From positions 3,162,001-3,226,000 of the forward strand of contig NZ_JAVIWS010000001.1 in NCBI RefSeq assembly GCF_031323975.1: 64,000 nt of DNA, given 5' to 3'. The notes under the pieces were generated by a model. It was not told where the DNA came from. It did no database searches and was given only the letters and a program-made list of their open reading frames with translations. This document shows positions 1 through 64,000 of this stretch, one piece after another. The position numbers were made by a program, and so were the translations under genes. Position 1 is the stretch's first letter; every line of letters begins with the position of its first letter. Source of the DNA: Escherichia ruysiae (GTDB taxonomy: Bacteria; Pseudomonadota; Gammaproteobacteria; Enterobacterales; Enterobacteriaceae).

Positions 1-62
1 TTTCATGTCTATACTTAGCGATGAACGGCAGAACTCGCCGCGAAACGTGACGGTGGCAACAG

Positions 63-335
63 ATGAATATCTATACATTTGATTTTGATGAGATTGAGAG
101 TCAGGAGGATTTTTATCGCGACTTTAGCCAAACCTTTGGCCTGGCGAAAGATAAGGTACGCGATCTCGACTCTCTATGGGATGTGTTAATGAATGATGTC
201 CTGCCGCTACCGCTGGAGATCGAATTCGTTCATCTGGGAGAGAAAATGCGTCGCCGTTTTGGCGCGTTAATATTGCTGTTTGATGAGGCAGAGGAAGAGC
301 TGGAAGGGCATTTGCGTTTTAATGTTCGTCATTAG
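63..335 (+). CDS. yhcO: Barstar-family protein YhcO
   Basis: A 90-residue acidic protein that matches E. coli YhcO over its whole length. The family is named after barstar, the small intracellular inhibitor that binds and blocks the ribonuclease barnase. No barnase-like toxin gene is visible nearby, so the partner of YhcO is unknown and an inhibitor role is only inferred from the fold. The C-terminal half is rich in glutamate ([11 protein letters not shown]). The ATG follows a weak GGCAACAG leader. The gene converges on yhcN, with a hairpin between them. In K-12 the aaeXAB efflux genes lie upstream, beyond the window edge. Confidence 0.9.
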
Positions 336-337
336 CG

Positions 338-363
338 CAAAAAAAAGCCCCCGAACCGGGGGC
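338..363 (-). terminator. Intrinsic terminator of yhcN
   Basis: A 7-bp GC-rich stem (347-353 pairing with 357-363, loop AAC) is followed on the minus strand by a run of U from the A-tract at 339-346. It lies between the convergent genes yhcO and yhcN and has the U-tract only on the yhcN side. Confidence 0.8.
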
Positions 364-390
364 AATATCGTCGGACAAGACGATGAGGGT

Positions 391-654
391 TTATTTGTAC
401 AGTTCAGCCGTAGCGTGCCAGGTGTCACCGCTACGAGCTTCAGTAATCTGGTAGGCCGTTGCGCCTTTTTCTTCCGCTTTTTTATTCAACATTTCACGCA
501 TATCCATCGGCGAAGACGCCACCCCGCTGACGGACACTGTACCGATAGCTTCACGGTTTTGCGCTTGTGAAGCATTAATGGAATCGGCAGCGAAGGCACC
601 GAAAGAGAGAACAGAAAGTACGCTTAATACAGCAACAGTGGTTTTGATTTTCAT
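391..654 (-). CDS. yhcN: Periplasmic stress protein YhcN (YhcN/BhsA family)
   Basis: An 87-residue secreted protein with a clear signal peptide (charged MKIKTT start, hydrophobic core, cleavage near AFA-ADS). The rest is the small YhcN/BhsA/McbA fold (DUF1471), ending in WHATAELYK. Family members are induced by acid, peroxide or envelope stress in E. coli; the exact biochemical role is not known. The start at 654 is preferred over the in-frame ATG at 705 because it begins the signal peptide directly and has GAGGTAAAA just upstream. It is monocistronic, with its own terminator. Confidence 0.9.
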   Translation of the reverse strand: MKIKTTVAVLSVLSVLSFGAFAADSINASQAQNREAIGTVSVSGVASSPMDMREMLNKKAEEKGATAYQITEARSGDTWHATAELYK

Positions 655-1018
655 GATTTTTACCTCGACATAATCTTTTAGCTGGGCCTTTGTTTCGTGA
701 CCCATATCACAAAATCAAGTATACACTAATTATTTGGCTAATTAATACCACGCTAACTGTTTCTATTGGATTTAAAGTGTTAAAAATATTAATTTTTATA
801 ACAAAGTGGAATTAAAAACATAGGGCACCATTATAAATGTCATTAATTTCAATATGATATAGTTTTTTGCATAATGTGCGATTATTACCCTATGTATTCG
901 ATATGTGAATGTTTTGTCGCAGCAAAGCGCACTATTCGTTAATAGATGACAGGGGAAAGCAGGGGGATAAGAGGCGAATGCAGCATTTTTCCCGCCGCCA
1001 GAAGCGGCGGGGTAGAGA
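655..1018. other. yhcN upstream region and argR 3' region
   Basis: An AT-rich 364-bp stretch with no credible gene. Part of it must hold the yhcN promoter. Near the argR end is a strong GC hairpin (991-998 pairing with 1004-1011). Read from argR it is followed by A rather than U residues, so it is not a standard intrinsic terminator; it may instead protect the argR mRNA 3' end. No repeats seen. Confidence 0.5.
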
Positions 1019-2862
<1,844 letters not shown>

Positions 2863-2880
2863 TTGATTAGCGGATAATAA

Positions 2881-2907
2881 AAACCGGAGCACAGACTCCG
2901 GTTTTTT
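2881..2907 (+). terminator. mdh intrinsic terminator
   Basis: The stem ACCGGAG/CTCCGGT (2883-2889 with 2896-2902) is followed by six T residues. It is positioned 20 bp after the mdh stop and just before the convergent degS stop. Confidence 0.9.
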
Positions 2908-2923
2908 GTTTTGAGCGCACGAC

Positions 2924-3991
2924 TTAATTAGTCGCTGGATATTCCTGAATGGTGACCTGCAACGTTAGCTGCTTATCGTCACGCATCACTACAACTGGGA
3001 TCACTGAGCCAGGTCGGATTTCCGCAACCTGATCCATCGTCTCCAGTGCGGAGATGGCTGGTTTGTTATCCACAGAGATAATCAGATCGTTGACCTGGAT
3101 ACCCGCGTTAGCCGCCGGACCATCAGGTGACACTTCGTTAACCACAATCCCTTGCAGTTGATCGATGCCGCCGCCCTGCGCGTGCAAAGGTGCGATTTCT
3201 CGTCCACCAATGCCAATGTATCCACGGATCACGCGACCATCGCGGATCAGCTTATCCATAATTTTGGTTGCTAACTGGAAAGGAATCGCAAAGCCGATAC
3301 CTTCCGGCGTTTCGCCATCGTTACTCTTATCAAACGACAGCGTGTTGATACCCATCAGTTCTCCCAGCGAGTTCACCAGCGCGCCGCCGGAGTTACCGTG
3401 GTTAATGGAAGCATCGGTTTGCAGGAAGTTTTGCCGCCCGGTCGGGTTCAGGCCGATTCGACCTGTGGCACTGATAATGCCCTGGGTAATGGTCTGCCCA
3501 AGGTTATACGGGTTACCGATCGCCAGCACCACATCGCCAATGTGCGGTACGCGTCGTGAATTGATAGGAATAGTGGGTAAACCACCAGTGGCATTAATTT
3601 TAAGCACCGCCAGATCGGTTAGAGAGTCAGATCCCACCAGTAATGCTTCAAAAACACGACCATCCTGTAAGGCGACGATGATCTGATCGGCGTCGTTGAT
3701 CACGTGTTTATTGGTGATGATATAACCGCGTTGATCCATGATCACGCCAGATCCCAGTGTACGGATCTCAAGCTGGTTGTGTGAGGCGGTGTTCAAACCA
3801 CGGTTATAAACGTTGACTACCGCTGGCGCGGCGCGGCGAACCGCCAGATTATAGCTGGCAGGCGTCTCATCGGTACTGTCGAATTGCGGTGTGGAAAGCG
3901 GGTTAATGCTGCGCAGCGAAGGCATGGCAACCAGCAGAATAGCGCCGACAATTAATCCAATCGCAACGGAACGTAAGAGCTTCACAAACAT
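2924..3991 (-). CDS. degS: Inner-membrane serine endoprotease DegS
   Basis: 355 residues. DegS senses unfolded outer membrane proteins through its PDZ domain and makes the first cut in the anti-sigma factor RseA, starting the sigma E response. Residues 5-27 form one membrane anchor, placing the protease in the periplasm. The trypsin-like domain shows His96 (TNKHV), Asp126 (LTDLAV) and the serine in HGNSGGAL. One C-terminal PDZ domain follows (GIVVNEVSPDGPAANAG). It lies 89 bp downstream of degQ; degS is thought to have its own promoter. Confidence 0.98.
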   Translation of the reverse strand: MFVKLLRSVAIGLIVGAILLVAMPSLRSINPLSTPQFDSTDETPASYNLAVRRAAPAVVNVYNRGLNTASHNQLEIRTLGSGVIMDQRGYIITNKHVINDADQIIVALQDGRVFEALLVGSDSLTDLAVLKINATGGLPTIPINSRRVPHIGDVVLAIGNPYNLGQTITQGIISATGRIGLNPTGRQNFLQTDASINHGNSGGALVNSLGELMGINTLSFDKSNDGETPEGIGFAIPFQLATKIMDKLIRDGRVIRGYIGIGGREIAPLHAQGGGIDQLQGIVVNEVSPDGPAANAGIQVNDLIISVDNKPAISALETMDQVAEIRPGSVIPVVVMRDDKQLTLQVTIQEYPATN

Positions 3992-4080
3992 GATGGAGGC
4001 GTCATTAAAAAAGGGAACGGCAGCAGCATACCACGAGTTAACCGGACATCACACGTCAGCCTGATGCCCGGTTTACGACA

Positions 4081-5448
4081 TTAACGCATTAGCAGGTAAA
4101 TGCTCTCATTGCCACGTACGATCTGCAGGGCGATGATGGCCGGTTTTGTCGCCAGCACTTTGCGCATTTCAGCGATCGAATTCACCCGATCGCGGTTGAC
4201 GCCAATGATCACATCATCTTTTTGCAAGCCAGCCTGAGCGGCGGGGCTTCCTTTGACAACCTCATCGATCTTAATACCTTTGCCGCCATCTTTTAGCTGA
4301 CCGTCACTCAACGTCGCGCCTTCCAGCGCAGGTGTGATCATCTCGGCACTGGCTGACGATGAGGTGCTGGTATCGAGCGTCACTTCTACTTCCAGCGGTT
4401 TGCCGTTACGCAGCAGGCCGAGTTTCACTTTCGTGCCCGGCTCGGTGGTCGCGATACGGGAACGCAACTCAGCAAAGCTATTCAGCGGTTTGCCGTTGAG
4501 ACTGGTAATAATATCGCCTGCTTTCACGCCTGCTTTTGCCGAGCCAGAACCTGGCAGCACTTCGCTGACAAACGCGCCGCGCTGAACGTCTAAATTAAAT
4601 GCTTTGGCGATATCGGCACTCATTTCGGTGCCTTTAATGCCTAACAGGCCGCGTTTGATTTCACCAAAGTCGATAAGTTGCTGCGCCAGGGTACGCGCCA
4701 TATTACTCGGAATGGCAAAACCAATTCCTACGCTACCGCCGCCCGGGGCAAGGATTGCGGTGTTGATGCCAATTAATTCACCGTTAAGGTTTAACAGTGC
4801 ACCGCCGGAGTTACCACGGTTAATAGAGGCATCGGTCTGAATAAAGTTTTCCAGACCTTCGAGATTTAACCCGCTGCGGCCTAATGCGGAAACAATCCCG
4901 GAGGTGGCGGTTTGCCCAAGACCAAACGGGTTGCCGACCGCGACGGCAAAATCACCGACGCGCAGTTTATCGGAGTCGGCAATGGCAATTTGCGTTAATT
5001 TGCCGGGATTCTGAATTTGCAACAGGGCAATATCGCTCTGCTCATCACCGCCAATCAGCTTCGCATCAAACTCACGCCCGTCATTGAGCTGAATACTGAT
5101 TTTCTGTGCCTGATTAATGACGTGATTGTTGGTCAGCACATAACCTTTATTGGCATTGATTATGACGCCGGAACCTAAACCTTCGAAAGGTTGCGCAGGC
5201 TGATCCGGTAAATCATCACCAAAAAACTTTTTGAATTCTTCCGGAATTTTCTGCTCCTGGCTGGCGGTTCCTTCGACTCGAACACTGACCACTGCGGGAA
5301 GCACTTTTTCCAGCATCGGCGCCAGACTGGGCAGTGGCGCTTGACCGGCAACCTGGCCGGGAATCGATGCGATGGCCTGAAACGGCGCCGAGAGAGTTAA
5401 CCCGACACTTAACGCTAATGCACTCAACAGCTGGGTTTGCTTTTTCAT
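4081..5448 (-). CDS. degQ: Periplasmic serine protease/chaperone DegQ (HhoA)
   Basis: 455 residues, a DegP paralogue that degrades or refolds damaged periplasmic proteins as a large oligomer. The signal peptide ends near residue 27 (FQAIAS). Catalytic triad His109 (TNNHV), Asp139 (QSDIAL) and Ser214 (RGNSGGAL) were counted directly. Two PDZ domains follow (about residues 260-350 and 390-455), and the protein ends YLLMR. It lacks the long Q-linker of DegP, as expected for DegQ. Same-strand neighbour of degS. Confidence 0.98.
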   Translation of the reverse strand: MKKQTQLLSALALSVGLTLSAPFQAIASIPGQVAGQAPLPSLAPMLEKVLPAVVSVRVEGTASQEQKIPEEFKKFFGDDLPDQPAQPFEGLGSGVIINANKGYVLTNNHVINQAQKISIQLNDGREFDAKLIGGDEQSDIALLQIQNPGKLTQIAIADSDKLRVGDFAVAVGNPFGLGQTATSGIVSALGRSGLNLEGLENFIQTDASINRGNSGGALLNLNGELIGINTAILAPGGGSVGIGFAIPSNMARTLAQQLIDFGEIKRGLLGIKGTEMSADIAKAFNLDVQRGAFVSEVLPGSGSAKAGVKAGDIITSLNGKPLNSFAELRSRIATTEPGTKVKLGLLRNGKPLEVEVTLDTSTSSSASAEMITPALEGATLSDGQLKDGGKGIKIDEVVKGSPAAQAGLQKDDVIIGVNRDRVNSIAEMRKVLATKPAIIALQIVRGNESIYLLMR

Positions 5449-5603
5449 TATTCCTGCTCTCGTACCTGAATGATAAGAAAAAGAGATTCAAAACAGTTTG
5501 ATGTTATTGAATTTTCAGATGGTAAACAATGAGACACCAGATTAAATGATAGTCGGGGGAAGAAGAGAAGAGGAGGGCGCAATGGCTGCGCCCGCAAAAT
5601 AAA

Positions 5604-6002
5604 TTAGTCGCGCTTCGCGCCGGTACGTAACAGGCCGGATGCGCCTTCAGAATAGTCACGCGGCATCTGCACCGGAGCCTGATCGTTGCTGGCTTCAGAT
5701 TCTGCCAGACGATTGCGGAACGGGTTGGCTTCAGCAGACAGTTCCGGCAGCAGGCTGCTGGAGCTTTTCGCCATGTGTTGATACAGCTGGCGATAGTCGT
5801 GCGCCATAGTATCCAGTAATTCCGCGCTGCGGGCAAAGTGGTTAACCAGCTCTTCGCGATACTCGTCCAGTTCAGCTTTATTCTTTTCAAGTTCGTACTG
5901 CAACGCCTGTTGCTGGCGCAGTTTACGATTACCAAAACGCATGGCCACAGCACCAATAATGATGCCGACGACTAACCCAATTAGCGCATATTCCCAGGTC
6001 AT
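5604..6002 (-). CDS. zapG: Cell division/envelope protein ZapG (YhcB)
   Basis: 132 residues (DUF1043). One N-terminal transmembrane helix (EYALIGLVVGIIIGAVAM) is followed by a long coiled coil (about residues 30-90) in the cytoplasm and a polar tail. In E. coli YhcB is linked to divisome and cell envelope balance, and its loss causes shape and antibiotic-sensitivity defects; its molecular action is not settled. ATG codons occur at 6008 and 6002; 6002 gives the known E. coli product MTWEYAL and has CGGGAGATG just upstream. Divergent from zapE. Confidence 0.93.
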   Translation of the reverse strand: MTWEYALIGLVVGIIIGAVAMRFGNRKLRQQQALQYELEKNKAELDEYREELVNHFARSAELLDTMAHDYRQLYQHMAKSSSSLLPELSAEANPFRNRLAESEASNDQAPVQMPRDYSEGASGLLRTGAKRD

Positions 6003-6195
6003 GAACATCTCCCGTTGTCTTTTGTTTCCGTAGGGTGTTGGCTTCAGGCTCCATGCCTGCGGCTGATTATGCCACTATAACCGTTAATTCCACAGAAGTG
6101 GAATCCCGACTGCATATCGCGTAGTGTAGAACGGCCTTTTTTTCGTCAACCGTGAACAACGGCACACCGATTATTCAAGGAATAACAAGAACATC

Positions 6196-7323
6196 ATGCA
6201 AAGCGTTACCCCGACATCGCAATACCTGAAGGCGCTCAATGAAGGCAGCCATCAACCCGACGACGTACAAAAAGAGGCCGTCAGTCGGCTGGAGATTATC
6301 TACCAGGAATTAATCAACAGCACGCCGCCAGTCGCCAGGGCTAGCGGGTTAATGGCACGGGTCGGTAAGCTGTGGGGTAAGCGCGAAGATACAAGCAACG
6401 CGCCGGTGCGTGGCTTATATATGTGGGGCGGTGTAGGGCGCGGAAAAACCTGGTTGATGGATCTTTTCTATCAAAGCTTGCCGGGAGAGCGAAAACAGCG
6501 GCTGCATTTTCACCGTTTTATGCTGCGGGTGCATGAAGAATTAACCGCATTGCAAGGGCAGAGCGATCCGCTGGAAATTATTGCCGATCGCTTTAAAGCC
6601 GAAACTGACGTGCTCTGTTTTGACGAATTTTTTGTTTCTGATATTACCGACGCCATGCTGCTGGGTGGCCTGATGAAAGCATTGTTTGCTCGCGGCATAA
6701 CGCTGGTGGCGACGTCAAATATTCCACCGGATGAGCTTTATCGCAATGGCCTGCAACGTGCGCGTTTTCTTCCTGCAATTGATGCCATTAAACAGTATTG
6801 TGATGTTATGAACGTGGACGCCGGTGTTGATTATCGGCTGCGTACCCTTACTCAGGCGCATCTGTGGCTGTCGCCGCTTAATGATGAAACGCGTGAGCAG
6901 ATGGATAAGCTGTGGCTGGCGCTGGCAGGTGCAAAACGAGAACAAGCCCCTACGCTGGAAATCAATCATCGACCGCTGGCGACGATGGGCGTAGAAAACC
7001 AGACGCTGGCGGTGTCATTTACCACGCTGTGCGTTGATGCCCGCAGCCAGCATGACTATATTGCGCTCTCACGTCTGTTTCACACGGTGATGTTGTTTGA
7101 TGTGCCCGTCATGACGCGGTTGATGGAGAGTGAAGCGCGGCGTTTCATTGCGCTGGTGGATGAATTTTACGAGCGCCATGTCAAGCTGGTGGTGAGCGCG
7201 GAAGTACCTTTGTATGAGATTTATCAGGGCGAGCGGCTGAAGTTTGAGTTCCAGCGTTGCCTGTCACGTCTGCAAGAGATGCAAAGCGAAGAGTATTTGA
7301 AGCGCGAGCATTTGGCGGGTTAA
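6196..7323 (+). CDS. zapE: Cell division ATPase ZapE (YhcM)
   Basis: 375 residues, AFG1-like P-loop ATPase. In E. coli ZapE joins the Z-ring during constriction and affects FtsZ bundling in an ATP-dependent way. Walker A is GGVGRGKTW (about residue 78) and Walker B is LCFDEFFV. A sensor-like segment (LVATSNIPPDELY) and an arginine-rich C-terminal half follow. SD AAGGAATAAC lies before the ATG. It is divergent from zapG, which makes this pair a small division locus, and ends just before the rplM promoter. Confidence 0.96.
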   Translation: MQSVTPTSQYLKALNEGSHQPDDVQKEAVSRLEIIYQELINSTPPVARASGLMARVGKLWGKREDTSNAPVRGLYMWGGVGRGKTWLMDLFYQSLPGERKQRLHFHRFMLRVHEELTALQGQSDPLEIIADRFKAETDVLCFDEFFVSDITDAMLLGGLMKALFARGITLVATSNIPPDELYRNGLQRARFLPAIDAIKQYCDVMNVDAGVDYRLRTLTQAHLWLSPLNDETREQMDKLWLALAGAKREQAPTLEINHRPLATMGVENQTLAVSFTTLCVDARSQHDYIALSRLFHTVMLFDVPVMTRLMESEARRFIALVDEFYERHVKLVVSAEVPLYEIYQGERLKFEFQRCLSRLQEMQSEEYLKREHLAG

Positions 7324-7349
7324 AACCTGTCACAAATCACAAAAAGGGG

Positions 7350-7378
7350 TCGATCTTTGACCCCGACTTCTCTATAAT
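7350..7378 (+). promoter_or_regulatory. Probable rplM-rpsI promoter
   Basis: A perfect TATAAT at 7373-7378 is followed by GC-rich start-site sequence (CTTGCGACCCC), a discriminator common at stringently controlled ribosomal promoters. The -35 at about 7350-7355 is weak. The element overlaps a GGGGTC/GACCCC hairpin 3' of zapE. Inference from sequence only. Confidence 0.6.
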
Positions 7379-7454
7379 CTTGCGACCCCACGTTACAAGA
7401 AAGTTTTTTTCCCAAAACTTTTTGTGTGCTGGCATAGGCTATTCGAAGGGGTAG

Positions 7455-7970
<516 letters not shown>

Positions 7971-7982
7971 TCGGGATTATAG

Positions 7983-8378
<396 letters not shown>

Positions 8379-8415
8379 TTGCTTTCTGCTCCGGCAGAAT
8401 ACAATTTGCGAAAAA

Positions 8416-8439
8416 AACCCGCTTCGGCGGGTTTTTTTA
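8416..8439 (+). terminator. rplM-rpsI operon terminator
   Basis: The stem CCCGC-TTCG-GCGGG (8418-8431) has a stable UUCG tetraloop and is followed by seven T residues. It lies 37 bp after rpsI. Confidence 0.95.
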
Positions 8440-8772
8440 TGGCTAAAATCTGAATCAGCGTAAAAATGGAAAGGTGCTTTTTGCTACCGCCTGACAGGCA
8501 GGTAAAACAAAAACAACATCGCCGATAAGGGATTAAGTCAACCATTTCAGACTAAAGCGCATCTCTTTTTCCCCATTTCTGGTATCGACTTACCACAAAG
8601 GTCGCAAAATCTGGTAAACTATCATCCAATTTTCTGCCCAAATGTCGGGTATTGCTCATTTTTTGTTTGATTTTCGAACAAAGAGAGTCGTTCCTTACTG
8701 GGTAACATAACTTCTGACTGGCCACCTGGTGGCTGGTAGCAGTAAAAATTCTGACTATACCTGGAGGTTTTC
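8440..8772 (+). promoter_or_regulatory. sspA upstream region
   Basis: 333 bp between the rpsI terminator and sspA. No gene is supported. It must contain the sspAB promoter, which is starvation-responsive in E. coli; TAAACT/TATCAT at about 8615-8624 are possible -10 elements but I could not choose one. SD TGGAGG lies at 8762-8767. Confidence 0.45.
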
Positions 8773-9411
8773 ATGGCTGTCGCTGCCAACAAACGTTCGG
8801 TAATGACGCTGTTTTCCGGTCCTACTGACATCTATAGCCATCAGGTCCGCATTGTGCTGGCTGAGAAAGGTGTAAGTTTCGAGATCGAACACGTGGAAAA
8901 GGACAATCCGCCTCAGGATCTGATTGACCTCAACCCGAATCAGAGCGTTCCGACCCTGGTGGATCGTGAACTGACCCTGTGGGAATCTCGCATCATTATG
9001 GAATATCTGGATGAGCGTTTCCCGCATCCGCCACTGATGCCTGTTTACCCGGTAGCTCGCGGTGAAAGCCGTCTGTACATGCACCGTATCGAAAAAGACT
9101 GGTACACGCTGATGAACACCATCATCAACGGTTCAGCCTCTGAAGCCGATGCCGCACGTAAGCAACTGCGCGAAGAACTGCTGGCGATTGCGCCGGTCTT
9201 CGGTCAGAAGCCGTACTTCCTGAGCGATGAGTTCAGCCTGGTCGATTGCTACCTTGCTCCGCTGCTGTGGCGTCTGCCGCAACTGGGCATCGAGTTTAGC
9301 GGCCCGGGTGCGAAAGAGCTGAAAGGCTATATGACCCGCGTCTTTGAGCGTGACTCTTTCCTTGCTTCTTTAACTGAAGCAGAACGTGAAATGCGTCTGG
9401 GCCGGAGTTAA
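8773..9411 (+). CDS. sspA: Stringent starvation protein A
   Basis: 212 residues with a glutathione S-transferase fold but no transferase role in E. coli. SspA binds RNA polymerase with sigma 70 and acts as a transcription regulator in stationary phase and acid resistance, and is needed for P1 late gene expression. The N-terminal thioredoxin-like part (MTLFSGPTDIYSHQVRIVL) and helical C-terminal part (FSLVDCYLAPLLWRLPQ) are both intact. Overlaps no other gene; sspB starts 5 bp after its stop, which indicates an operon. Confidence 0.98.
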   Translation: MAVAANKRSVMTLFSGPTDIYSHQVRIVLAEKGVSFEIEHVEKDNPPQDLIDLNPNQSVPTLVDRELTLWESRIIMEYLDERFPHPPLMPVYPVARGESRLYMHRIEKDWYTLMNTIINGSASEADAARKQLREELLAIAPVFGQKPYFLSDEFSLVDCYLAPLLWRLPQLGIEFSGPGAKELKGYMTRVFERDSFLASLTEAEREMRLGRS

Positions 9412-9416
9412 TCTGT

Positions 9417-9914
9417 ATGGATTTGTCACAGCTAACACCACGTCGTCCCTATCTGCTGCGTGCATTCTATGAGTGGTTGCTGGATAACCAGCTCACGCCG
9501 CACCTGGTGGTGGATGTGACGCTCCCTGGCGTGCAGGTTCCTATGGAATATGCACGTGATGGGCAAATCGTACTCAACATTGCGCCGCGTGCGGTTGGCA
9601 ATCTGGAACTGGCGAATGATGAAGTGCGTTTTAACGCGCGCTTTGGTGGCATTCCGCGTCAGGTTTCAGTACCGCTGGCTGCCGTGCTGGCTATCTACGC
9701 CCGCGAAAATGGCGCAGGAACAATGTTCGAGCCTGAAGCTGCCTACGATGAAGATGCCAGTATCATGAATGATGATGAAGCGTCGGCAGATAATGAAACC
9801 GTTATGTCGGTTATTGATGGCGATAAGCCCGATCACGATGATGACCATCATCCTGACGATGAACCGCCACAGCCTCCACGCGGTGGACGCCCGGCATTGC
9901 GGGTTGTGAAATAA
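9417..9914 (+). CDS. sspB: ClpXP protease adaptor SspB
   Basis: 165 residues. SspB binds ssrA-tagged peptides and the RseA fragment and hands them to ClpXP. The N-terminal substrate-binding domain (about residues 1-115) is followed by an acidic, flexible linker and a C-terminal ClpX-binding tail that is intact here (RPALRVVK). The start ATG closely follows the sspA stop. Through delivery of cleaved RseA it links to DegS, also encoded in this window. Confidence 0.98.
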   Translation: MDLSQLTPRRPYLLRAFYEWLLDNQLTPHLVVDVTLPGVQVPMEYARDGQIVLNIAPRAVGNLELANDEVRFNARFGGIPRQVSVPLAAVLAIYARENGAGTMFEPEAAYDEDASIMNDDEASADNETVMSVIDGDKPDHDDDHHPDDEPPQPPRGGRPALRVVK

Positions 9915-9919
9915 ATGAT

Positions 9920-9943
9920 AAACAGGCCCATGTGGCCTGTTTT
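9920..9943 (+). terminator. sspAB terminator
   Basis: The stem AAACAGGCC/GGCCTGTTT (9920-9928 with 9934-9942) lies 6 bp after sspB. The T-tail is short (TTTT within the stem end), so termination strength is uncertain. Confidence 0.65.
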
Positions 9944-10031
9944 GCTATCTACCTTCTTTTCGCCTGATTTTAATACTGTGTTACGATAACTTCGCTATTA
10001 TCCGTCAACATATTTTCCCAGAAAGAGCTCT

Positions 10032-10814
10032 ATGAACGCATTTGATCCGCAAGCAGAAGATTCTCCGGCTACTATCGGTCGTAACTTGCGTCGTCGTCCA
10101 CTGGCGCGCAAAAAACTCTCCGAAATGGTGGAGGAAGAGCTGGAGCAGATGATCCGCCGTCGTGAATTTGGCGAAGGTGAGCAACTGCCATCTGAACGCG
10201 AACTTATGGCGTTCTTTAACGTTGGGCGTCCTTCGGTACGTGAAGCGTTGGCGGCGTTAAAGCGCAAAGGTCTGGTACAAATTAATAATGGTGAACGCGC
10301 TCGTGTCTCGCGTCCTTCTGCGGACACCATCATCGGCGAGCTTTCCGGCATGGCAAAAGATTTTCTTTCCCATCCTGGCGGGATAGCCCATTTCGAACAG
10401 TTACGTCTGTTCTTTGAGTCCAGCCTGGTGCGCTATGCGGCTGAACATGCCACCGATGAACAAATTGATTTGCTGGCCAAAGCACTGGAAATCAACAGTC
10501 AGTCGCTGGATAACAACGCCGCGTTTATTCGTTCAGATGTTGATTTCCACCGTGTGCTGGCAGAGATCCCTGGGAACCCGATCTTTATGGCGATCCACGT
10601 TGCTCTGCTCGACTGGCTGATCGCCGCCCGTCCGACAGTCGCCGATCAGGCGCTGCACGAGCATAACAACGTTAGTTATCAGCAGCATATTGCGATCGTT
10701 GATGCGATCCGTCGTCACGATCCCGATGAAGCCGATCGCGCATTGCAATCGCACCTCAACAGCGTTTCTGCCACCTGGCACGCCTTCGGTCAAACCACTA
10801 ACAAAAAAAAATAA
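10032..10814 (+). CDS. nanR: Sialic acid operon repressor NanR
   Basis: 260 residues, GntR/FadR-family repressor released by N-acetylneuraminate. The winged helix-turn-helix contains [30 protein letters not shown]; the C-terminal FCD ligand domain contains [15 protein letters not shown] and [11 protein letters not shown], which provide metal-binding histidines. As I recall, K-12 NanR starts three residues earlier (MGL-MNAF). Here the upstream codons are TCT and AGC, so the ATG at 10032 is the start. It precedes the nanATEKQ operon it controls, with GGTATA repeats in between. Confidence 0.97.
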
Positions 10815-10869
10815 TGCCACTTTAGTGAAGCAGATCGCATTATAAGCGTTCTGTATGATGTGTTGCTTA

Positions 10870-10900
10870 TTTGATCTGGTATAACAGGTATAAAGGTATA
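10870..10900 (+). promoter_or_regulatory. NanR operator of nanATEKQ, three GGTATA repeats
   Basis: GGTATA occurs at 10878-10883, 10887-10892 and 10895-10900. Three tandem GGTATA repeats are the known NanR binding site over the nanA promoter in E. coli. The core at 10870-10898 is identical, in reverse orientation, to 57595-57623 upstream of nanC. Confidence 0.95.
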
Positions 10901-10937
10901 TCGTTTTTAACAGGCAAGCATCACTTCAGAGGTATTT

Positions 10938-11831
10938 ATGGCAACAAATTTACGTGGCGTAATGGCCGCACTCCTGACTCCTTTTGACCAACAACAAGCA
11001 CTGGATAAAGCGAGTCTGCGCCGCCTGGTTCAGTTCAATATTCAGCAGGGCATCGACGGTTTATACGTAGGTGGTTCAACCGGCGAAGCCTTTGTGCAGA
11101 GCCTTTCCGAGCGTGAACAGGTACTGGAAATCGTCGCGGAAGAGGCGAAAGGCAAGATTAAATTAATCGCTCACGTAGGTTGCGTCAGCACTGCTGAAAG
11201 CCAACAACTTGCGGCATCCGCTAAACGTTATGGCTTTGATGCCGTCTCTGCCGTTACGCCGTTCTACTATCCTTTTAGCTTTGAAGAACACTGCGATCAC
11301 TATCGGGCAATCATTGATTCAGCGGATGGTTTGCCGATGGTGGTGTACAACATTCCGGCGTTAAGCGGCGTTAAACTGACCCTGGATCAGATCAACACTC
11401 TGGTTACGTTGCCGGGTGTCGGGGCGCTGAAACAGACCTCTGGCGATCTCTATCAGATGGAGCAGATCCGTCGTGAACATCCTGATCTGGTGCTCTACAA
11501 CGGTTACGACGAAATCTTTGCTTCCGGCCTGCTGGCGGGCGCTGATGGTGGTATCGGTAGTACCTACAACATCATGGGCTGGCGTTATCAGGGCATCGTT
11601 AAGGCGTTGAAAGAGGGCGATATTCAAACCGCGCAGAAACTGCAAACCGAGTGCAACAAAGTCATTGATTTGCTGATTAAAACAGGCGTATTCCGTGGCC
11701 TGAAAACAGTTCTTCACTATATGGATGTGGTGTCCGTTCCGCTGTGCCGCAAACCGTTTGGTCCGGTGGATGAAAAATATCTGCCAGAACTGAAGGCGCT
11801 GGCTCAGCAGTTGATGCAAGAGCGCGGGTGA
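10938..11831 (+). CDS. nanA: N-acetylneuraminate lyase
   Basis: 297 residues, TIM-barrel aldolase of the DapA family. It splits N-acetylneuraminate into N-acetylmannosamine and pyruvate, the first cytosolic step of sialic acid use. Schiff-base Lys165 (GALKQTSGD) and catalytic Tyr137 (VVYNIP) were counted directly, and the carboxylate-binding GGSTGE is at residues 46-51. SD CAGAGGT lies 8 bp before the ATG. First gene of the nanATEKQ operon. Confidence 0.99.
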
Positions 11832-11834
11832 GTT

Positions 11835-11869
11835 TTTCCCCTCACTCGCCCCTACCGGGTGAGGGGAAA
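11835..11869 (+). other. Intercistronic hairpin between nanA and nanT
   Basis: TTTCCCCTCAC (11835-11845) pairs with GTGAGGGGAAA (11859-11869), an 11-bp stem four bases after the nanA stop. There is no U-tract, so it is more likely an mRNA-stabilising or attenuating element that lowers downstream nanTEKQ levels than a full terminator. Confidence 0.6.
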
Positions 11870-11938
11870 TAAACGCATCTGTACCCTACAACTTTCATAC
11901 CAAAGCGTGTGGGCAACGCCCATCGCGGGAGACTCACA

Positions 11939-13429
11939 ATGAGTACTACAACCCAGAATATCCCGTGGTATCGCCATCTCAACCGCGCACAATGGCGAGC
12001 ATTTTCCGCTGCCTGGTTGGGATATCTACTTGATGGTTTTGATTTCGTTTTAATTGCCCTGGTACTCACCGAAGTACAAGGTGAATTTGGGCTGACGACG
12101 GTGCAGGCGGCAAGTCTGATCTCCGCAGCCTTTATCTCACGCTGGTTCGGCGGCTTGATGCTTGGGGCTATGGGGGATCGTTACGGGCGTCGTCTGGCAA
12201 TGGTCACCAGTATCGTTCTCTTCTCGGTCGGGACGCTGGCTTGTGGCTTTGCGCCAGGCTACATCACTATGTTTATCGCTCGTCTGGTGATCGGCATGGG
12301 GATGGCAGGAGAATACGGTTCCAGCGCCACCTATGTCATTGAAAGCTGGCCAAAACACCTACGTAACAAAGCCAGTGGTTTTCTGATTTCCGGTTTCTCT
12401 GTGGGTGCTGTCGTTGCCGCTCAGGTTTACAGCCTGGTGGTTCCGATCTGGGGCTGGCGTGCGCTGTTCTTTATCGGCATCTTACCGATCATCTTTGCTC
12501 TCTGGCTGCGTAAAAATATCCCGGAAGCGGAAGACTGGAAAGAGAAACACGGGGGTAAAGCACCGGTACGCACAATGGTGGATATTCTTTACCGTGGTGA
12601 ACATCGCATCGCCAATATCGTGATGACACTGGCGGCAGCTACTGCGCTGTGGTTCTGCTTTGCCGGCAACCTGCAAAATGCCGCAATCGTCGCTGTTCTT
12701 GGGCTGTTATGCGCCGCAATTTTTATCAGCTTTATGGTACAGAGTACGGGCAAACGCTGGCCAACCGGTGTGATGCTGATGGTGGTTGTGTTGTTTGCTT
12801 TCCTCTACTCATGGCCGATTCAGGCGCTGCTGCCGACGTATCTGAAAACTGAGCTGGCTTATAACCCACATACGGTCGCCAATGTGTTGTTCTTTAGTGG
12901 TTTTGGTGCGGCGGTGGGTTGCTGCGTCGGTGGCTTCCTCGGTGACTGGCTGGGAACGCGCAAAGCCTACGTTTGTAGCCTGTTAGCTTCACAATTGCTG
13001 ATTATTCCGGTGTTTGCGATTGGCGGCGCAAACGTCTGGGTACTCGGTCTGTTACTGTTCTTCCAGCAAATGCTTGGTCAGGGCATCTCCGGGATCTTAC
13101 CGAAACTGATCGGCGGTTATTTCGATACCGACCAGCGTGCAGCGGGGCTGGGCTTTACCTACAACGTCGGCGCACTTGGCGGCGCACTGGCTCCAATCCT
13201 CGGCGCGTTGATCGCTCAACGTCTGGATCTGGGCACTGCGCTGGGATCGCTCTCGTTCAGTCTGACGTTCGTGGTGATCTTGCTGATTGGTCTGGATATG
13301 CCATCCCGCGTTCAGCGTTGGCTGCGCCCGGAAGCGTTGCGGACTCATGACGCTATCGACGGCAAACCATTTAGCGGTGCCGTACCGTTTGGCAGCGCCA
13401 AAAACGATTTAGTCAAAACCAAAAGTTAA
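11939..13429 (+). CDS. nanT: Sialic acid transporter NanT
   Basis: 496 residues, major facilitator superfamily proton symporter for N-acetylneuraminate in the inner membrane. The MFS signature [10 protein letters not shown] lies in the loop after TM2, and hydrophobic segments run throughout. NanT has two extra membrane segments compared with the usual 12, giving 14. An in-frame ATG ten codons upstream (11909) is rejected: 11939 has GGGAGACTCACA before it and gives [10 protein letters not shown] as in E. coli. It lies between nanA and nanE in the operon. Confidence 0.98.
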
Positions 13430-13476
13430 TTCTGTAGCCCGGTCTCTGTACCGGGTCTTTCGCTAAGGGAAGATGT

Positions 13477-14162
13477 ATGTCGTTACTTGCACAACTGGAT
13501 CAAAAAATCGCCGCTAACGGTGGACTGATTGTCTCCTGCCAGCCGGTTCCGGACAGCCCGCTCGATAAACCCGAAATCGTTGCTGCCATGGCATTAGCGG
13601 CAGAGCAGGCAGGTGCGGTTGCTATTCGCATAGAAGGTGTGGCAAACCTGAAAGCCACGCGTGCGGTGGTGAGCGTGCCGATTATCGGGATTGTGAAACG
13701 CGATCTGGAGGATTCTCCGGTACGTATCACAGCTTATATTGAAGATGTTGATGCACTGGCGCAGGCGGGCGCGGACATTATCGCGATTGACGGCACCGAC
13801 CGACCGCGTCCGGTGCCTGTTGAAACGCTGCTGGCACGTATTCACCATCACGGTTTACTGGCGATGACCGACTGCTCAACGCCGGAAGACGGCCTGGCAT
13901 GCCAAAAGCTGGGAGCCGAAATTATTGGCACTACGCTTTCTGGCTATACCACGCCTGTAACGCCAGAAGAGCCGGATCTGGCGCTGGTGAAAACGTTGAG
14001 CGACGCCGGATGTCGGGTAATTGCCGAAGGACGTTACAACTCGCCAGCGCAGGCGGCGGATGCGATGCGCCACGGCGCATGGGCGGTAACGGTCGGTTCT
14101 GCCATTACGCGTCTTGAACACATTTGTCAGTGGTACAACACAGCGATGAAAAAGGCGGTGCT

Positions 14163-14166
<4 letters not shown>
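13477..14166 (+). CDS. nanE: N-acetylmannosamine-6-phosphate 2-epimerase
   Basis: 229 residues, TIM-barrel enzyme that converts ManNAc-6-phosphate to GlcNAc-6-phosphate, feeding the nag pathway. Conserved segments include [13 protein letters not shown] and the phosphate-binding region with [10 protein letters not shown] and [20 protein letters not shown] precedes the ATG. It shares an ATGA stop/start overlap with nanK, so translation is probably coupled. A small CCCGGT/ACCGGG hairpin lies between nanT and nanE at about 13439-13456. Confidence 0.98.
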
Positions 14167-15499
<1,333 letters not shown>

Positions 15500-15524
15500 A
15501 ATTTAGTTGGATAGCTCGTTTTAT

Positions 15525-15553
15525 AAATTCGCCAGACACTGTCTGGCGAATTT
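15525..15553. terminator. Bidirectional terminator between nanQ and gltD
   Basis: A perfect 13-bp stem (AAATTCGCCAGAC, 15525-15537, with its complement at 15541-15553) lies between the convergent genes nanQ and gltD. Stem-flanking A and T bases give partial U-tracts in both directions. Confidence 0.8.
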
Positions 15554-15566
15554 ATTGTTACCTCGC

Positions 15567-16997
<1,431 letters not shown>

Positions 16998-19900
16998 TTA
17001 TTGCGCCTGCACGCGCAACTCTGCTGCGCTACGACTACGGTGCCCCAGCAGTGCTTTTACATCACTGGACTTCGGTTTAACCAGCGCAAATTTAGTGGCG
17101 AAGATTGACCAGTTCGCCAGAATCTCTTCGCCACGCTGAGAACCGGTATGCTGCACATGCTCAGTGATAAGACCACGCAGATGCTCTTCATGGATCGCCA
17201 GAGAGTCAACGTTTAAGACCTCGACCAGTTCCGGGTTAACGCGTTTGCGGAAATCACCACTTTCGTCGAGAACGTAAGCGAAGCCGCCGGTCATGCCCGC
17301 ACCGAAGTTAACACCGGTTTTACCCAGAATACAGACGATACCACCCGTCATGTATTCACAGCCGTTGTCGCCAATGCCTTCTACCACGGTAATCGCACCG
17401 GAGTTACGCACGCCAAAACGTTCACCCGCGCGGCCAGCGGCATACAGACGACCGCCGGTCGCGCCATACAGGCAAGTGTTGCCGATAATGCTCGCCTCGT
17501 GGCTGCGGAAGGCCGAGCCAACCGGAGGACGAATGGCGATTAAGCCGCCCGCCATGCCTTTACCGACATAGTCGTTGGCATCGCCCGTCAGATACAGCTC
17601 CACGCCGCCCGCGTTCCACACGCCGAAACTCTGGCCTGCGGTGCCGTTGAAGTACGCTTTAATCGGATCGGCAGCCAGCCCCTGATCGCCGTGCGTCTGG
17701 GCGATATAACCTGAAAGCGATGCGCCCACGGAACGGTCGGTGTTACGAATATCGAACCAGAAGGTTTTACTCTGACGCTCATCGACAAACGGTTTCGCCT
17801 GTTGCAGCAACTGCGCGTTCAGCAGACCGTTATCGAACGGCGGGTTGTTTTCGGTGCAGTAGAGCGCCTTACCAGGATGCGGCTCGGCAGTCTCCAGCAG
17901 CTTCGATAGCGCCAGTTTTTGCTGTTTAGCGGTGAAACCATCCAGCTCTTTTAGCAGGTCGGTGCGACCAATCAGATCCACCAGACGCGTCACGCCCAGC
18001 TGTGCCATCAGCTCGCGGGTTTCACGGGCGATAAATTCAAAGTAATTCGTCACCTTGAACGGCAGGCCGTGGTAGTGATTTTTACGCAGTTTTTCGTCCT
18101 GAGTTGCCACGCCGGTGGCGCAGTTGTTCAGATGGCAAATACGCAGATATTTACAGCCGAGCGCCACCATTGGGCCAGTGCCGAAACCGAAACTTTCCGC
18201 GCCGAGGATGGCTGCTTTGATGATATCGACGCCGGTTTTCAGACCGCCATCAACCTGCAAACGGATCTTATGACGCAAGCCGTTGGCAACCAGCGCCTGT
18301 TGTGTTTCAACAAGCCCCAGCTCCCACGGGCAGCCTGCGTATTTCACCGACGAAAGTGGACTTGCTCCAGTGCCGCCGTCATAGCCTGCGATGGTGATCA
18401 AGTCCGCATAGGCTTTCGCCACGCCGGTGGCGATAGTGCCAACGCCCGGCTCAGACACCAGCTTCACGGAGATCATCGCTTTCGGGTTAACCTGTTTCAG
18501 GTCGAAAATAAGCTGCGCTAAGTCCTCGATAGAGTAGATATCGTGATGCGGCGGCGGGGAGATCAACGTTACGCCGGGTACGGAATAGCGCAGTTTGGCG
18601 ATGTAAGGAGTGACTTTATCGCCCGGCAACTGACCGCCTTCGCCTGGCTTCGCGCCCTGAGCGACTTTAATCTGAATCACGTCGGCATTGACCAGATACG
18701 CCGGAGTGACGCCGAAGCGACCGGAAGCGACCTGTTTAATGCGCGAGACTTTGTTGGTGCCGTAGCGCGCCGGATCTTCACCCCCTTCACCGGAGTTGGA
18801 GTTGCCGCCGATGCTGTTCATCGCTTCCGCCAGTGCCTCGTGGGCTTCCGGGCTTAACGCGCCGATAGACATCGCAGCGGTATCGAAGCGTTTAAACAGT
18901 TCGCTTGCCGGTTCAACATCAGCAATGTTGACCGCGTTTTCACCCGGCGTAATTGCCAGCAGATCGCGCAGCGTTGTTGCCGGGCGCTCGTTAACCAGCT
19001 TCGCGTATTCCTGATAGTCGCTGTACTCGCCGCTCTGTACCGCCTGCTGCAGCGTGCGCACGACGTCTGGATTGTAGGCGTGGTATTCGCCGCCATGCAC
19101 ATATTTCAGCAGGCCGCCCTGGCTGATGGGCTTACGCGCCAGCCAGGCTCGTTTTGACAGATTCAGCAGATCCTGCTGGAAGTCTTCGAAGCCTGCCCCG
19201 CCAATGCGGCTGACCGCGCCCTGGAAGCACAGGCTCACAACATCATCGTGCAGACCGACCGCCTCAAACAGTTTCGAGCAGCGGTAAGAGGCGATGGTGG
19301 AGATGCCCATCTTGGACATGATTTTGTACAAGCCTTTGTTGATGCCGTTACGGTAGTTGAGCATCACAGTACGATAATTTTTGGCAATCGCGTGGGTGTC
19401 AACCAGGCGACCCAGTGTTTCATAGGCAAGGTACGGATAAATAGCCGTCGCGCCGAAGCCCAGCAACACGGCGAAGTGGTGTGGATCGCGGGCGCTGGCG
19501 GTTTCGACGATGATGTTGGCGTCGCAACGCAGGCTTTGATCGACCAGACGGGTCTGGATCGCGCCAACCGCCATCGGGGCTGGAACCGGCAGGCGATCTT
19601 TAGCGATATTCCGGTCGGAAAGCACCAGCAGCACGGTGCCGCTACGCACCATTTTTTCGGCTTTATCGCACAGCTCTTTGACCGTCGCTTCGAGCGTGTT
19701 TTTGGTTGCGTCAAAGGTGATATCCAGCGTATCTGCGCGGTAGTGCTCTTCTTTCATGGTCGTGAGCTGTTTGAAATCAGAGTAGAGCAGAATCGGCGAT
19801 TTAAAGCTTAAACGGTGTGCCTGGCCTTCGGCTTCACAGAAGACGTTCATTTCGCGCCCGATGCTGGTAGCGAGCGACATAACATGCGCTTCACGCAGCG

Positions 19901-21458
19901 GGTCGATTGGCGGATTAGTGACCTGGGCAAACTGCTGGCGGAAGTAGTCGTAAATAATGCGCGGCTGGCTGGAGAGCACGGCGAATGGGGTGTCGTCGCC
20001 CATCGAACCGACAGCTTCCTGACCGTTTTCGCCCAGCACACGGATCACAGAGTCCAGCTCTTCCGCGCTGTAGTTAAACTGTTTCTGGTAGCTGGCAAGC
20101 GTGTCGTCGTCCAGTTCACGGCTACCCACTTCTTCATCGGGCAAGTCTTCAAACGGCACCAGGCGGCGAACGTTTTTCTCCATCCACTCTTTATATGGAT
20201 GGCGGCTTTTCAGGTCATCATCGGTTTCTGCCGAGTGCAGAATACGCCCACTGCGGGTGTCGATCACCATCAGTTCGCCCGGCCCCACGCGGCCTTTTTC
20301 AACCACTTCGTCAGGCTGATAATCCCAGATGCCGACTTCAGAGGCGCAGGTGATGAGCTTATCTTTGGTGATGACGTAGCGCGCCGGACGCAGACCGTTA
20401 CGGTCGAGGTTACAGGCAGCGAAGCGACCGTCTGACATCACGATGCCCGCCGGGCCATCCCACGGCTCCATATGCATGGAGTTAAAATCGAAGAACGCGC
20501 GCAGTTCCGGATCCATATCCGGGTTGTTCTGCCAGGCTGGTGGAACTAACAGACGCATGGCGCGGATGATATCCATCCCGCCTGCCAGCAGCAGTTCCAG
20601 CATGTTATCCATCGAACTGGAGTCAGAGCCGGTTTCGTTGACGAACGGCGCGGCGTCGTGCAAATCCGGGATCAGCGGCGTCTGGAATTTATAAGTACGG
20701 GCGCGCGCCCACTGACGGTTACCGGTGATAGTGTTGATTTCGCCGTTGTGCGCCAGATAGCGGAACGGCTGCGCCAGCGGCCAGCGTGGCACGGTGTTGG
20801 TGGAGAAGCGTTGATGGAACAGGCAGATAGCAGATTCCAGACGCAGATCCGCAAGATCCAGGTAAAAGCGCGGCAAATCCGCCGGCATACACAGACCTTT
20901 ATAGATGTTGACCAGATTCGACAGGCTACAGACGTAGAAGTCTTTATCGGCTTCGAGACGTTTTTCGATGCGGCGACGGGCGATAAACAGACGGCGCTCC
21001 ATATCGCGCGGACGCCAGCCTGCCGGGGCGTTCACAAAAATTTGCTCAATGCGCGGCAGCGAGGAGAGGGCGATTTCACCCAGTACACCTTCGTTGGTAG
21101 GGACATCACGCCAACCGACAATCGACAAGGTTTCGCGTTGTAGCTCTTCTTCAACGACGCGGCGTGCGGCGGCGGCGAGTTCAGGATCTTTATTCAGGAA
21201 GATCATCCCGACGGCGTAGTTTTTCGCTAAACGCCAGCCGCGTTCCTGCGCAACGATGCGAAAAAAGCGATCCGGTTTTTGTAACAGCAGGCCGCAACCG
21301 TCACCAGTTTTACCATCAGCGAGAATCGCGCCACGGTGCTGCATACGAGCCAGTGCGTGTATTGCAGTACGCACTACCTTGTGGCTAGGTTCGCCTTCTA
21401 TGTGGGCGATCAGGCCGAAACCACAGTTATCCCTCTCAAGGGATTTATCGTACAACAT
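16998..21458 (-). CDS. gltB: Glutamate synthase large (alpha) subunit
   Basis: 1486 residues from this start. It transfers the amide of glutamine to 2-oxoglutarate, yielding two glutamates. The N-terminal class II amidotransferase nucleophile is Cys12 (RDNCGFG), exposed after removal of an 11-residue propeptide. A central domain, FMN-binding synthase domain ([13 protein letters not shown]), 3Fe-4S cysteines ([12 protein letters not shown]) and the C-terminal beta-helix ([11 protein letters not shown]) follow in order. A strong SD (GGGGGAGG, 8 bp spacing) supports 21458. An in-frame ATG at 21551 also has GAGG and would give 1517 residues, the older annotation. Confidence 0.97.
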
Positions 21459-22133
21459 ATCGTGAACCTCCCCCAGGCTCTGCGGGAACCCCACTACCGA
21501 ACCGCTGCGCACGGGCACAGAAAGAGCATGGCGACGGGGTTTGCGTTTCATACGCTTACCTCGCATTCGCCCCCTTTTTTGTCCTTTTCGCATCAGTTAA
21601 TACGGTGAAGAGGGGAACTCAATTACTGCATAAATATGATGAGCAGGCTGCTCATCCAGAAAGCTTCCAGCGGATTTCCAACTTATCGGGAAAGCTGATA
21701 CAGGTCAAATGGCAAGCTTATTGGTCTGGAAATGTGCTTTAGCGCAAAAATCTTTATTAAGATATTGAAATTAAACTAAATTTGTTATTCTTAATTAATG
21801 GAAAGAGAAAAAGGAAAACGTTGAGTGCCTGACTACTTTAGCGGCGAGTTAACCCTTATCCTGCCTTGAATTGACGTTTGAAGCAGTGTTTTATACTGTC
21901 TTAAGAGGAAAAGGCATTTCATGCTACTGTTTTTGTTTAAAATCCATTAGCGGATAAAAAAATCCGACGCAAGATAAGCAAAAGTAATTTATGTGCTATT
22001 GCATTAAATTTCAGTAATTGTGATTTATTATGCAGTTGGTATAAGCGGGTCGGGACGATTGATCCAGGTCATCGCCGAATTGAGCTAAAAATGGCAGGCT
22101 TTGGCCTCTTTTCAAGGCGCGGTCTATCAGATT
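21459..22133. promoter_or_regulatory. gltB-yhcC divergent regulatory region
   Basis: 675 bp between divergent genes. The part next to gltB may be translated if the upstream start at 21551 is used. The remainder is AT-rich with A/T tracts (around 21760-21790 and 21930-22030) and no supportable gene. In E. coli gltBD is strongly activated by Lrp through several sites well upstream of the promoter, and this long AT-rich spacer fits that; I did not place individual sites. Confidence 0.6.
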
Positions 22134-23063
22134 ATGCAGTTACAGAAATTAGTCAATATGTTTGGTGGGGATCTTACCCGTCGTTACGGGCAAAAGGTGC
22201 ATAAACTGACGCTGCATGGCGGTTTTAGCTGCCCGAATCGTGACGGAACCATCGGACGCGGCGGATGCACATTCTGTAATGTTGCTTCGTTTGCCGACGA
22301 AGCGCAGCAACACCGCTCCATTGCTGAACAGCTGGCGCATCAGGCGAATCTGGTTAACCGTGCGAAACGCTATCTGGCCTACTTTCAGGCTTATACCAGC
22401 ACCTTTGCGGAAGTTCAGGTGCTGCGTTCCATGTATCAACAGGCGGTGAGCCAGGCCAATATTGTCGGTTTGTGTGTTGGTACGCGCCCGGACTGCGTGC
22501 CGGATGCGGTGTTGGATCTGCTTTGTGAATATAAAGACCAGGGCTACGAAGTGTGGCTGGAGCTGGGGCTGCAAACCGCGCACGACAAAACGCTGCATCG
22601 CATCAATCGCGGACATGATTTTGCCTGCTATCAGCGCACGACCCAGCTGGCGCGTCAGCGTGGGCTTAAGGTGTGTTCTCACTTAATTGTCGGCCTGCCT
22701 GGCGAAGGGCAAGCGGAATGTTTGCAAACACTGGAGAGAGTGGTTGAAACCGGCGTGGACGGCATCAAGCTTCATCCCCTGCATATCGTGAAAGGCAGCA
22801 TTATGGCGAAAGCCTGGGAAGCGGGACGTTTGAACGGTATTGAACTGGACGATTACACGCTGACGGCGGGAGAGATGATTCGCCATACGCCACCGGAAGT
22901 TATCTACCACCGCATTTCCGCCAGCGCCCGTCGCCCGACGTTACTTGCTCCGCTGTGGTGTGAAAATCGCTGGACGGGTATGGTCGAGCTGGATCGCTAT
23001 CTGAATGAACATGGCGTACAGGGATCGGCGCTGGGACGTCCGTGGCTACCTCCAACGGCGTAG
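22134..23063 (+). CDS. yhcC: Radical SAM protein YhcC
   Basis: 309 residues, radical SAM family protein of the YhcC group; substrate unknown. The cluster cysteines are Cys33, Cys45 and Cys48 (C-x11-C-x2-C in FSCPNRDGTIGRGGCTFC), a wider spacing than the classical C-x3-C-x2-C. A GTRPDC strand and an LELGLQT segment follow, typical of the SAM barrel in Elp3-like members. The 22134 start begins MQLQKLVNMFGG; an upstream ATG at 22101 lacks a clear ribosome site. It precedes arcB by 95 bp. Confidence 0.92.
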   Translation: MQLQKLVNMFGGDLTRRYGQKVHKLTLHGGFSCPNRDGTIGRGGCTFCNVASFADEAQQHRSIAEQLAHQANLVNRAKRYLAYFQAYTSTFAEVQVLRSMYQQAVSQANIVGLCVGTRPDCVPDAVLDLLCEYKDQGYEVWLELGLQTAHDKTLHRINRGHDFACYQRTTQLARQRGLKVCSHLIVGLPGEGQAECLQTLERVVETGVDGIKLHPLHIVKGSIMAKAWEAGRLNGIELDDYTLTAGEMIRHTPPEVIYHRISASARRPTLLAPLWCENRWTGMVELDRYLNEHGVQGSALGRPWLPPTA

Positions 23064-23158
23064 GCCATTGAGGGGAATTCCGCATTTCTCACACAATTTA
23101 TAACGTAACTGTCAGAATTGGGTATTATTGGGGCAGGTTGTCGTGAAGGAATTCCCTA

Positions 23159-25495
23159 ATGAAGCAAATTCGTCTGCTGGCGCAGTATTATGTTGACCTG
23201 ATGATGAAGTTAGGTCTGGTGCGCTTCTCAATGTTGCTGGCGCTGGCCCTTGTCGTTCTCGCCATTGTGGTGCAAATGGCGGTGACCATGGTGCTGCATG
23301 GTCAGGTCGAAAGTATTGATGTTATTCGTTCTATCTTCTTTGGTCTGCTGATTACGCCGTGGGCGGTCTACTTTCTTTCGGTGGTCGTCGAGCAACTGGA
23401 GGAGTCACGACAACGTCTGTCACGGCTGGTGCAAAAACTGGAGGAGATGCGCGAGCGCGATCTGAGCCTCAACGTTCAGTTAAAAGACAATATTACCCAG
23501 CTTAATCAGGAAATCGCCGTTCGTGAAAAAGCTGAAGCTGAATTGCAGGAAACCTTCGGTCAGCTGAAAATTGAAATCAAAGAGCGTGAAGAGACACAAA
23601 TTCAGCTCGAACAGCAATCCTCTTTTTTACGTTCCTTCCTTGACGCCTCTCCTGATCTGGTTTTTTACCGTAACGAAGATAAAGAGTTTTCCGGCTGTAA
23701 CCGTGCAATGGAATTGCTAACCGGGAAGAGCGAAAAACAACTGGTTCACCTGAAACCTGCTGATGTTTACTCGCCGGAAGCCGCCGCGAAAGTTATTGAA
23801 ACCGATGAGAAAGTGTTTCGTCATAATGTGTCACTGACTTATGAACAGTGGCTGGATTATCCGGACGGACGCAAAGCCTGCTTTGAAATCCGTAAAGTGC
23901 CGTACTACGACCGTGTGGGTAAACGGCATGGTTTGATGGGCTTTGGTCGCGACATTACCGAGCGTAAGCGGTATCAGGATGCGCTCGAACGCGCCAGCCG
24001 CGACAAAACGACGTTTATTTCCACCATCAGTCACGAATTGCGTACACCTCTGAACGGTATCGTTGGTTTAAGCCGCATTCTGCTGGATACCGAACTTACT
24101 GCCGAGCAGGAAAAATATCTCAAAACTATCCATGTTTCGGCCATCACTCTGGGGAATATCTTCAACGATATTATCGACATGGATAAGATGGAGCGCCGCA
24201 AGGTTCAGCTTGATAATCAGCCGGTTGATTTCACCAGCTTCCTTGCCGATCTGGAAAATCTTTCCGCATTGCAGGCGCAACAAAAAGGGCTGCGCTTTAA
24301 TCTGGAACCGACGCTACCATTACCGCATCAGGTCATTACCGACGGTACGCGTTTACGGCAGATCCTGTGGAATCTCATCAGTAACGCCGTCAAATTTACC
24401 CAGCAAGGTCAGGTTACCGTGCGCGTGCGCTACGATGAAGGCGACATGCTGCATTTTGAAGTGGAAGACTCAGGCATCGGCATTCCGCAGGATGAGCTGG
24501 ATAAAATTTTTGCCATGTATTACCAGGTGAAAGACAGTCACGGCGGTAAACCTGCCACCGGCACCGGCATTGGTCTGGCCGTTTCTCGTCGGCTGGCGAA
24601 AAATATGGGCGGCGATATTACTGTTACCAGCGAACAGGGCAAAGGTTCAACCTTTAGGTTGACGATCCACGCACCGTCGGTGGCAGAAGAGGTCGATGAT
24701 GCGTTTGATGAAGACGATATGCCTTTACCGGCACTAAATGTGCTGCTGGTGGAAGACATTGAACTGAACGTTATTGTCGCGCGTTCTGTACTGGAAAAAT
24801 TAGGTAACAGCGTTGATGTAGCAATGACCGGCAAGGCGGCGCTGGAGATGTTTAAGCCGGGCGAATATGACCTGGTATTGCTGGATATTCAGTTGCCAGA
24901 TATGACCGGGTTGGATATCTCTCGTGAACTGACGAAGCGTTATCCGCGCGAAGATTTACCGCCGCTGGTGGCTTTAACTGCCAATGTGCTGAAAGATAAA
25001 CAAGAGTACCTCAATGCTGGAATGGATGATGTGCTGAGTAAGCCGCTTTCCGTACCGGCGCTAACCGCGATGATCAAGAAATTCTGGGATACCCCGGATG
25101 ATGAGGAGAGCACGGTGACGACAGAAGAGAACAGCAAATCTGAAGCATTACTCGATATTCCCATGCTGGAACAGTATCTCGAACTTGTAGGGCCGAAGTT
25201 GATTACCGACGGGTTAGCGGTGTTTGAGAAGATGATGCCGGGCTATGTCAGCGTGCTGGAGTCGAATCTGACGGCGCAGGATAAAAAAGGCATTGTCGAG
25301 GAAGGGCATAAAATTAAAGGCGCGGCGGGTTCAGTGGGGTTACGCCATCTGCAACAGCTGGGTCAGCAAATTCAGTCTCCCGACCTTCCTGCGTGGGAAG
25401 ATAACGTAGGTGAATGGATTGAAGAGATGAAAGAAGAGTGGCGTCACGACGTAGATGTGCTGAAAGCGTGGGTTGCGAAAGCTACTAAAAAATGA
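23159..25495 (+). CDS. arcB: Anoxic redox sensor histidine kinase ArcB
   Basis: 778 residues, tripartite hybrid kinase that phosphorylates ArcA when the quinone pool is reduced. Two transmembrane helices (about 23-41 and 58-77) flank a short periplasmic loop. A coiled-coil linker and PAS domain (SSFLRSFLDASPDLVFYRN) follow. The H-box is STISHELRTPLNG (His292), and the ATPase domain has DSGIGIP and GTGIGLA. The receiver contains LVLLDIQLPDMTG (Asp576), and the C-terminal HPt domain has EEGHKIKGAAGSVG (His717). Its last codons overlap the arcZ terminator on the other strand. Confidence 0.98.
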   Translation: MKQIRLLAQYYVDLMMKLGLVRFSMLLALALVVLAIVVQMAVTMVLHGQVESIDVIRSIFFGLLITPWAVYFLSVVVEQLEESRQRLSRLVQKLEEMRERDLSLNVQLKDNITQLNQEIAVREKAEAELQETFGQLKIEIKEREETQIQLEQQSSFLRSFLDASPDLVFYRNEDKEFSGCNRAMELLTGKSEKQLVHLKPADVYSPEAAAKVIETDEKVFRHNVSLTYEQWLDYPDGRKACFEIRKVPYYDRVGKRHGLMGFGRDITERKRYQDALERASRDKTTFISTISHELRTPLNGIVGLSRILLDTELTAEQEKYLKTIHVSAITLGNIFNDIIDMDKMERRKVQLDNQPVDFTSFLADLENLSALQAQQKGLRFNLEPTLPLPHQVITDGTRLRQILWNLISNAVKFTQQGQVTVRVRYDEGDMLHFEVEDSGIGIPQDELDKIFAMYYQVKDSHGGKPATGTGIGLAVSRRLAKNMGGDITVTSEQGKGSTFRLTIHAPSVAEEVDDAFDEDDMPLPALNVLLVEDIELNVIVARSVLEKLGNSVDVAMTGKAALEMFKPGEYDLVLLDIQLPDMTGLDISRELTKRYPREDLPPLVALTANVLKDKQEYLNAGMDDVLSKPLSVPALTAMIKKFWDTPDDEESTVTTEENSKSEALLDIPMLEQYLELVGPKLITDGLAVFEKMMPGYVSVLESNLTAQDKKGIVEEGHKIKGAAGSVGLRHLQQLGQQIQSPDLPAWEDNVGEWIEEMKEEWRHDVDVLKAWVAKATKK

Positions 25496-25607
25496 CCCCG
25501 GCTAGACCGGGGTGCGCGAATACTGCGCCAACACCAGGGAAATCTTGGCTGCGCCGTAAATTATTATGATGAGTTACAAGGGCACAGCACTGTTTTTCAG
25601 GCCGCAC
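25487..25607 (-). ncRNA. arcZ: Small regulatory RNA ArcZ (RyhA/SraH)
   Basis: 121 nt on the strand opposite arcB-elbB. The 5' end begins GTGCGGCCTG, and the 3' end is a strong terminator (ACCCCGG/CCGGGGT, 25495-25513, then UCAUUUUUU). It matches ArcZ as I remember it almost base for base. ArcZ is an Hfq-dependent sRNA processed to its 3' 56 nt or so; it activates rpoS and represses many mRNAs, and is itself repressed by ArcA. The U-run of the terminator is provided by the A-rich last codons of arcB, so the two genes overlap by 9 bp and share a feedback loop. Confidence 0.95.
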
Positions 25608-25724
25608 GCAGTTAAGATAGCAAATCTTAAATGATTTGTTACATGAATCAGTTAAATGTGTGATGCGTAGCATTTTTATTAAAAAGATTAATGTGTTTCA
25701 GTCAGTTGCGAAAGGATGATCACA

Positions 25725-26378
25725 ATGAAGAAAATTGGCGTAGTTCTGAGCGGGTGCGGCGTTTATGACGGTTCCGAAATTCATGAAGCTGTGTTGACGT
25801 TACTGGCGATATCGCGTAGCGGCGCGCAGGCGGTCTGCTTTGCACCGGATAAGCAGCAGGTTGACGTTATCAACCATTTAACCGGCGAGGCGATGACGGA
25901 ATCGCGCAATGTGCTGATTGAAGCCGCGCGTATTGCGCGTGGTGAGATCCGTCCTCTGGCTCAGGCCGATGCTGCCGAACTGGATGCGTTGATTGTGCCT
26001 GGTGGCTTTGGTGCGGCGAAGAATTTAAGCAATTTTGCCAGCCTTGGCAGTGAATGCACTGTTGAGCGTGAATTAAAGGCGCTGGCGCAAGCGATGCATC
26101 AGGCCGGTAAACCGCTTGGTTTTATGTGTATTGCCCCTGCGATGCTGCCGAAAATTTTCGATTTCCCACTGCGTTTGACCATCGGTACTGATATCGATAC
26201 CGCAGAAGTGCTGGAAGAGATGGGCGCAGAGCATGTACCGTGTCCGGTCGATGATATCGTGGTTGATGAAGACAATAAGATTGTCACTACACCGGCTTAT
26301 ATGTTGGCACAGAACATTGCGGAAGCGGCGAACGGCATTGATAAGCTGGTTTCCCGCGTGCTGGTTCTGGCTGAATGA
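25725..26378 (+). CDS. elbB: Glyoxalase ElbB (DJ-1/GATase1-like)
   Basis: 217 residues, class I glutamine amidotransferase-like fold. In E. coli ElbB has weak glyoxalase activity and was found as an enhancing factor in lycopene production; its true role is open. Motifs are [14 protein letters not shown] at the N-terminus, [12 protein letters not shown], and a nucleophile-elbow cysteine in [10 protein letters not shown]. The 25725 ATG is chosen over 25716: it gives [10 protein letters not shown], with AAAGGATG before it. Its 3' end overlaps the mtgA start (ATGA). Confidence 0.95.
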
Positions 26379-27103
26379 GTAAAAGCCGCTTAACGGCGTT
26401 CGGTTTCGTTCGTCGTTTTCTTCTGCGGTTAGTGGTTGTCCTCGCCGTTTTATGGGGCGGGGGCATCGCGTTGTTTAGCATAGCGCCTGTCCCGTTCTCA
26501 GCGGTGATGGTCGAGCGACAGGTCAGTGCCTGGCTGCATGGCAATTTTCGTTACGTGGCGCATTCTGACTGGGTCAGTATGGATCAAATCTCGCCGTGGA
26601 TGGGGCTGGCAGTGATTGCCGCAGAAGATCAGAAATTCCCTGAGCACTGGGGCTTTGATGTCGCTTCCATTGAGAAAGCCCTGGCGCACAACGAGCGCAA
26701 TGAAAATCGTATTCGCGGCGCATCAACGATTTCTCAGCAGACAGCCAAAAATCTCTTTTTATGGGATGGGCGTAGCTGGATACGTAAAGGGCTGGAAGCA
26801 GGTCTGACATTGGGGATAGAAACGGTCTGGAGCAAAAAGCGTATCCTGACGATTTACCTGAATATCGCCGAATTTGGCGATGGTGTGTTTGGTGTTGAAG
26901 CCGCAGCGCAACGCTATTTCCACAAACCCGCGAGCAAACTCACTCAGTCGGAGGCTGCCTTACTGGCAGCGGTACTTCCGAACCCACTACGCTTTAAAGC
27001 TTCCGCACCGTCAGGCTACGTGCGTAGCCGTCAGGCGTGGATTTTACGGCAGATGCATCAGTTGGGCGGTGAGTCGTTTATGCGACAACACCAGCTGGAT
27101 TAA
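26375..27103 (+). CDS. mtgA: Monofunctional peptidoglycan glycosyltransferase MtgA
   Basis: 242 residues, GT51 family enzyme that polymerises lipid II into glycan strands without a transpeptidase domain. One N-terminal membrane anchor (about residues 13-36) is followed by the catalytic domain. The active-site glutamate lies in [12 protein letters not shown], and the second conserved motif in [17 protein letters not shown]. It starts inside the elbB stop and ends overlapping by 4 bp with the convergent yrbL stop. Confidence 0.97.
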
Positions 27104-27732
27104 GCTTCGCGCGAGGTGAGGGTGAGTTTCTTGTTCTCACTGAGTTGTGCGCCTTTCTTCAGGGCGACCGATAACGCGGGTTGAGCGATAAAACGTTGCC
27201 ACAAACGCTCTTGCTTACGTAGACAACACCACTTCGACCAGGTCGCCAGCGGAATCCACGTGCTTTCACCAATGTTGTCACAGACGACGGGAATGATTTC
27301 TGACTCGCTGATGCGGTGGCAAAGAATATTCTGCGGCTTCAGCGACATCGTCACGATGCGGTTATCCTGCAAATAACGCTTCAGCTGCTTCAGTAACTGA
27401 CGCAACTGAGCAACATCTTCTTCGTAACGGCATTGTCCAGCAAATTCGGTCAATGTAATAGACGGCTTGCCATCAAAATCGGCAATGACATCGTAGACAT
27501 AACCGGTTCCACAATCCGTCTCAACCGTACCGTGATAGCGTGGAATACCGCTCCAGTCTTTCAAACGACGACCAAGGTGCGCATAGTACTTTAACTCACG
27601 GCGGATCTCTTTATCACCACCGTCGCCACGGTGGTAGACAATCTTGATACAGCGTTGGGCATCTTCCGGATGCGCATAACATTTCCGATGTCTTCCGGTG
27701 CCCAGGGGACTTTGTTCAGATAAGCGAATCAT
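27100..27732 (-). CDS. yrbL: PhoP/BasR-regulated protein YrbL
   Basis: 210 residues, a kinase-like (PhoP regulatory network YrbL) family protein of unknown biochemical action. A conserved [14 protein letters not shown] segment near the N-terminus and [11 protein letters not shown] in the middle resemble protein-kinase-like loops. The last 25 or so residues differ noticeably from K-12 as I recall it. The 27732 start follows CAGGAGATGGC; the in-frame ATG at 27789 is rejected because it overlaps the PhoP box. Both PhoP and BasR boxes lie upstream. Confidence 0.93.
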
Positions 27733-27782
27733 GCCATCTCCTGGAAATATTTTCTGACAATCTCCAGTATGAGGACTTAACT

Positions 27783-27799
27783 TAAACAAAACCTAAACA
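27783..27799 (-). promoter_or_regulatory. PhoP box of yrbL
   Basis: On the minus strand TGTTTA, five bases (GGTTT), then TGTTTA, an exact match to the PhoP direct-repeat consensus (T/G)GTTTA-N5-(T/G)GTTTA. It lies about 50 bp upstream of the yrbL start, and yrbL is a known member of the PhoP regulon. Confidence 0.88.
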
Positions 27800-27805
27800 G
27801 GACTT

Positions 27806-27822
27806 TTTAAGGTTTTCTTAAG
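27806..27822. promoter_or_regulatory. BasR (PmrA) box of yrbL
   Basis: TTTAAG at 27806-27811 and CTTAAG at 27817-27822 form a direct repeat with an 11-bp period, the usual PmrA/BasR half-site pattern. It is directly upstream of the PhoP box, so yrbL can respond to both low magnesium and iron or zinc signals. Confidence 0.7.
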
Positions 27823-27955
27823 GTTTTGTTCGTACAGAAAAGAGCACAAAATGTACAAGTTGCGAAAAATGAGGACATTTTCCGCTTGTACTTTTTTCAC
27901 CCCTACGGGCTGAAGGTGTATATCTGGGGGGAATTAAGCGTCAGGGTTATGAAGA

Positions 27956-28228
27956 TTAATCTTCATCGAAACCAGAGTTAAAGAGGGCGATAACGGCGGC
28001 CAGTGCTTCCACTTCCTGTGGACCGGTCGCTTCGACTTCAATCTGCCGTCCTTTGGCGGAGTCCAGCATCAGCAGCGCAATAACGCTGTTCGCTTCAGCC
28101 TCGGTGCCTTCGTCATTACGTAACAGCACTTCAGCGTCAAAACCCTGCATTAATTCAAAGAGTTTCATGGCAGGCCGGGCATGCATGCCCAGCTTGTTTG
28201 TGATTTCAACAGTTTGCTTGACGGTCAT
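27956..28228 (-). CDS. npr: Nitrogen PTS phosphocarrier NPr
   Basis: 90 residues, HPr-like phosphocarrier (ptsO product) that passes phosphate from PtsP to PtsN in the nitrogen phosphotransferase system. The phosphorylated residue is His16 in [10 protein letters not shown]; the second HPr motif contains [13 protein letters not shown]. It overlaps rapZ by ATGA (28225-28228). Last gene of the rpoN operon, followed by a gap with the yrbL control sites. Confidence 0.97.
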
Positions 28229-29079
28229 GGTTTACGTTTTTCCAGCGTACGATGGCGTGACTGGACGTTTTTACCGCGCGAGCGGAAGTAGTCTGCCAGC
28301 TGTTCTGCAATATACACCGAACGGTGCTTCCCGCCGGTACAACCAATGGCGACCGTCAGGTAGCTACGGTTGTTGGTTTCCAGCATAGGTAACCATAGCT
28401 CAAGGTAGCTTCGCGTCTGGTAGATAAAATTGTGTACTTCTGTGTGGCGGTCGAGGAACGCGGCGACAGGTTTATCAAGACCTGTCATTGGACGCAGTTT
28501 CGGATCCCAGTGCGGGTTCGGCAAGAAGCGCACGTCAAAGACGTAATCGGCATCGATAGGAATGCCGTGTTTGAAGCCGAAGGACTCAAAGACCATCGTC
28601 AGTTCACGCTCGCGTTTTCCCAGCAAACGGGTACGCAACATTTCTGCCAACTCGTGAACGGACATTTCTGAGGTATCGACAATCAAATCTGCCCGCGAAC
28701 GCAGTGGCTCCAGCAGATCGCTTTCTTTGTCGATAGCACTTTCCAGCGACAGGTTCTTGCTGGAGAGCGGATGCAGACGGCGCGTATCGCTGTAACGACG
28801 AATCAGGGTGTTACGATCAGCATCCAGGAACAGCAGTTGCGGTGAGAAAGCATCAGGCAGGTTACTCATCGCCTGTTCGAATATTTCTGGTGACTCCGGC
28901 ATATTACGAACATCAATGCTGACGGCGGCAGAAATCTCGCGATCGGCGAGCGTGCGAGCCAGATCGGGTAACAGCACTACGGGAAGGTTATCCACGCAGT
29001 AAAAACCCATATCTTCCAGCGCACGCAGGGCGACAGATTTACCTGAGCCTGAACGTCCGCTGACGATCATCAGTACCAT
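28225..29079 (-). CDS. rapZ: RNase adaptor RapZ
   Basis: 284 residues. RapZ senses glucosamine-6-phosphate and directs the sRNA GlmZ to RNase E for inactivation, setting GlmS levels. The N-terminal P-loop is [17 protein letters not shown]. The C-terminal domain contains [18 protein letters not shown] and ends with a basic RNA-binding stretch ([18 protein letters not shown]). It lies between ptsN and npr. GlmM, the next enzyme in the same pathway, is encoded at 52 kb in this window. Confidence 0.97.
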
Positions 29080-29124
29080 GTACTGTTTCTCCTCACAACG
29101 TCTAAAAGAGACATTACAGAATAA

Positions 29125-29616
29125 CTACGCTTCATCCGGAGTACCTTCGGTATCCGTAATGATTTGATACAGCTCTTCATCACTCTGGGCTGCACGTAAA
29201 CGGCGGCAGATGGTTTTGTCCGCCAGACGTTTCGCCACCAGCGAAAGAGTATGCAGGTGCGTTTTAGTTTGGTCAGCCGGCACCAGCAGGGCAAAAAGTA
29301 AATCCACCGGTTGGTTGTCGATGGCATCGAAAGCTATAGGCGTTTCGAGCTGAACGAAAACACCAACGGCACGCAGAGTATCTTCTTCCAGTTTGCCATG
29401 CGGAATGGCAATGCCATTACCGATACCGGTACTGCCCATTTTTTCCCGCGTCAGAATAGCTTCAAAAACCACCTGAGGCGGCAGGCTGAGTTGTTTCGCA
29501 GCCAGTTCGCTGATAATTTCCAGTGCACGTTTTTTGCTCTGACAGTGGACGCGGCTTCGCGTACATTCCCTGTTAAGAACACTGCTAAGCTGTAGAGTTG
29601 TATCATTATTTGTCAT
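29125..29616 (-). CDS. ptsN: Nitrogen PTS regulatory protein EIIA-Ntr
   Basis: 163 residues, EIIA domain of the fructose/mannitol type. It receives phosphate from NPr and in its unphosphorylated form regulates potassium transporters and KdpD. Phosphorylated His73 lies in IAIPHGK. The 29616 start gives MTNNDTTLQL; an upstream ATG at 29640 lacks support. It lies 117 bp after hpf in the rpoN operon. Confidence 0.97.
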   Translation of the reverse strand: MTNNDTTLQLSSVLNRECTRSRVHCQSKKRALEIISELAAKQLSLPPQVVFEAILTREKMGSTGIGNGIAIPHGKLEEDTLRAVGVFVQLETPIAFDAIDNQPVDLLFALLVPADQTKTHLHTLSLVAKRLADKTICRRLRAAQSDEELYQIITDTEGTPDEA

Positions 29617-29733
29617 AATTTCACCTAAGAACCTGACCACTCAAATCGTGGGACAGGTTCGGAGCATTAACTGTACAAATGGCCCGTTGTGTCGCACAAC
29701 AGGCCGCCATGCACTTGCTAATTGCCCGGACAA

Positions 29734-30021
29734 TTAGTGTTGTTTCAATTTATCTTTATGCTTGGTCAACTGGCGTGCCAGCTTATCAATTAAGCCATCA
29801 ATGGCAGCATACATGTCCTGACCTTCCGCGCTGGCATGAATTTCGCCACCGTTTACATGCAGTGTTGCATCTGAGGTATGGGTGACTTTCTCCACTTTCA
29901 GAACAACATAGACCTGGTTGATTCGGTCAAAATATTGCTCAAGTTTGGCAAATTTTGATGTGACAAATTCGCGCAGGGCCTCGGTGATCTCGACGTTATT
30001 TCCGGTAATGTTGAGCTGCAT
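29734..30021 (-). CDS. hpf: Ribosome hibernation promoting factor HPF
   Basis: 95 residues, short-form HPF (YfiA/RaiA family). It binds the 30S channel in stationary phase and, with RMF, drives formation of inactive 100S ribosome dimers. The basic C-terminal end (ARQLTKHKDKLKQH) is typical of the short form. The start at 30021 is preceded by AAGGAAGACACT; the longer frame from 30105 lies inside rpoN and is rejected. It starts 22 bp after rpoN. Confidence 0.96.
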   Translation of the reverse strand: MQLNITGNNVEITEALREFVTSKFAKLEQYFDRINQVYVVLKVEKVTHTSDATLHVNGGEIHASAEGQDMYAAIDGLIDKLARQLTKHKDKLKQH

Positions 30022-30043
30022 AGTGTCTTCCTTATCGGTTGGG

Positions 30044-31477
30044 TCAAACGAGCTGTTTACGCTGGTTTGACGGCGGAATGGATAAAGACTCTCGGTATTT
30101 CGCAACAGTGCGGCGTGCCACCATGATACCTTGTTCCGACAGCAAAGAGGTTAACTTGCTGTCGCTCAACGGTTTCGCTGGGTTTTCCGCCGCGATTAAT
30201 TTCTTCACCAGCGCACGAATCGCCGTGGACGAGGCTTCGCCGCCGCCCTCGGTATTGACGTGACTGGAGAAAAAATACTTCAGTTCAAAAATGCCTCGTG
30301 GACTATGCAGGTACTTTTGCGTGGTCACGCGAGATATCGTCGATTCATGCATTTCGACGGCCTGGGCGATGTCGGCCAGTACCATCGGTTTCATATATTC
30401 TTCGCCTTGCTCAAAGAAGGCTTGCTGCTGTTCAACAATACAGCGACTCACGCGCAGTAGCGTATCGTTACGGCTTTCCAGACTCTTAATCAACCATTTG
30501 GCATCCTGCAGATTGCTGCGGATAAACTGGCTGTCGCCATCGTTACGTGTGTTATTGCACATCGAGGCGTAGTGCTGGTTGATTTGCAGACGCGGAATGC
30601 TGTCGCTGTTGAGTTCCACCGTCCAGTGGCCGTTATGCTTACGCACCAACACATCTGGAATGACATATTCCGGCTCACCGGTCTGGATCGACTGGCCGGG
30701 GCGTGGATCGAGCGACTGGATCAGATTGACGGCTTCTTTCAGCACATCTTCTTTCAGACGCGTGACGCGCATTAAAGTGCGGAAGTCGTGATTGGCTAAC
30801 AGATCGAGATGATCGCTAATGATCAGCCTGGCCTCTTCCAGCCACGGCGTGGTCTTATCGAATTGGGAGAGTTGGATCAGCAGACAGTCGCGCAGATCTT
30901 TCGCCGCTACACCGACCGGGTCAAACCGTTGGATCCGCTTGAGGACCGCTTCAACTTCATCGATGTCGATCTCTTCATCGCCCATGCTTTCGAGAATATC
31001 TTCCAGTGGGACGGTGAGATAACCGGTATCATCAACGGCATCAACGATGGAGGTGGCGATAGCGCGGTCAGTGTCGGAAAACGGTGTCAGCTCGACCTGC
31101 CACATCAGGTAATCCTGCAAGGTCTGCGTCGTTTCGCCTTGATAGACCGGTAGCTCGTCGTCGATATAGTCACCGCTGGTGCCGGACGGCGTACCGGCTG
31201 TATAGATGGTGTCCCAACTGGCGTCGAGCGGCAGCTCTTCCGGCATCTCTTTTTGTTCGAGCGCGTCAGCGGTGTCCAGCGTTTCGCTGTCTGGCGTTTC
31301 GTGAGTGTCGATTTCATCATGAGTGTCGATTTGCTCAAGCAGTGGATTACTCTCCAGCGCCTGCTGCAGCTCCTGTTGAAGTTCCAGCGTGGACAGCTGC
31401 AACAGACGAATTGCCTGTTGTAGCTGAGGCGTCATCGCCAGTTGCTGACTAAGCCTGAGTTGCAAACCTTGCTTCAT
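30044..31477 (-). CDS. rpoN: RNA polymerase sigma 54 factor
   Basis: 477 residues. Directs RNA polymerase to -24/-12 promoters of nitrogen and stress genes, needing enhancer-binding ATPases. Region I is glutamine- and leucine-rich ([21 protein letters not shown]). Region II is acidic. Region III includes the helix-turn-helix ([17 protein letters not shown]) and the invariant RpoN box [10 protein letters not shown] near the C-terminus. It heads the rpoN-hpf-ptsN-rapZ-npr block behind lptB. Confidence 0.98.
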
Positions 31478-31524
31478 GTTCAGAATCGTACTCTCCTGCT
31501 AAAACGTCGCGAGCTTCTACCCTA

Positions 31525-32250
31525 TCAGAGTCTGAAGTCTTCCCCAAGGTATACACGCTTAACATGTTCGTCTTGTAAGATTTCTGTAGGTGTGCCGTGG
31601 GCGATCAAATGCCCCTGACTAACGATATAAGCGCGTTCACAAACTGCCAGTGTTTCACGCACGTTATGGTCGGTGATCAGCACGCCCAGGCCGCTGTCGC
31701 GCAGGTGCTCAATGATGCGTTTGATGTCGATAACCGAGATCGGGTCAACCCCGGCAAACGGTTCATCAAGCAGAATAAATTTCGGATTCGCAGCCAGTGC
31801 GCGGGCAATTTCTACACGGCGACGTTCACCACCGGAGAGCGATTGCCCCATGCTGTCACGCAGGTGCTCAATGTGAAACTCTTCCATCAGCTCGTTCGCA
31901 CGGTCTTCACGTTGTTCAGCAGACAAATCGTCACGAATTTGCAGTACCGCCATCAGGTTATCGTAAACGCTGAGGCGGCGGAAAATGGAGGCTTCCTGCG
32001 GCAGATAGCCGATACCGCGACGCGCGCGCGCGTGTAATGGCAGCAGGCTGATATCGTCATCATCAATAATGATGTTGCCTGCATCGCGCGGCACAATGCC
32101 AACAACCATGTAGAAAGTGGTGGTCTTACCGGCACCGTTTGGCCCCAGCAGACCGACAATTTCTCCGGAGTTGACGGTCAGGCTGACGTCTTCTACCACG
32201 CGGCGACCCTTGTAGGCTTTTGCAAGGTTCTTTGCTGTTAATGTTGCCAT
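31525..32250 (-). CDS. lptB: LPS export ABC transporter ATPase LptB
   Basis: 241 residues. Powers extraction of LPS from the inner membrane as the LptB2FGC complex. Walker A is GPNGAGKTT, the signature is LSGGERRR, Walker B is [12 protein letters not shown], and the switch His is in LITDHNVRE. It lies 6 bp after lptA and upstream of rpoN. Confidence 0.98.
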
Positions 32251-32256
32251 AACGAA

Positions 32257-32814
32257 TTAATTACCTTTCTTCTGCGCCGGGGTCTGGCCTTTGTTGTTTT
32301 TATCCTGCAACTGCGACGGCACCAGAACGGTGGTTACGCGCTTACCTTTATCGCTGAAAGCCTGCATTTTCTGCTCTTTCACCAGATAAGTGATTTTATC
32401 GCCCTTTATATTGCTATCGACCTGCTGCAGATAAGCATTACCGGTCAGAACGACAAAATCTTTCGCCAGTTCGTAATGCATCTGGGAAGCGTGACCTTCG
32501 ACAGGTTTACCGTTGTCCTGCATTTGATAGAACGTCGCTGGCTTACCGTAGCCATCGATCACTTCTTTGCCCTGCTCGCCGCCCGGGCGGGTAACGACCA
32601 CTTTATCGGCATTAATTTTGATGGTGCCCTGGGTAACGATGACGTTACCCGTGAAGGTGACTACGTTGCCTTGCATATCAAGAGATTGCTGATCCGACTC
32701 AATGTGAATCGGCTGGTCAGTGTCTCCGGTAACGGCAAATGCCGGAATACTGGCGGCCAGAAGTGAGCTGGCAAGCACAAGATTAAGGCTGAGTTTGTTT
32801 GTTTTGAATTTCAT
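32257..32814 (-). CDS. lptA: LPS transport periplasmic bridge protein LptA
   Basis: 185 residues with a 27-residue signal peptide (cleavage at AFA-VTG). The jellyroll OstA domain stacks to form the bridge that carries LPS across the periplasm from LptC to LptD. The start at 32814 gives MKFKTNKLSL; the ATG at 32835 is farther inside lptC. Its start overlaps the 3' end of lptC by 32 bp, which suggests coupling. Confidence 0.97.
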   Translation of the reverse strand: MKFKTNKLSLNLVLASSLLAASIPAFAVTGDTDQPIHIESDQQSLDMQGNVVTFTGNVIVTQGTIKINADKVVVTRPGGEQGKEVIDGYGKPATFYQMQDNGKPVEGHASQMHYELAKDFVVLTGNAYLQQVDSNIKGDKITYLVKEQKMQAFSDKGKRVTTVLVPSQLQDKNNKGQTPAQKKGN

Positions 32815-33358
32815 AGGATGTTCTAACCTTTTCAATCAGCTCGGCGTTCTTGCTGCGTAAGTTGCCGCGCATTTTCAGACCGCTGGAGTTAAATGTTGTT
32901 CCGTATAACGTGACGAGGTCTTCAGAGGTAACATCCTGCGTCACCAGATTGATCTGCGCGTTATCCGTCGTGATTCTGCGAAGTTGAGAGTCCGGCACGA
33001 GTGCGTTGACTTCAACGTGTCCATATAAATAGAGCATCCGATCATTGGTCAGCTTGGCTTTATCCGCTTTTACGGACCATGTCGGGATTTTATCCTTATC
33101 AAACGTAGTAAGTACCGGTTGCGTAAACCACGAAACGGCCTGATCGGAATAATATTCAACGTGTTGAGCAATCAATCGATAGCTTAGCGCCCCTTCTGGG
33201 TTATAGACGAGCGTGTCCGTATGCTCGCTTTTATAGGTGGGATCATTGTTGTTGACGACCACCTGGGCGGTATCGTCTTTCTCGGTCATGTTAATGCCGA
33301 TCATCACCAGAACCGCCAGTGATAGCACAATGATAACCCAACGTCTGGCTTTACTCAT
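32783..33358 (-). CDS. lptC: LPS export protein LptC
   Basis: 191 residues, bitopic inner-membrane protein. One N-terminal helix (about 7-25) inserts into the LptFG complex and the periplasmic jellyroll passes LPS to LptA. It overlaps kdsC by 4 bp at its start and lptA at its end. Confidence 0.97.
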   Translation of the reverse strand: MSKARRWVIIVLSLAVLVMIGINMTEKDDTAQVVVNNNDPTYKSEHTDTLVYNPEGALSYRLIAQHVEYYSDQAVSWFTQPVLTTFDKDKIPTWSVKADKAKLTNDRMLYLYGHVEVNALVPDSQLRRITTDNAQINLVTQDVTSEDLVTLYGTTFNSSGLKMRGNLRSKNAELIEKVRTSYEIQNKQTQP

Positions 33359-33921
33359 ATCGATTGCCCTTTGGCTTCATCCAGTTTGCCCTGCGCCAGG
33401 AGTAATAAGTCGCAAACTTCACGCACTGCGCCACGACCGCCAGCAATGCGAGTCACGTAATCGGCGCGCGGGAGCAACAGCGGATGCGCATCGGCCACGG
33501 CTACGCTTAGGCCCACTTTTTCCATTACCGGCCAGTCGATGAGATCATCCCCAACGTAAGCCACGTTTTCCGGGGCGATCGCCAGTTTTTCCAGCAGATC
33601 GCTAAAGGCGATAAGTTTATTCGACTGCCCCTGATACAAGTGAGTAATCCCCAATGTGGCACAGCGATCTTCTACCAGTTTAGCCTTTCGCCCGGTAATG
33701 ATGGCGACTTCAATATCAGAGGTGAGCGCACAACGAATGCCATAACCATCACGAACATTGAACGCTTTAAGTTCTTCGCCGTTGTTGCCCATATAAATCA
33801 GGCCATCTGACAGCACGCCATCGACGTCAAGGATCAGCAGACGAATATTTTCTGCTTTTGCCATAACGTCGGCACTGACAGGGCCGTAACAGGTCTCAAG
33901 TGACGCACCTGCTTTATTCAT
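33355..33921 (-). CDS. kdsC: KDO 8-phosphate phosphatase
   Basis: 188 residues, HAD-superfamily phosphatase that makes free KDO for LPS inner core. The nucleophile motif is LDVDGVLSDGLIY, and motif III/IV is in YVGDDLIDWPVM. C0-type HAD without a cap, active as a tetramer. It follows kdsD by 20 bp. Confidence 0.97.
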   Translation of the reverse strand: MNKAGASLETCYGPVSADVMAKAENIRLLILDVDGVLSDGLIYMGNNGEELKAFNVRDGYGIRCALTSDIEVAIITGRKAKLVEDRCATLGITHLYQGQSNKLIAFSDLLEKLAIAPENVAYVGDDLIDWPVMEKVGLSVAVADAHPLLLPRADYVTRIAGGRGAVREVCDLLLLAQGKLDEAKGQSI

Positions 33922-33941
33922 TGTTGTTTATCCTTGAATCT

Positions 33942-34928
33942 TTACACTACGCCAGCACGCAGTAAATCATGCATATGTAACACACCGAGTAAATGGTCGC
34001 CATCGGCAACCATTACGGAGGTGATATGGCGGGACTGCATTAAGTTCAGTGCCTCAACGGCCAGAATGCCAGGGCGTACGCGAATTCCCCCCGGCGTCAT
34101 CACATCGGCAATACTTAATTGACGGACATCCACGCCCATATCGAAGACACGGCGTAAATCACCGTCGGTAAAGATGCCTTCAATCATCATATTGTCATCG
34201 CAAATGACGGTCATACCAAGATTTTTGCGGGTAACTTCCAGTAATGCATCGCGCAGGCTGGCGGTTTTTTTGACATGCGGGATTTCATCACCCGTATGCA
34301 TAATATCGTTTACGCGCAGTAGAAGTTTACGACCCAGTGCGCCGCCGGGATGTGAGAGCGCAAAATCTTCGGCGGTAAAGCCGCGCGCTTTTAACAGAGC
34401 GACGGCGAGCGCATCGCCCATAACCAGCGTGGCGGTGGTGCTGCTGGTCGGTGCCAGCCCCAACGGGCAGGCTTCTTTTGCTACTTTAACACACAGATGC
34501 ACATCTGCGGCACGAGCCATGCTGCTCTCCGGGCGACCGGTAATGCAGATTAACGGCACGTGAAGACGCTTAAGCACCGGAATCAAGGCATTGATTTCGC
34601 TGGATTCACCAGAGTTAGAGATAGCTATTACCACATCCTGCGGGGTGACCATGCCTAAATCGCCATGCGCGGCTTCGCCAGGATGGACGAAAAATGACGG
34701 AGTACCGGTGCTGGCAAAGGTCGCGGCCATTTTGCGTCCAATGTGTCCCGATTTGCCCATCCCCATAACCACGACTTTACCTTTACACCAAAACATCTTT
34801 TCGCAAGCGAGCGCGAAATTCTGATTGATGTATTGATCAAGCTCCGCCAGGCATTCACGTTCAATCGCCAGGACTTCTTTACCTGCTTGCTGAAAGTCAA
34901 AACCCGGTTGCAACTCTACGTGCGACAT
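33942..34928 (-). CDS. kdsD: D-arabinose 5-phosphate isomerase KdsD
   Basis: 328 residues. Converts ribulose 5-phosphate to arabinose 5-phosphate, the first KDO step. An N-terminal SIS domain (GMGKSGHIGRKMAATFAST and SNSGESSE) is followed by two CBS domains (about 205-328). The 34928 start gives MSHVELQPGF; the ATG at 34949 is inside yrbG. Together with kdsC and lptCAB it forms an LPS synthesis and export block. Confidence 0.97.
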   Translation of the reverse strand: MSHVELQPGFDFQQAGKEVLAIERECLAELDQYINQNFALACEKMFWCKGKVVVMGMGKSGHIGRKMAATFASTGTPSFFVHPGEAAHGDLGMVTPQDVVIAISNSGESSEINALIPVLKRLHVPLICITGRPESSMARAADVHLCVKVAKEACPLGLAPTSSTTATLVMGDALAVALLKARGFTAEDFALSHPGGALGRKLLLRVNDIMHTGDEIPHVKKTASLRDALLEVTRKNLGMTVICDDNMMIEGIFTDGDLRRVFDMGVDVRQLSIADVMTPGGIRVRPGILAVEALNLMQSRHITSVMVADGDHLLGVLHMHDLLRAGVV

Positions 34929-34941
34929 AATGCGTTTCCAG

Positions 34942-35919
34942 TTATTCAACGAGTATTGGCGATAACCAGTACAACATCGCCAGCCATACGATAAATCCGC
35001 CTGTTAATAATACCCCTACGCCACGGCCCGGTTGCGGGGAGCGTCGCCAGCACAGCAACGCAAAAATAATGCTTACCAACAACATCACGCTGTAGTCACG
35101 GCTGTACGCCAGTGGGTTAATCTCCCCTGGCGTAATCAGCGCCGGCAGACCCAGCACGATGACGATATTAAAAATATTCGCGCCAATGATATTACCGACG
35201 GCGATGTCGTTTTCACCTTTGCGAACACCGGCTATCGCGGTTGCCAGTTCCGGCAGACTCGTGCCGATAGCGATTGCCGTCAGACCAATAGTCAATTCGC
35301 TGATGGCAAAGTAATTCGCCAGAACGGTGGCGTTATCAATCACCATCCGCGTTGCCACTGGCATGATGATCAGCGCAATGCCAAGCCATAAAAATGCGAC
35401 GGGTAAACCGCCTTCACGCGGTAGCTCTGCAAGCTGCTCTCTGGTCAGGCTATCGGTTCCCTGACGTTCGGCCTGATGTGCAAGTTTAACAATGAACAGC
35501 AGCCATAGCACAGCCAGAAAAAGGAGAAAGATACCATCGCTGCGGCTAAGTTGTCCGTCATAGAGTACGGAACCGGCCACCACGCTGACGAATAACATTA
35601 ATGGTAACTCGCGGCGCAGAACATCGGAATGGACGGTAAAAGGGCGCACCAGTGCGGTCAGACCGAGGATCAGCAAGATATTGATAATGTTTGAGCCAAG
35701 CGCCGTACCGACGGCTAAATCGCGTTGTTCGTGCAGTGACGCGGCAAGCGAAACAATAATCTCAGGAAGCGACGTGCCAATACTGACCACAGTCATGCCA
35801 ATGATCAGCGGTGGGATGCCAAAAGTGCGGCAAAGAATGGAAGCGGCAAATACCAGACGATCGGCACTGTATACGACCAAAAGTAAACCAACAATTAACA
35901 GTGCCGTAGCTAAAAGCAT
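34942..35919 (-). CDS. yrbG: Putative calcium/sodium:proton antiporter YrbG
   Basis: 325 residues, CaCA (cation/Ca exchanger) family inner-membrane protein with about ten hydrophobic helices. The two alpha repeats show the family signature: GTSLPEIIVSLAAS with ALGSNIINILLILG near the N-terminus, and GTSLPELATAIAGV with IIGANIFNIVIVLG near the C-terminus. Its substrate in E. coli is not firmly established. It heads the minus-strand block and is divergent from mlaF. Confidence 0.95.
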   Translation of the reverse strand: MLLATALLIVGLLLVVYSADRLVFAASILCRTFGIPPLIIGMTVVSIGTSLPEIIVSLAASLHEQRDLAVGTALGSNIINILLILGLTALVRPFTVHSDVLRRELPLMLFVSVVAGSVLYDGQLSRSDGIFLLFLAVLWLLFIVKLAHQAERQGTDSLTREQLAELPREGGLPVAFLWLGIALIIMPVATRMVIDNATVLANYFAISELTIGLTAIAIGTSLPELATAIAGVRKGENDIAVGNIIGANIFNIVIVLGLPALITPGEINPLAYSRDYSVMLLVSIIFALLCWRRSPQPGRGVGVLLTGGFIVWLAMLYWLSPILVE

Positions 35920-36127
35920 CTAACGTCCTTTCTTCAGGTATACTCGCCGGTCGCTGAAGATTCTCAGAAAGCCGTAACGGATTCTTAATTTTGACTTTAT
36001 GCGGCTAAAAAGTAAAACAAATGCCAGCTTTAGCTAACCACGGCGGGTAATATTCTGTAAATATGTTGGGTTCAAGGTTAAATTGAGCACCATGCTTAGA
36101 AAATCAACGCAAGACGAAGGGTGAATT

Positions 36128-37727
<1,600 letters not shown>

Positions 37728-37731
37728 GTTC

Positions 37732-38283
37732 ATGCAAACGAAAAAAAATGAAATTTGGGTGGGTATCTTTTTATTAGCAGCACTGCTGGCGGCGCTGTTT
37801 GTCTGCCTGAAGGCGGCAAACGTGACGTCCATACGTACTGAACCGACCTACACGCTTTATGCGACGTTCGATAACATTGGCGGCCTGAAAGCGCGCTCTC
37901 CGGTCAGCATTGGCGGCGTTGTCGTCGGTCGGGTGGCAGATATTACGCTGGATCCGAAAACCTATTTGCCGCGCGTGACGCTGGAAATTGAACAACGTTA
38001 TAACCACATTCCTGACACCAGTTCGCTGAGCATTCGTACTTCCGGCCTGCTTGGAGAGCAATATCTGGCGTTAAACGTCGGTTTTGAAGACCCCGAACTG
38101 GGTACTGCTATCCTGAAGGATGGCGATTCGATTCAGGACACCAAGTCTGCGATGGTGCTGGAAGATCTCATTGGTCAGTTCCTTTACGGCAGTAAAGGCG
38201 ATGACAATAAGAATAGTGGCGATGCGCCAGCTGCTGCGCCAGGTAATAATGAAACCACTGAACCTGTGGGTACAACGAAATAA
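37732..38283 (+). CDS. mlaD: MCE-domain phospholipid transport protein MlaD
   Basis: 183 residues. One N-terminal membrane helix anchors a periplasmic MCE domain (YATFDNIGGLKARSPVSIGGVVVGRV) that forms a hexameric lipid-conducting ring. The C-terminal tail is rich in Asn, Ala and Thr. The start at 37732 gives MQTKKNEIW; 37717 overlaps mlaE and is not preferred. Confidence 0.97.
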   Translation: MQTKKNEIWVGIFLLAALLAALFVCLKAANVTSIRTEPTYTLYATFDNIGGLKARSPVSIGGVVVGRVADITLDPKTYLPRVTLEIEQRYNHIPDTSSLSIRTSGLLGEQYLALNVGFEDPELGTAILKDGDSIQDTKSAMVLEDLIGQFLYGSKGDDNKNSGDAPAAAPGNNETTEPVGTTK

Positions 38284-38936
<653 letters not shown>

Positions 38937-38937
<1 letters not shown>

Positions 38938-39230
38938 TGAGCGAGTCACTGAGCTGGGTGCAGACGGGCAACACTCTGGTATTAACCGGAGAGTTGGATC
39001 AAGACGTACTGCTACCGCTTTGGGAAGTGCGTGAAGAAGCGGTGAAGGGAATTACCTGCATCGATCTTAGCCGCGTGTCCCGCGTCGATACTGGTGGACT
39101 GGCGCTGCTGCTCCACCTTATCGATCTGGCGAAAAAGCAGGGCAACAGCGTGACGCTTCAGGGGGTAAACGATAAGGTGTATACCCTGGCAAAGTTGTAT
39201 AATTTGCCGTCTGATGTCCTGCCTCGTTAA
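38937..39230 (+). CDS. mlaB: STAS-domain subunit MlaB
   Basis: 97 residues, STAS domain that binds MlaF and stabilises the transporter. The conserved STAS loop IDLSRVSRVDTGGLALLL includes the Thr residue known to matter for activity. One-base overlap with the mlaC stop implies translational coupling. End of the mla operon. Confidence 0.96.
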
Positions 39231-39288
39231 ATTTTTTCAGGCTGGATAAGACGTTAACCGCCTGTCCGGCCAATCCGCCTGCAAGTCG

Positions 39289-39319
39289 AGCCTTGTTTGA
39301 TTTATCAGCAAGGCTTTTT
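39289..39319 (+). terminator. mla operon terminator
   Basis: The stem AGCCTTG/CAAGGCT (39289-39295 with 39309-39315) with a 13-base loop is followed by TTTTT. It lies 58 bp downstream of mlaB and before ibaG. Confidence 0.8.
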
Positions 39320-39389
39320 GCTTATTTATGCCAGCGCAACTTTGCTCTAAGATGTTTTGCTGGTTTATTAACTGATGAATGAAGATCCC

Positions 39390-39644
39390 ATGGAAAATAA
39401 TGAAATTCAGAGCGTGCTGATGAACGCTCTCTCCCTCCAGGAAGTCCACGTTTCCGGCGATGGCAGCCACTTTCAGGTTATTGCCGTGGGTGAGATGTTT
39501 GACGGCATGAGCCGGGTTAAAAAACAGCAGACGGTTTATGGTCCGCTGATGGAATATATTGCGGATAACCGCATTCATGCTGTGTCGATCAAAGCGTATA
39601 CCCCTACGGAGTGGGCGCGAGATCGCAAACTGAACGGCTTTTGA
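39390..39644 (+). CDS. ibaG: BolA-family acid stress protein IbaG
   Basis: 84 residues, BolA-like protein (YrbA). Forms a complex with the monothiol glutaredoxin Grx4 that binds a 2Fe-2S cluster, and is induced by acid. The BolA signature runs through [14 protein letters not shown] and ends with [14 protein letters not shown]. Two ATG codons, 39375 and 39390, are possible; 39390 gives the accepted product MENNEIQ with GAAGA upstream. It sits just before murA. Confidence 0.93.
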
Positions 39645-39698
39645 GCTATGGGCGATTTGCCGGTAGCGGATATGAATTGTTAACTGAGAACAAACTAA

Positions 39699-40958
<1,260 letters not shown>

Positions 40959-41005
40959 TCGTCTGAAAGCTGGCAGCCCCGTTCGCGGGGCTACCGCCAG
41001 ACCAC

Positions 41006-41284
41006 TCATTTTTTCGGTTTAGTGTAGCTGCGCATTAACTGCGTTCTGTCGATAAACTCATGGGTCTGCGGATCATGGTAGCGTGATGGCCATATAACCC
41101 AGGGGTCAGTACCCAGGGCTTTCGCAATAATCATCTCTCCCTTTGGCCATGGACGCGATAATGCATTTGCCAGCGTCGAGGAACTCAAACCATTTCTGCG
41201 AGATTCCGCCGCCATTGACGTTCCCTTCTTGCGCAAACCCGCAATGATGTCAGCGGGATGCCAGTCAATGAAATTACTCTCCAT
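41006..41284 (-). CDS. sfsB: DNA-binding protein SfsB (Nlp, Ner-like)
   Basis: 92 residues, similar to the Ner repressor of phage Mu. A helix-turn-helix covers about residues 12-45 (IIAGLRKKGTSMAAESRRNG and SSTLANALSRPWPKGE). In E. coli it can raise maltose gene expression in a crp* background; its normal role is unclear. It probably derives from an old phage gene now fixed in the chromosome. Its stop lies 48 bp from murA, converging on it. Confidence 0.93.
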   Translation of the reverse strand: MESNFIDWHPADIIAGLRKKGTSMAAESRRNGLSSSTLANALSRPWPKGEMIIAKALGTDPWVIWPSRYHDPQTHEFIDRTQLMRSYTKPKK

Positions 41285-41510
41285 CTTGCCTCACTCCTTA
41301 AGTTAGTCGCTTTCATTCAGAACATGTGTTCTATCGAGCATCACTATACTCCTGATGGCGCATTGCTCTAAAAAGTTCATGTAAATAGTGTGAAGATTCA
41401 GAATATATAAAGACAAACAGCTGATTATTCAGATGGTATTGCACTGAATAAGTGTTTTTATGGAACTTACTGGAGTTATCCCGCGCAATGCGCGGGATAA
41501 AGGGAAGGAA
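41285..41510. other. sfsB-ispB intergenic region
   Basis: 226 bp, AT-rich, between two minus-strand genes. It contains the sfsB promoter region and the 3' flank of ispB, where CCCGCGCA/TGCGCGGG (41479-41495) forms a short stem. No gene seen. Confidence 0.5.
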
Positions 41511-42482
41511 TTAACGATCGCGTTGAACCGCGATATGTGCAAGGCCGATTAACGCCTCTCGCCACGGGGTATCCGGGAGTATCTGTAACGCTTCGATGGC
41601 TTTGTCTGCCTCTTCCTCGGCACGCTGACGCGTCCATTCAAGAGATCCACACGCGTTCATTGCTTCCAGAACTGGTTCCAGAAGATGACGCCCGTTGCCT
41701 TGCTCAATAGCAGTACGGATCATTTGCGCCTGCTCCGGTGTACCATTATGCATCGCATGTAGCAGCGGCAGCGTCGGTTTACCTTCGTTCAGATCGTCCC
41801 CGACGTTTTTACCTAACTGTTCACCATCGGCGCTGTAATCGAGCAAATCGTCGATGAGCTGAAAAGCGGTGCCGAGGTAACGTCCATAATCCTGCAGGCC
41901 TTTTTCCTCTTCCGGTGTACATCCTGCCAGAATCCCGGAACACTGCGCAGCAGCCTCAAACAGACGTGCAGTTTTGCTGTAGATAACGCGCATGTAGTTT
42001 TCTTCGGTGATATCCGGGTCGTTAACGTTCATCAGTTGCAGAACTTCACCTTCTGCAATGACGTTTACGGCTTCGGACATCACTTCCAGCACTTTGAGCG
42101 AGCCGAGGCTGGTCATCATCTGGAACGCGCGGGTGTAAATAAAATCGCCTACCAGCACGCTGGCGGCATTGCCAAACGCGGCGTTGGCGGTAGCTTTACC
42201 ACGGCGCATATCTGATTCATCCACAACGTCGTCGTGTAGCAGAGTCGCTGTGTGGATAAACTCGATCAGAGCGGCAATGGTGACATGCGCATTTCCCTCA
42301 TAGCCAACAGCTCGTGCAGCCAGTACAGCAATCATCGGACGAATACGTTTACCGCCGCCGCTGACGATGTAATAGCCTAACTGATTGATCAGTTGGACGT
42401 CGGAATTAAGCTGCTCAAGGATTGCCGCATTAACACCCGCCATATCTTGCGCGGTTAACTCATTGATTTTTTCTAAATTCAT
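41511..42482 (-). CDS. ispB: Octaprenyl diphosphate synthase
   Basis: 323 residues. Makes the C40 side chain of ubiquinone and menaquinone from FPP and IPP; essential. The first aspartate-rich motif is LLHDDVVDESD, and the second is LIDDLLDYSAD. It is divergent from rplU, with 258 bp between. Confidence 0.98.
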   Translation of the reverse strand: MNLEKINELTAQDMAGVNAAILEQLNSDVQLINQLGYYIVSGGGKRIRPMIAVLAARAVGYEGNAHVTIAALIEFIHTATLLHDDVVDESDMRRGKATANAAFGNAASVLVGDFIYTRAFQMMTSLGSLKVLEVMSEAVNVIAEGEVLQLMNVNDPDITEENYMRVIYSKTARLFEAAAQCSGILAGCTPEEEKGLQDYGRYLGTAFQLIDDLLDYSADGEQLGKNVGDDLNEGKPTLPLLHAMHNGTPEQAQMIRTAIEQGNGRHLLEPVLEAMNACGSLEWTRQRAEEEADKAIEALQILPDTPWREALIGLAHIAVQRDR

Positions 42483-42639
42483 CGCAAAAGCCGGGCTTTT
42501 CGCCCCGATTACCTTACTGTGAACAAAGGCAACTTAGGGTTTATGGTTAGGAATATAGGGTGATTGTACTGAAAAAATGGCACAGATAAACGTTACCGTA
42601 CAAGTTGTGTTTTTTTTCTTCGTGTATTGACTGTAGCAC

Positions 42640-42668
42640 TTGTCAAAGGCGTGCGTTTTGCGTAATAT
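42640..42668 (+). promoter_or_regulatory. rplU promoter
   Basis: TTGTCA (42640-42645), 17-bp spacer, TAATAT (42663-42668), with a GCGCCC-rich discriminator immediately after it. This is a strong sigma 70 promoter with a stringent-type start region, giving a leader of about 65 nt before rplU. Confidence 0.85.
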
Positions 42669-42704
42669 TCGCGCCCTATTGTGAATATTTATAGCGCACT
42701 CTGA

Positions 42705-43330
<626 letters not shown>

Positions 43331-43357
43331 GTTTTTCGCGTCCCGGTAACGGATGAA

Positions 43358-43385
43358 AGCCCCGCAACACGTTGCGGGGCTTTTT
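43358..43385 (+). terminator. rplU-rpmA terminator
   Basis: The stem AGCCCCGCAAC/GTTGCGGGGCT (43358-43368 with 43371-43381), its top opening as the loop, is followed by TTTTT. Read-through into yhbE and obgE is possible. Confidence 0.9.
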
Positions 43386-43456
43386 ACATTCGATAGCCGG
43401 TAAAAATGCGCATCGTGCGGCGTTAATCCGCAAATGCGTTTTGCAGGGATTACGGT

Positions 43457-44422
43457 ATGAAGCAGCAGGCAGGCATTGGCATTCTTTTGGCGCTCACCAC
43501 AGCAATTTGCTGGGGGGCGTTGCCAATCGCAATGAAGCAGGTGCTGGAGGTGATGGAACCTCCGACAATTGTGTTTTACCGTTTCTTGATGGCGAGTATT
43601 GGCCTTGGTGCCATTCTTGCGGTGAAGAAGAAGCTGCCGCCATTACGCGTGTTTCGTAAGCCACGCTGGTTGATATTACTGGCGGTGGCGACTGCCGGGC
43701 TGTTTGGGAACTTCATCCTGTTCAGCTCATCCTTGCAATACCTGAGTCCGACCGCTTCGCAGGTGATTGGGCAACTCTCGCCGGTTGGCATGATGGTTGC
43801 CAGCGTATTTATCCTGAAAGAGAAAATGCGCAGCACCCAGGTTGTGGGAGCATTGATGCTCCTGAGCGGCCTGGTGATGTTCTTTAACACCAGTCTGGTC
43901 GAGATATTTACAAAGCTCACCGATTACACCTGGGGAGTTATCTTTGGGGTCGGTGCGGCGACGGTTTGGGTGAGTTATGGCGTGGCGCAAAAGGTTTTAT
44001 TGCGTCGGCTGGCCTCACCGCAGATCCTGTTTTTACTGTACACTTTATGTACAATCGCGCTCTTCCCTCTGGCAAAGCCAGGGGTGATAGCGCAGCTTAG
44101 CCACTGGCAGCTCGCATGTTTAATTTTTTGCGGACTGAATACGTTGGTAGGATATGGCGCCCTGGCGGAAGCGATGGCTCGCTGGCAGGCAGCGCAGGTG
44201 AGCGCGATAATCACGCTCACCCCACTGTTTACGCTGTTTTTTTCAGATCTTTTATCACTGGCCTGGCCCGATTTCTTCGCCAGACCGATGTTAAACCTTT
44301 TAGGTTATCTCGGTGCGTTTGTCGTGGTTGCGGGCGCGATGTATTCCGCCATTGGTCATCGTATTTGGGGCGGATTACGTAAGCATACAACGGTGGTATC
44401 GCAACCCCGCGCAGGCGAATGA
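43457..44422 (+). CDS. yhbE: EamA-family inner membrane transporter YhbE
   Basis: 321 residues, drug/metabolite transporter superfamily with ten hydrophobic segments arranged as two EamA repeats (about 5-140 and 155-295). Conserved Pro residues in the repeat ends (SPVGMMVASVF and TPLFTLFFS) are present. The substrate is not known. It lies between rpmA and obgE, 15 bp before obgE, so it is probably in the same transcript. Confidence 0.94.
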   Translation: MKQQAGIGILLALTTAICWGALPIAMKQVLEVMEPPTIVFYRFLMASIGLGAILAVKKKLPPLRVFRKPRWLILLAVATAGLFGNFILFSSSLQYLSPTASQVIGQLSPVGMMVASVFILKEKMRSTQVVGALMLLSGLVMFFNTSLVEIFTKLTDYTWGVIFGVGAATVWVSYGVAQKVLLRRLASPQILFLLYTLCTIALFPLAKPGVIAQLSHWQLACLIFCGLNTLVGYGALAEAMARWQAAQVSAIITLTPLFTLFFSDLLSLAWPDFFARPMLNLLGYLGAFVVVAGAMYSAIGHRIWGGLRKHTTVVSQPRAGE

Positions 44423-45610
<1,188 letters not shown>

Positions 45611-45633
45611 TTACTGATGACAAACGCCAAATA

Positions 45634-45660
45634 GCCTGATGCGCTACGCTTATCAGGCAT
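45634..45660. repeat. REP (repetitive extragenic palindrome) element
   Basis: GCCTGAT (45634-45640) and ATCAGGC (45652-45658) flank GCGCTACGCTT, the standard E. coli REP pattern. A single unit between the convergent genes obgE and dacB, the usual place for REPs. Confidence 0.85.
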
Positions 45661-45687
45661 AAACAAAGCGCACTTTGTCAATAATCT

Positions 45688-45719
45688 GAAACCCCGACCA
45701 TGCGCCGGGGTTTCTTTTT
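45688..45719 (+). terminator. obgE operon terminator
   Basis: The stem GAAACCCCG/CGGGGTTTC (45688-45696 with 45706-45714) is followed by TTTTT. The complementary side gives only a weak U-tract for dacB. Confidence 0.85.
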
Positions 45720-45721
45720 GA

Positions 45722-47155
45722 CTAATTGTTCTGATAAATATCTTTATACAAGCGGCTTTCAAAGCGCACTAACGGAATACGGCGATTACGCTGATCCGCC
45801 GGTTCTACTGCATAGCCAGAAAGATATTGCACAAATGCCATTCGTTGCCCGCTCGCTGTGGTAATGAATCCCGCCAGGTTATATACCCCCTGCAACGAAC
45901 CGGTTTTCGCTGAGACTTTGCCATCCACGCCCGCCTGATGCAGACCCGCACGGTACTGTAACGAGCCGTCATAACCCGCCAGCGGCAGCATAGAGATAAA
46001 GTTAAGCTCATTGTCATGTTGGGCGATATATTGCAGCACCTGCATCATGGTGGCAGGCGCAATCAGGTTATGGCGTGAAAGTCCCGAGCCGTCGGCAATA
46101 ATCGTGTTGCCAATATCGACACCGGCTTGCTGACGCAGAATTTGGCGCACGGCGTCCGACCCGGCCCGCCATGTTCCAGGCACATTGAAGCGCGCATGGC
46201 CTATCATGCGGAAAACCGTATCGGCGATCATGTTGTCTGATTTTTTCAGCATAATCTTAAGCAGATCATGCAAAGGAGCCGATTGTTTACTGGCCACCAC
46301 CGTTCCCGGTTCGTTAACCTGCGTTTGTCGCAGCAGTGTTCCGCTCCAGGTGATACCCGCTTGTTTTAACTCATCTTTCAGAATCGCCCCGGCATAGCTG
46401 GCACCATCTTGCACCGCAAAGGCTAACGGTAGAGGTTCGGAACGTTGTGGCAGGCATCCGGTCAGCGTAAAGCGGTTCAGGTCGCCTGGCACGACATCCA
46501 GCTCGCAGTATTGCGCTTCGGCAGAACCACGGGGTAGGGTGCGTACCTGGCTGAACATCGTAACGGGGTAATAAGATGCCACGCGTATAAAAGCCATATC
46601 ACCGGGTTTTTGGGCGCTGTAGAGCGAGACGGAGAAGCAATTGCGGTCAACGATGGCAGCGGCGGGTGGTGCGCTAAAGCATTGTGTCATGTCATTCCAT
46701 GGCCAGCCGGGAGCTTTATCATGGCTGGCAAAAATGGAGGTATCTATGAGTACATTGCCATCGATTTGTGTGACACCAGATTTTTTCAGAGTCGCGACCA
46801 TATTGCGAATATCCTGACGTTTTAACGTCGGATCGGCACCAAATCGCGCCACTAAATCGCCTTTAAGCACTCCGTTTTCCACATTACCTTTGGTTTCAAG
46901 CGTAGTGGTAAAACGAAAATCGGGGCCGAGTTGAATCAACGCAGCCAGCGCAGTGATTACTTTTTGCGTACTGGCGGGCAGCGCCATCTGCTGACTGTGG
47001 TAATCAATCGTGGGGGCAGACGCGCCGACTTTTTGCACCATCAGGGCAAGGTTGGCACCAGCGGGAAGTTGAGTAATGTACTCATCAACATTCGCAGCCT
47101 GAACACTGAACGCTATACAGCTGGTCAATCCGATGATAAATCTGGAAAATCGCAT
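45722..47155 (-). CDS. dacB: D-alanyl-D-alanine carboxypeptidase/endopeptidase PBP4
   Basis: 477 residues. Periplasmic low-molecular-weight penicillin-binding protein that trims and cuts peptidoglycan cross-bridges. Signal peptide of 20 residues (cleavage at VQA-ANV). Active site motifs are STQK (about 62-65), SDN (about residue 306) and KTG (SAKTGSLQ). A large insertion between STQK and SDN is typical of PBP4. Convergent with obgE, divergent from greA. Confidence 0.97.
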   Translation of the reverse strand: MRFSRFIIGLTSCIAFSVQAANVDEYITQLPAGANLALMVQKVGASAPTIDYHSQQMALPASTQKVITALAALIQLGPDFRFTTTLETKGNVENGVLKGDLVARFGADPTLKRQDIRNMVATLKKSGVTQIDGNVLIDTSIFASHDKAPGWPWNDMTQCFSAPPAAAIVDRNCFSVSLYSAQKPGDMAFIRVASYYPVTMFSQVRTLPRGSAEAQYCELDVVPGDLNRFTLTGCLPQRSEPLPLAFAVQDGASYAGAILKDELKQAGITWSGTLLRQTQVNEPGTVVASKQSAPLHDLLKIMLKKSDNMIADTVFRMIGHARFNVPGTWRAGSDAVRQILRQQAGVDIGNTIIADGSGLSRHNLIAPATMMQVLQYIAQHDNELNFISMLPLAGYDGSLQYRAGLHQAGVDGKVSAKTGSLQGVYNLAGFITTASGQRMAFVQYLSGYAVEPADQRNRRIPLVRFESRLYKDIYQNN

Positions 47156-47274
47156 AATCTCGCGCTAACAACCTGGAATCGAGCCGTCATACTACGGCGC
47201 AACGCCCTATAAAGTAAACGATGACCCTTCGGGAACTTCAGGGTAAAATGATCATCAAAATGTGAATTGTAGCT

Positions 47275-47308
47275 GACCTGGAACCTGTTTCCGGGTCGGT
47301 ATTTTTTT
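47275..47308 (+). terminator. graL: Terminator in the greA leader, 3' end of the GraL sRNA
   Basis: A 9-bp stem (47275-47283 with 47289-47297) is followed by GGTA and seven T residues at 47302-47308, about 95 bp upstream of greA. In E. coli, transcripts ending here form the GraL RNA, and only read-through gives greA mRNA. The 5' end of GraL, somewhere after 47160, cannot be fixed from sequence alone. Confidence 0.75.
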
Positions 47309-47401
47309 GCTTCTGGCCTGGTGAGGAGTTATGCCGGGCTGACCGAACAGCCGGGGTGGGTGGAGACTCGCCCCATCAGGAATATTCAAGAGGTATAACA
47401 A

Positions 47402-47878
47402 ATGCAAGCTATTCCGATGACCTTACGCGGCGCTGAAAAATTACGCGAAGAGCTGGATTTTCTGAAATCTGTGCGCCGTCCTGAAATCATTGCTGCTATC
47501 GCGGAAGCGCGTGAACATGGCGACCTGAAAGAGAACGCTGAATATCACGCTGCGCGTGAACAGCAGGGCTTCTGCGAAGGCCGTATCAAAGACATCGAAG
47601 CCAAGCTGTCGAACGCGCAGGTGATTGATGTCACCAAAATGCCAAACAATGGCCGCGTTATTTTTGGTGCTACCGTAACGGTGTTGAATCTGGATTCTGA
47701 TGAAGAACAGACTTATCGCATCGTAGGCGATGACGAAGCTGACTTTAAACAAAACCTGATTTCTGTAAACTCACCTATCGCTCGTGGCCTGATCGGCAAA
47801 GAAGAAGATGATGTTGTGGTCATCAAAACGCCAGGCGGCGAAGTAGAATTTGAAGTAATTAAGGTAGAATACCTGTAA
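47402..47878 (+). CDS. greA: Transcript cleavage factor GreA
   Basis: 158 residues. Rescues backtracked RNA polymerase by stimulating cleavage of the RNA 3' end. The N-terminal coiled coil carries the acidic tip [18 protein letters not shown], whose Asp and Glu act in catalysis. The C-terminal FKBP-like domain is intact. SD AAGAGG precedes the start. Its leader contains the GraL terminator. Confidence 0.98.
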
Positions 47879-47922
47879 GAATTACCCAATACTCAAGATG
47901 TTGATGTATTGTAAAGAAAGGA

Positions 47923-47945
47923 AAAAGGCCGCTATGCGGCCTTTT
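47923..47945. terminator. Bidirectional terminator between greA and yhbY
   Basis: The stem AAAAGGCCGC-TAT-GCGGCCTTTT has A and T ends that form U-tracts in both directions, between convergent greA and yhbY. Confidence 0.9.
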
Positions 47946-48033
47946 ATCAACGAACAGAGCGTGGCATTTTGCTCTCCTGCCTGCGGAAAATCCCTCGTTT
48001 TACACAGAAAATGTGTGTAACTTTAGGATAATC

Positions 48034-48327
48034 TTAGCGTGGCAGCGAGATTTTACGTTCTTTAGTTGGGCGATAAAGCACCAGCGTTTTACCGATGACC
48101 TGTACATTACAGGCGCCGGTTTCGCGCACGATAGCTTCCACGATCAAGGTTTTAGTTTCGCGATCTTCGGTGGCGATTTTCACCTTGATGAGTTCATGGT
48201 GCTCTAACGCTTGTTCAATCTCGGCCAGCACCCCTTCGGTCAAACCATTACTGCCAAGCAGAACAACTGGCTTGAGCGGATGTGCCAGACCTTTCAGGTG
48301 TTGTTTTTGTTTAGTACTCAGATTCAT
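48034..48327 (-). CDS. yhbY: Ribosome assembly factor YhbY (CRS1-YhbY domain)
   Basis: 97 residues, a single RNA-binding CRM domain found in pre-50S particles of E. coli. The GxxG-like loop LLGSNGLTEGV lies in the middle. The start at 48327 gives MNLSTKQKQHL; a longer frame from 48384 would run toward the rlmE promoter. Divergent from rlmE. Confidence 0.95.
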   Translation of the reverse strand: MNLSTKQKQHLKGLAHPLKPVVLLGSNGLTEGVLAEIEQALEHHELIKVKIATEDRETKTLIVEAIVRETGACNVQVIGKTLVLYRPTKERKISLPR

Positions 48328-48453
48328 CGTATTTTTTTGCTTACGTTGGGATTGAAAACGGGTCATTCTACCGCCATCTCCCATATATCACCAAATAGGC
48401 GCGTAAAAATTTACGCAATTGGTTACGATGAGTTATCCCAATGGGAAAGTTAA

Positions 48454-49083
48454 ATGACAGGTAAGAAGCGTTCTGCCAGCTCCAGCCGCTGGCTTCAGGA
48501 ACACTTTAGCGATAAATATGTTCAACAGGCACAGAAAAAGGGGTTACGTTCCCGTGCCTGGTTTAAACTTGATGAAATACAGCAAAGTGACAAACTCTTT
48601 AAACCGGGAATGACGGTTGTCGACCTTGGTGCTGCCCCGGGTGGTTGGTCACAATATGTGGTCACCCAAATTGGCGGCAAAGGCCGCATCATCGCTTGCG
48701 ATCTTTTACCTATGGATCCTATCGTTGGTGTGGACTTTCTTCAGGGCGATTTTCGTGATGAACTGGTGATGAAAGCACTGCTGGAACGCGTAGGCGACAG
48801 CAAAGTCCAGGTTGTCATGTCCGATATGGCACCAAACATGAGCGGAACACCGGCGGTGGATATCCCCCGTGCCATGTATCTGGTGGAACTGGCGCTAGAA
48901 ATGTGTCGTGATGTGTTAGCGCCGGGTGGCAGTTTTGTAGTGAAGGTGTTCCAGGGCGAAGGTTTCGATGAGTATCTAAGGGAAATTCGCTCCCTGTTTA
49001 CGAAGGTCAAAGTTCGTAAGCCGGACTCTTCTCGTGCACGTTCGCGGGAAGTGTATATTGTAGCGACCGGGCGTAAACCCTAA
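48454..49083 (+). CDS. rlmE: 23S rRNA 2'-O-ribose U2552 methyltransferase RlmE
   Basis: 209 residues (FtsJ/RrmJ). Methylates U2552 in the A-loop and is needed for late 50S assembly. The SAM-binding motif is [15 protein letters not shown]. The catalytic K-D-K-E set fits Lys38 (RAWFKLDE), Asp124 (SDMAPN), Lys164 (VVKVFQG) and Glu199 (SREVYIV). It is a heat shock gene in E. coli, with ftsH downstream. Confidence 0.98.
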
Positions 49084-49182
49084 CCGGGAGATTTCAGACG
49101 AAAGTTTGAAAGATGCTGGATATAGAGTATCCTGACGCTGTTTTTAACACAGTTGTAATAAGAGGTTAATCCCTTGAGTGAC

Positions 49183-51117
49183 ATGGCGAAAAACCTAATA
49201 CTCTGGCTGGTCATTGCCGTTGTGCTGATGTCAGTATTCCAGAGCTTTGGGCCCAGCGAGTCTAATGGCCGTAAGGTGGATTACTCTACCTTCCTACAAG
49301 AGGTCAATAACGACCAGGTTCGTGAAGCGCGTATCAACGGACGTGAAATCAACGTTACCAAGAAAGATAGTAACCGTTATACCACTTACATTCCGGTTCA
49401 GGATCCGAAACTACTGGATAACCTGCTGACCAAGAACGTCAAGGTTGTCGGTGAACCGCCTGAAGAGCCAAGCCTGCTGGCTTCTATCTTCATCTCATGG
49501 TTCCCGATGCTGTTACTGATTGGTGTCTGGATCTTCTTCATGCGTCAAATGCAGGGCGGCGGCGGTAAAGGCGCGATGTCGTTCGGTAAGAGCAAAGCGC
49601 GCATGTTGACGGAAGATCAGATCAAAACGACCTTTGCTGATGTTGCTGGTTGCGACGAAGCAAAAGAAGAAGTTGCCGAACTGGTTGAGTATCTGCGTGA
49701 GCCGAGCCGCTTCCAGAAACTGGGCGGTAAGATCCCGAAAGGCGTCCTGATGGTCGGTCCTCCGGGTACGGGTAAAACGCTGCTGGCGAAAGCCATTGCA
49801 GGTGAAGCGAAAGTTCCGTTCTTTACCATCTCCGGTTCTGACTTCGTAGAAATGTTCGTCGGTGTGGGTGCATCTCGTGTGCGTGACATGTTCGAACAGG
49901 CGAAGAAAGCGGCACCGTGCATCATCTTCATCGATGAAATCGACGCCGTAGGTCGCCAGCGTGGCGCTGGTCTGGGTGGTGGTCATGATGAGCGTGAACA
50001 GACCCTGAACCAGATGCTGGTTGAGATGGATGGCTTCGAAGGTAACGAAGGTATCATCGTTATCGCGGCGACTAACCGTCCGGACGTTCTCGACCCGGCA
50101 CTGCTGCGTCCTGGTCGTTTCGACCGTCAGGTTGTGGTTGGTCTGCCAGATGTCCGTGGGCGTGAGCAGATCCTGAAAGTGCATATGCGTCGCGTACCGT
50201 TGGCGCCAGATGTTGATGCGGCAATTATTGCTCGAGGCACACCAGGCTTCTCCGGTGCAGACCTGGCGAACCTGGTGAACGAAGCGGCACTGTTTGCGGC
50301 ACGTGGCAACAAACGCGTTGTATCAATGGTTGAATTCGAAAAAGCGAAAGACAAAATCATGATGGGTGCGGAACGTCGCTCCATGGTGATGACGGAAGCG
50401 CAGAAAGAATCGACTGCTTACCACGAAGCTGGCCACGCGATTATTGGTCGTCTGGTGCCGGAACACGATCCGGTGCACAAAGTAACGATTATCCCGCGCG
50501 GTCGCGCGTTGGGTGTGACCTTCTTCCTGCCTGAAGGCGACGCAATCAGCGCCAGCCGACAGAAACTGGAAAGTCAGATTAGTACCCTGTACGGCGGTCG
50601 TCTGGCAGAAGAGATCATCTACGGACCAGAACATGTTTCTACCGGTGCGTCGAACGATATTAAAGTTGCGACTAACCTGGCGCGTAACATGGTGACCCAG
50701 TGGGGCTTCTCTGAAAAACTCGGTCCGCTGCTGTATGCGGAAGAAGAAGGTGAAGTTTTCCTCGGTCGTAGCGTGGCGAAAGCAAAACATATGTCCGATG
50801 AAACCGCGCGTATCATCGACCAGGAAGTGAAGTCACTGATTGAACGTAACTATAATCGTGCGCGTCAGTTGTTGAACGACAACCTGGATATTCTTCATGC
50901 GATGAAAGATGCACTCATGAAATATGAAACCATCGACGCACCGCAGATTGATGACTTGATGGCTCGTCGCGATGTACGCCCGCCTGCAGGTTGGGATGAG
51001 TCGGGAGCATCTAACAATTCTGACAATAATGGCACTCCAAAGGCGCCGCGTCCGGTTGATGAACCACGTACGCCAAATCCGGGTAACACCATGTCAGAGC
51101 AGTTAGGCGACAAGTAA
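49183..51117 (+). CDS. ftsH: ATP-dependent membrane zinc metalloprotease FtsH
   Basis: 644 residues from this start. Essential protease that degrades LpxC, sigma 32 and unassembled membrane proteins. Two membrane helices (about 5-23 and 96-119) flank the periplasmic domain. AAA motifs follow: Walker A GPPGTGKT, Walker [29 protein letters not shown], and zinc site HEAGH. A TTG nine bases upstream (49174) has better spacing to GAGG (49162-49165) and would add MSD; the ATG gives the accepted form. Several residues near the C-terminus differ from K-12. Confidence 0.97.
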
Positions 51118-51150
51118 GTTCCCGCATCAGATGACTGTATTTGTACCGAA

Positions 51151-51178
51151 AACCCCGGGGCGTGCTCCGGGGTTTTTT
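51151..51178 (+). terminator. Terminator between ftsH and folP
   Basis: The stem ACCCCGG/CCGGGGT (51152-51158 with 51167-51173) is followed by TTTTT. It separates rlmE-ftsH from folP-glmM, though partial read-through is known in E. coli. Confidence 0.88.
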
Positions 51179-51206
51179 CTTATCAATTTATACCAGGGAT
51201 AACACC

Positions 51207-52055
51207 ATGAAACTCTTTGCCCAGGGCACTTCACTGGATCTTAGCCATCCTCACGTGATGGGGATACTCAACGTCACGCCAGATTCTTTTTCTGATGGTG
51301 GTACGCATAACTCTCTGATTGATGCAGTGAAACATGCGAATCTGATGATCAACGCTGGCGCGACGATTATCGACGTTGGTGGAGAGTCTACGCGTCCAGG
51401 TGCAGCGGAAGTGAGTGTTGAAGAAGAGTTGCAACGTGTTATTCCGGTGGTTGAGGCAATTGCGCAACGATTCGAAGTCTGGATCTCTGTGGATACCTCC
51501 AAACCGGAAATTATCCGTGAGTCGGCGAAAGTGGGCGCTCACATCATTAACGATATCCGCTCCCTTTCCGAACCTGGCGCTCTGGAAGCGGCTGCGGAAA
51601 CTGGTTTACCCGTATGCCTGATGCATATGCAGGGAAATCCAAAGACCATGCAGGAAGCGCCGAAGTATGACGATGTTTATGCTGAAGTGAATCGCTACTT
51701 TATTGAGCAAATAGCACGCTGTGAACGGGCGGGTATCGCAAAAGAGAAATTGTTGCTCGACCCGGGATTCGGTTTCGGTAAAAATCTCCACCATAACTAT
51801 TCATTATTGGCGCGTCTGGCTGAATTTCACCATTTCAACCTGCCGCTGTTGGTGGGTATGTCACGAAAATCGATGATTGGACAACTGCTGAACGTGGGGC
51901 CGTCCGAACGCCTGAGCGGTAGTCTGGCCTGTGCAGTTATTGCTGCGATGCAGGGCGCACACATCATTCGTGTTCATGACGTCAAAGAAACCGTAGAAGC
52001 GATGCGAGTGGTGGAAGCCACTCTGTCTGCAAAGGAAAACAAACGCTATGAGTAA
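51207..52055 (+). CDS. folP: Dihydropteroate synthase
   Basis: 282 residues, TIM barrel enzyme joining DHPPP and p-aminobenzoate in folate synthesis; sulfonamide target. Motifs: [14 protein letters not shown] (loop 1), [11 protein letters not shown] (loop 2) and the [10 protein letters not shown] segment. The loop region associated with sulfonamide resistance shows no insertion. Start at 51207 with CAGGGATAACACC upstream; the longer frame from 51141 covers the terminator and is rejected. It overlaps glmM by 8 bp. Confidence 0.98.
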
Positions 52056-53385
52056 TCGTAAATATTTCGGGACCGATGGGATCCGTGGTCGTGTTGGGGA
52101 TGCGCCGATCACCCCTGATTTTGTGCTGAAGCTGGGCTGGGCAGCAGGTAAAGTGCTGGCGCGTCATGGTTCCCGTAAGATCATTATTGGTAAAGACACG
52201 CGTATTTCTGGCTATATGCTGGAGTCGGCGCTGGAAGCGGGTTTGGCGGCAGCGGGACTTTCCGCACTTTTTACCGGCCCGATGCCAACACCGGCAGTGG
52301 CTTATCTGACGCGTACCTTCCGCGCAGAGGCCGGGATTGTGATTTCCGCATCGCATAACCCGTTCTACGATAATGGCATTAAATTCTTCTCTATCGACGG
52401 CACCAAACTGCCGGATGCGGTAGAAGAGGCCATCGAAGCTGAAATGGAAAAAGAGATTAGCTGCGTTGATTCGGCAGAACTGGGTAAAGCCAGCCGTATC
52501 GTTGATGCTGCGGGTCGCTATATCGAATTTTGCAAAGCCACGTTCCCGAACGAACTTAGCCTCAGTGAACTGAAGATTGTGGTGGATTGCGCAAATGGCG
52601 CGACTTATCACATCGCGCCAAACGTGCTGCGCGAGTTGGGAGCGAACGTTATCGCCATCGGTTGTGAGCCGAACGGCGTAAACATCAATGCCGAAGTGGG
52701 GGCAACTGATGTTCGTGCGCTACAGGCACGCGTATTGGCTGAAAAAGCAGATCTCGGCATTGCCTTTGACGGCGACGGCGACCGCGTGATTATGGTTGAC
52801 CATGAAGGCAATAAAGTCGATGGCGATCAGATCATGTATATCATCGCGCGTGAAGGTCTTCGTCAGGGGCAGCTGCGTGGTGGCGCGGTGGGTACATTAA
52901 TGAGCAACATGGGGCTGGAACTGGCGCTGAAACAGTTAGGCATTCCATTTGCACGTGCGAAAGTGGGCGACCGCTACGTACTGGAAAAAATGCAGGAAAA
53001 AGGCTGGCGTATCGGTGCAGAGAACTCCGGTCATGTGATCCTGCTGGATAAAACTACTACCGGTGACGGCATCGTTGCTGGTTTGCAGGTGCTGGCGGCG
53101 ATGGCGCGTAACCATATGAGCCTGCACGACCTTTGCAGTGGCATGAAAATGTTCCCGCAGATTCTGGTTAACGTGCGTTATACCGCAGGTAGCGGCGATC
53201 CGCTGGAGCATGAGTCTGTTAAAGCCGTGACCGCCGAAGTTGAAGCGGCGCTGGGTAGCCGTGGGCGTGTGCTGTTGCGTAAATCCGGCACTGAGCCGTT
53301 AATTCGCGTGATGGTTGAAGGTGAAGACGAAGCGCAGGTCACCGAGTTTGCTCACCGTATCGCTGATGCGGTAAAAGCGGTTTAA
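52048..53385 (+). CDS. glmM: Phosphoglucosamine mutase
   Basis: 445 residues. Converts glucosamine-6-phosphate to glucosamine-1-phosphate for UDP-GlcNAc. The phosphoserine loop is [12 protein letters not shown] (Ser102), metal binding is DGDGDR, and the sugar-binding loop contains GAENSGH. The start lies inside the folP 3' end. With murA and RapZ it ties this window to cell wall precursor supply. Confidence 0.98.
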
Positions 53386-53405
53386 TGCGATAACTAACTG
53401 GCTAA

Positions 53406-53435
53406 AAAGGCGGCGATTGTCGCCTTTGTTTTTCT
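53406..53435 (+). terminator. glmM terminator
   Basis: AAAGGCG (53406-53412) pairs with CGCCTTT (53421-53427), followed by GTTTTTCTT. It lies 20 bp after glmM. Confidence 0.8.
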
Positions 53436-53612
53436 TATGCACATCTATTTTGCTGTTTTTTTCCGCAGTTGATACAATGCAATAAAATTGCCCTTGCGAA
53501 GGTCATTCGCTTTGGTTAGTATTCACACCCGCTTCAGTGGGAAAGATTAAATTCTCCCGCTTTATTGGTTGAAGCATTGGTACGCGGCAACTCCGCAAGG
53601 AACAGGTTGATT

Positions 53613-53945
53613 ATGTACGAAGCTCTTTTAGTAGTTTTCCTTATTGTAGCAATTGGCCTTGTTGGTCTGATCATGCTGCAGCAAGGTAAAGGCGCTGATA
53701 TGGGAGCCTCCTTCGGAGCAGGCGCTTCCGCTACGCTGTTTGGTTCAAGTGGTTCTGGCAACTTCATGACCCGTATGACGGCTGTGCTGGCAACGTTGTT
53801 CTTCATCATCAGTCTGGTGCTGGGTAACATCAACAGCAACAAAACCAATAAAGGTAGCGAATGGGAAAATCTGAGTGCTCCGGCGAAAACCGAACAAACT
53901 CAGCCAGCTGCTCCGGCTAAGCCGACCAGCGATATCCCGAACTAA
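53613..53945 (+). CDS. secG: Sec translocon subunit SecG
   Basis: 110 residues. Part of SecYEG in the inner membrane, speeding protein export. Two transmembrane helices (about 2-21 and 53-73) are separated by the conserved GKGADMGASFGAGAS loop. The C-terminal tail is polar and proline-rich (PAAPAKPTSDIPN). The start at 53613 follows AACAGGTTGATT. tRNA-Leu lies 13 bp downstream. Confidence 0.97.
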   Translation: MYEALLVVFLIVAIGLVGLIMLQQGKGADMGASFGAGASATLFGSSGSGNFMTRMTAVLATLFFIISLVLGNINSNKTNKGSEWENLSAPAKTEQTQPAAPAKPTSDIPN

Positions 53946-53958
53946 GAATAGTATCTGT

Positions 53959-54045
53959 GCTGAGGTGGTGGAATTGGTAGACACGCTACCTTGAGGTGGT
54001 AGTGCCCTAACGGGCTTGTGGGTTCGAGTCCCATCCTCAGTACCA
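53959..54045 (+). tRNA. leuU: tRNA-Leu (anticodon GAG)
   Basis: An 87-nt class II tRNA with all arms: acceptor GCTGAGG/CCTCAGT, D-arm, anticodon stem CTACC/GGTAG with loop TTGAGGT (GAG at 53993-53995), a long variable arm (GTGCCCTAACGGGCTT), T-arm with GGTTCGAGTCC, and encoded CCA. The acceptor and T-stem differ from K-12 leuU as I recall it, but the changes keep pairing, so it should be functional. It is the last feature of the K-12-like order. Confidence 0.96.
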
Positions 54046-54059
54046 ATATTCCAAAAGAA

Positions 54060-54083
54060 AGACGCTGAAAAGCGTCTTTTTTT
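54060..54083 (+). terminator. leuU terminator
   Basis: The stem AGACGCT/AGCGTCT (54060-54066 with 54071-54077, loop GAAA) is followed by T residues to 54083. It ends the secG-leuU transcript right before the junction with the nan-fim block. Confidence 0.92.
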
Positions 54084-54269
54084 GTATCTGTTGCCCGTCT
54101 GAATAGCGTTAAACAAAGTTTTCTGCATCATTATTTTCTACAAGCGCAATCGCCCTATGTTGCATAGGTTGTGATTACATAATCGTTGTAGATACCGTTT
54201 GAAGAGGCTGAAGATTACCAACAGAGTTCAGAGCATTGATGGATGCGCATAAATCAAATTTGTGAGTGC
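54084..54269. other. Junction between leuU region and nan-fim block
   Basis: 186 bp with no gene, joining two parts that are over 1 Mb apart in K-12. I saw no insertion sequence, integrase, or repeat of the leuU 3' end here. In K-12 argG follows leuU. The sequence holds the nanS 3' flank; no nanS terminator with a U-tract is obvious. Confidence 0.7.
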
Positions 54270-55256
54270 TCACTTTTCCTGCCAAAACCGCAAAATAACG
54301 TCAGCAAATTTGTCGGAAATAATCCCCCGACGGGCTGCCGAGCTAAAATGACTGCTTCGTAGCGCCGTTGTCCAGTTTTCTGGCGTTCGGTACGCTGAAC
54401 CGTAATATCCCGTGATTAAATCGTCCGGATCTTCATCAGGCTCGTTCGTTAGCCCTCGTTCGTCTTGTTGCTGGAAGCCGACAAAAATAATATTGGTTAA
54501 GGCATTCTTTTTGTAATTGCCATAAATAGTTTCGTACGCATGAGGATAATTTTCTTTCCAGTACCAGGTGGTATCGCCGCAGAACCACGGAGCAGCGGAA
54601 GTGTTAGTATTCAGAAGCTGAGAACTGTACTGCTTTAAATCCTTACGAAAGGCCTCAAGCATATTATTAAAATATTGAGGGTGTAACGCGTAGTCACTCG
54701 TCATTAAATCAAATTCGCCCTGCATCCAGCATACGCCGAGGAATTTATTCTGCGGATTCTTCGCCAGTGCAGCTCGCGTTCTGTTGACTAAATCCTGATA
54801 CAGCGGAGTATCCGTTCCCCAACGACATGCATCATGGCTGGCTCCGTGCTGTTCTGAATATGTTCCTTCGCAGCCTGCGGTAAAAGCCGATCCGCCACGA
54901 CAACAAGGAACGATGAGAACGCCAGCATTATCAGGAATGAAGGGGAGTAATTTCCGCGCAATATGTAGTGCCTGTCCAACTGTACCGTATTGTGTTTGAT
55001 GATCCGTTGCCAGAGGATGGTGATAATCCCGCATATCCTGAACATCGTGTGGGCAGTGAGTCAGTGGAATAATGTCATTAAATTGACATGACGAGCCACC
55101 GGGATGCGTCTGTGTAAATCTTGCCAGTTGTTTTATTCTGGGGTGAGGCGCATCTTCACTGTCTGGTAAGGGAAGTCCTTCGCCATATGCCATGGCATTA
55201 GATTGTCCTGCAACGGTAAGAACATAGTAATAATCGGGCGATATTATCGTGTTCAT
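54270..55256 (-). CDS. nanS: 9-O-acetyl-N-acetylneuraminate esterase NanS
   Basis: 328 residues, SASA-type SGNH esterase that removes O-acetyl groups from sialic acids so they can be used. The catalytic serine is in VAGQSNAMAYGEG. The conserved CCRGGSAF and CWMQGEFD segments form the oxyanion region. No signal peptide is seen. The 55256 start matches the E. coli product but has no clear SD; an ATG at 55295 has AAGGAG 11 bp upstream inside a hairpin. It is more divergent from K-12 than most genes here (about two dozen residue changes by eye). Confidence 0.92.
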   Translation of the reverse strand: MNTIISPDYYYVLTVAGQSNAMAYGEGLPLPDSEDAPHPRIKQLARFTQTHPGGSSCQFNDIIPLTHCPHDVQDMRDYHHPLATDHQTQYGTVGQALHIARKLLPFIPDNAGVLIVPCCRGGSAFTAGCEGTYSEQHGASHDACRWGTDTPLYQDLVNRTRAALAKNPQNKFLGVCWMQGEFDLMTSDYALHPQYFNNMLEAFRKDLKQYSSQLLNTNTSAAPWFCGDTTWYWKENYPHAYETIYGNYKKNALTNIIFVGFQQQDERGLTNEPDEDPDDLITGYYGSAYRTPENWTTALRSSHFSSAARRGIISDKFADVILRFWQEK

Positions 55257-55301
55257 ATATATGCGTAATTGAAATGACAACAGGTGATGAGCCATTGATC
55301 G

Positions 55302-55325
55302 CAGGGCTCCTTTGCTGGAGCCCTG
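55302..55325 (-). other. Hairpin between nanM and nanS
   Basis: A perfect 9-bp stem (55302-55310 with 55317-55325) lies 5 bp after the nanM stop. It contains AAAGGAG (55307-55313), a possible ribosome site for nanS, so folding would hide it. It may act as an mRNA stabiliser or a translation control; without a U-tract it is not a clear terminator. Confidence 0.6.
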
Positions 55326-55330
55326 AAAAG

Positions 55331-56437
55331 TTAGTTTTGTACAGTAACTTTATTATCTTTCACAGAGAGCAACACTGAATCCGCCACAGCTTTGCCGCCC
55401 GTAGTTTCACCGCCAATAATCAATAAATTATTATTCCAGGGCAATGATACTCCGTAGGCCCGACCTTGCGACAGTTCGCCAGATTTCTCCCATTTCCCGT
55501 TATGCCAAAGATGAATATCGGCGCTATACGATTTTTTCAGACCTTCATGCGCATAGTTTTTACCGTTCTGGTAATTTTCTCGTGAACCTTTGAATCCGGC
55601 TCCCCCGGCAAATATAAGAGAGTCATTGCTAATACCTGCAAAACCGCCAGCTACGCCATCTGGGGAGGAGACGGGAGAAAGTTTATTCCATTTTATGCCA
55701 TTGCCGGTGAAATCAAGCTCAAATACAGCATCAGTTCGCAGTCCTGGTTTGGCTTCGCCATTAATAAGCCAGGTTTTATCACCTTTATTTACTACCGCTG
55801 CACCAGCCGTACCATACCAGGGGGATTCGCCAGTGTAACTCCATTGCTGTGTAGAGGGATCAAAAGACAACAGGAACTTATTGAAGAAATAATCTTCTGC
55901 TTTTTTGTCAAAATAGTGGGTGTTGATTTTATCTATAGCCGCTGAATCTTTTCCTGCCTCCTTGAGATCTTCAAAATAGCCATTAAAGATATTTTGGTTA
56001 ACGCCGCCAGTAATATAGGCTTTGCCGTTGTGTACAAAGGTCACATGACCTGCCATGCCCATCGGTGCGTGCGACATTAATTTAACCCAGGTATTGGTTT
56101 TGGGATTATATTTGTGTACGTCGTTGAATACCTGAGTTAACCCCTCACTGTTTTTACCAACACCGCCAAATACATACAAATTACCATCAATAAAGGCAGA
56201 GGTTGCTTGATCTCTCGGGCCAGCGGGGAATTCCGCCAGAGCTATCCATTTTTTATCTTTGGCTTGCGTATCCAGCTTGTACCATGCCGTACCTGCGCTA
56301 CCTAAACCAATGTAGACAGTGTCGTTATCAATTACACCAGTACCACTTTTAAATGGCACAGGAGTTTCTGGTAATACCGACGCGTTTGCGGCACATGAAG
56401 CCATCATGATAGCAAGTGCCGTTATTGTTTTATTCAT
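55331..56437 (-). CDS. nanM: N-acetylneuraminate epimerase (mutarotase) NanM
   Basis: 368 residues, periplasmic kelch-repeat beta-propeller that speeds conversion of alpha-sialic acid to the beta form. Signal peptide of about 19 residues (cleavage at ANA-SVL). Kelch signatures such as GNLYVFGGVGKNSEG and GKAYITGGVN recur. The start at 56437 (MNKTITALA) has GGAGACAG upstream; the long frame from 56545 overlaps nanC and is rejected. It lies 19 bp downstream of nanC. Confidence 0.97.
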   Translation of the reverse strand: MNKTITALAIMMASCAANASVLPETPVPFKSGTGVIDNDTVYIGLGSAGTAWYKLDTQAKDKKWIALAEFPAGPRDQATSAFIDGNLYVFGGVGKNSEGLTQVFNDVHKYNPKTNTWVKLMSHAPMGMAGHVTFVHNGKAYITGGVNQNIFNGYFEDLKEAGKDSAAIDKINTHYFDKKAEDYFFNKFLLSFDPSTQQWSYTGESPWYGTAGAAVVNKGDKTWLINGEAKPGLRTDAVFELDFTGNGIKWNKLSPVSSPDGVAGGFAGISNDSLIFAGGAGFKGSRENYQNGKNYAHEGLKKSYSADIHLWHNGKWEKSGELSQGRAYGVSLPWNNNLLIIGGETTGGKAVADSVLLSVKDNKVTVQN

Positions 56438-56456
56438 TGTGACTGTCTCCTGTCTA

Positions 56457-57173
56457 CTACAGTTTAAATGACACACCAATGCGATAACTGTTTTCCGATA
56501 AATTATCTCTACCGTTGTAAACACCCTGACGGTCAAGGTAGTCATATTCTATGTATGGCGTAATATCGGGCGTCATATGGTATTGTAGAACAAATGCATT
56601 TTCCGTCGCCCATTTCTTATGGTTTGCATAGCGATAATCGTTTTGTTTGCTGTACAGCGTCGTTTGCCATGCGAAGGTGAAATCACTATTAATATTGTAA
56701 GTGACATATCCATCCCAACGATGAACGTTATCACGAGACATATCACCAGATAAGTCTTGTTGTCGGTAAGCTTTCCAGTCGTAACGATAGCGAATGCCAA
56801 AATTGAGATCTTTTGTCGCATCCCATGACAGTTTTACGTAAGGTCCATAGCGTGTGCCATTGCTGCTAAAATGGGTTAACATTCCTGGGCGCACGGTCCA
56901 TTGATCATCAAGTTTAATCGCGTAATTAACTTCAACCTGAACATCATTTAATGCGGCATTTTCCTTTTTATTATCATGAATGGTATTCCAGGTATTACTT
57001 TCCATACTTGCCCACCATCCATTTTTCCACCCCTCACTGACTTTGAGTCGAGTTTCATAGGCATGGCTTCCACTACGATATCCACCACGCACATCCAGTG
57101 TTGCAGCCTGAGAAATTAATGGTGACGAAAAGCAGAGTAATAATACGCCAGAAAGTATTTTAGCCTTTTTCAT
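56457..57173 (-). CDS. nanC: Sialic acid outer-membrane channel NanC
   Basis: 238 residues, KdgM-family 12-stranded beta-barrel porin for N-acetylneuraminate, made when the general porins are low. Signal peptide of 23 residues (cleavage at SQA-ATL). The barrel ends with the outer-membrane C-terminal pattern SYRIGVSFKL (terminal hydrophobic residue). First gene of nanCMS. NanR operator copies lie about 420 bp upstream. Confidence 0.97.
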   Translation of the reverse strand: MKKAKILSGVLLLCFSSPLISQAATLDVRGGYRSGSHAYETRLKVSEGWKNGWWASMESNTWNTIHDNKKENAALNDVQVEVNYAIKLDDQWTVRPGMLTHFSSNGTRYGPYVKLSWDATKDLNFGIRYRYDWKAYRQQDLSGDMSRDNVHRWDGYVTYNINSDFTFAWQTTLYSKQNDYRYANHKKWATENAFVLQYHMTPDITPYIEYDYLDRQGVYNGRDNLSENSYRIGVSFKL

Positions 57174-58656
57174 AAATTTCACTCATTTGTAGAATACAGA
57201 AAGTAATACGAAGTCCGAATAAACAAATAGCATTTATGTTATGTGCTCTTTTTTGCCAGGCTTATAGCGTCATTGGCCACGGATAATTATGTTTTATTTT
57301 TTTTTGTATAATGCCTCCTGTGAGAAATTGCTTTCCACATAATTTAAGATAAACAGAGATCTGGATTAAATACCTGAGTATTAAATCTATTCTGATGTTT
57401 ATTTGATTTTAGTGTTCGTAAGCTATTTCACTTACTAAATCCATTTTTAGCCAGTGTCATAAAATGGATTGTTTGTTGATCTCATTTTCATACTCCTGTC
57501 AGACTGAAGTGCTCTTTCATCACCCGATAAGAGAGGACGCCAAGGATGTTTGTATTAGATTGCGATATGAGTCGTCTTATTTATCTCTTGTGTGTACCTT
57601 TATACCTGTTATACCAGATCAAAAATCACGCAATCCATACAACAAAACCAGATTTGCAATTCGCGTCACAAAATATGTCGATATTTTTCGAAGGTAAAGA
57701 TGTTATGTAAGGCCAGATGGTCATTCTCGACTGCCTTCATGAAACTGAAGTTTTGTTATTAACTAATTGTTTATAATGTATTTTTAATGATTTTCGGCAG
57801 TGCCGGGTTTACAAGCTAACTCCTCAGGTATGGTGAAAATGAGTGTTTATCCGCTATCAGATTGACAATAATTCTCATCATAAAATATGTTTTAACGTTC
57901 TGAGACTAAGGGCAACCTGGTATGTAGTAGAGGAGTTTCTGATCCTGTCCAGGGCTGGCTCGTTGATGTTCAGCACACTTCAGGATGGGGGGGAATCGGT
58001 TATTTGCCGTATCACCAGTAAATAGCAGTGAGTAAGAAAAGATTAAGTTGAAGTAACCACACCACATTTAACACGAATGTAGATGAAAAAAGGTGCGTGC
58101 AGACTTCCCCCCATATCTTTGGACAATACACGGTCTGGAAAGGAATATAACAATCTCACTGCATGAATTTACAAACCAAAGGGTAATAATGGCTAGGGAA
58201 CTAAGCATTAGCATGATAATAGCCACTTAAAAATTAAGGAATCTCATGAAATAGCAATTTTGAGGGAAATGGAGTTGACTAATAATGTTATATGTGAGAT
58301 AGCGCGTTGAACAAAAAATTAAATTTTGCTGAATTTTTTTATGTTGATTTTACTTGTTACAGAACATATCACGTGATATATAGATAAGATTAGTTACATT
58401 GATGATGAGGGTTATTATTAGATTCGTCTCAGATTGAAAATATATAAAAGAACATAGCATGCAAGAGCATAGCGTTGTATGGCAAAGTTATTATAAGTAG
58501 CTATCGCCATTCTATTTAAGTTCATTCAAAAGAGCTGGTCCACTTGCGTTAGTCATTAAGCAAACATTCGCTTTTATAAACATAATCAGGATTACAATGT
58601 TGGATTATTGCTAACCCAGCACAGCTAGTGCGCGTCTGTAATAATAAGGGAAAACG
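57174..58656. promoter_or_regulatory. nanC-fimB regulatory region
   Basis: 1483 bp between divergent nanC and fimB, AT-rich, without a credible gene. In E. coli this region controls both genes: NanR and NagC bind near nanC and activate fimB from a long distance, so sialic acid and GlcNAc lower FimB recombination. The NanR site is visible here at 57593-57623. Short frames in this region overlap that operator and have no family match. I could not place the NagC sites by eye. Confidence 0.8.
57593..57623 (-). promoter_or_regulatory. NanR operator of nanC/fimB
   Basis: On the minus strand two GGTATA repeats (57610-57615 and 57601-57606) and a third GGTACA (57593-57598) repeat the layout of the nanA operator. 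The 29 bp at 57595-57623 are identical to 10870-10898. Binding here is known to link sialic acid to nanC expression and to fimB control. Confidence 0.93.
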
Positions 58657-59259
58657 ATGAAGAATAAGGCTGATAACAAAAAAAGGAACTTCCTGACCCA
58701 CAGTGAAATCGAGTCACTCCTTAAAGCAGCAAATACCGGGCCTCATGCTGCACGCAATTATTGTCTGACTTTGCTTTGTTTTATTCATGGCTTTCGGGCG
58801 AGTGAAATTTGCCGATTGAGAATTTCGGATATTGATCTGAAGGCAAAGTGCATATATATCCATCGATTAAAAAAAGGCTTTTCAACGACGCACCCGCTAT
58901 TGAATAAAGAAGTTCAGGCTTTAAAAAACTGGTTGAGTACGCGTACTTCTTATCCACATGCTGAGAGTGAGTGGGTATTTTTATCACGCAAAGGGAATCC
59001 GCTTTCTCGTCAACAGTTTTACCATATTATCTCGACTTCAGGTGGTAATGCCGGGCTATCACTGGAGATTCATCCGCACATGTTACGCCATTCGTGTGGT
59101 TTTGCTTTGGCGAATATGGGAATAGATACACGACTTATCCAGGATTATCTTGGGCATCGTAATATTCGTCATACCGTCTGGTATACCGCCAGCAATGCAG
59201 GGCGTTTTTACGGCATCTGGGACAGACCCAGAGGTCGACAGCGTCACGCTGTTTTATAA
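58657..59259 (+). CDS. fimB: Tyrosine recombinase FimB
   Basis: 200 residues. Inverts the fim switch in both directions. Catalytic residues counted: Arg47 (HGFRASE), His141 and Arg144 (HPHMLRHSCG), Tyr176 (TVWYTAS). It lacks the N-terminal core-binding domain of larger integrases, as usual for Fim recombinases. Nearly identical to K-12 FimB as I recall it. Expression depends on the long region upstream. Confidence 0.98.
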   Translation: MKNKADNKKRNFLTHSEIESLLKAANTGPHAARNYCLTLLCFIHGFRASEICRLRISDIDLKAKCIYIHRLKKGFSTTHPLLNKEVQALKNWLSTRTSYPHAESEWVFLSRKGNPLSRQQFYHIISTSGGNAGLSLEIHPHMLRHSCGFALANMGIDTRLIQDYLGHRNIRHTVWYTASNAGRFYGIWDRPRGRQRHAVL

Positions 59260-59736
59260 AGATGGATGAGATACCAGGGATGGTGTTAAAACCTACATTA
59301 TTCTTACGATATTTCAATAATAATTAACCATTTATTAATTGATGTTATTGTTGGTGTAATTCTTAATTATCATAATAAACATTAGCTTAACCATACCCAT
59401 ACAAAATACAATGGTTTATTTTATTCGAAATAAACAAACAAAAGCATTCATAAATTTACATATCACTTAGATCCTTCTCTTTCTGCACTTTTTTCTTTAT
59501 TTTTTAAGCAACTGGGAGTTAATCAGGTGCTATCTATTGTTATATTGAATTAAATCAATGAAAATAGATGTTGTCACATCAGTGATATTTTATTTTTGTA
59601 TGATGTTTAATGTAATTGACTGATAACCACATAACTTTATGTGTGATTATCTTTTTATCTATTGGGCTAATTTTGACCGTTTGAGGTTTCCTATAGGTAT
59701 TCATTCAAATATATCTCAGTCAGGAGTACTACTATT
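59260..59736. other. fimB-fimE intergenic region
   Basis: 477 bp, very AT-rich, with no gene. It probably holds the fimE promoter and H-NS binding sequence. The fimE SD CAGGAGTAC lies at 59722-59730. Confidence 0.55.
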
Positions 59737-60333
59737 GTGAGTAAACGTCGTTATCTTACCGGTAAAGAAGTTCAGGCAATGATGCAAGCGGTTTGCTATG
59801 GGGCAACGGGCGCCAGAGATTATTGTCTTATTCTGTTGGCATATCGGCATGGGATGCGTATTAGTGAGCTGCTTGATTTGCATTATCAAGATCTTGACCT
59901 TAATGAAGGTCGAATAAATATTCGCCGACTGAAGAACGGATTTTCTACAGTTCACCCATTACGTTTTGATGAGCGTGAAGCTGTAGAACGCTGGACCCAG
60001 GAACGTGCTAACTGGAAAGGCGCTGAGCAGACCGACGCCATATTTATTTCCCGTCGTGGAAGTCGACTTTCTCGTCAGCAGGCCTATCGCATCATTCGTG
60101 ATGCCGGTATTGAAGCTGGAACCGTGACACAGACTCACCCTCATATGTTAAGACATGCTTGCGGTTATGAACTGGCGGAGCGTGGTGCTGATACCCGTTT
60201 AATTCAGGATTATCTGGGGCATCGAAATATTCGCCATACTGTGCGTTATACCGCCAGTAATGCAGCACGTTTTGCCGGATTATGGGAAAGAAATAATCTC
60301 ATAAACGAAAAATTAAAAAGAGAAGAGGTTTGA
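59737..60333 (+). CDS. fimE: Tyrosine recombinase FimE
   Basis: 198 residues, GTG start (GTGAGTAAACG) after CAGGAGTAC. FimE turns the switch mainly from ON to OFF. Active residues: Arg41 (HGMRISE), His136 and Arg139 (HPHMLRHACG), Tyr171 (TVRYTAS). A paralogue of FimB of nearly the same length. In E. coli fimE mRNA runs into the switch, so the orientation of fimS affects FimE level. Confidence 0.98.
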   Translation: MSKRRYLTGKEVQAMMQAVCYGATGARDYCLILLAYRHGMRISELLDLHYQDLDLNEGRINIRRLKNGFSTVHPLRFDEREAVERWTQERANWKGAEQTDAIFISRRGSRLSRQQAYRIIRDAGIEAGTVTQTHPHMLRHACGYELAERGADTRLIQDYLGHRNIRHTVRYTASNAARFAGLWERNNLINEKLKREEV

Positions 60334-60380
60334 TATAACTTATTGATAAGAAAATGAAAAAATAAAGAAATACAAGACAA

Positions 60381-60389
60381 TTGGGGCCA
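60381..60389 (+). repeat. fimS left inverted repeat (IRL)
   Basis: TTGGGGCCA, the recombination half-site on the fimE side, 47 bp after the fimE stop. It pairs with the copy at 60686-60694. Confidence 0.97.
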
Positions 60390-60399
60390 AACTGTCCAT

Positions 60400-60429
60400 A
60401 TCATAAAAAAGTTTCGTATTTTTTCTCAA
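60400..60429 (-). promoter_or_regulatory. fimA promoter inside fimS, facing fimE
   Basis: On the minus strand TTGAGA (60424-60429), 18-bp spacer, TATGAT (60400-60405), immediately beside the left repeat. In the ON state the same promoter would face fimA from beside the right repeat. Confidence 0.92.
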
Positions 60430-60685
60430 GCATAAAAACATCAAAAAACGACAAAAATCAACTAACTGTTTGATATGTAGACTATTTCTATTGTAAATTA
60501 ATTTCACATCACCTCCGCTTTACGTAAAGATAACGTCTCTCTTTCTCGAAGCAACTTCCTCATTCTTCTCTCCAAAAACCACCTCATTCAATATAAAAAT
60601 CTATAAATAAATATAATCACAGAACATAAAGCCAACAAATAAACTGAAAAAGTTCGTGCGCGATGCTTTCCTCTATGAGTCAAAA

Positions 60686-60694
60686 TGGCCCCAA
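60686..60694 (-). repeat. fimS right inverted repeat (IRR)
   Basis: TGGCCCCAA, the exact reverse complement of the left repeat, 118 bp before fimA. Confidence 0.97.
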
Positions 60695-60812
60695 ATGTTT
60701 CATTTTTTGGGGGGAAACTGTGCAGTGTTGGCAGTCAAACTCGTTTCCAAAACAAAGTGTACAGAACGACTGCCCATATTGATTTATACGTAGATTTAAA
60801 AAGGAAAGCAGC

Positions 60813-61361
60813 ATGAAAATTAAAACTCTGGCAATCGTTGTTCTGTCGGCTCTGTCCCTCAGTTCCACAGCGGCTTTGGCCGCTGCTACGACGGTAAATG
60901 GTGGGACAGTTCACTTTAAAGGGGAAGTTGTTAACGCCGCTTGTGCGGTTGATGCAGGCTCTGTTGATCAAACTGTTCAGTTAGGTCAAGTGCGTACCGC
61001 TTCGTTGGCACAAGAAGGTGCAACCAGTTCTGCTGTCGGTTTTAACATTCAGCTGAATGATTGCGATACCACTGTTGCAGACAAAGCAGCCATTGCCTTC
61101 CTTGGCACAGCAATTGATGGAAATCATACCAACGTACTGGCTCTGCAGAGTTCAGCTGCGGGCAGCGCAACAAATGTTGGTGTGCAGATCCTGGACAGAA
61201 CGGGTACTGCGCTGGCGCTGGACGGTGCGACATTTAGCGCACAAACAACCCTGAACAACGGAACCAACATCATTCCGTTCCAGGCACGTTATTTTGCAAC
61301 CGGTGCTGCAACCCCTGGTGCTGCTAATGCGGATGCGACCTTCAAGGTTCAGTATCAATAA
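60813..61361 (+). CDS. fimA: Type 1 fimbrial major subunit FimA
   Basis: 182 residues. Main pilus rod protein. Signal peptide of 23 residues (cleavage at LA-AATT), two conserved cysteines (VNAACAVD and LNDCDTT) and the C-terminal beta-zipper motif ending KVQYQ. SD GGAAAGCAGC precedes the start. Expression depends on fimS, which is OFF here. Surface regions differ from K-12 in several residues, as is common for FimA. Confidence 0.98.
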
Positions 61362-61426
61362 CCTACTCAGGTTTAGGGACGTCATTATGGGCAAGGATGC
61401 CCACTCCTTGTGCGATAAGAATAATG

Positions 61427-61966
61427 ATGAAAAGGACGAGATTATTTCTAGTAGCGTTGTTGCTGCCGATGTTTGCTCTGGCCGGAAATAAATGGAACAC
61501 CACGTTGCCCGGCGGAAATATGCAATTTCAGGGCGTCATTATTGCGGAAACTTGCCGGATTGAAGCCGGTGATAAACAAATGACGGTCAATATGGGGCAA
61601 ATCAGCAGTAACCGGTTTCATGCGGTAGGGGAAGATAGCGCACCGGTGCCTTTTGTTATTCATTTACGGGAATGTAGCACGGTGGTGAGTGAACGTGTGG
61701 GCGTGGCTTTTCACGGTGTCGCGGATGGTAAAAATCCGGATGTGCTTTCTGTGGGAGAGGGGCCAGGGATAGCAACCAATATTGGTGTAGCGTTGTTTGA
61801 TGATGAAGGAAACCTCGTACCGATTAATCGTCCTCCTGTGAACTGGAAACGGCTTTACTCTGGCTCTACTTCGCTACATTTCATCGCCAAATATCGTGCT
61901 ACCGGGCGTCGGGTTACTGGCGGCATCGCCAATGCCCAGGCCTGGTTCTCTTTAACCTATCAGTAA
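61427..61966 (+). CDS. fimI: Fimbrial protein FimI
   Basis: 179 residues, pilin-like protein with signal peptide ([19 protein letters not shown]) and two cysteines (AETCRIE, LRECSTV). In E. coli FimI is needed for pilus biogenesis and is thought to end rod growth at the base. The start at 61427 begins the signal peptide; the longer frame from 61397 adds residues before it and is not preferred. It ends 36 bp before fimC. Confidence 0.95.
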
Positions 61967-62002
61967 TTGTTCAGCAGACAATGTGATAACAGGAACAGGA
62001 CA

Positions 62003-62728
62003 GTGAGTAATAAAAACGTCAATGTAAGGAAATCGCAGGAAATAACATTCTGCTTACTGGCAGGTATCCTGATGATCATGGCAATGATGGTTGCCGGACG
62101 TGCTGAAGCGGGAGTGGCCTTAGGTGCGACACGCGTAATTTATCCTGCAGGGCAAAAACAAGTGCAACTTGCCGTGACAAATAATGATGAGAATAGCACC
62201 TATTTAATTCAATCATGGGTAGAAAATGCCGATGGTGTAAAGGATGGTCGTTTTATCGTGACGCCACCTCTGTTTGCGATGAAGGGAAAAAAAGAGAATA
62301 CCTTGCGTATTCTTGATGCCACAAATAACCAATTGCCGCAGGATCGGGAAAGTTTGTTCTGGATGAATGTCAAAGCGATTCCGTCAATGGATAAATCAAA
62401 ATTGACCGAGAATACGCTACAGCTCGCAATTATCAGCCGCATTAAACTGTACTATCGCCCGGCTAAATTAGCGTTGCCACCCGATCAGGCCGCAGAAAAA
62501 TTAAGATTCCGTCGCGGCGCAAATTCTCTGACGTTGATTAACCCGACACCCTATTACCTGACGGTAACAGAGTTAAATGCCGGAACACGGATTCTTGAAA
62601 ATGCATTGGTGCCTCCAATGGGCGAAAGCACGGTTAAATTGCCTCCTGATGCAGGAAGCAATATTACTTACCGAACAATAAATGATTATGGCGCACTTAC
62701 CCCAAAAATGACGGGCGTAATGGAATAA
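62003..62728 (+). CDS. fimC: Periplasmic fimbrial chaperone FimC
   Basis: 241 residues, GTG start with AGGAACAGGA upstream. The signal peptide ends at about residue 36 (GRAEA-GVALG). It has two Ig-like domains and binds subunits by donor strand complementation. The anchoring Arg (GATRVIYP) and Lys (RIKLYYRP) are present, and the typical chaperone signature follows. The longer ATG frame from 61967 starts right after the fimI stop and is not preferred. Confidence 0.97.
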   Translation: MSNKNVNVRKSQEITFCLLAGILMIMAMMVAGRAEAGVALGATRVIYPAGQKQVQLAVTNNDENSTYLIQSWVENADGVKDGRFIVTPPLFAMKGKKENTLRILDATNNQLPQDRESLFWMNVKAIPSMDKSKLTENTLQLAIISRIKLYYRPAKLALPPDQAAEKLRFRRGANSLTLINPTPYYLTVTELNAGTRILENALVPPMGESTVKLPPDAGSNITYRTINDYGALTPKMTGVME

Positions 62729-62793
62729 CGCAGGGAGAATTTTTCGCCTGAATAAAAAGAATTGACTGCCGGATAATTTTAACCGGAGGAATA

Positions 62794-64000
62794 ATGTCAT
62801 ATCTGAATTTAAGACTTTACCAGCGAAACACACAATGCTTACATATTCGTAAGCCTCGTCTGGCTGGTTTTTTTGTCCGACTCTCTGTTGCCTGTGCTTT
62901 TGTCGCACAGGCACCTTTGTCATCTGCCGAACTCTATTTTAATCCGCGTTTTTTAGCGGATGATCCCCAGGCTGTGGCTGATTTATCGCGTTTTGAAAAT
63001 GGGCAAGAGTTACCGCCGGGGACGTATCGCGTCGATATCTATTTGAATAATGGTTATATGGCGACGCGTGACGTCACGTTTAATACGGGTGACAGTAAAC
63101 AAGGGATTGTCCCTTGCCTGACTCGCGCTCAACTCGCCAGTATGGGGCTGAATACAGCTTCTGTCTCCGGTATGAATCTGCTGGCGGATGATGCCTGCGT
63201 GCCATTAACTACAATGATCCATGACGCTACTGCGCATTTAGATGTTGGTCAGCAGCGACTCAACCTGACGATCCCTCAGGCATTTATGAGTAATCGCGCG
63301 CGTGGTTATATTCCTCCTGAGTTATGGGATCCCGGTATTAATGCCGGATTGCTCAATTATAACTTCAGTGGAAATAGTGTGCAGAATCGGGTTGGGGGTA
63401 ACAGCCATTATGCATATTTAAACCTACAGAGTGGGTTAAATATTGGTGCATGGCGTTTACGCGACAATACCACCTGGAGTTATAACAGTAGCGACAGTTC
63501 ATCAGGTAGCAAAAATAAATGGCAGCATATCAATACCTGGCTTGAGCGAGACATCATTCCGTTACGTTCCCGGCTGACGCTGGGTGATGGTTATACCCAG
63601 GGCGATATTTTCGATGGTATTAACTTTCGCGGCGCACAATTGGCCTCAGATGACAATATGTTACCCGATAGCCAAAGAGGATTTGCCCCGGTGATCCACG
63701 GTATTGCGCGTGGTACTGCACAGGTCACTATTAAACAAAATGGGTATGACATTTATAATAGTACGGTGCCACCGGGGCCTTTTACCATCAACGATATCTA
63801 TGCCGCAGGTAATAGTGGTGACTTGCAGGTAACGATTAAAGAGGCTGACGGTAGCACGCAGATCTTTACCGTACCCTATTCGTCAGTCCCGCTTTTGCAA
63901 CGTGAAGGGCATACACGTTATTCCATTACGGCAGGAGAATACCGTAGTGGAAATGCGCAACAGGAAAAACCCCGCTTTTTCCAGAGTACATTACTCCACG
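62794..64000 (+). CDS. fimD: Outer-membrane fimbrial usher FimD (5' part)
   Basis: An open frame of 402 codons that runs off the window end, about the first half of the 878-residue usher. The start ATG follows CGGAGGAATA. The signal peptide (about 45 residues) ends before ELYFNPRFL, followed by the N-terminal chaperone-binding domain with cysteines in VPCLTR and DDACVPL. The beta-barrel strands and the start of the plug domain (QVTIKQNGYDIYNSTVPPGPF) are seen. No frameshift is visible. fimF, fimG and fimH presumably lie beyond. Confidence 0.96.
   Translation, partial: MSYLNLRLYQRNTQCLHIRKPRLAGFFVRLSVACAFVAQAPLSSAELYFNPRFLADDPQAVADLSRFENGQELPPGTYRVDIYLNNGYMATRDVTFNTGDSKQGIVPCLTRAQLASMGLNTASVSGMNLLADDACVPLTTMIHDATAHLDVGQQRLNLTIPQAFMSNRARGYIPPELWDPGINAGLLNYNFSGNSVQNRVGGNSHYAYLNLQSGLNIGAWRLRDNTTWSYNSSDSSSGSKNKWQHINTWLERDIIPLRSRLTLGDGYTQGDIFDGINFRGAQLASDDNMLPDSQRGFAPVIHGIARGTAQVTIKQNGYDIYNSTVPPGPFTINDIYAAGNSGDLQVTIKEADGSTQIFTVPYSSVPLLQREGHTRYSITAGEYRSGNAQQEKPRFFQSTLLH

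Follow-up and report, generated by a model that had tools for sequence, protein, structure and literature searches.

The tRNA gene leuU of Escherichia ruysiae is joined directly to the nan-fim gene block, and this join is very probably one end of a reciprocal inversion of 1.15-1.17 Mb centred on oriC. The inverted part amounts to about a quarter of the chromosome. The inversion is of a well-known, origin-symmetric kind, of which it is a clean, species-level and nested example. The window, i.e. the whole stretch of 64,000 nucleotides that was analysed, corresponds to positions 3162001-3226000 of the 4540375-bp contig C1 of the genome referred to here as G000.

The leuU-nanS join and its reciprocal join

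According to the ARAGORN tRNA call and the list of open reading frames, leuU and nanS are separated by a spacer of 224 bp (54046-54269), as the initial annotation had it (Table 1). The order nanS-nanM-nanC-fimB-fimE-fimA beyond the join is that of K-12, and from position 54268 onward the window follows the minute 98 region in forward direction. The claim that the order up to leuU is also that of K-12 held for 31195-54085, which blastn aligned with K-12 stretches at 94-97% identity; the first 31 kb of the window lie outside the alignment. That argG follows leuU in K-12 was right with regard to the neighbourhood, but yhbX sits between the two genes. Neither an IS element nor an integrase was found between leuU and nanS, in agreement with the initial annotation. 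The 9-base inverted-repeat motif that we take to be that of the fim switch occurs twice between fimE and fimA, with both copies within 60381-60694 (314 bp end to end).

Table 1 Features at and around the leuU-nanS join, in window coordinates.
Feature	Position	Strand	Basis and remarks
Stretch of the inverted segment	31195..54085	+	K-12 3344996 down to 3322033; rpoN side to secG, leuU and leuU terminator
leuU, tRNA-Leu(GAG)	53959..54045	+	ARAGORN
Terminator-like hairpin of leuU, retained at the join	54054..54083	+	Pattern scan; matched in relatives
Possible last piece of the leuU flank	54084..54110	+	Similarity to relatives stops at 54082-54110
112 bp of unmatched source; break in or beside it	54111..54222		No match found
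Native downstream flank of nanS	54223..54269	-	G009 (81%) and E. coli CFSAN061763 (83%)
nanS, first gene beyond the inversion	54270..55295	-	ORF, uninterrupted, 341 aa; K-12 match from 4536612
nanM and nanC reading frames	55331..57182	-	ORFs
fimB, fimE, fimA, fimI, fimC	58657..62728	+	K-12 order, continuing past the window end

The sign named beforehand for an inversion, argG adjoining sequence from the leuX side, was found 1.17 Mb away. A K-12 query spanning nusA-argG-yhbX-leuU splits in G000 into a part with argG at 2042373-2046418 on the plus strand and a part with leuU at 3215819-3216085 on the minus strand. After argG, about 16.6 kb of variable sequence are followed by leuX (2063037-2063122, minus strand), and past leuX by yjgR, lptG, lptF, pepA and further genes in reverse K-12 order, with gaps, down to K-12 4452000, i.e. 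the minute 96-97 region read backwards. To the right of nanS, the order is that of K-12, again with gaps, through fim, gntP, uxuAB and the yji genes to btsT at 3257225, 41 kb in all. Within the segment, the comparison with K-12 consists of about a dozen stretches with the order between them interpolated, and there may be further small rearrangements inside the 1.2 Mb.

The alternative raised by the initial annotation, insertion of a mobile nan-fim block at the leuU tRNA gene in the manner of genomic islands, has in its favour the position of the join directly after a tRNA gene. Since K-12 order continues past fim through btsT, the right side of such a block is unbounded and no mobile block was inserted. 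Moreover, argG lies 1.17 Mb away and not on the far side of the block, no second copy of the leuU 3' end (last 12 bases) occurs on either strand of the window, and the reading frames from leuU to fimB contain no integrase. The hallmarks of islands, i.e. an integrase next to the tRNA gene, a repeated tRNA 3' end and a bounded block, are thus missing at leuU, and the chance that the join arose in this way is close to nil. Recombination between leuU and leuX, both tRNA-Leu genes, was considered as the exchange site and rejected, because the gene upstream of each tRNA gene has stayed in place, with both breaks situated past the tRNA 3' ends.

The inversion was seen in both genomes of the species that were compared (n=2). 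The second strain, G007 (the same as CP089930.1, to which it is identical over 4201 bp; chromosome of 4438520 bp), has the same join, and matches a 1201-bp query across it over the whole length at a rounded 100%. The reciprocal join is found there at 99.8% over 1030 bp, with the same arrangement at argG-leuX as in G000 but a shorter interval. Although filed as Escherichia coli strain E69, CP089930.1 belongs to the species of the window genome and shares 94.7% identity with K-12 across 14 kb. The window genome is likewise outside E. coli sensu stricto: across about 14 kb, its identity to K-12 is 94.8%, compared with 98.3% for G002. That the join is an artefact of assembly is hardly conceivable, as both joins are common, base for base or nearly so, to two separately deposited chromosomes which differ elsewhere by a 10.8 kb element and an IS copy. 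On present sequence evidence, the join thus appears to be no accident of assembly.

Outside the species, the leuU-nanS join was absent from all ten genomes of other Escherichia species, in which the match including leuU ends 37 to 65 bp past leuU. The stretch 53600-54700 was not found at 80% coverage in any of 5426 complete E. coli genomes, a collection from which closely similar genomes may be missing; in 5122 of them, the K-12-like arrangement running from the argG end through yhbX and leuU into secG was covered to at least 80%. Judged by title or the beginning of the abstract, and mostly among top-ranked papers, no paper describing this inversion was found. CP089930 is named in one paper, whose available text concerns an RNA thermometer.

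These distributions bear on the question of which lineage changed. The initial annotation had named an ancestral status of the leuU-nanS order in relatives as a possible objection; the relatives were found to have argG-leuU instead, and leuX near nanS. All ten genomes of other Escherichia species retain argG and leuU together, with yhbX present in five; in those lacking yhbX, the gap in the match measures 155-1156 bp. In E. whittamii, argG and leuU are 324 bp apart on contig C39, and leuX (C11:337681-337969) and a nanS remnant (C11:332664-332870) lie within 5 kb of each other. A reading in which K-12 is the changed one could point to argG itself, which is away from secG in many of the more distant Enterobacterales (30 of 80 loci have it there, 45 long ones do not); argG beside secG was therefore discarded as an ancestral-state test across the order, and nusA was used in its place. 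This next gene block lies downstream of secG in 72 of the 80 named loci, and the eight misses comprise E69 itself, one Kosakonia with argG at 8.4 kb, in which nusA would be located outside the flank covered, and six further loci of short length. We consider an ancestral leuU-nanS order very improbable; since the relatives have argG beside leuU and leuX near nanS, the gene orders compared point to this species as the one in which the change happened. One of the loci examined, CACSKA010000008.1 (L059), is titled Chryseobacterium sp. 18061, but its SecG shares 90% identity with the Escherichia protein, and the record is probably a mislabelled enterobacterial assembly.

Breakpoints and possible modes of exchange

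In an ancestor with K-12-like order, one break would have occurred on one replichore between argG and leuU, within what has become a yhbX remnant, and a second one on the other replichore, where it separated nanS from the far end of the leuX island. The intervening segment, with oriC near its middle, would then have been rejoined in the opposite direction. At the reciprocal join, the argG frame is whole and is followed by a degraded yhbX end (170 bp aligned including the argG end, 83% identity to K-12) and by an IS3-family fragment near 2046664-2046852, about 91% identical to E. coli copies. What lies past this fragment probably represents the remainder of the leuX island. Read in G007, where the interval is 99.7% identical to that of G000 over 5243 bp, the region between argG and leuX contains the Pfam restriction-enzyme families RE_Eco47II and RE_SinI, a C5 methylase and a Mutator-type (IS256-like) transposase; the genes of these two families occur there with a single C5 methylase (G007 2472683-2476824). 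In G000, a 10.8 kb P4-like element with a phage-type integrase next to leuX and a primase-helicase (C1 2052250-2063043) lies in addition in this interval, and G007 lacks it. The end of the element away from leuX carries a repeat of 14 bases from the leuX 3' end.

No repeat was found to be shared by the two outer joins, with a best match between them no better than E 0.06. The ends, which in K-12 terms are argG-yhbX/leuU and the leuX island/nanS, are not rrn operons, and the IS3-family fragment is present at the argG end only, so that neither an rrn-mediated nor an IS-mediated inversion can be read from the joins as they stand; an IS copy or mediating repeat at leuU/nanS may have been lost earlier. 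A REP-like repeat was also considered as mediator of the outer inversion but found no support: the gap between argG and leuU in E. whittamii matches the lptG-yjgR spacer and a uxu spacer of that species, and nothing in its leuX-nanS interval. The 112 bp between the leuU flank and the nanS flank had no match in E. coli genomes or plasmids, nor elsewhere in their own genome or in the 1.235 Mb compared.

Two modes of exchange were weighed against these findings. In the first, two inversely oriented IS3-family copies, located next to yhbX and in the leuX island respectively, would have undergone homologous recombination, and the copy at leuU/nanS would have been lost afterwards. The IS3-family fragment at the argG join and the IS3-family pieces held by the leuX island of G007 speak for such an event, to which we give a little under an even chance; on the other side, leuU/nanS is devoid of IS3-like sequence, the fragment has no second copy in the 1.235 Mb compared, and the outer joins share nothing. 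This last point, together with the 112 bp of unmatched filler, favours instead a repeat-free joining of broken ends, e.g. at two replication forks, with short filler sequence, as does the near-symmetry of both nested inversions (see below). Symmetry is, however, also expected as a residue of selection, and the inversions examined in the available text of PMC9584773 had the same repeat at both ends; repeat-free joining is plausible, but we would not quite put it at evens. A smaller share of the probability goes to other mechanisms. The points of exchange might have been equidistant from oriC; the event may have happened at the two replication forks, and an IS3-family copy next to yhbX may have primed it.

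Symmetry around oriC and a nested inversion

The origin of replication is located at 2621868-2622099 in G000, inside the inverted segment, and the minimum of the cumulative GC skew over the 1.235 Mb compared is at 2621721. The arms of the segment measure 575.7 kb (to the argG end) or 558.9 kb (to leuX) versus 594 kb in G000, and 605.1 and 617.5 kb in G007; mapped onto K-12, the two ends lie at oriC distances of 603.8-605.8 and 570.6-610.8 kb. The difference between the arms, 18.5-35.2 kb, corresponds to 1.6-3.1% of the segment, so that the ends are at nearly equal distance from oriC; with oriC placed at random in the segment, the chance of an asymmetry this small is 1.6-3.1%, for end points that were selected after the fact. 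Sampled every 100 kb, the cumulative GC skew decreases as far as oriC and increases beyond it, without reversal at either join, i.e. strand relative to replication is kept. Both G000 and G007 carry the reciprocal joins of a single inverted segment, as characterizes an origin-symmetric inversion. With 1.15-1.17 Mb including oriC, the segment is well above the 50 kb size limit of PMC9584773. A dif-like site with one mismatch at 402105 divides the chromosome into replichores of 2220 and 2321 kb. For this search, what we take to be the exact dif sequence served as query; it was found in five of 12 genomes, not including G000, and with up to two mismatches in four of five further genomes. The inversion may have persisted because its near-symmetry preserves oriC distance, orientation relative to the forks and the balance of the replichores, and because it spared argG, leuU and nanS; such tolerance through symmetry would be in line with established knowledge.

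Anchors in the segment run backwards relative to K-12 except from aldB (3754834) to yiiG (4088068), which run forwards at G000 2467633-2781615. This inner inversion of 0.32 Mb has the joins rhaM/aldB and yiiG/ysaD-sgbE and arms of 155.4 and 159.7 kb. Both joins also occur in G007, G006, G010 and G011 (E. whittamii Sa2BVA5); in G009 (E1V33) there is one, where yiiG adjoins the segment found next to sgbE in G004, and aldB lies close to a contig end. Outside this species, the inner inversion is therefore found in E. whittamii and three other species, one of them by a single join. K-12-like adjacency on at least one side was seen in G001 (E. albertii), G002, G003, G004, G005 and G008, and in the outgroups G020 and G034 rhaM lies at a great distance from the yia block (both parts well matched; 20 of 60 genomes of the family with any match). 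The inner inversion is derived. The outer inversion was seen in G000 and G007 only, and since relatives have the inner inversion without it, the inner one is probably older. Relative to K-12, the net outcome is that the flanks leuU-yia and rha-leuX swapped replichores at roughly unchanged distance from oriC, with the origin core back in its old orientation. Each of four loci (20.4 kb, 13 rows) yielded a topology of its own, and a single clade of inner-inversion carriers was rejected on the 20-kb tree (AU p 0.00013); with so short an alignment in a genus with much recombination, we place little weight on this tree. The spacing at one inner join is identical in G006 and G010.

Related rearrangements and gene order in the genus

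Origin-symmetric, or replication-associated, inversions were reportedly described by Eisen et al. in 2000, and the inversion of E. coli K-12 W3110 lies between rrn operons. The available text of D'Iorio and Dewar 2022 (PMC9584773) gives origin-symmetric rearrangements for 247 of 313 bacterial species examined; like the inversion described here, they are of megabase size, include oriC, have nearly equal arms and can be nested or successive. In contrast to those, our inversion lacks a common end repeat and separates species rather than strains of one. The W3110 inversion around oriC, as presented in the accessible part of PMC4585315, is likewise a large one in Escherichia, but ours ends at argG/leuU and the leuX island/nanS and not in rrn operons, and is shared by the two strains of a species, whereas W3110 is a single laboratory line. 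The net result of the two nested inversions resembles the inter-replichore translocation in the text available from Khedkar and Seshasayee 2016 (PMC4889656), in which flanks change replichore with oriC distance about kept; in the present case, the joins as well as the succession of two inversions could be resolved, and the inner one is found alone in relatives. As far as the consulted part of Touchon et al. 2009 (PMC2617782) goes, E. fergusonii is another non-coli Escherichia with changed gene order.

Genome G005 has breaks in the same two neighbourhoods as this species, at dolP/yraQ and lptG/yjgR, with lptG joined to dolP and yjgR to yraQ. We take G005 to be E. fergusonii (ATCC 35469). In G006, dolP is joined to lptG via a yjgR-leuX-IS4 insert, and fim to yraQ via an IS911-like stretch. 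The two genomes, which are not sisters in the tree, share the dolP/lptG join and a join of yraQ to the leuX-fim side (G005 C1 3204.9 and 4455.7 kb; G006 C1 2613-2620 and 3929-3934 kb), and their ends differ from those of this species by 23-25 kb and 8-48 kb in K-12 coordinates. Both K-12 spacers, dolP/yraQ and lptG/yjgR, contain REP-like palindromes, labelled by eye. The yjgR-leuX-IS4 stretch of G006 occurs twice (C1 211381-215130 and 3930299-3934047, with equal K-12 match scores), which looks like a recent duplication including a tRNA gene. The joins of G006 are about 644-651 and 665-670 kb from oriC. Those of G005 are at about 309 and 942 kb and hence far from symmetric, so that symmetry is not a rule in the genus. 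It is conceivable, though we regard it as unlikely, that exchange has recurred in the genus between the argG/dolP and leuX/nan-fim neighbourhoods, which lie on different replichores at about 0.6 Mb from oriC; this species would then have joined them in one way, and G005 and G006 in another. If so, then together with the inner inversion, whose carriers form no single clade on the 20-kb tree, such recurrence would imply that oriC-symmetric gene order in Escherichia is inverted time and again at favoured sites, or is transferred from one lineage to another.

The K-12 region 4388-4396 kb, which presumably holds datA, is now on the other replichore, 454-462 kb from oriC compared with 462-470 kb in K-12. 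In E. coli, gene order is stable, with exactly the K-12 order in more than half of 21 genomes according to the available text of PMC2617782. Two nested oriC-symmetric inversions in a close relative provide a natural test of the constraint on gene order: oriC distance, strand and replichore balance are roughly kept, whereas the replichore of a gene is not.
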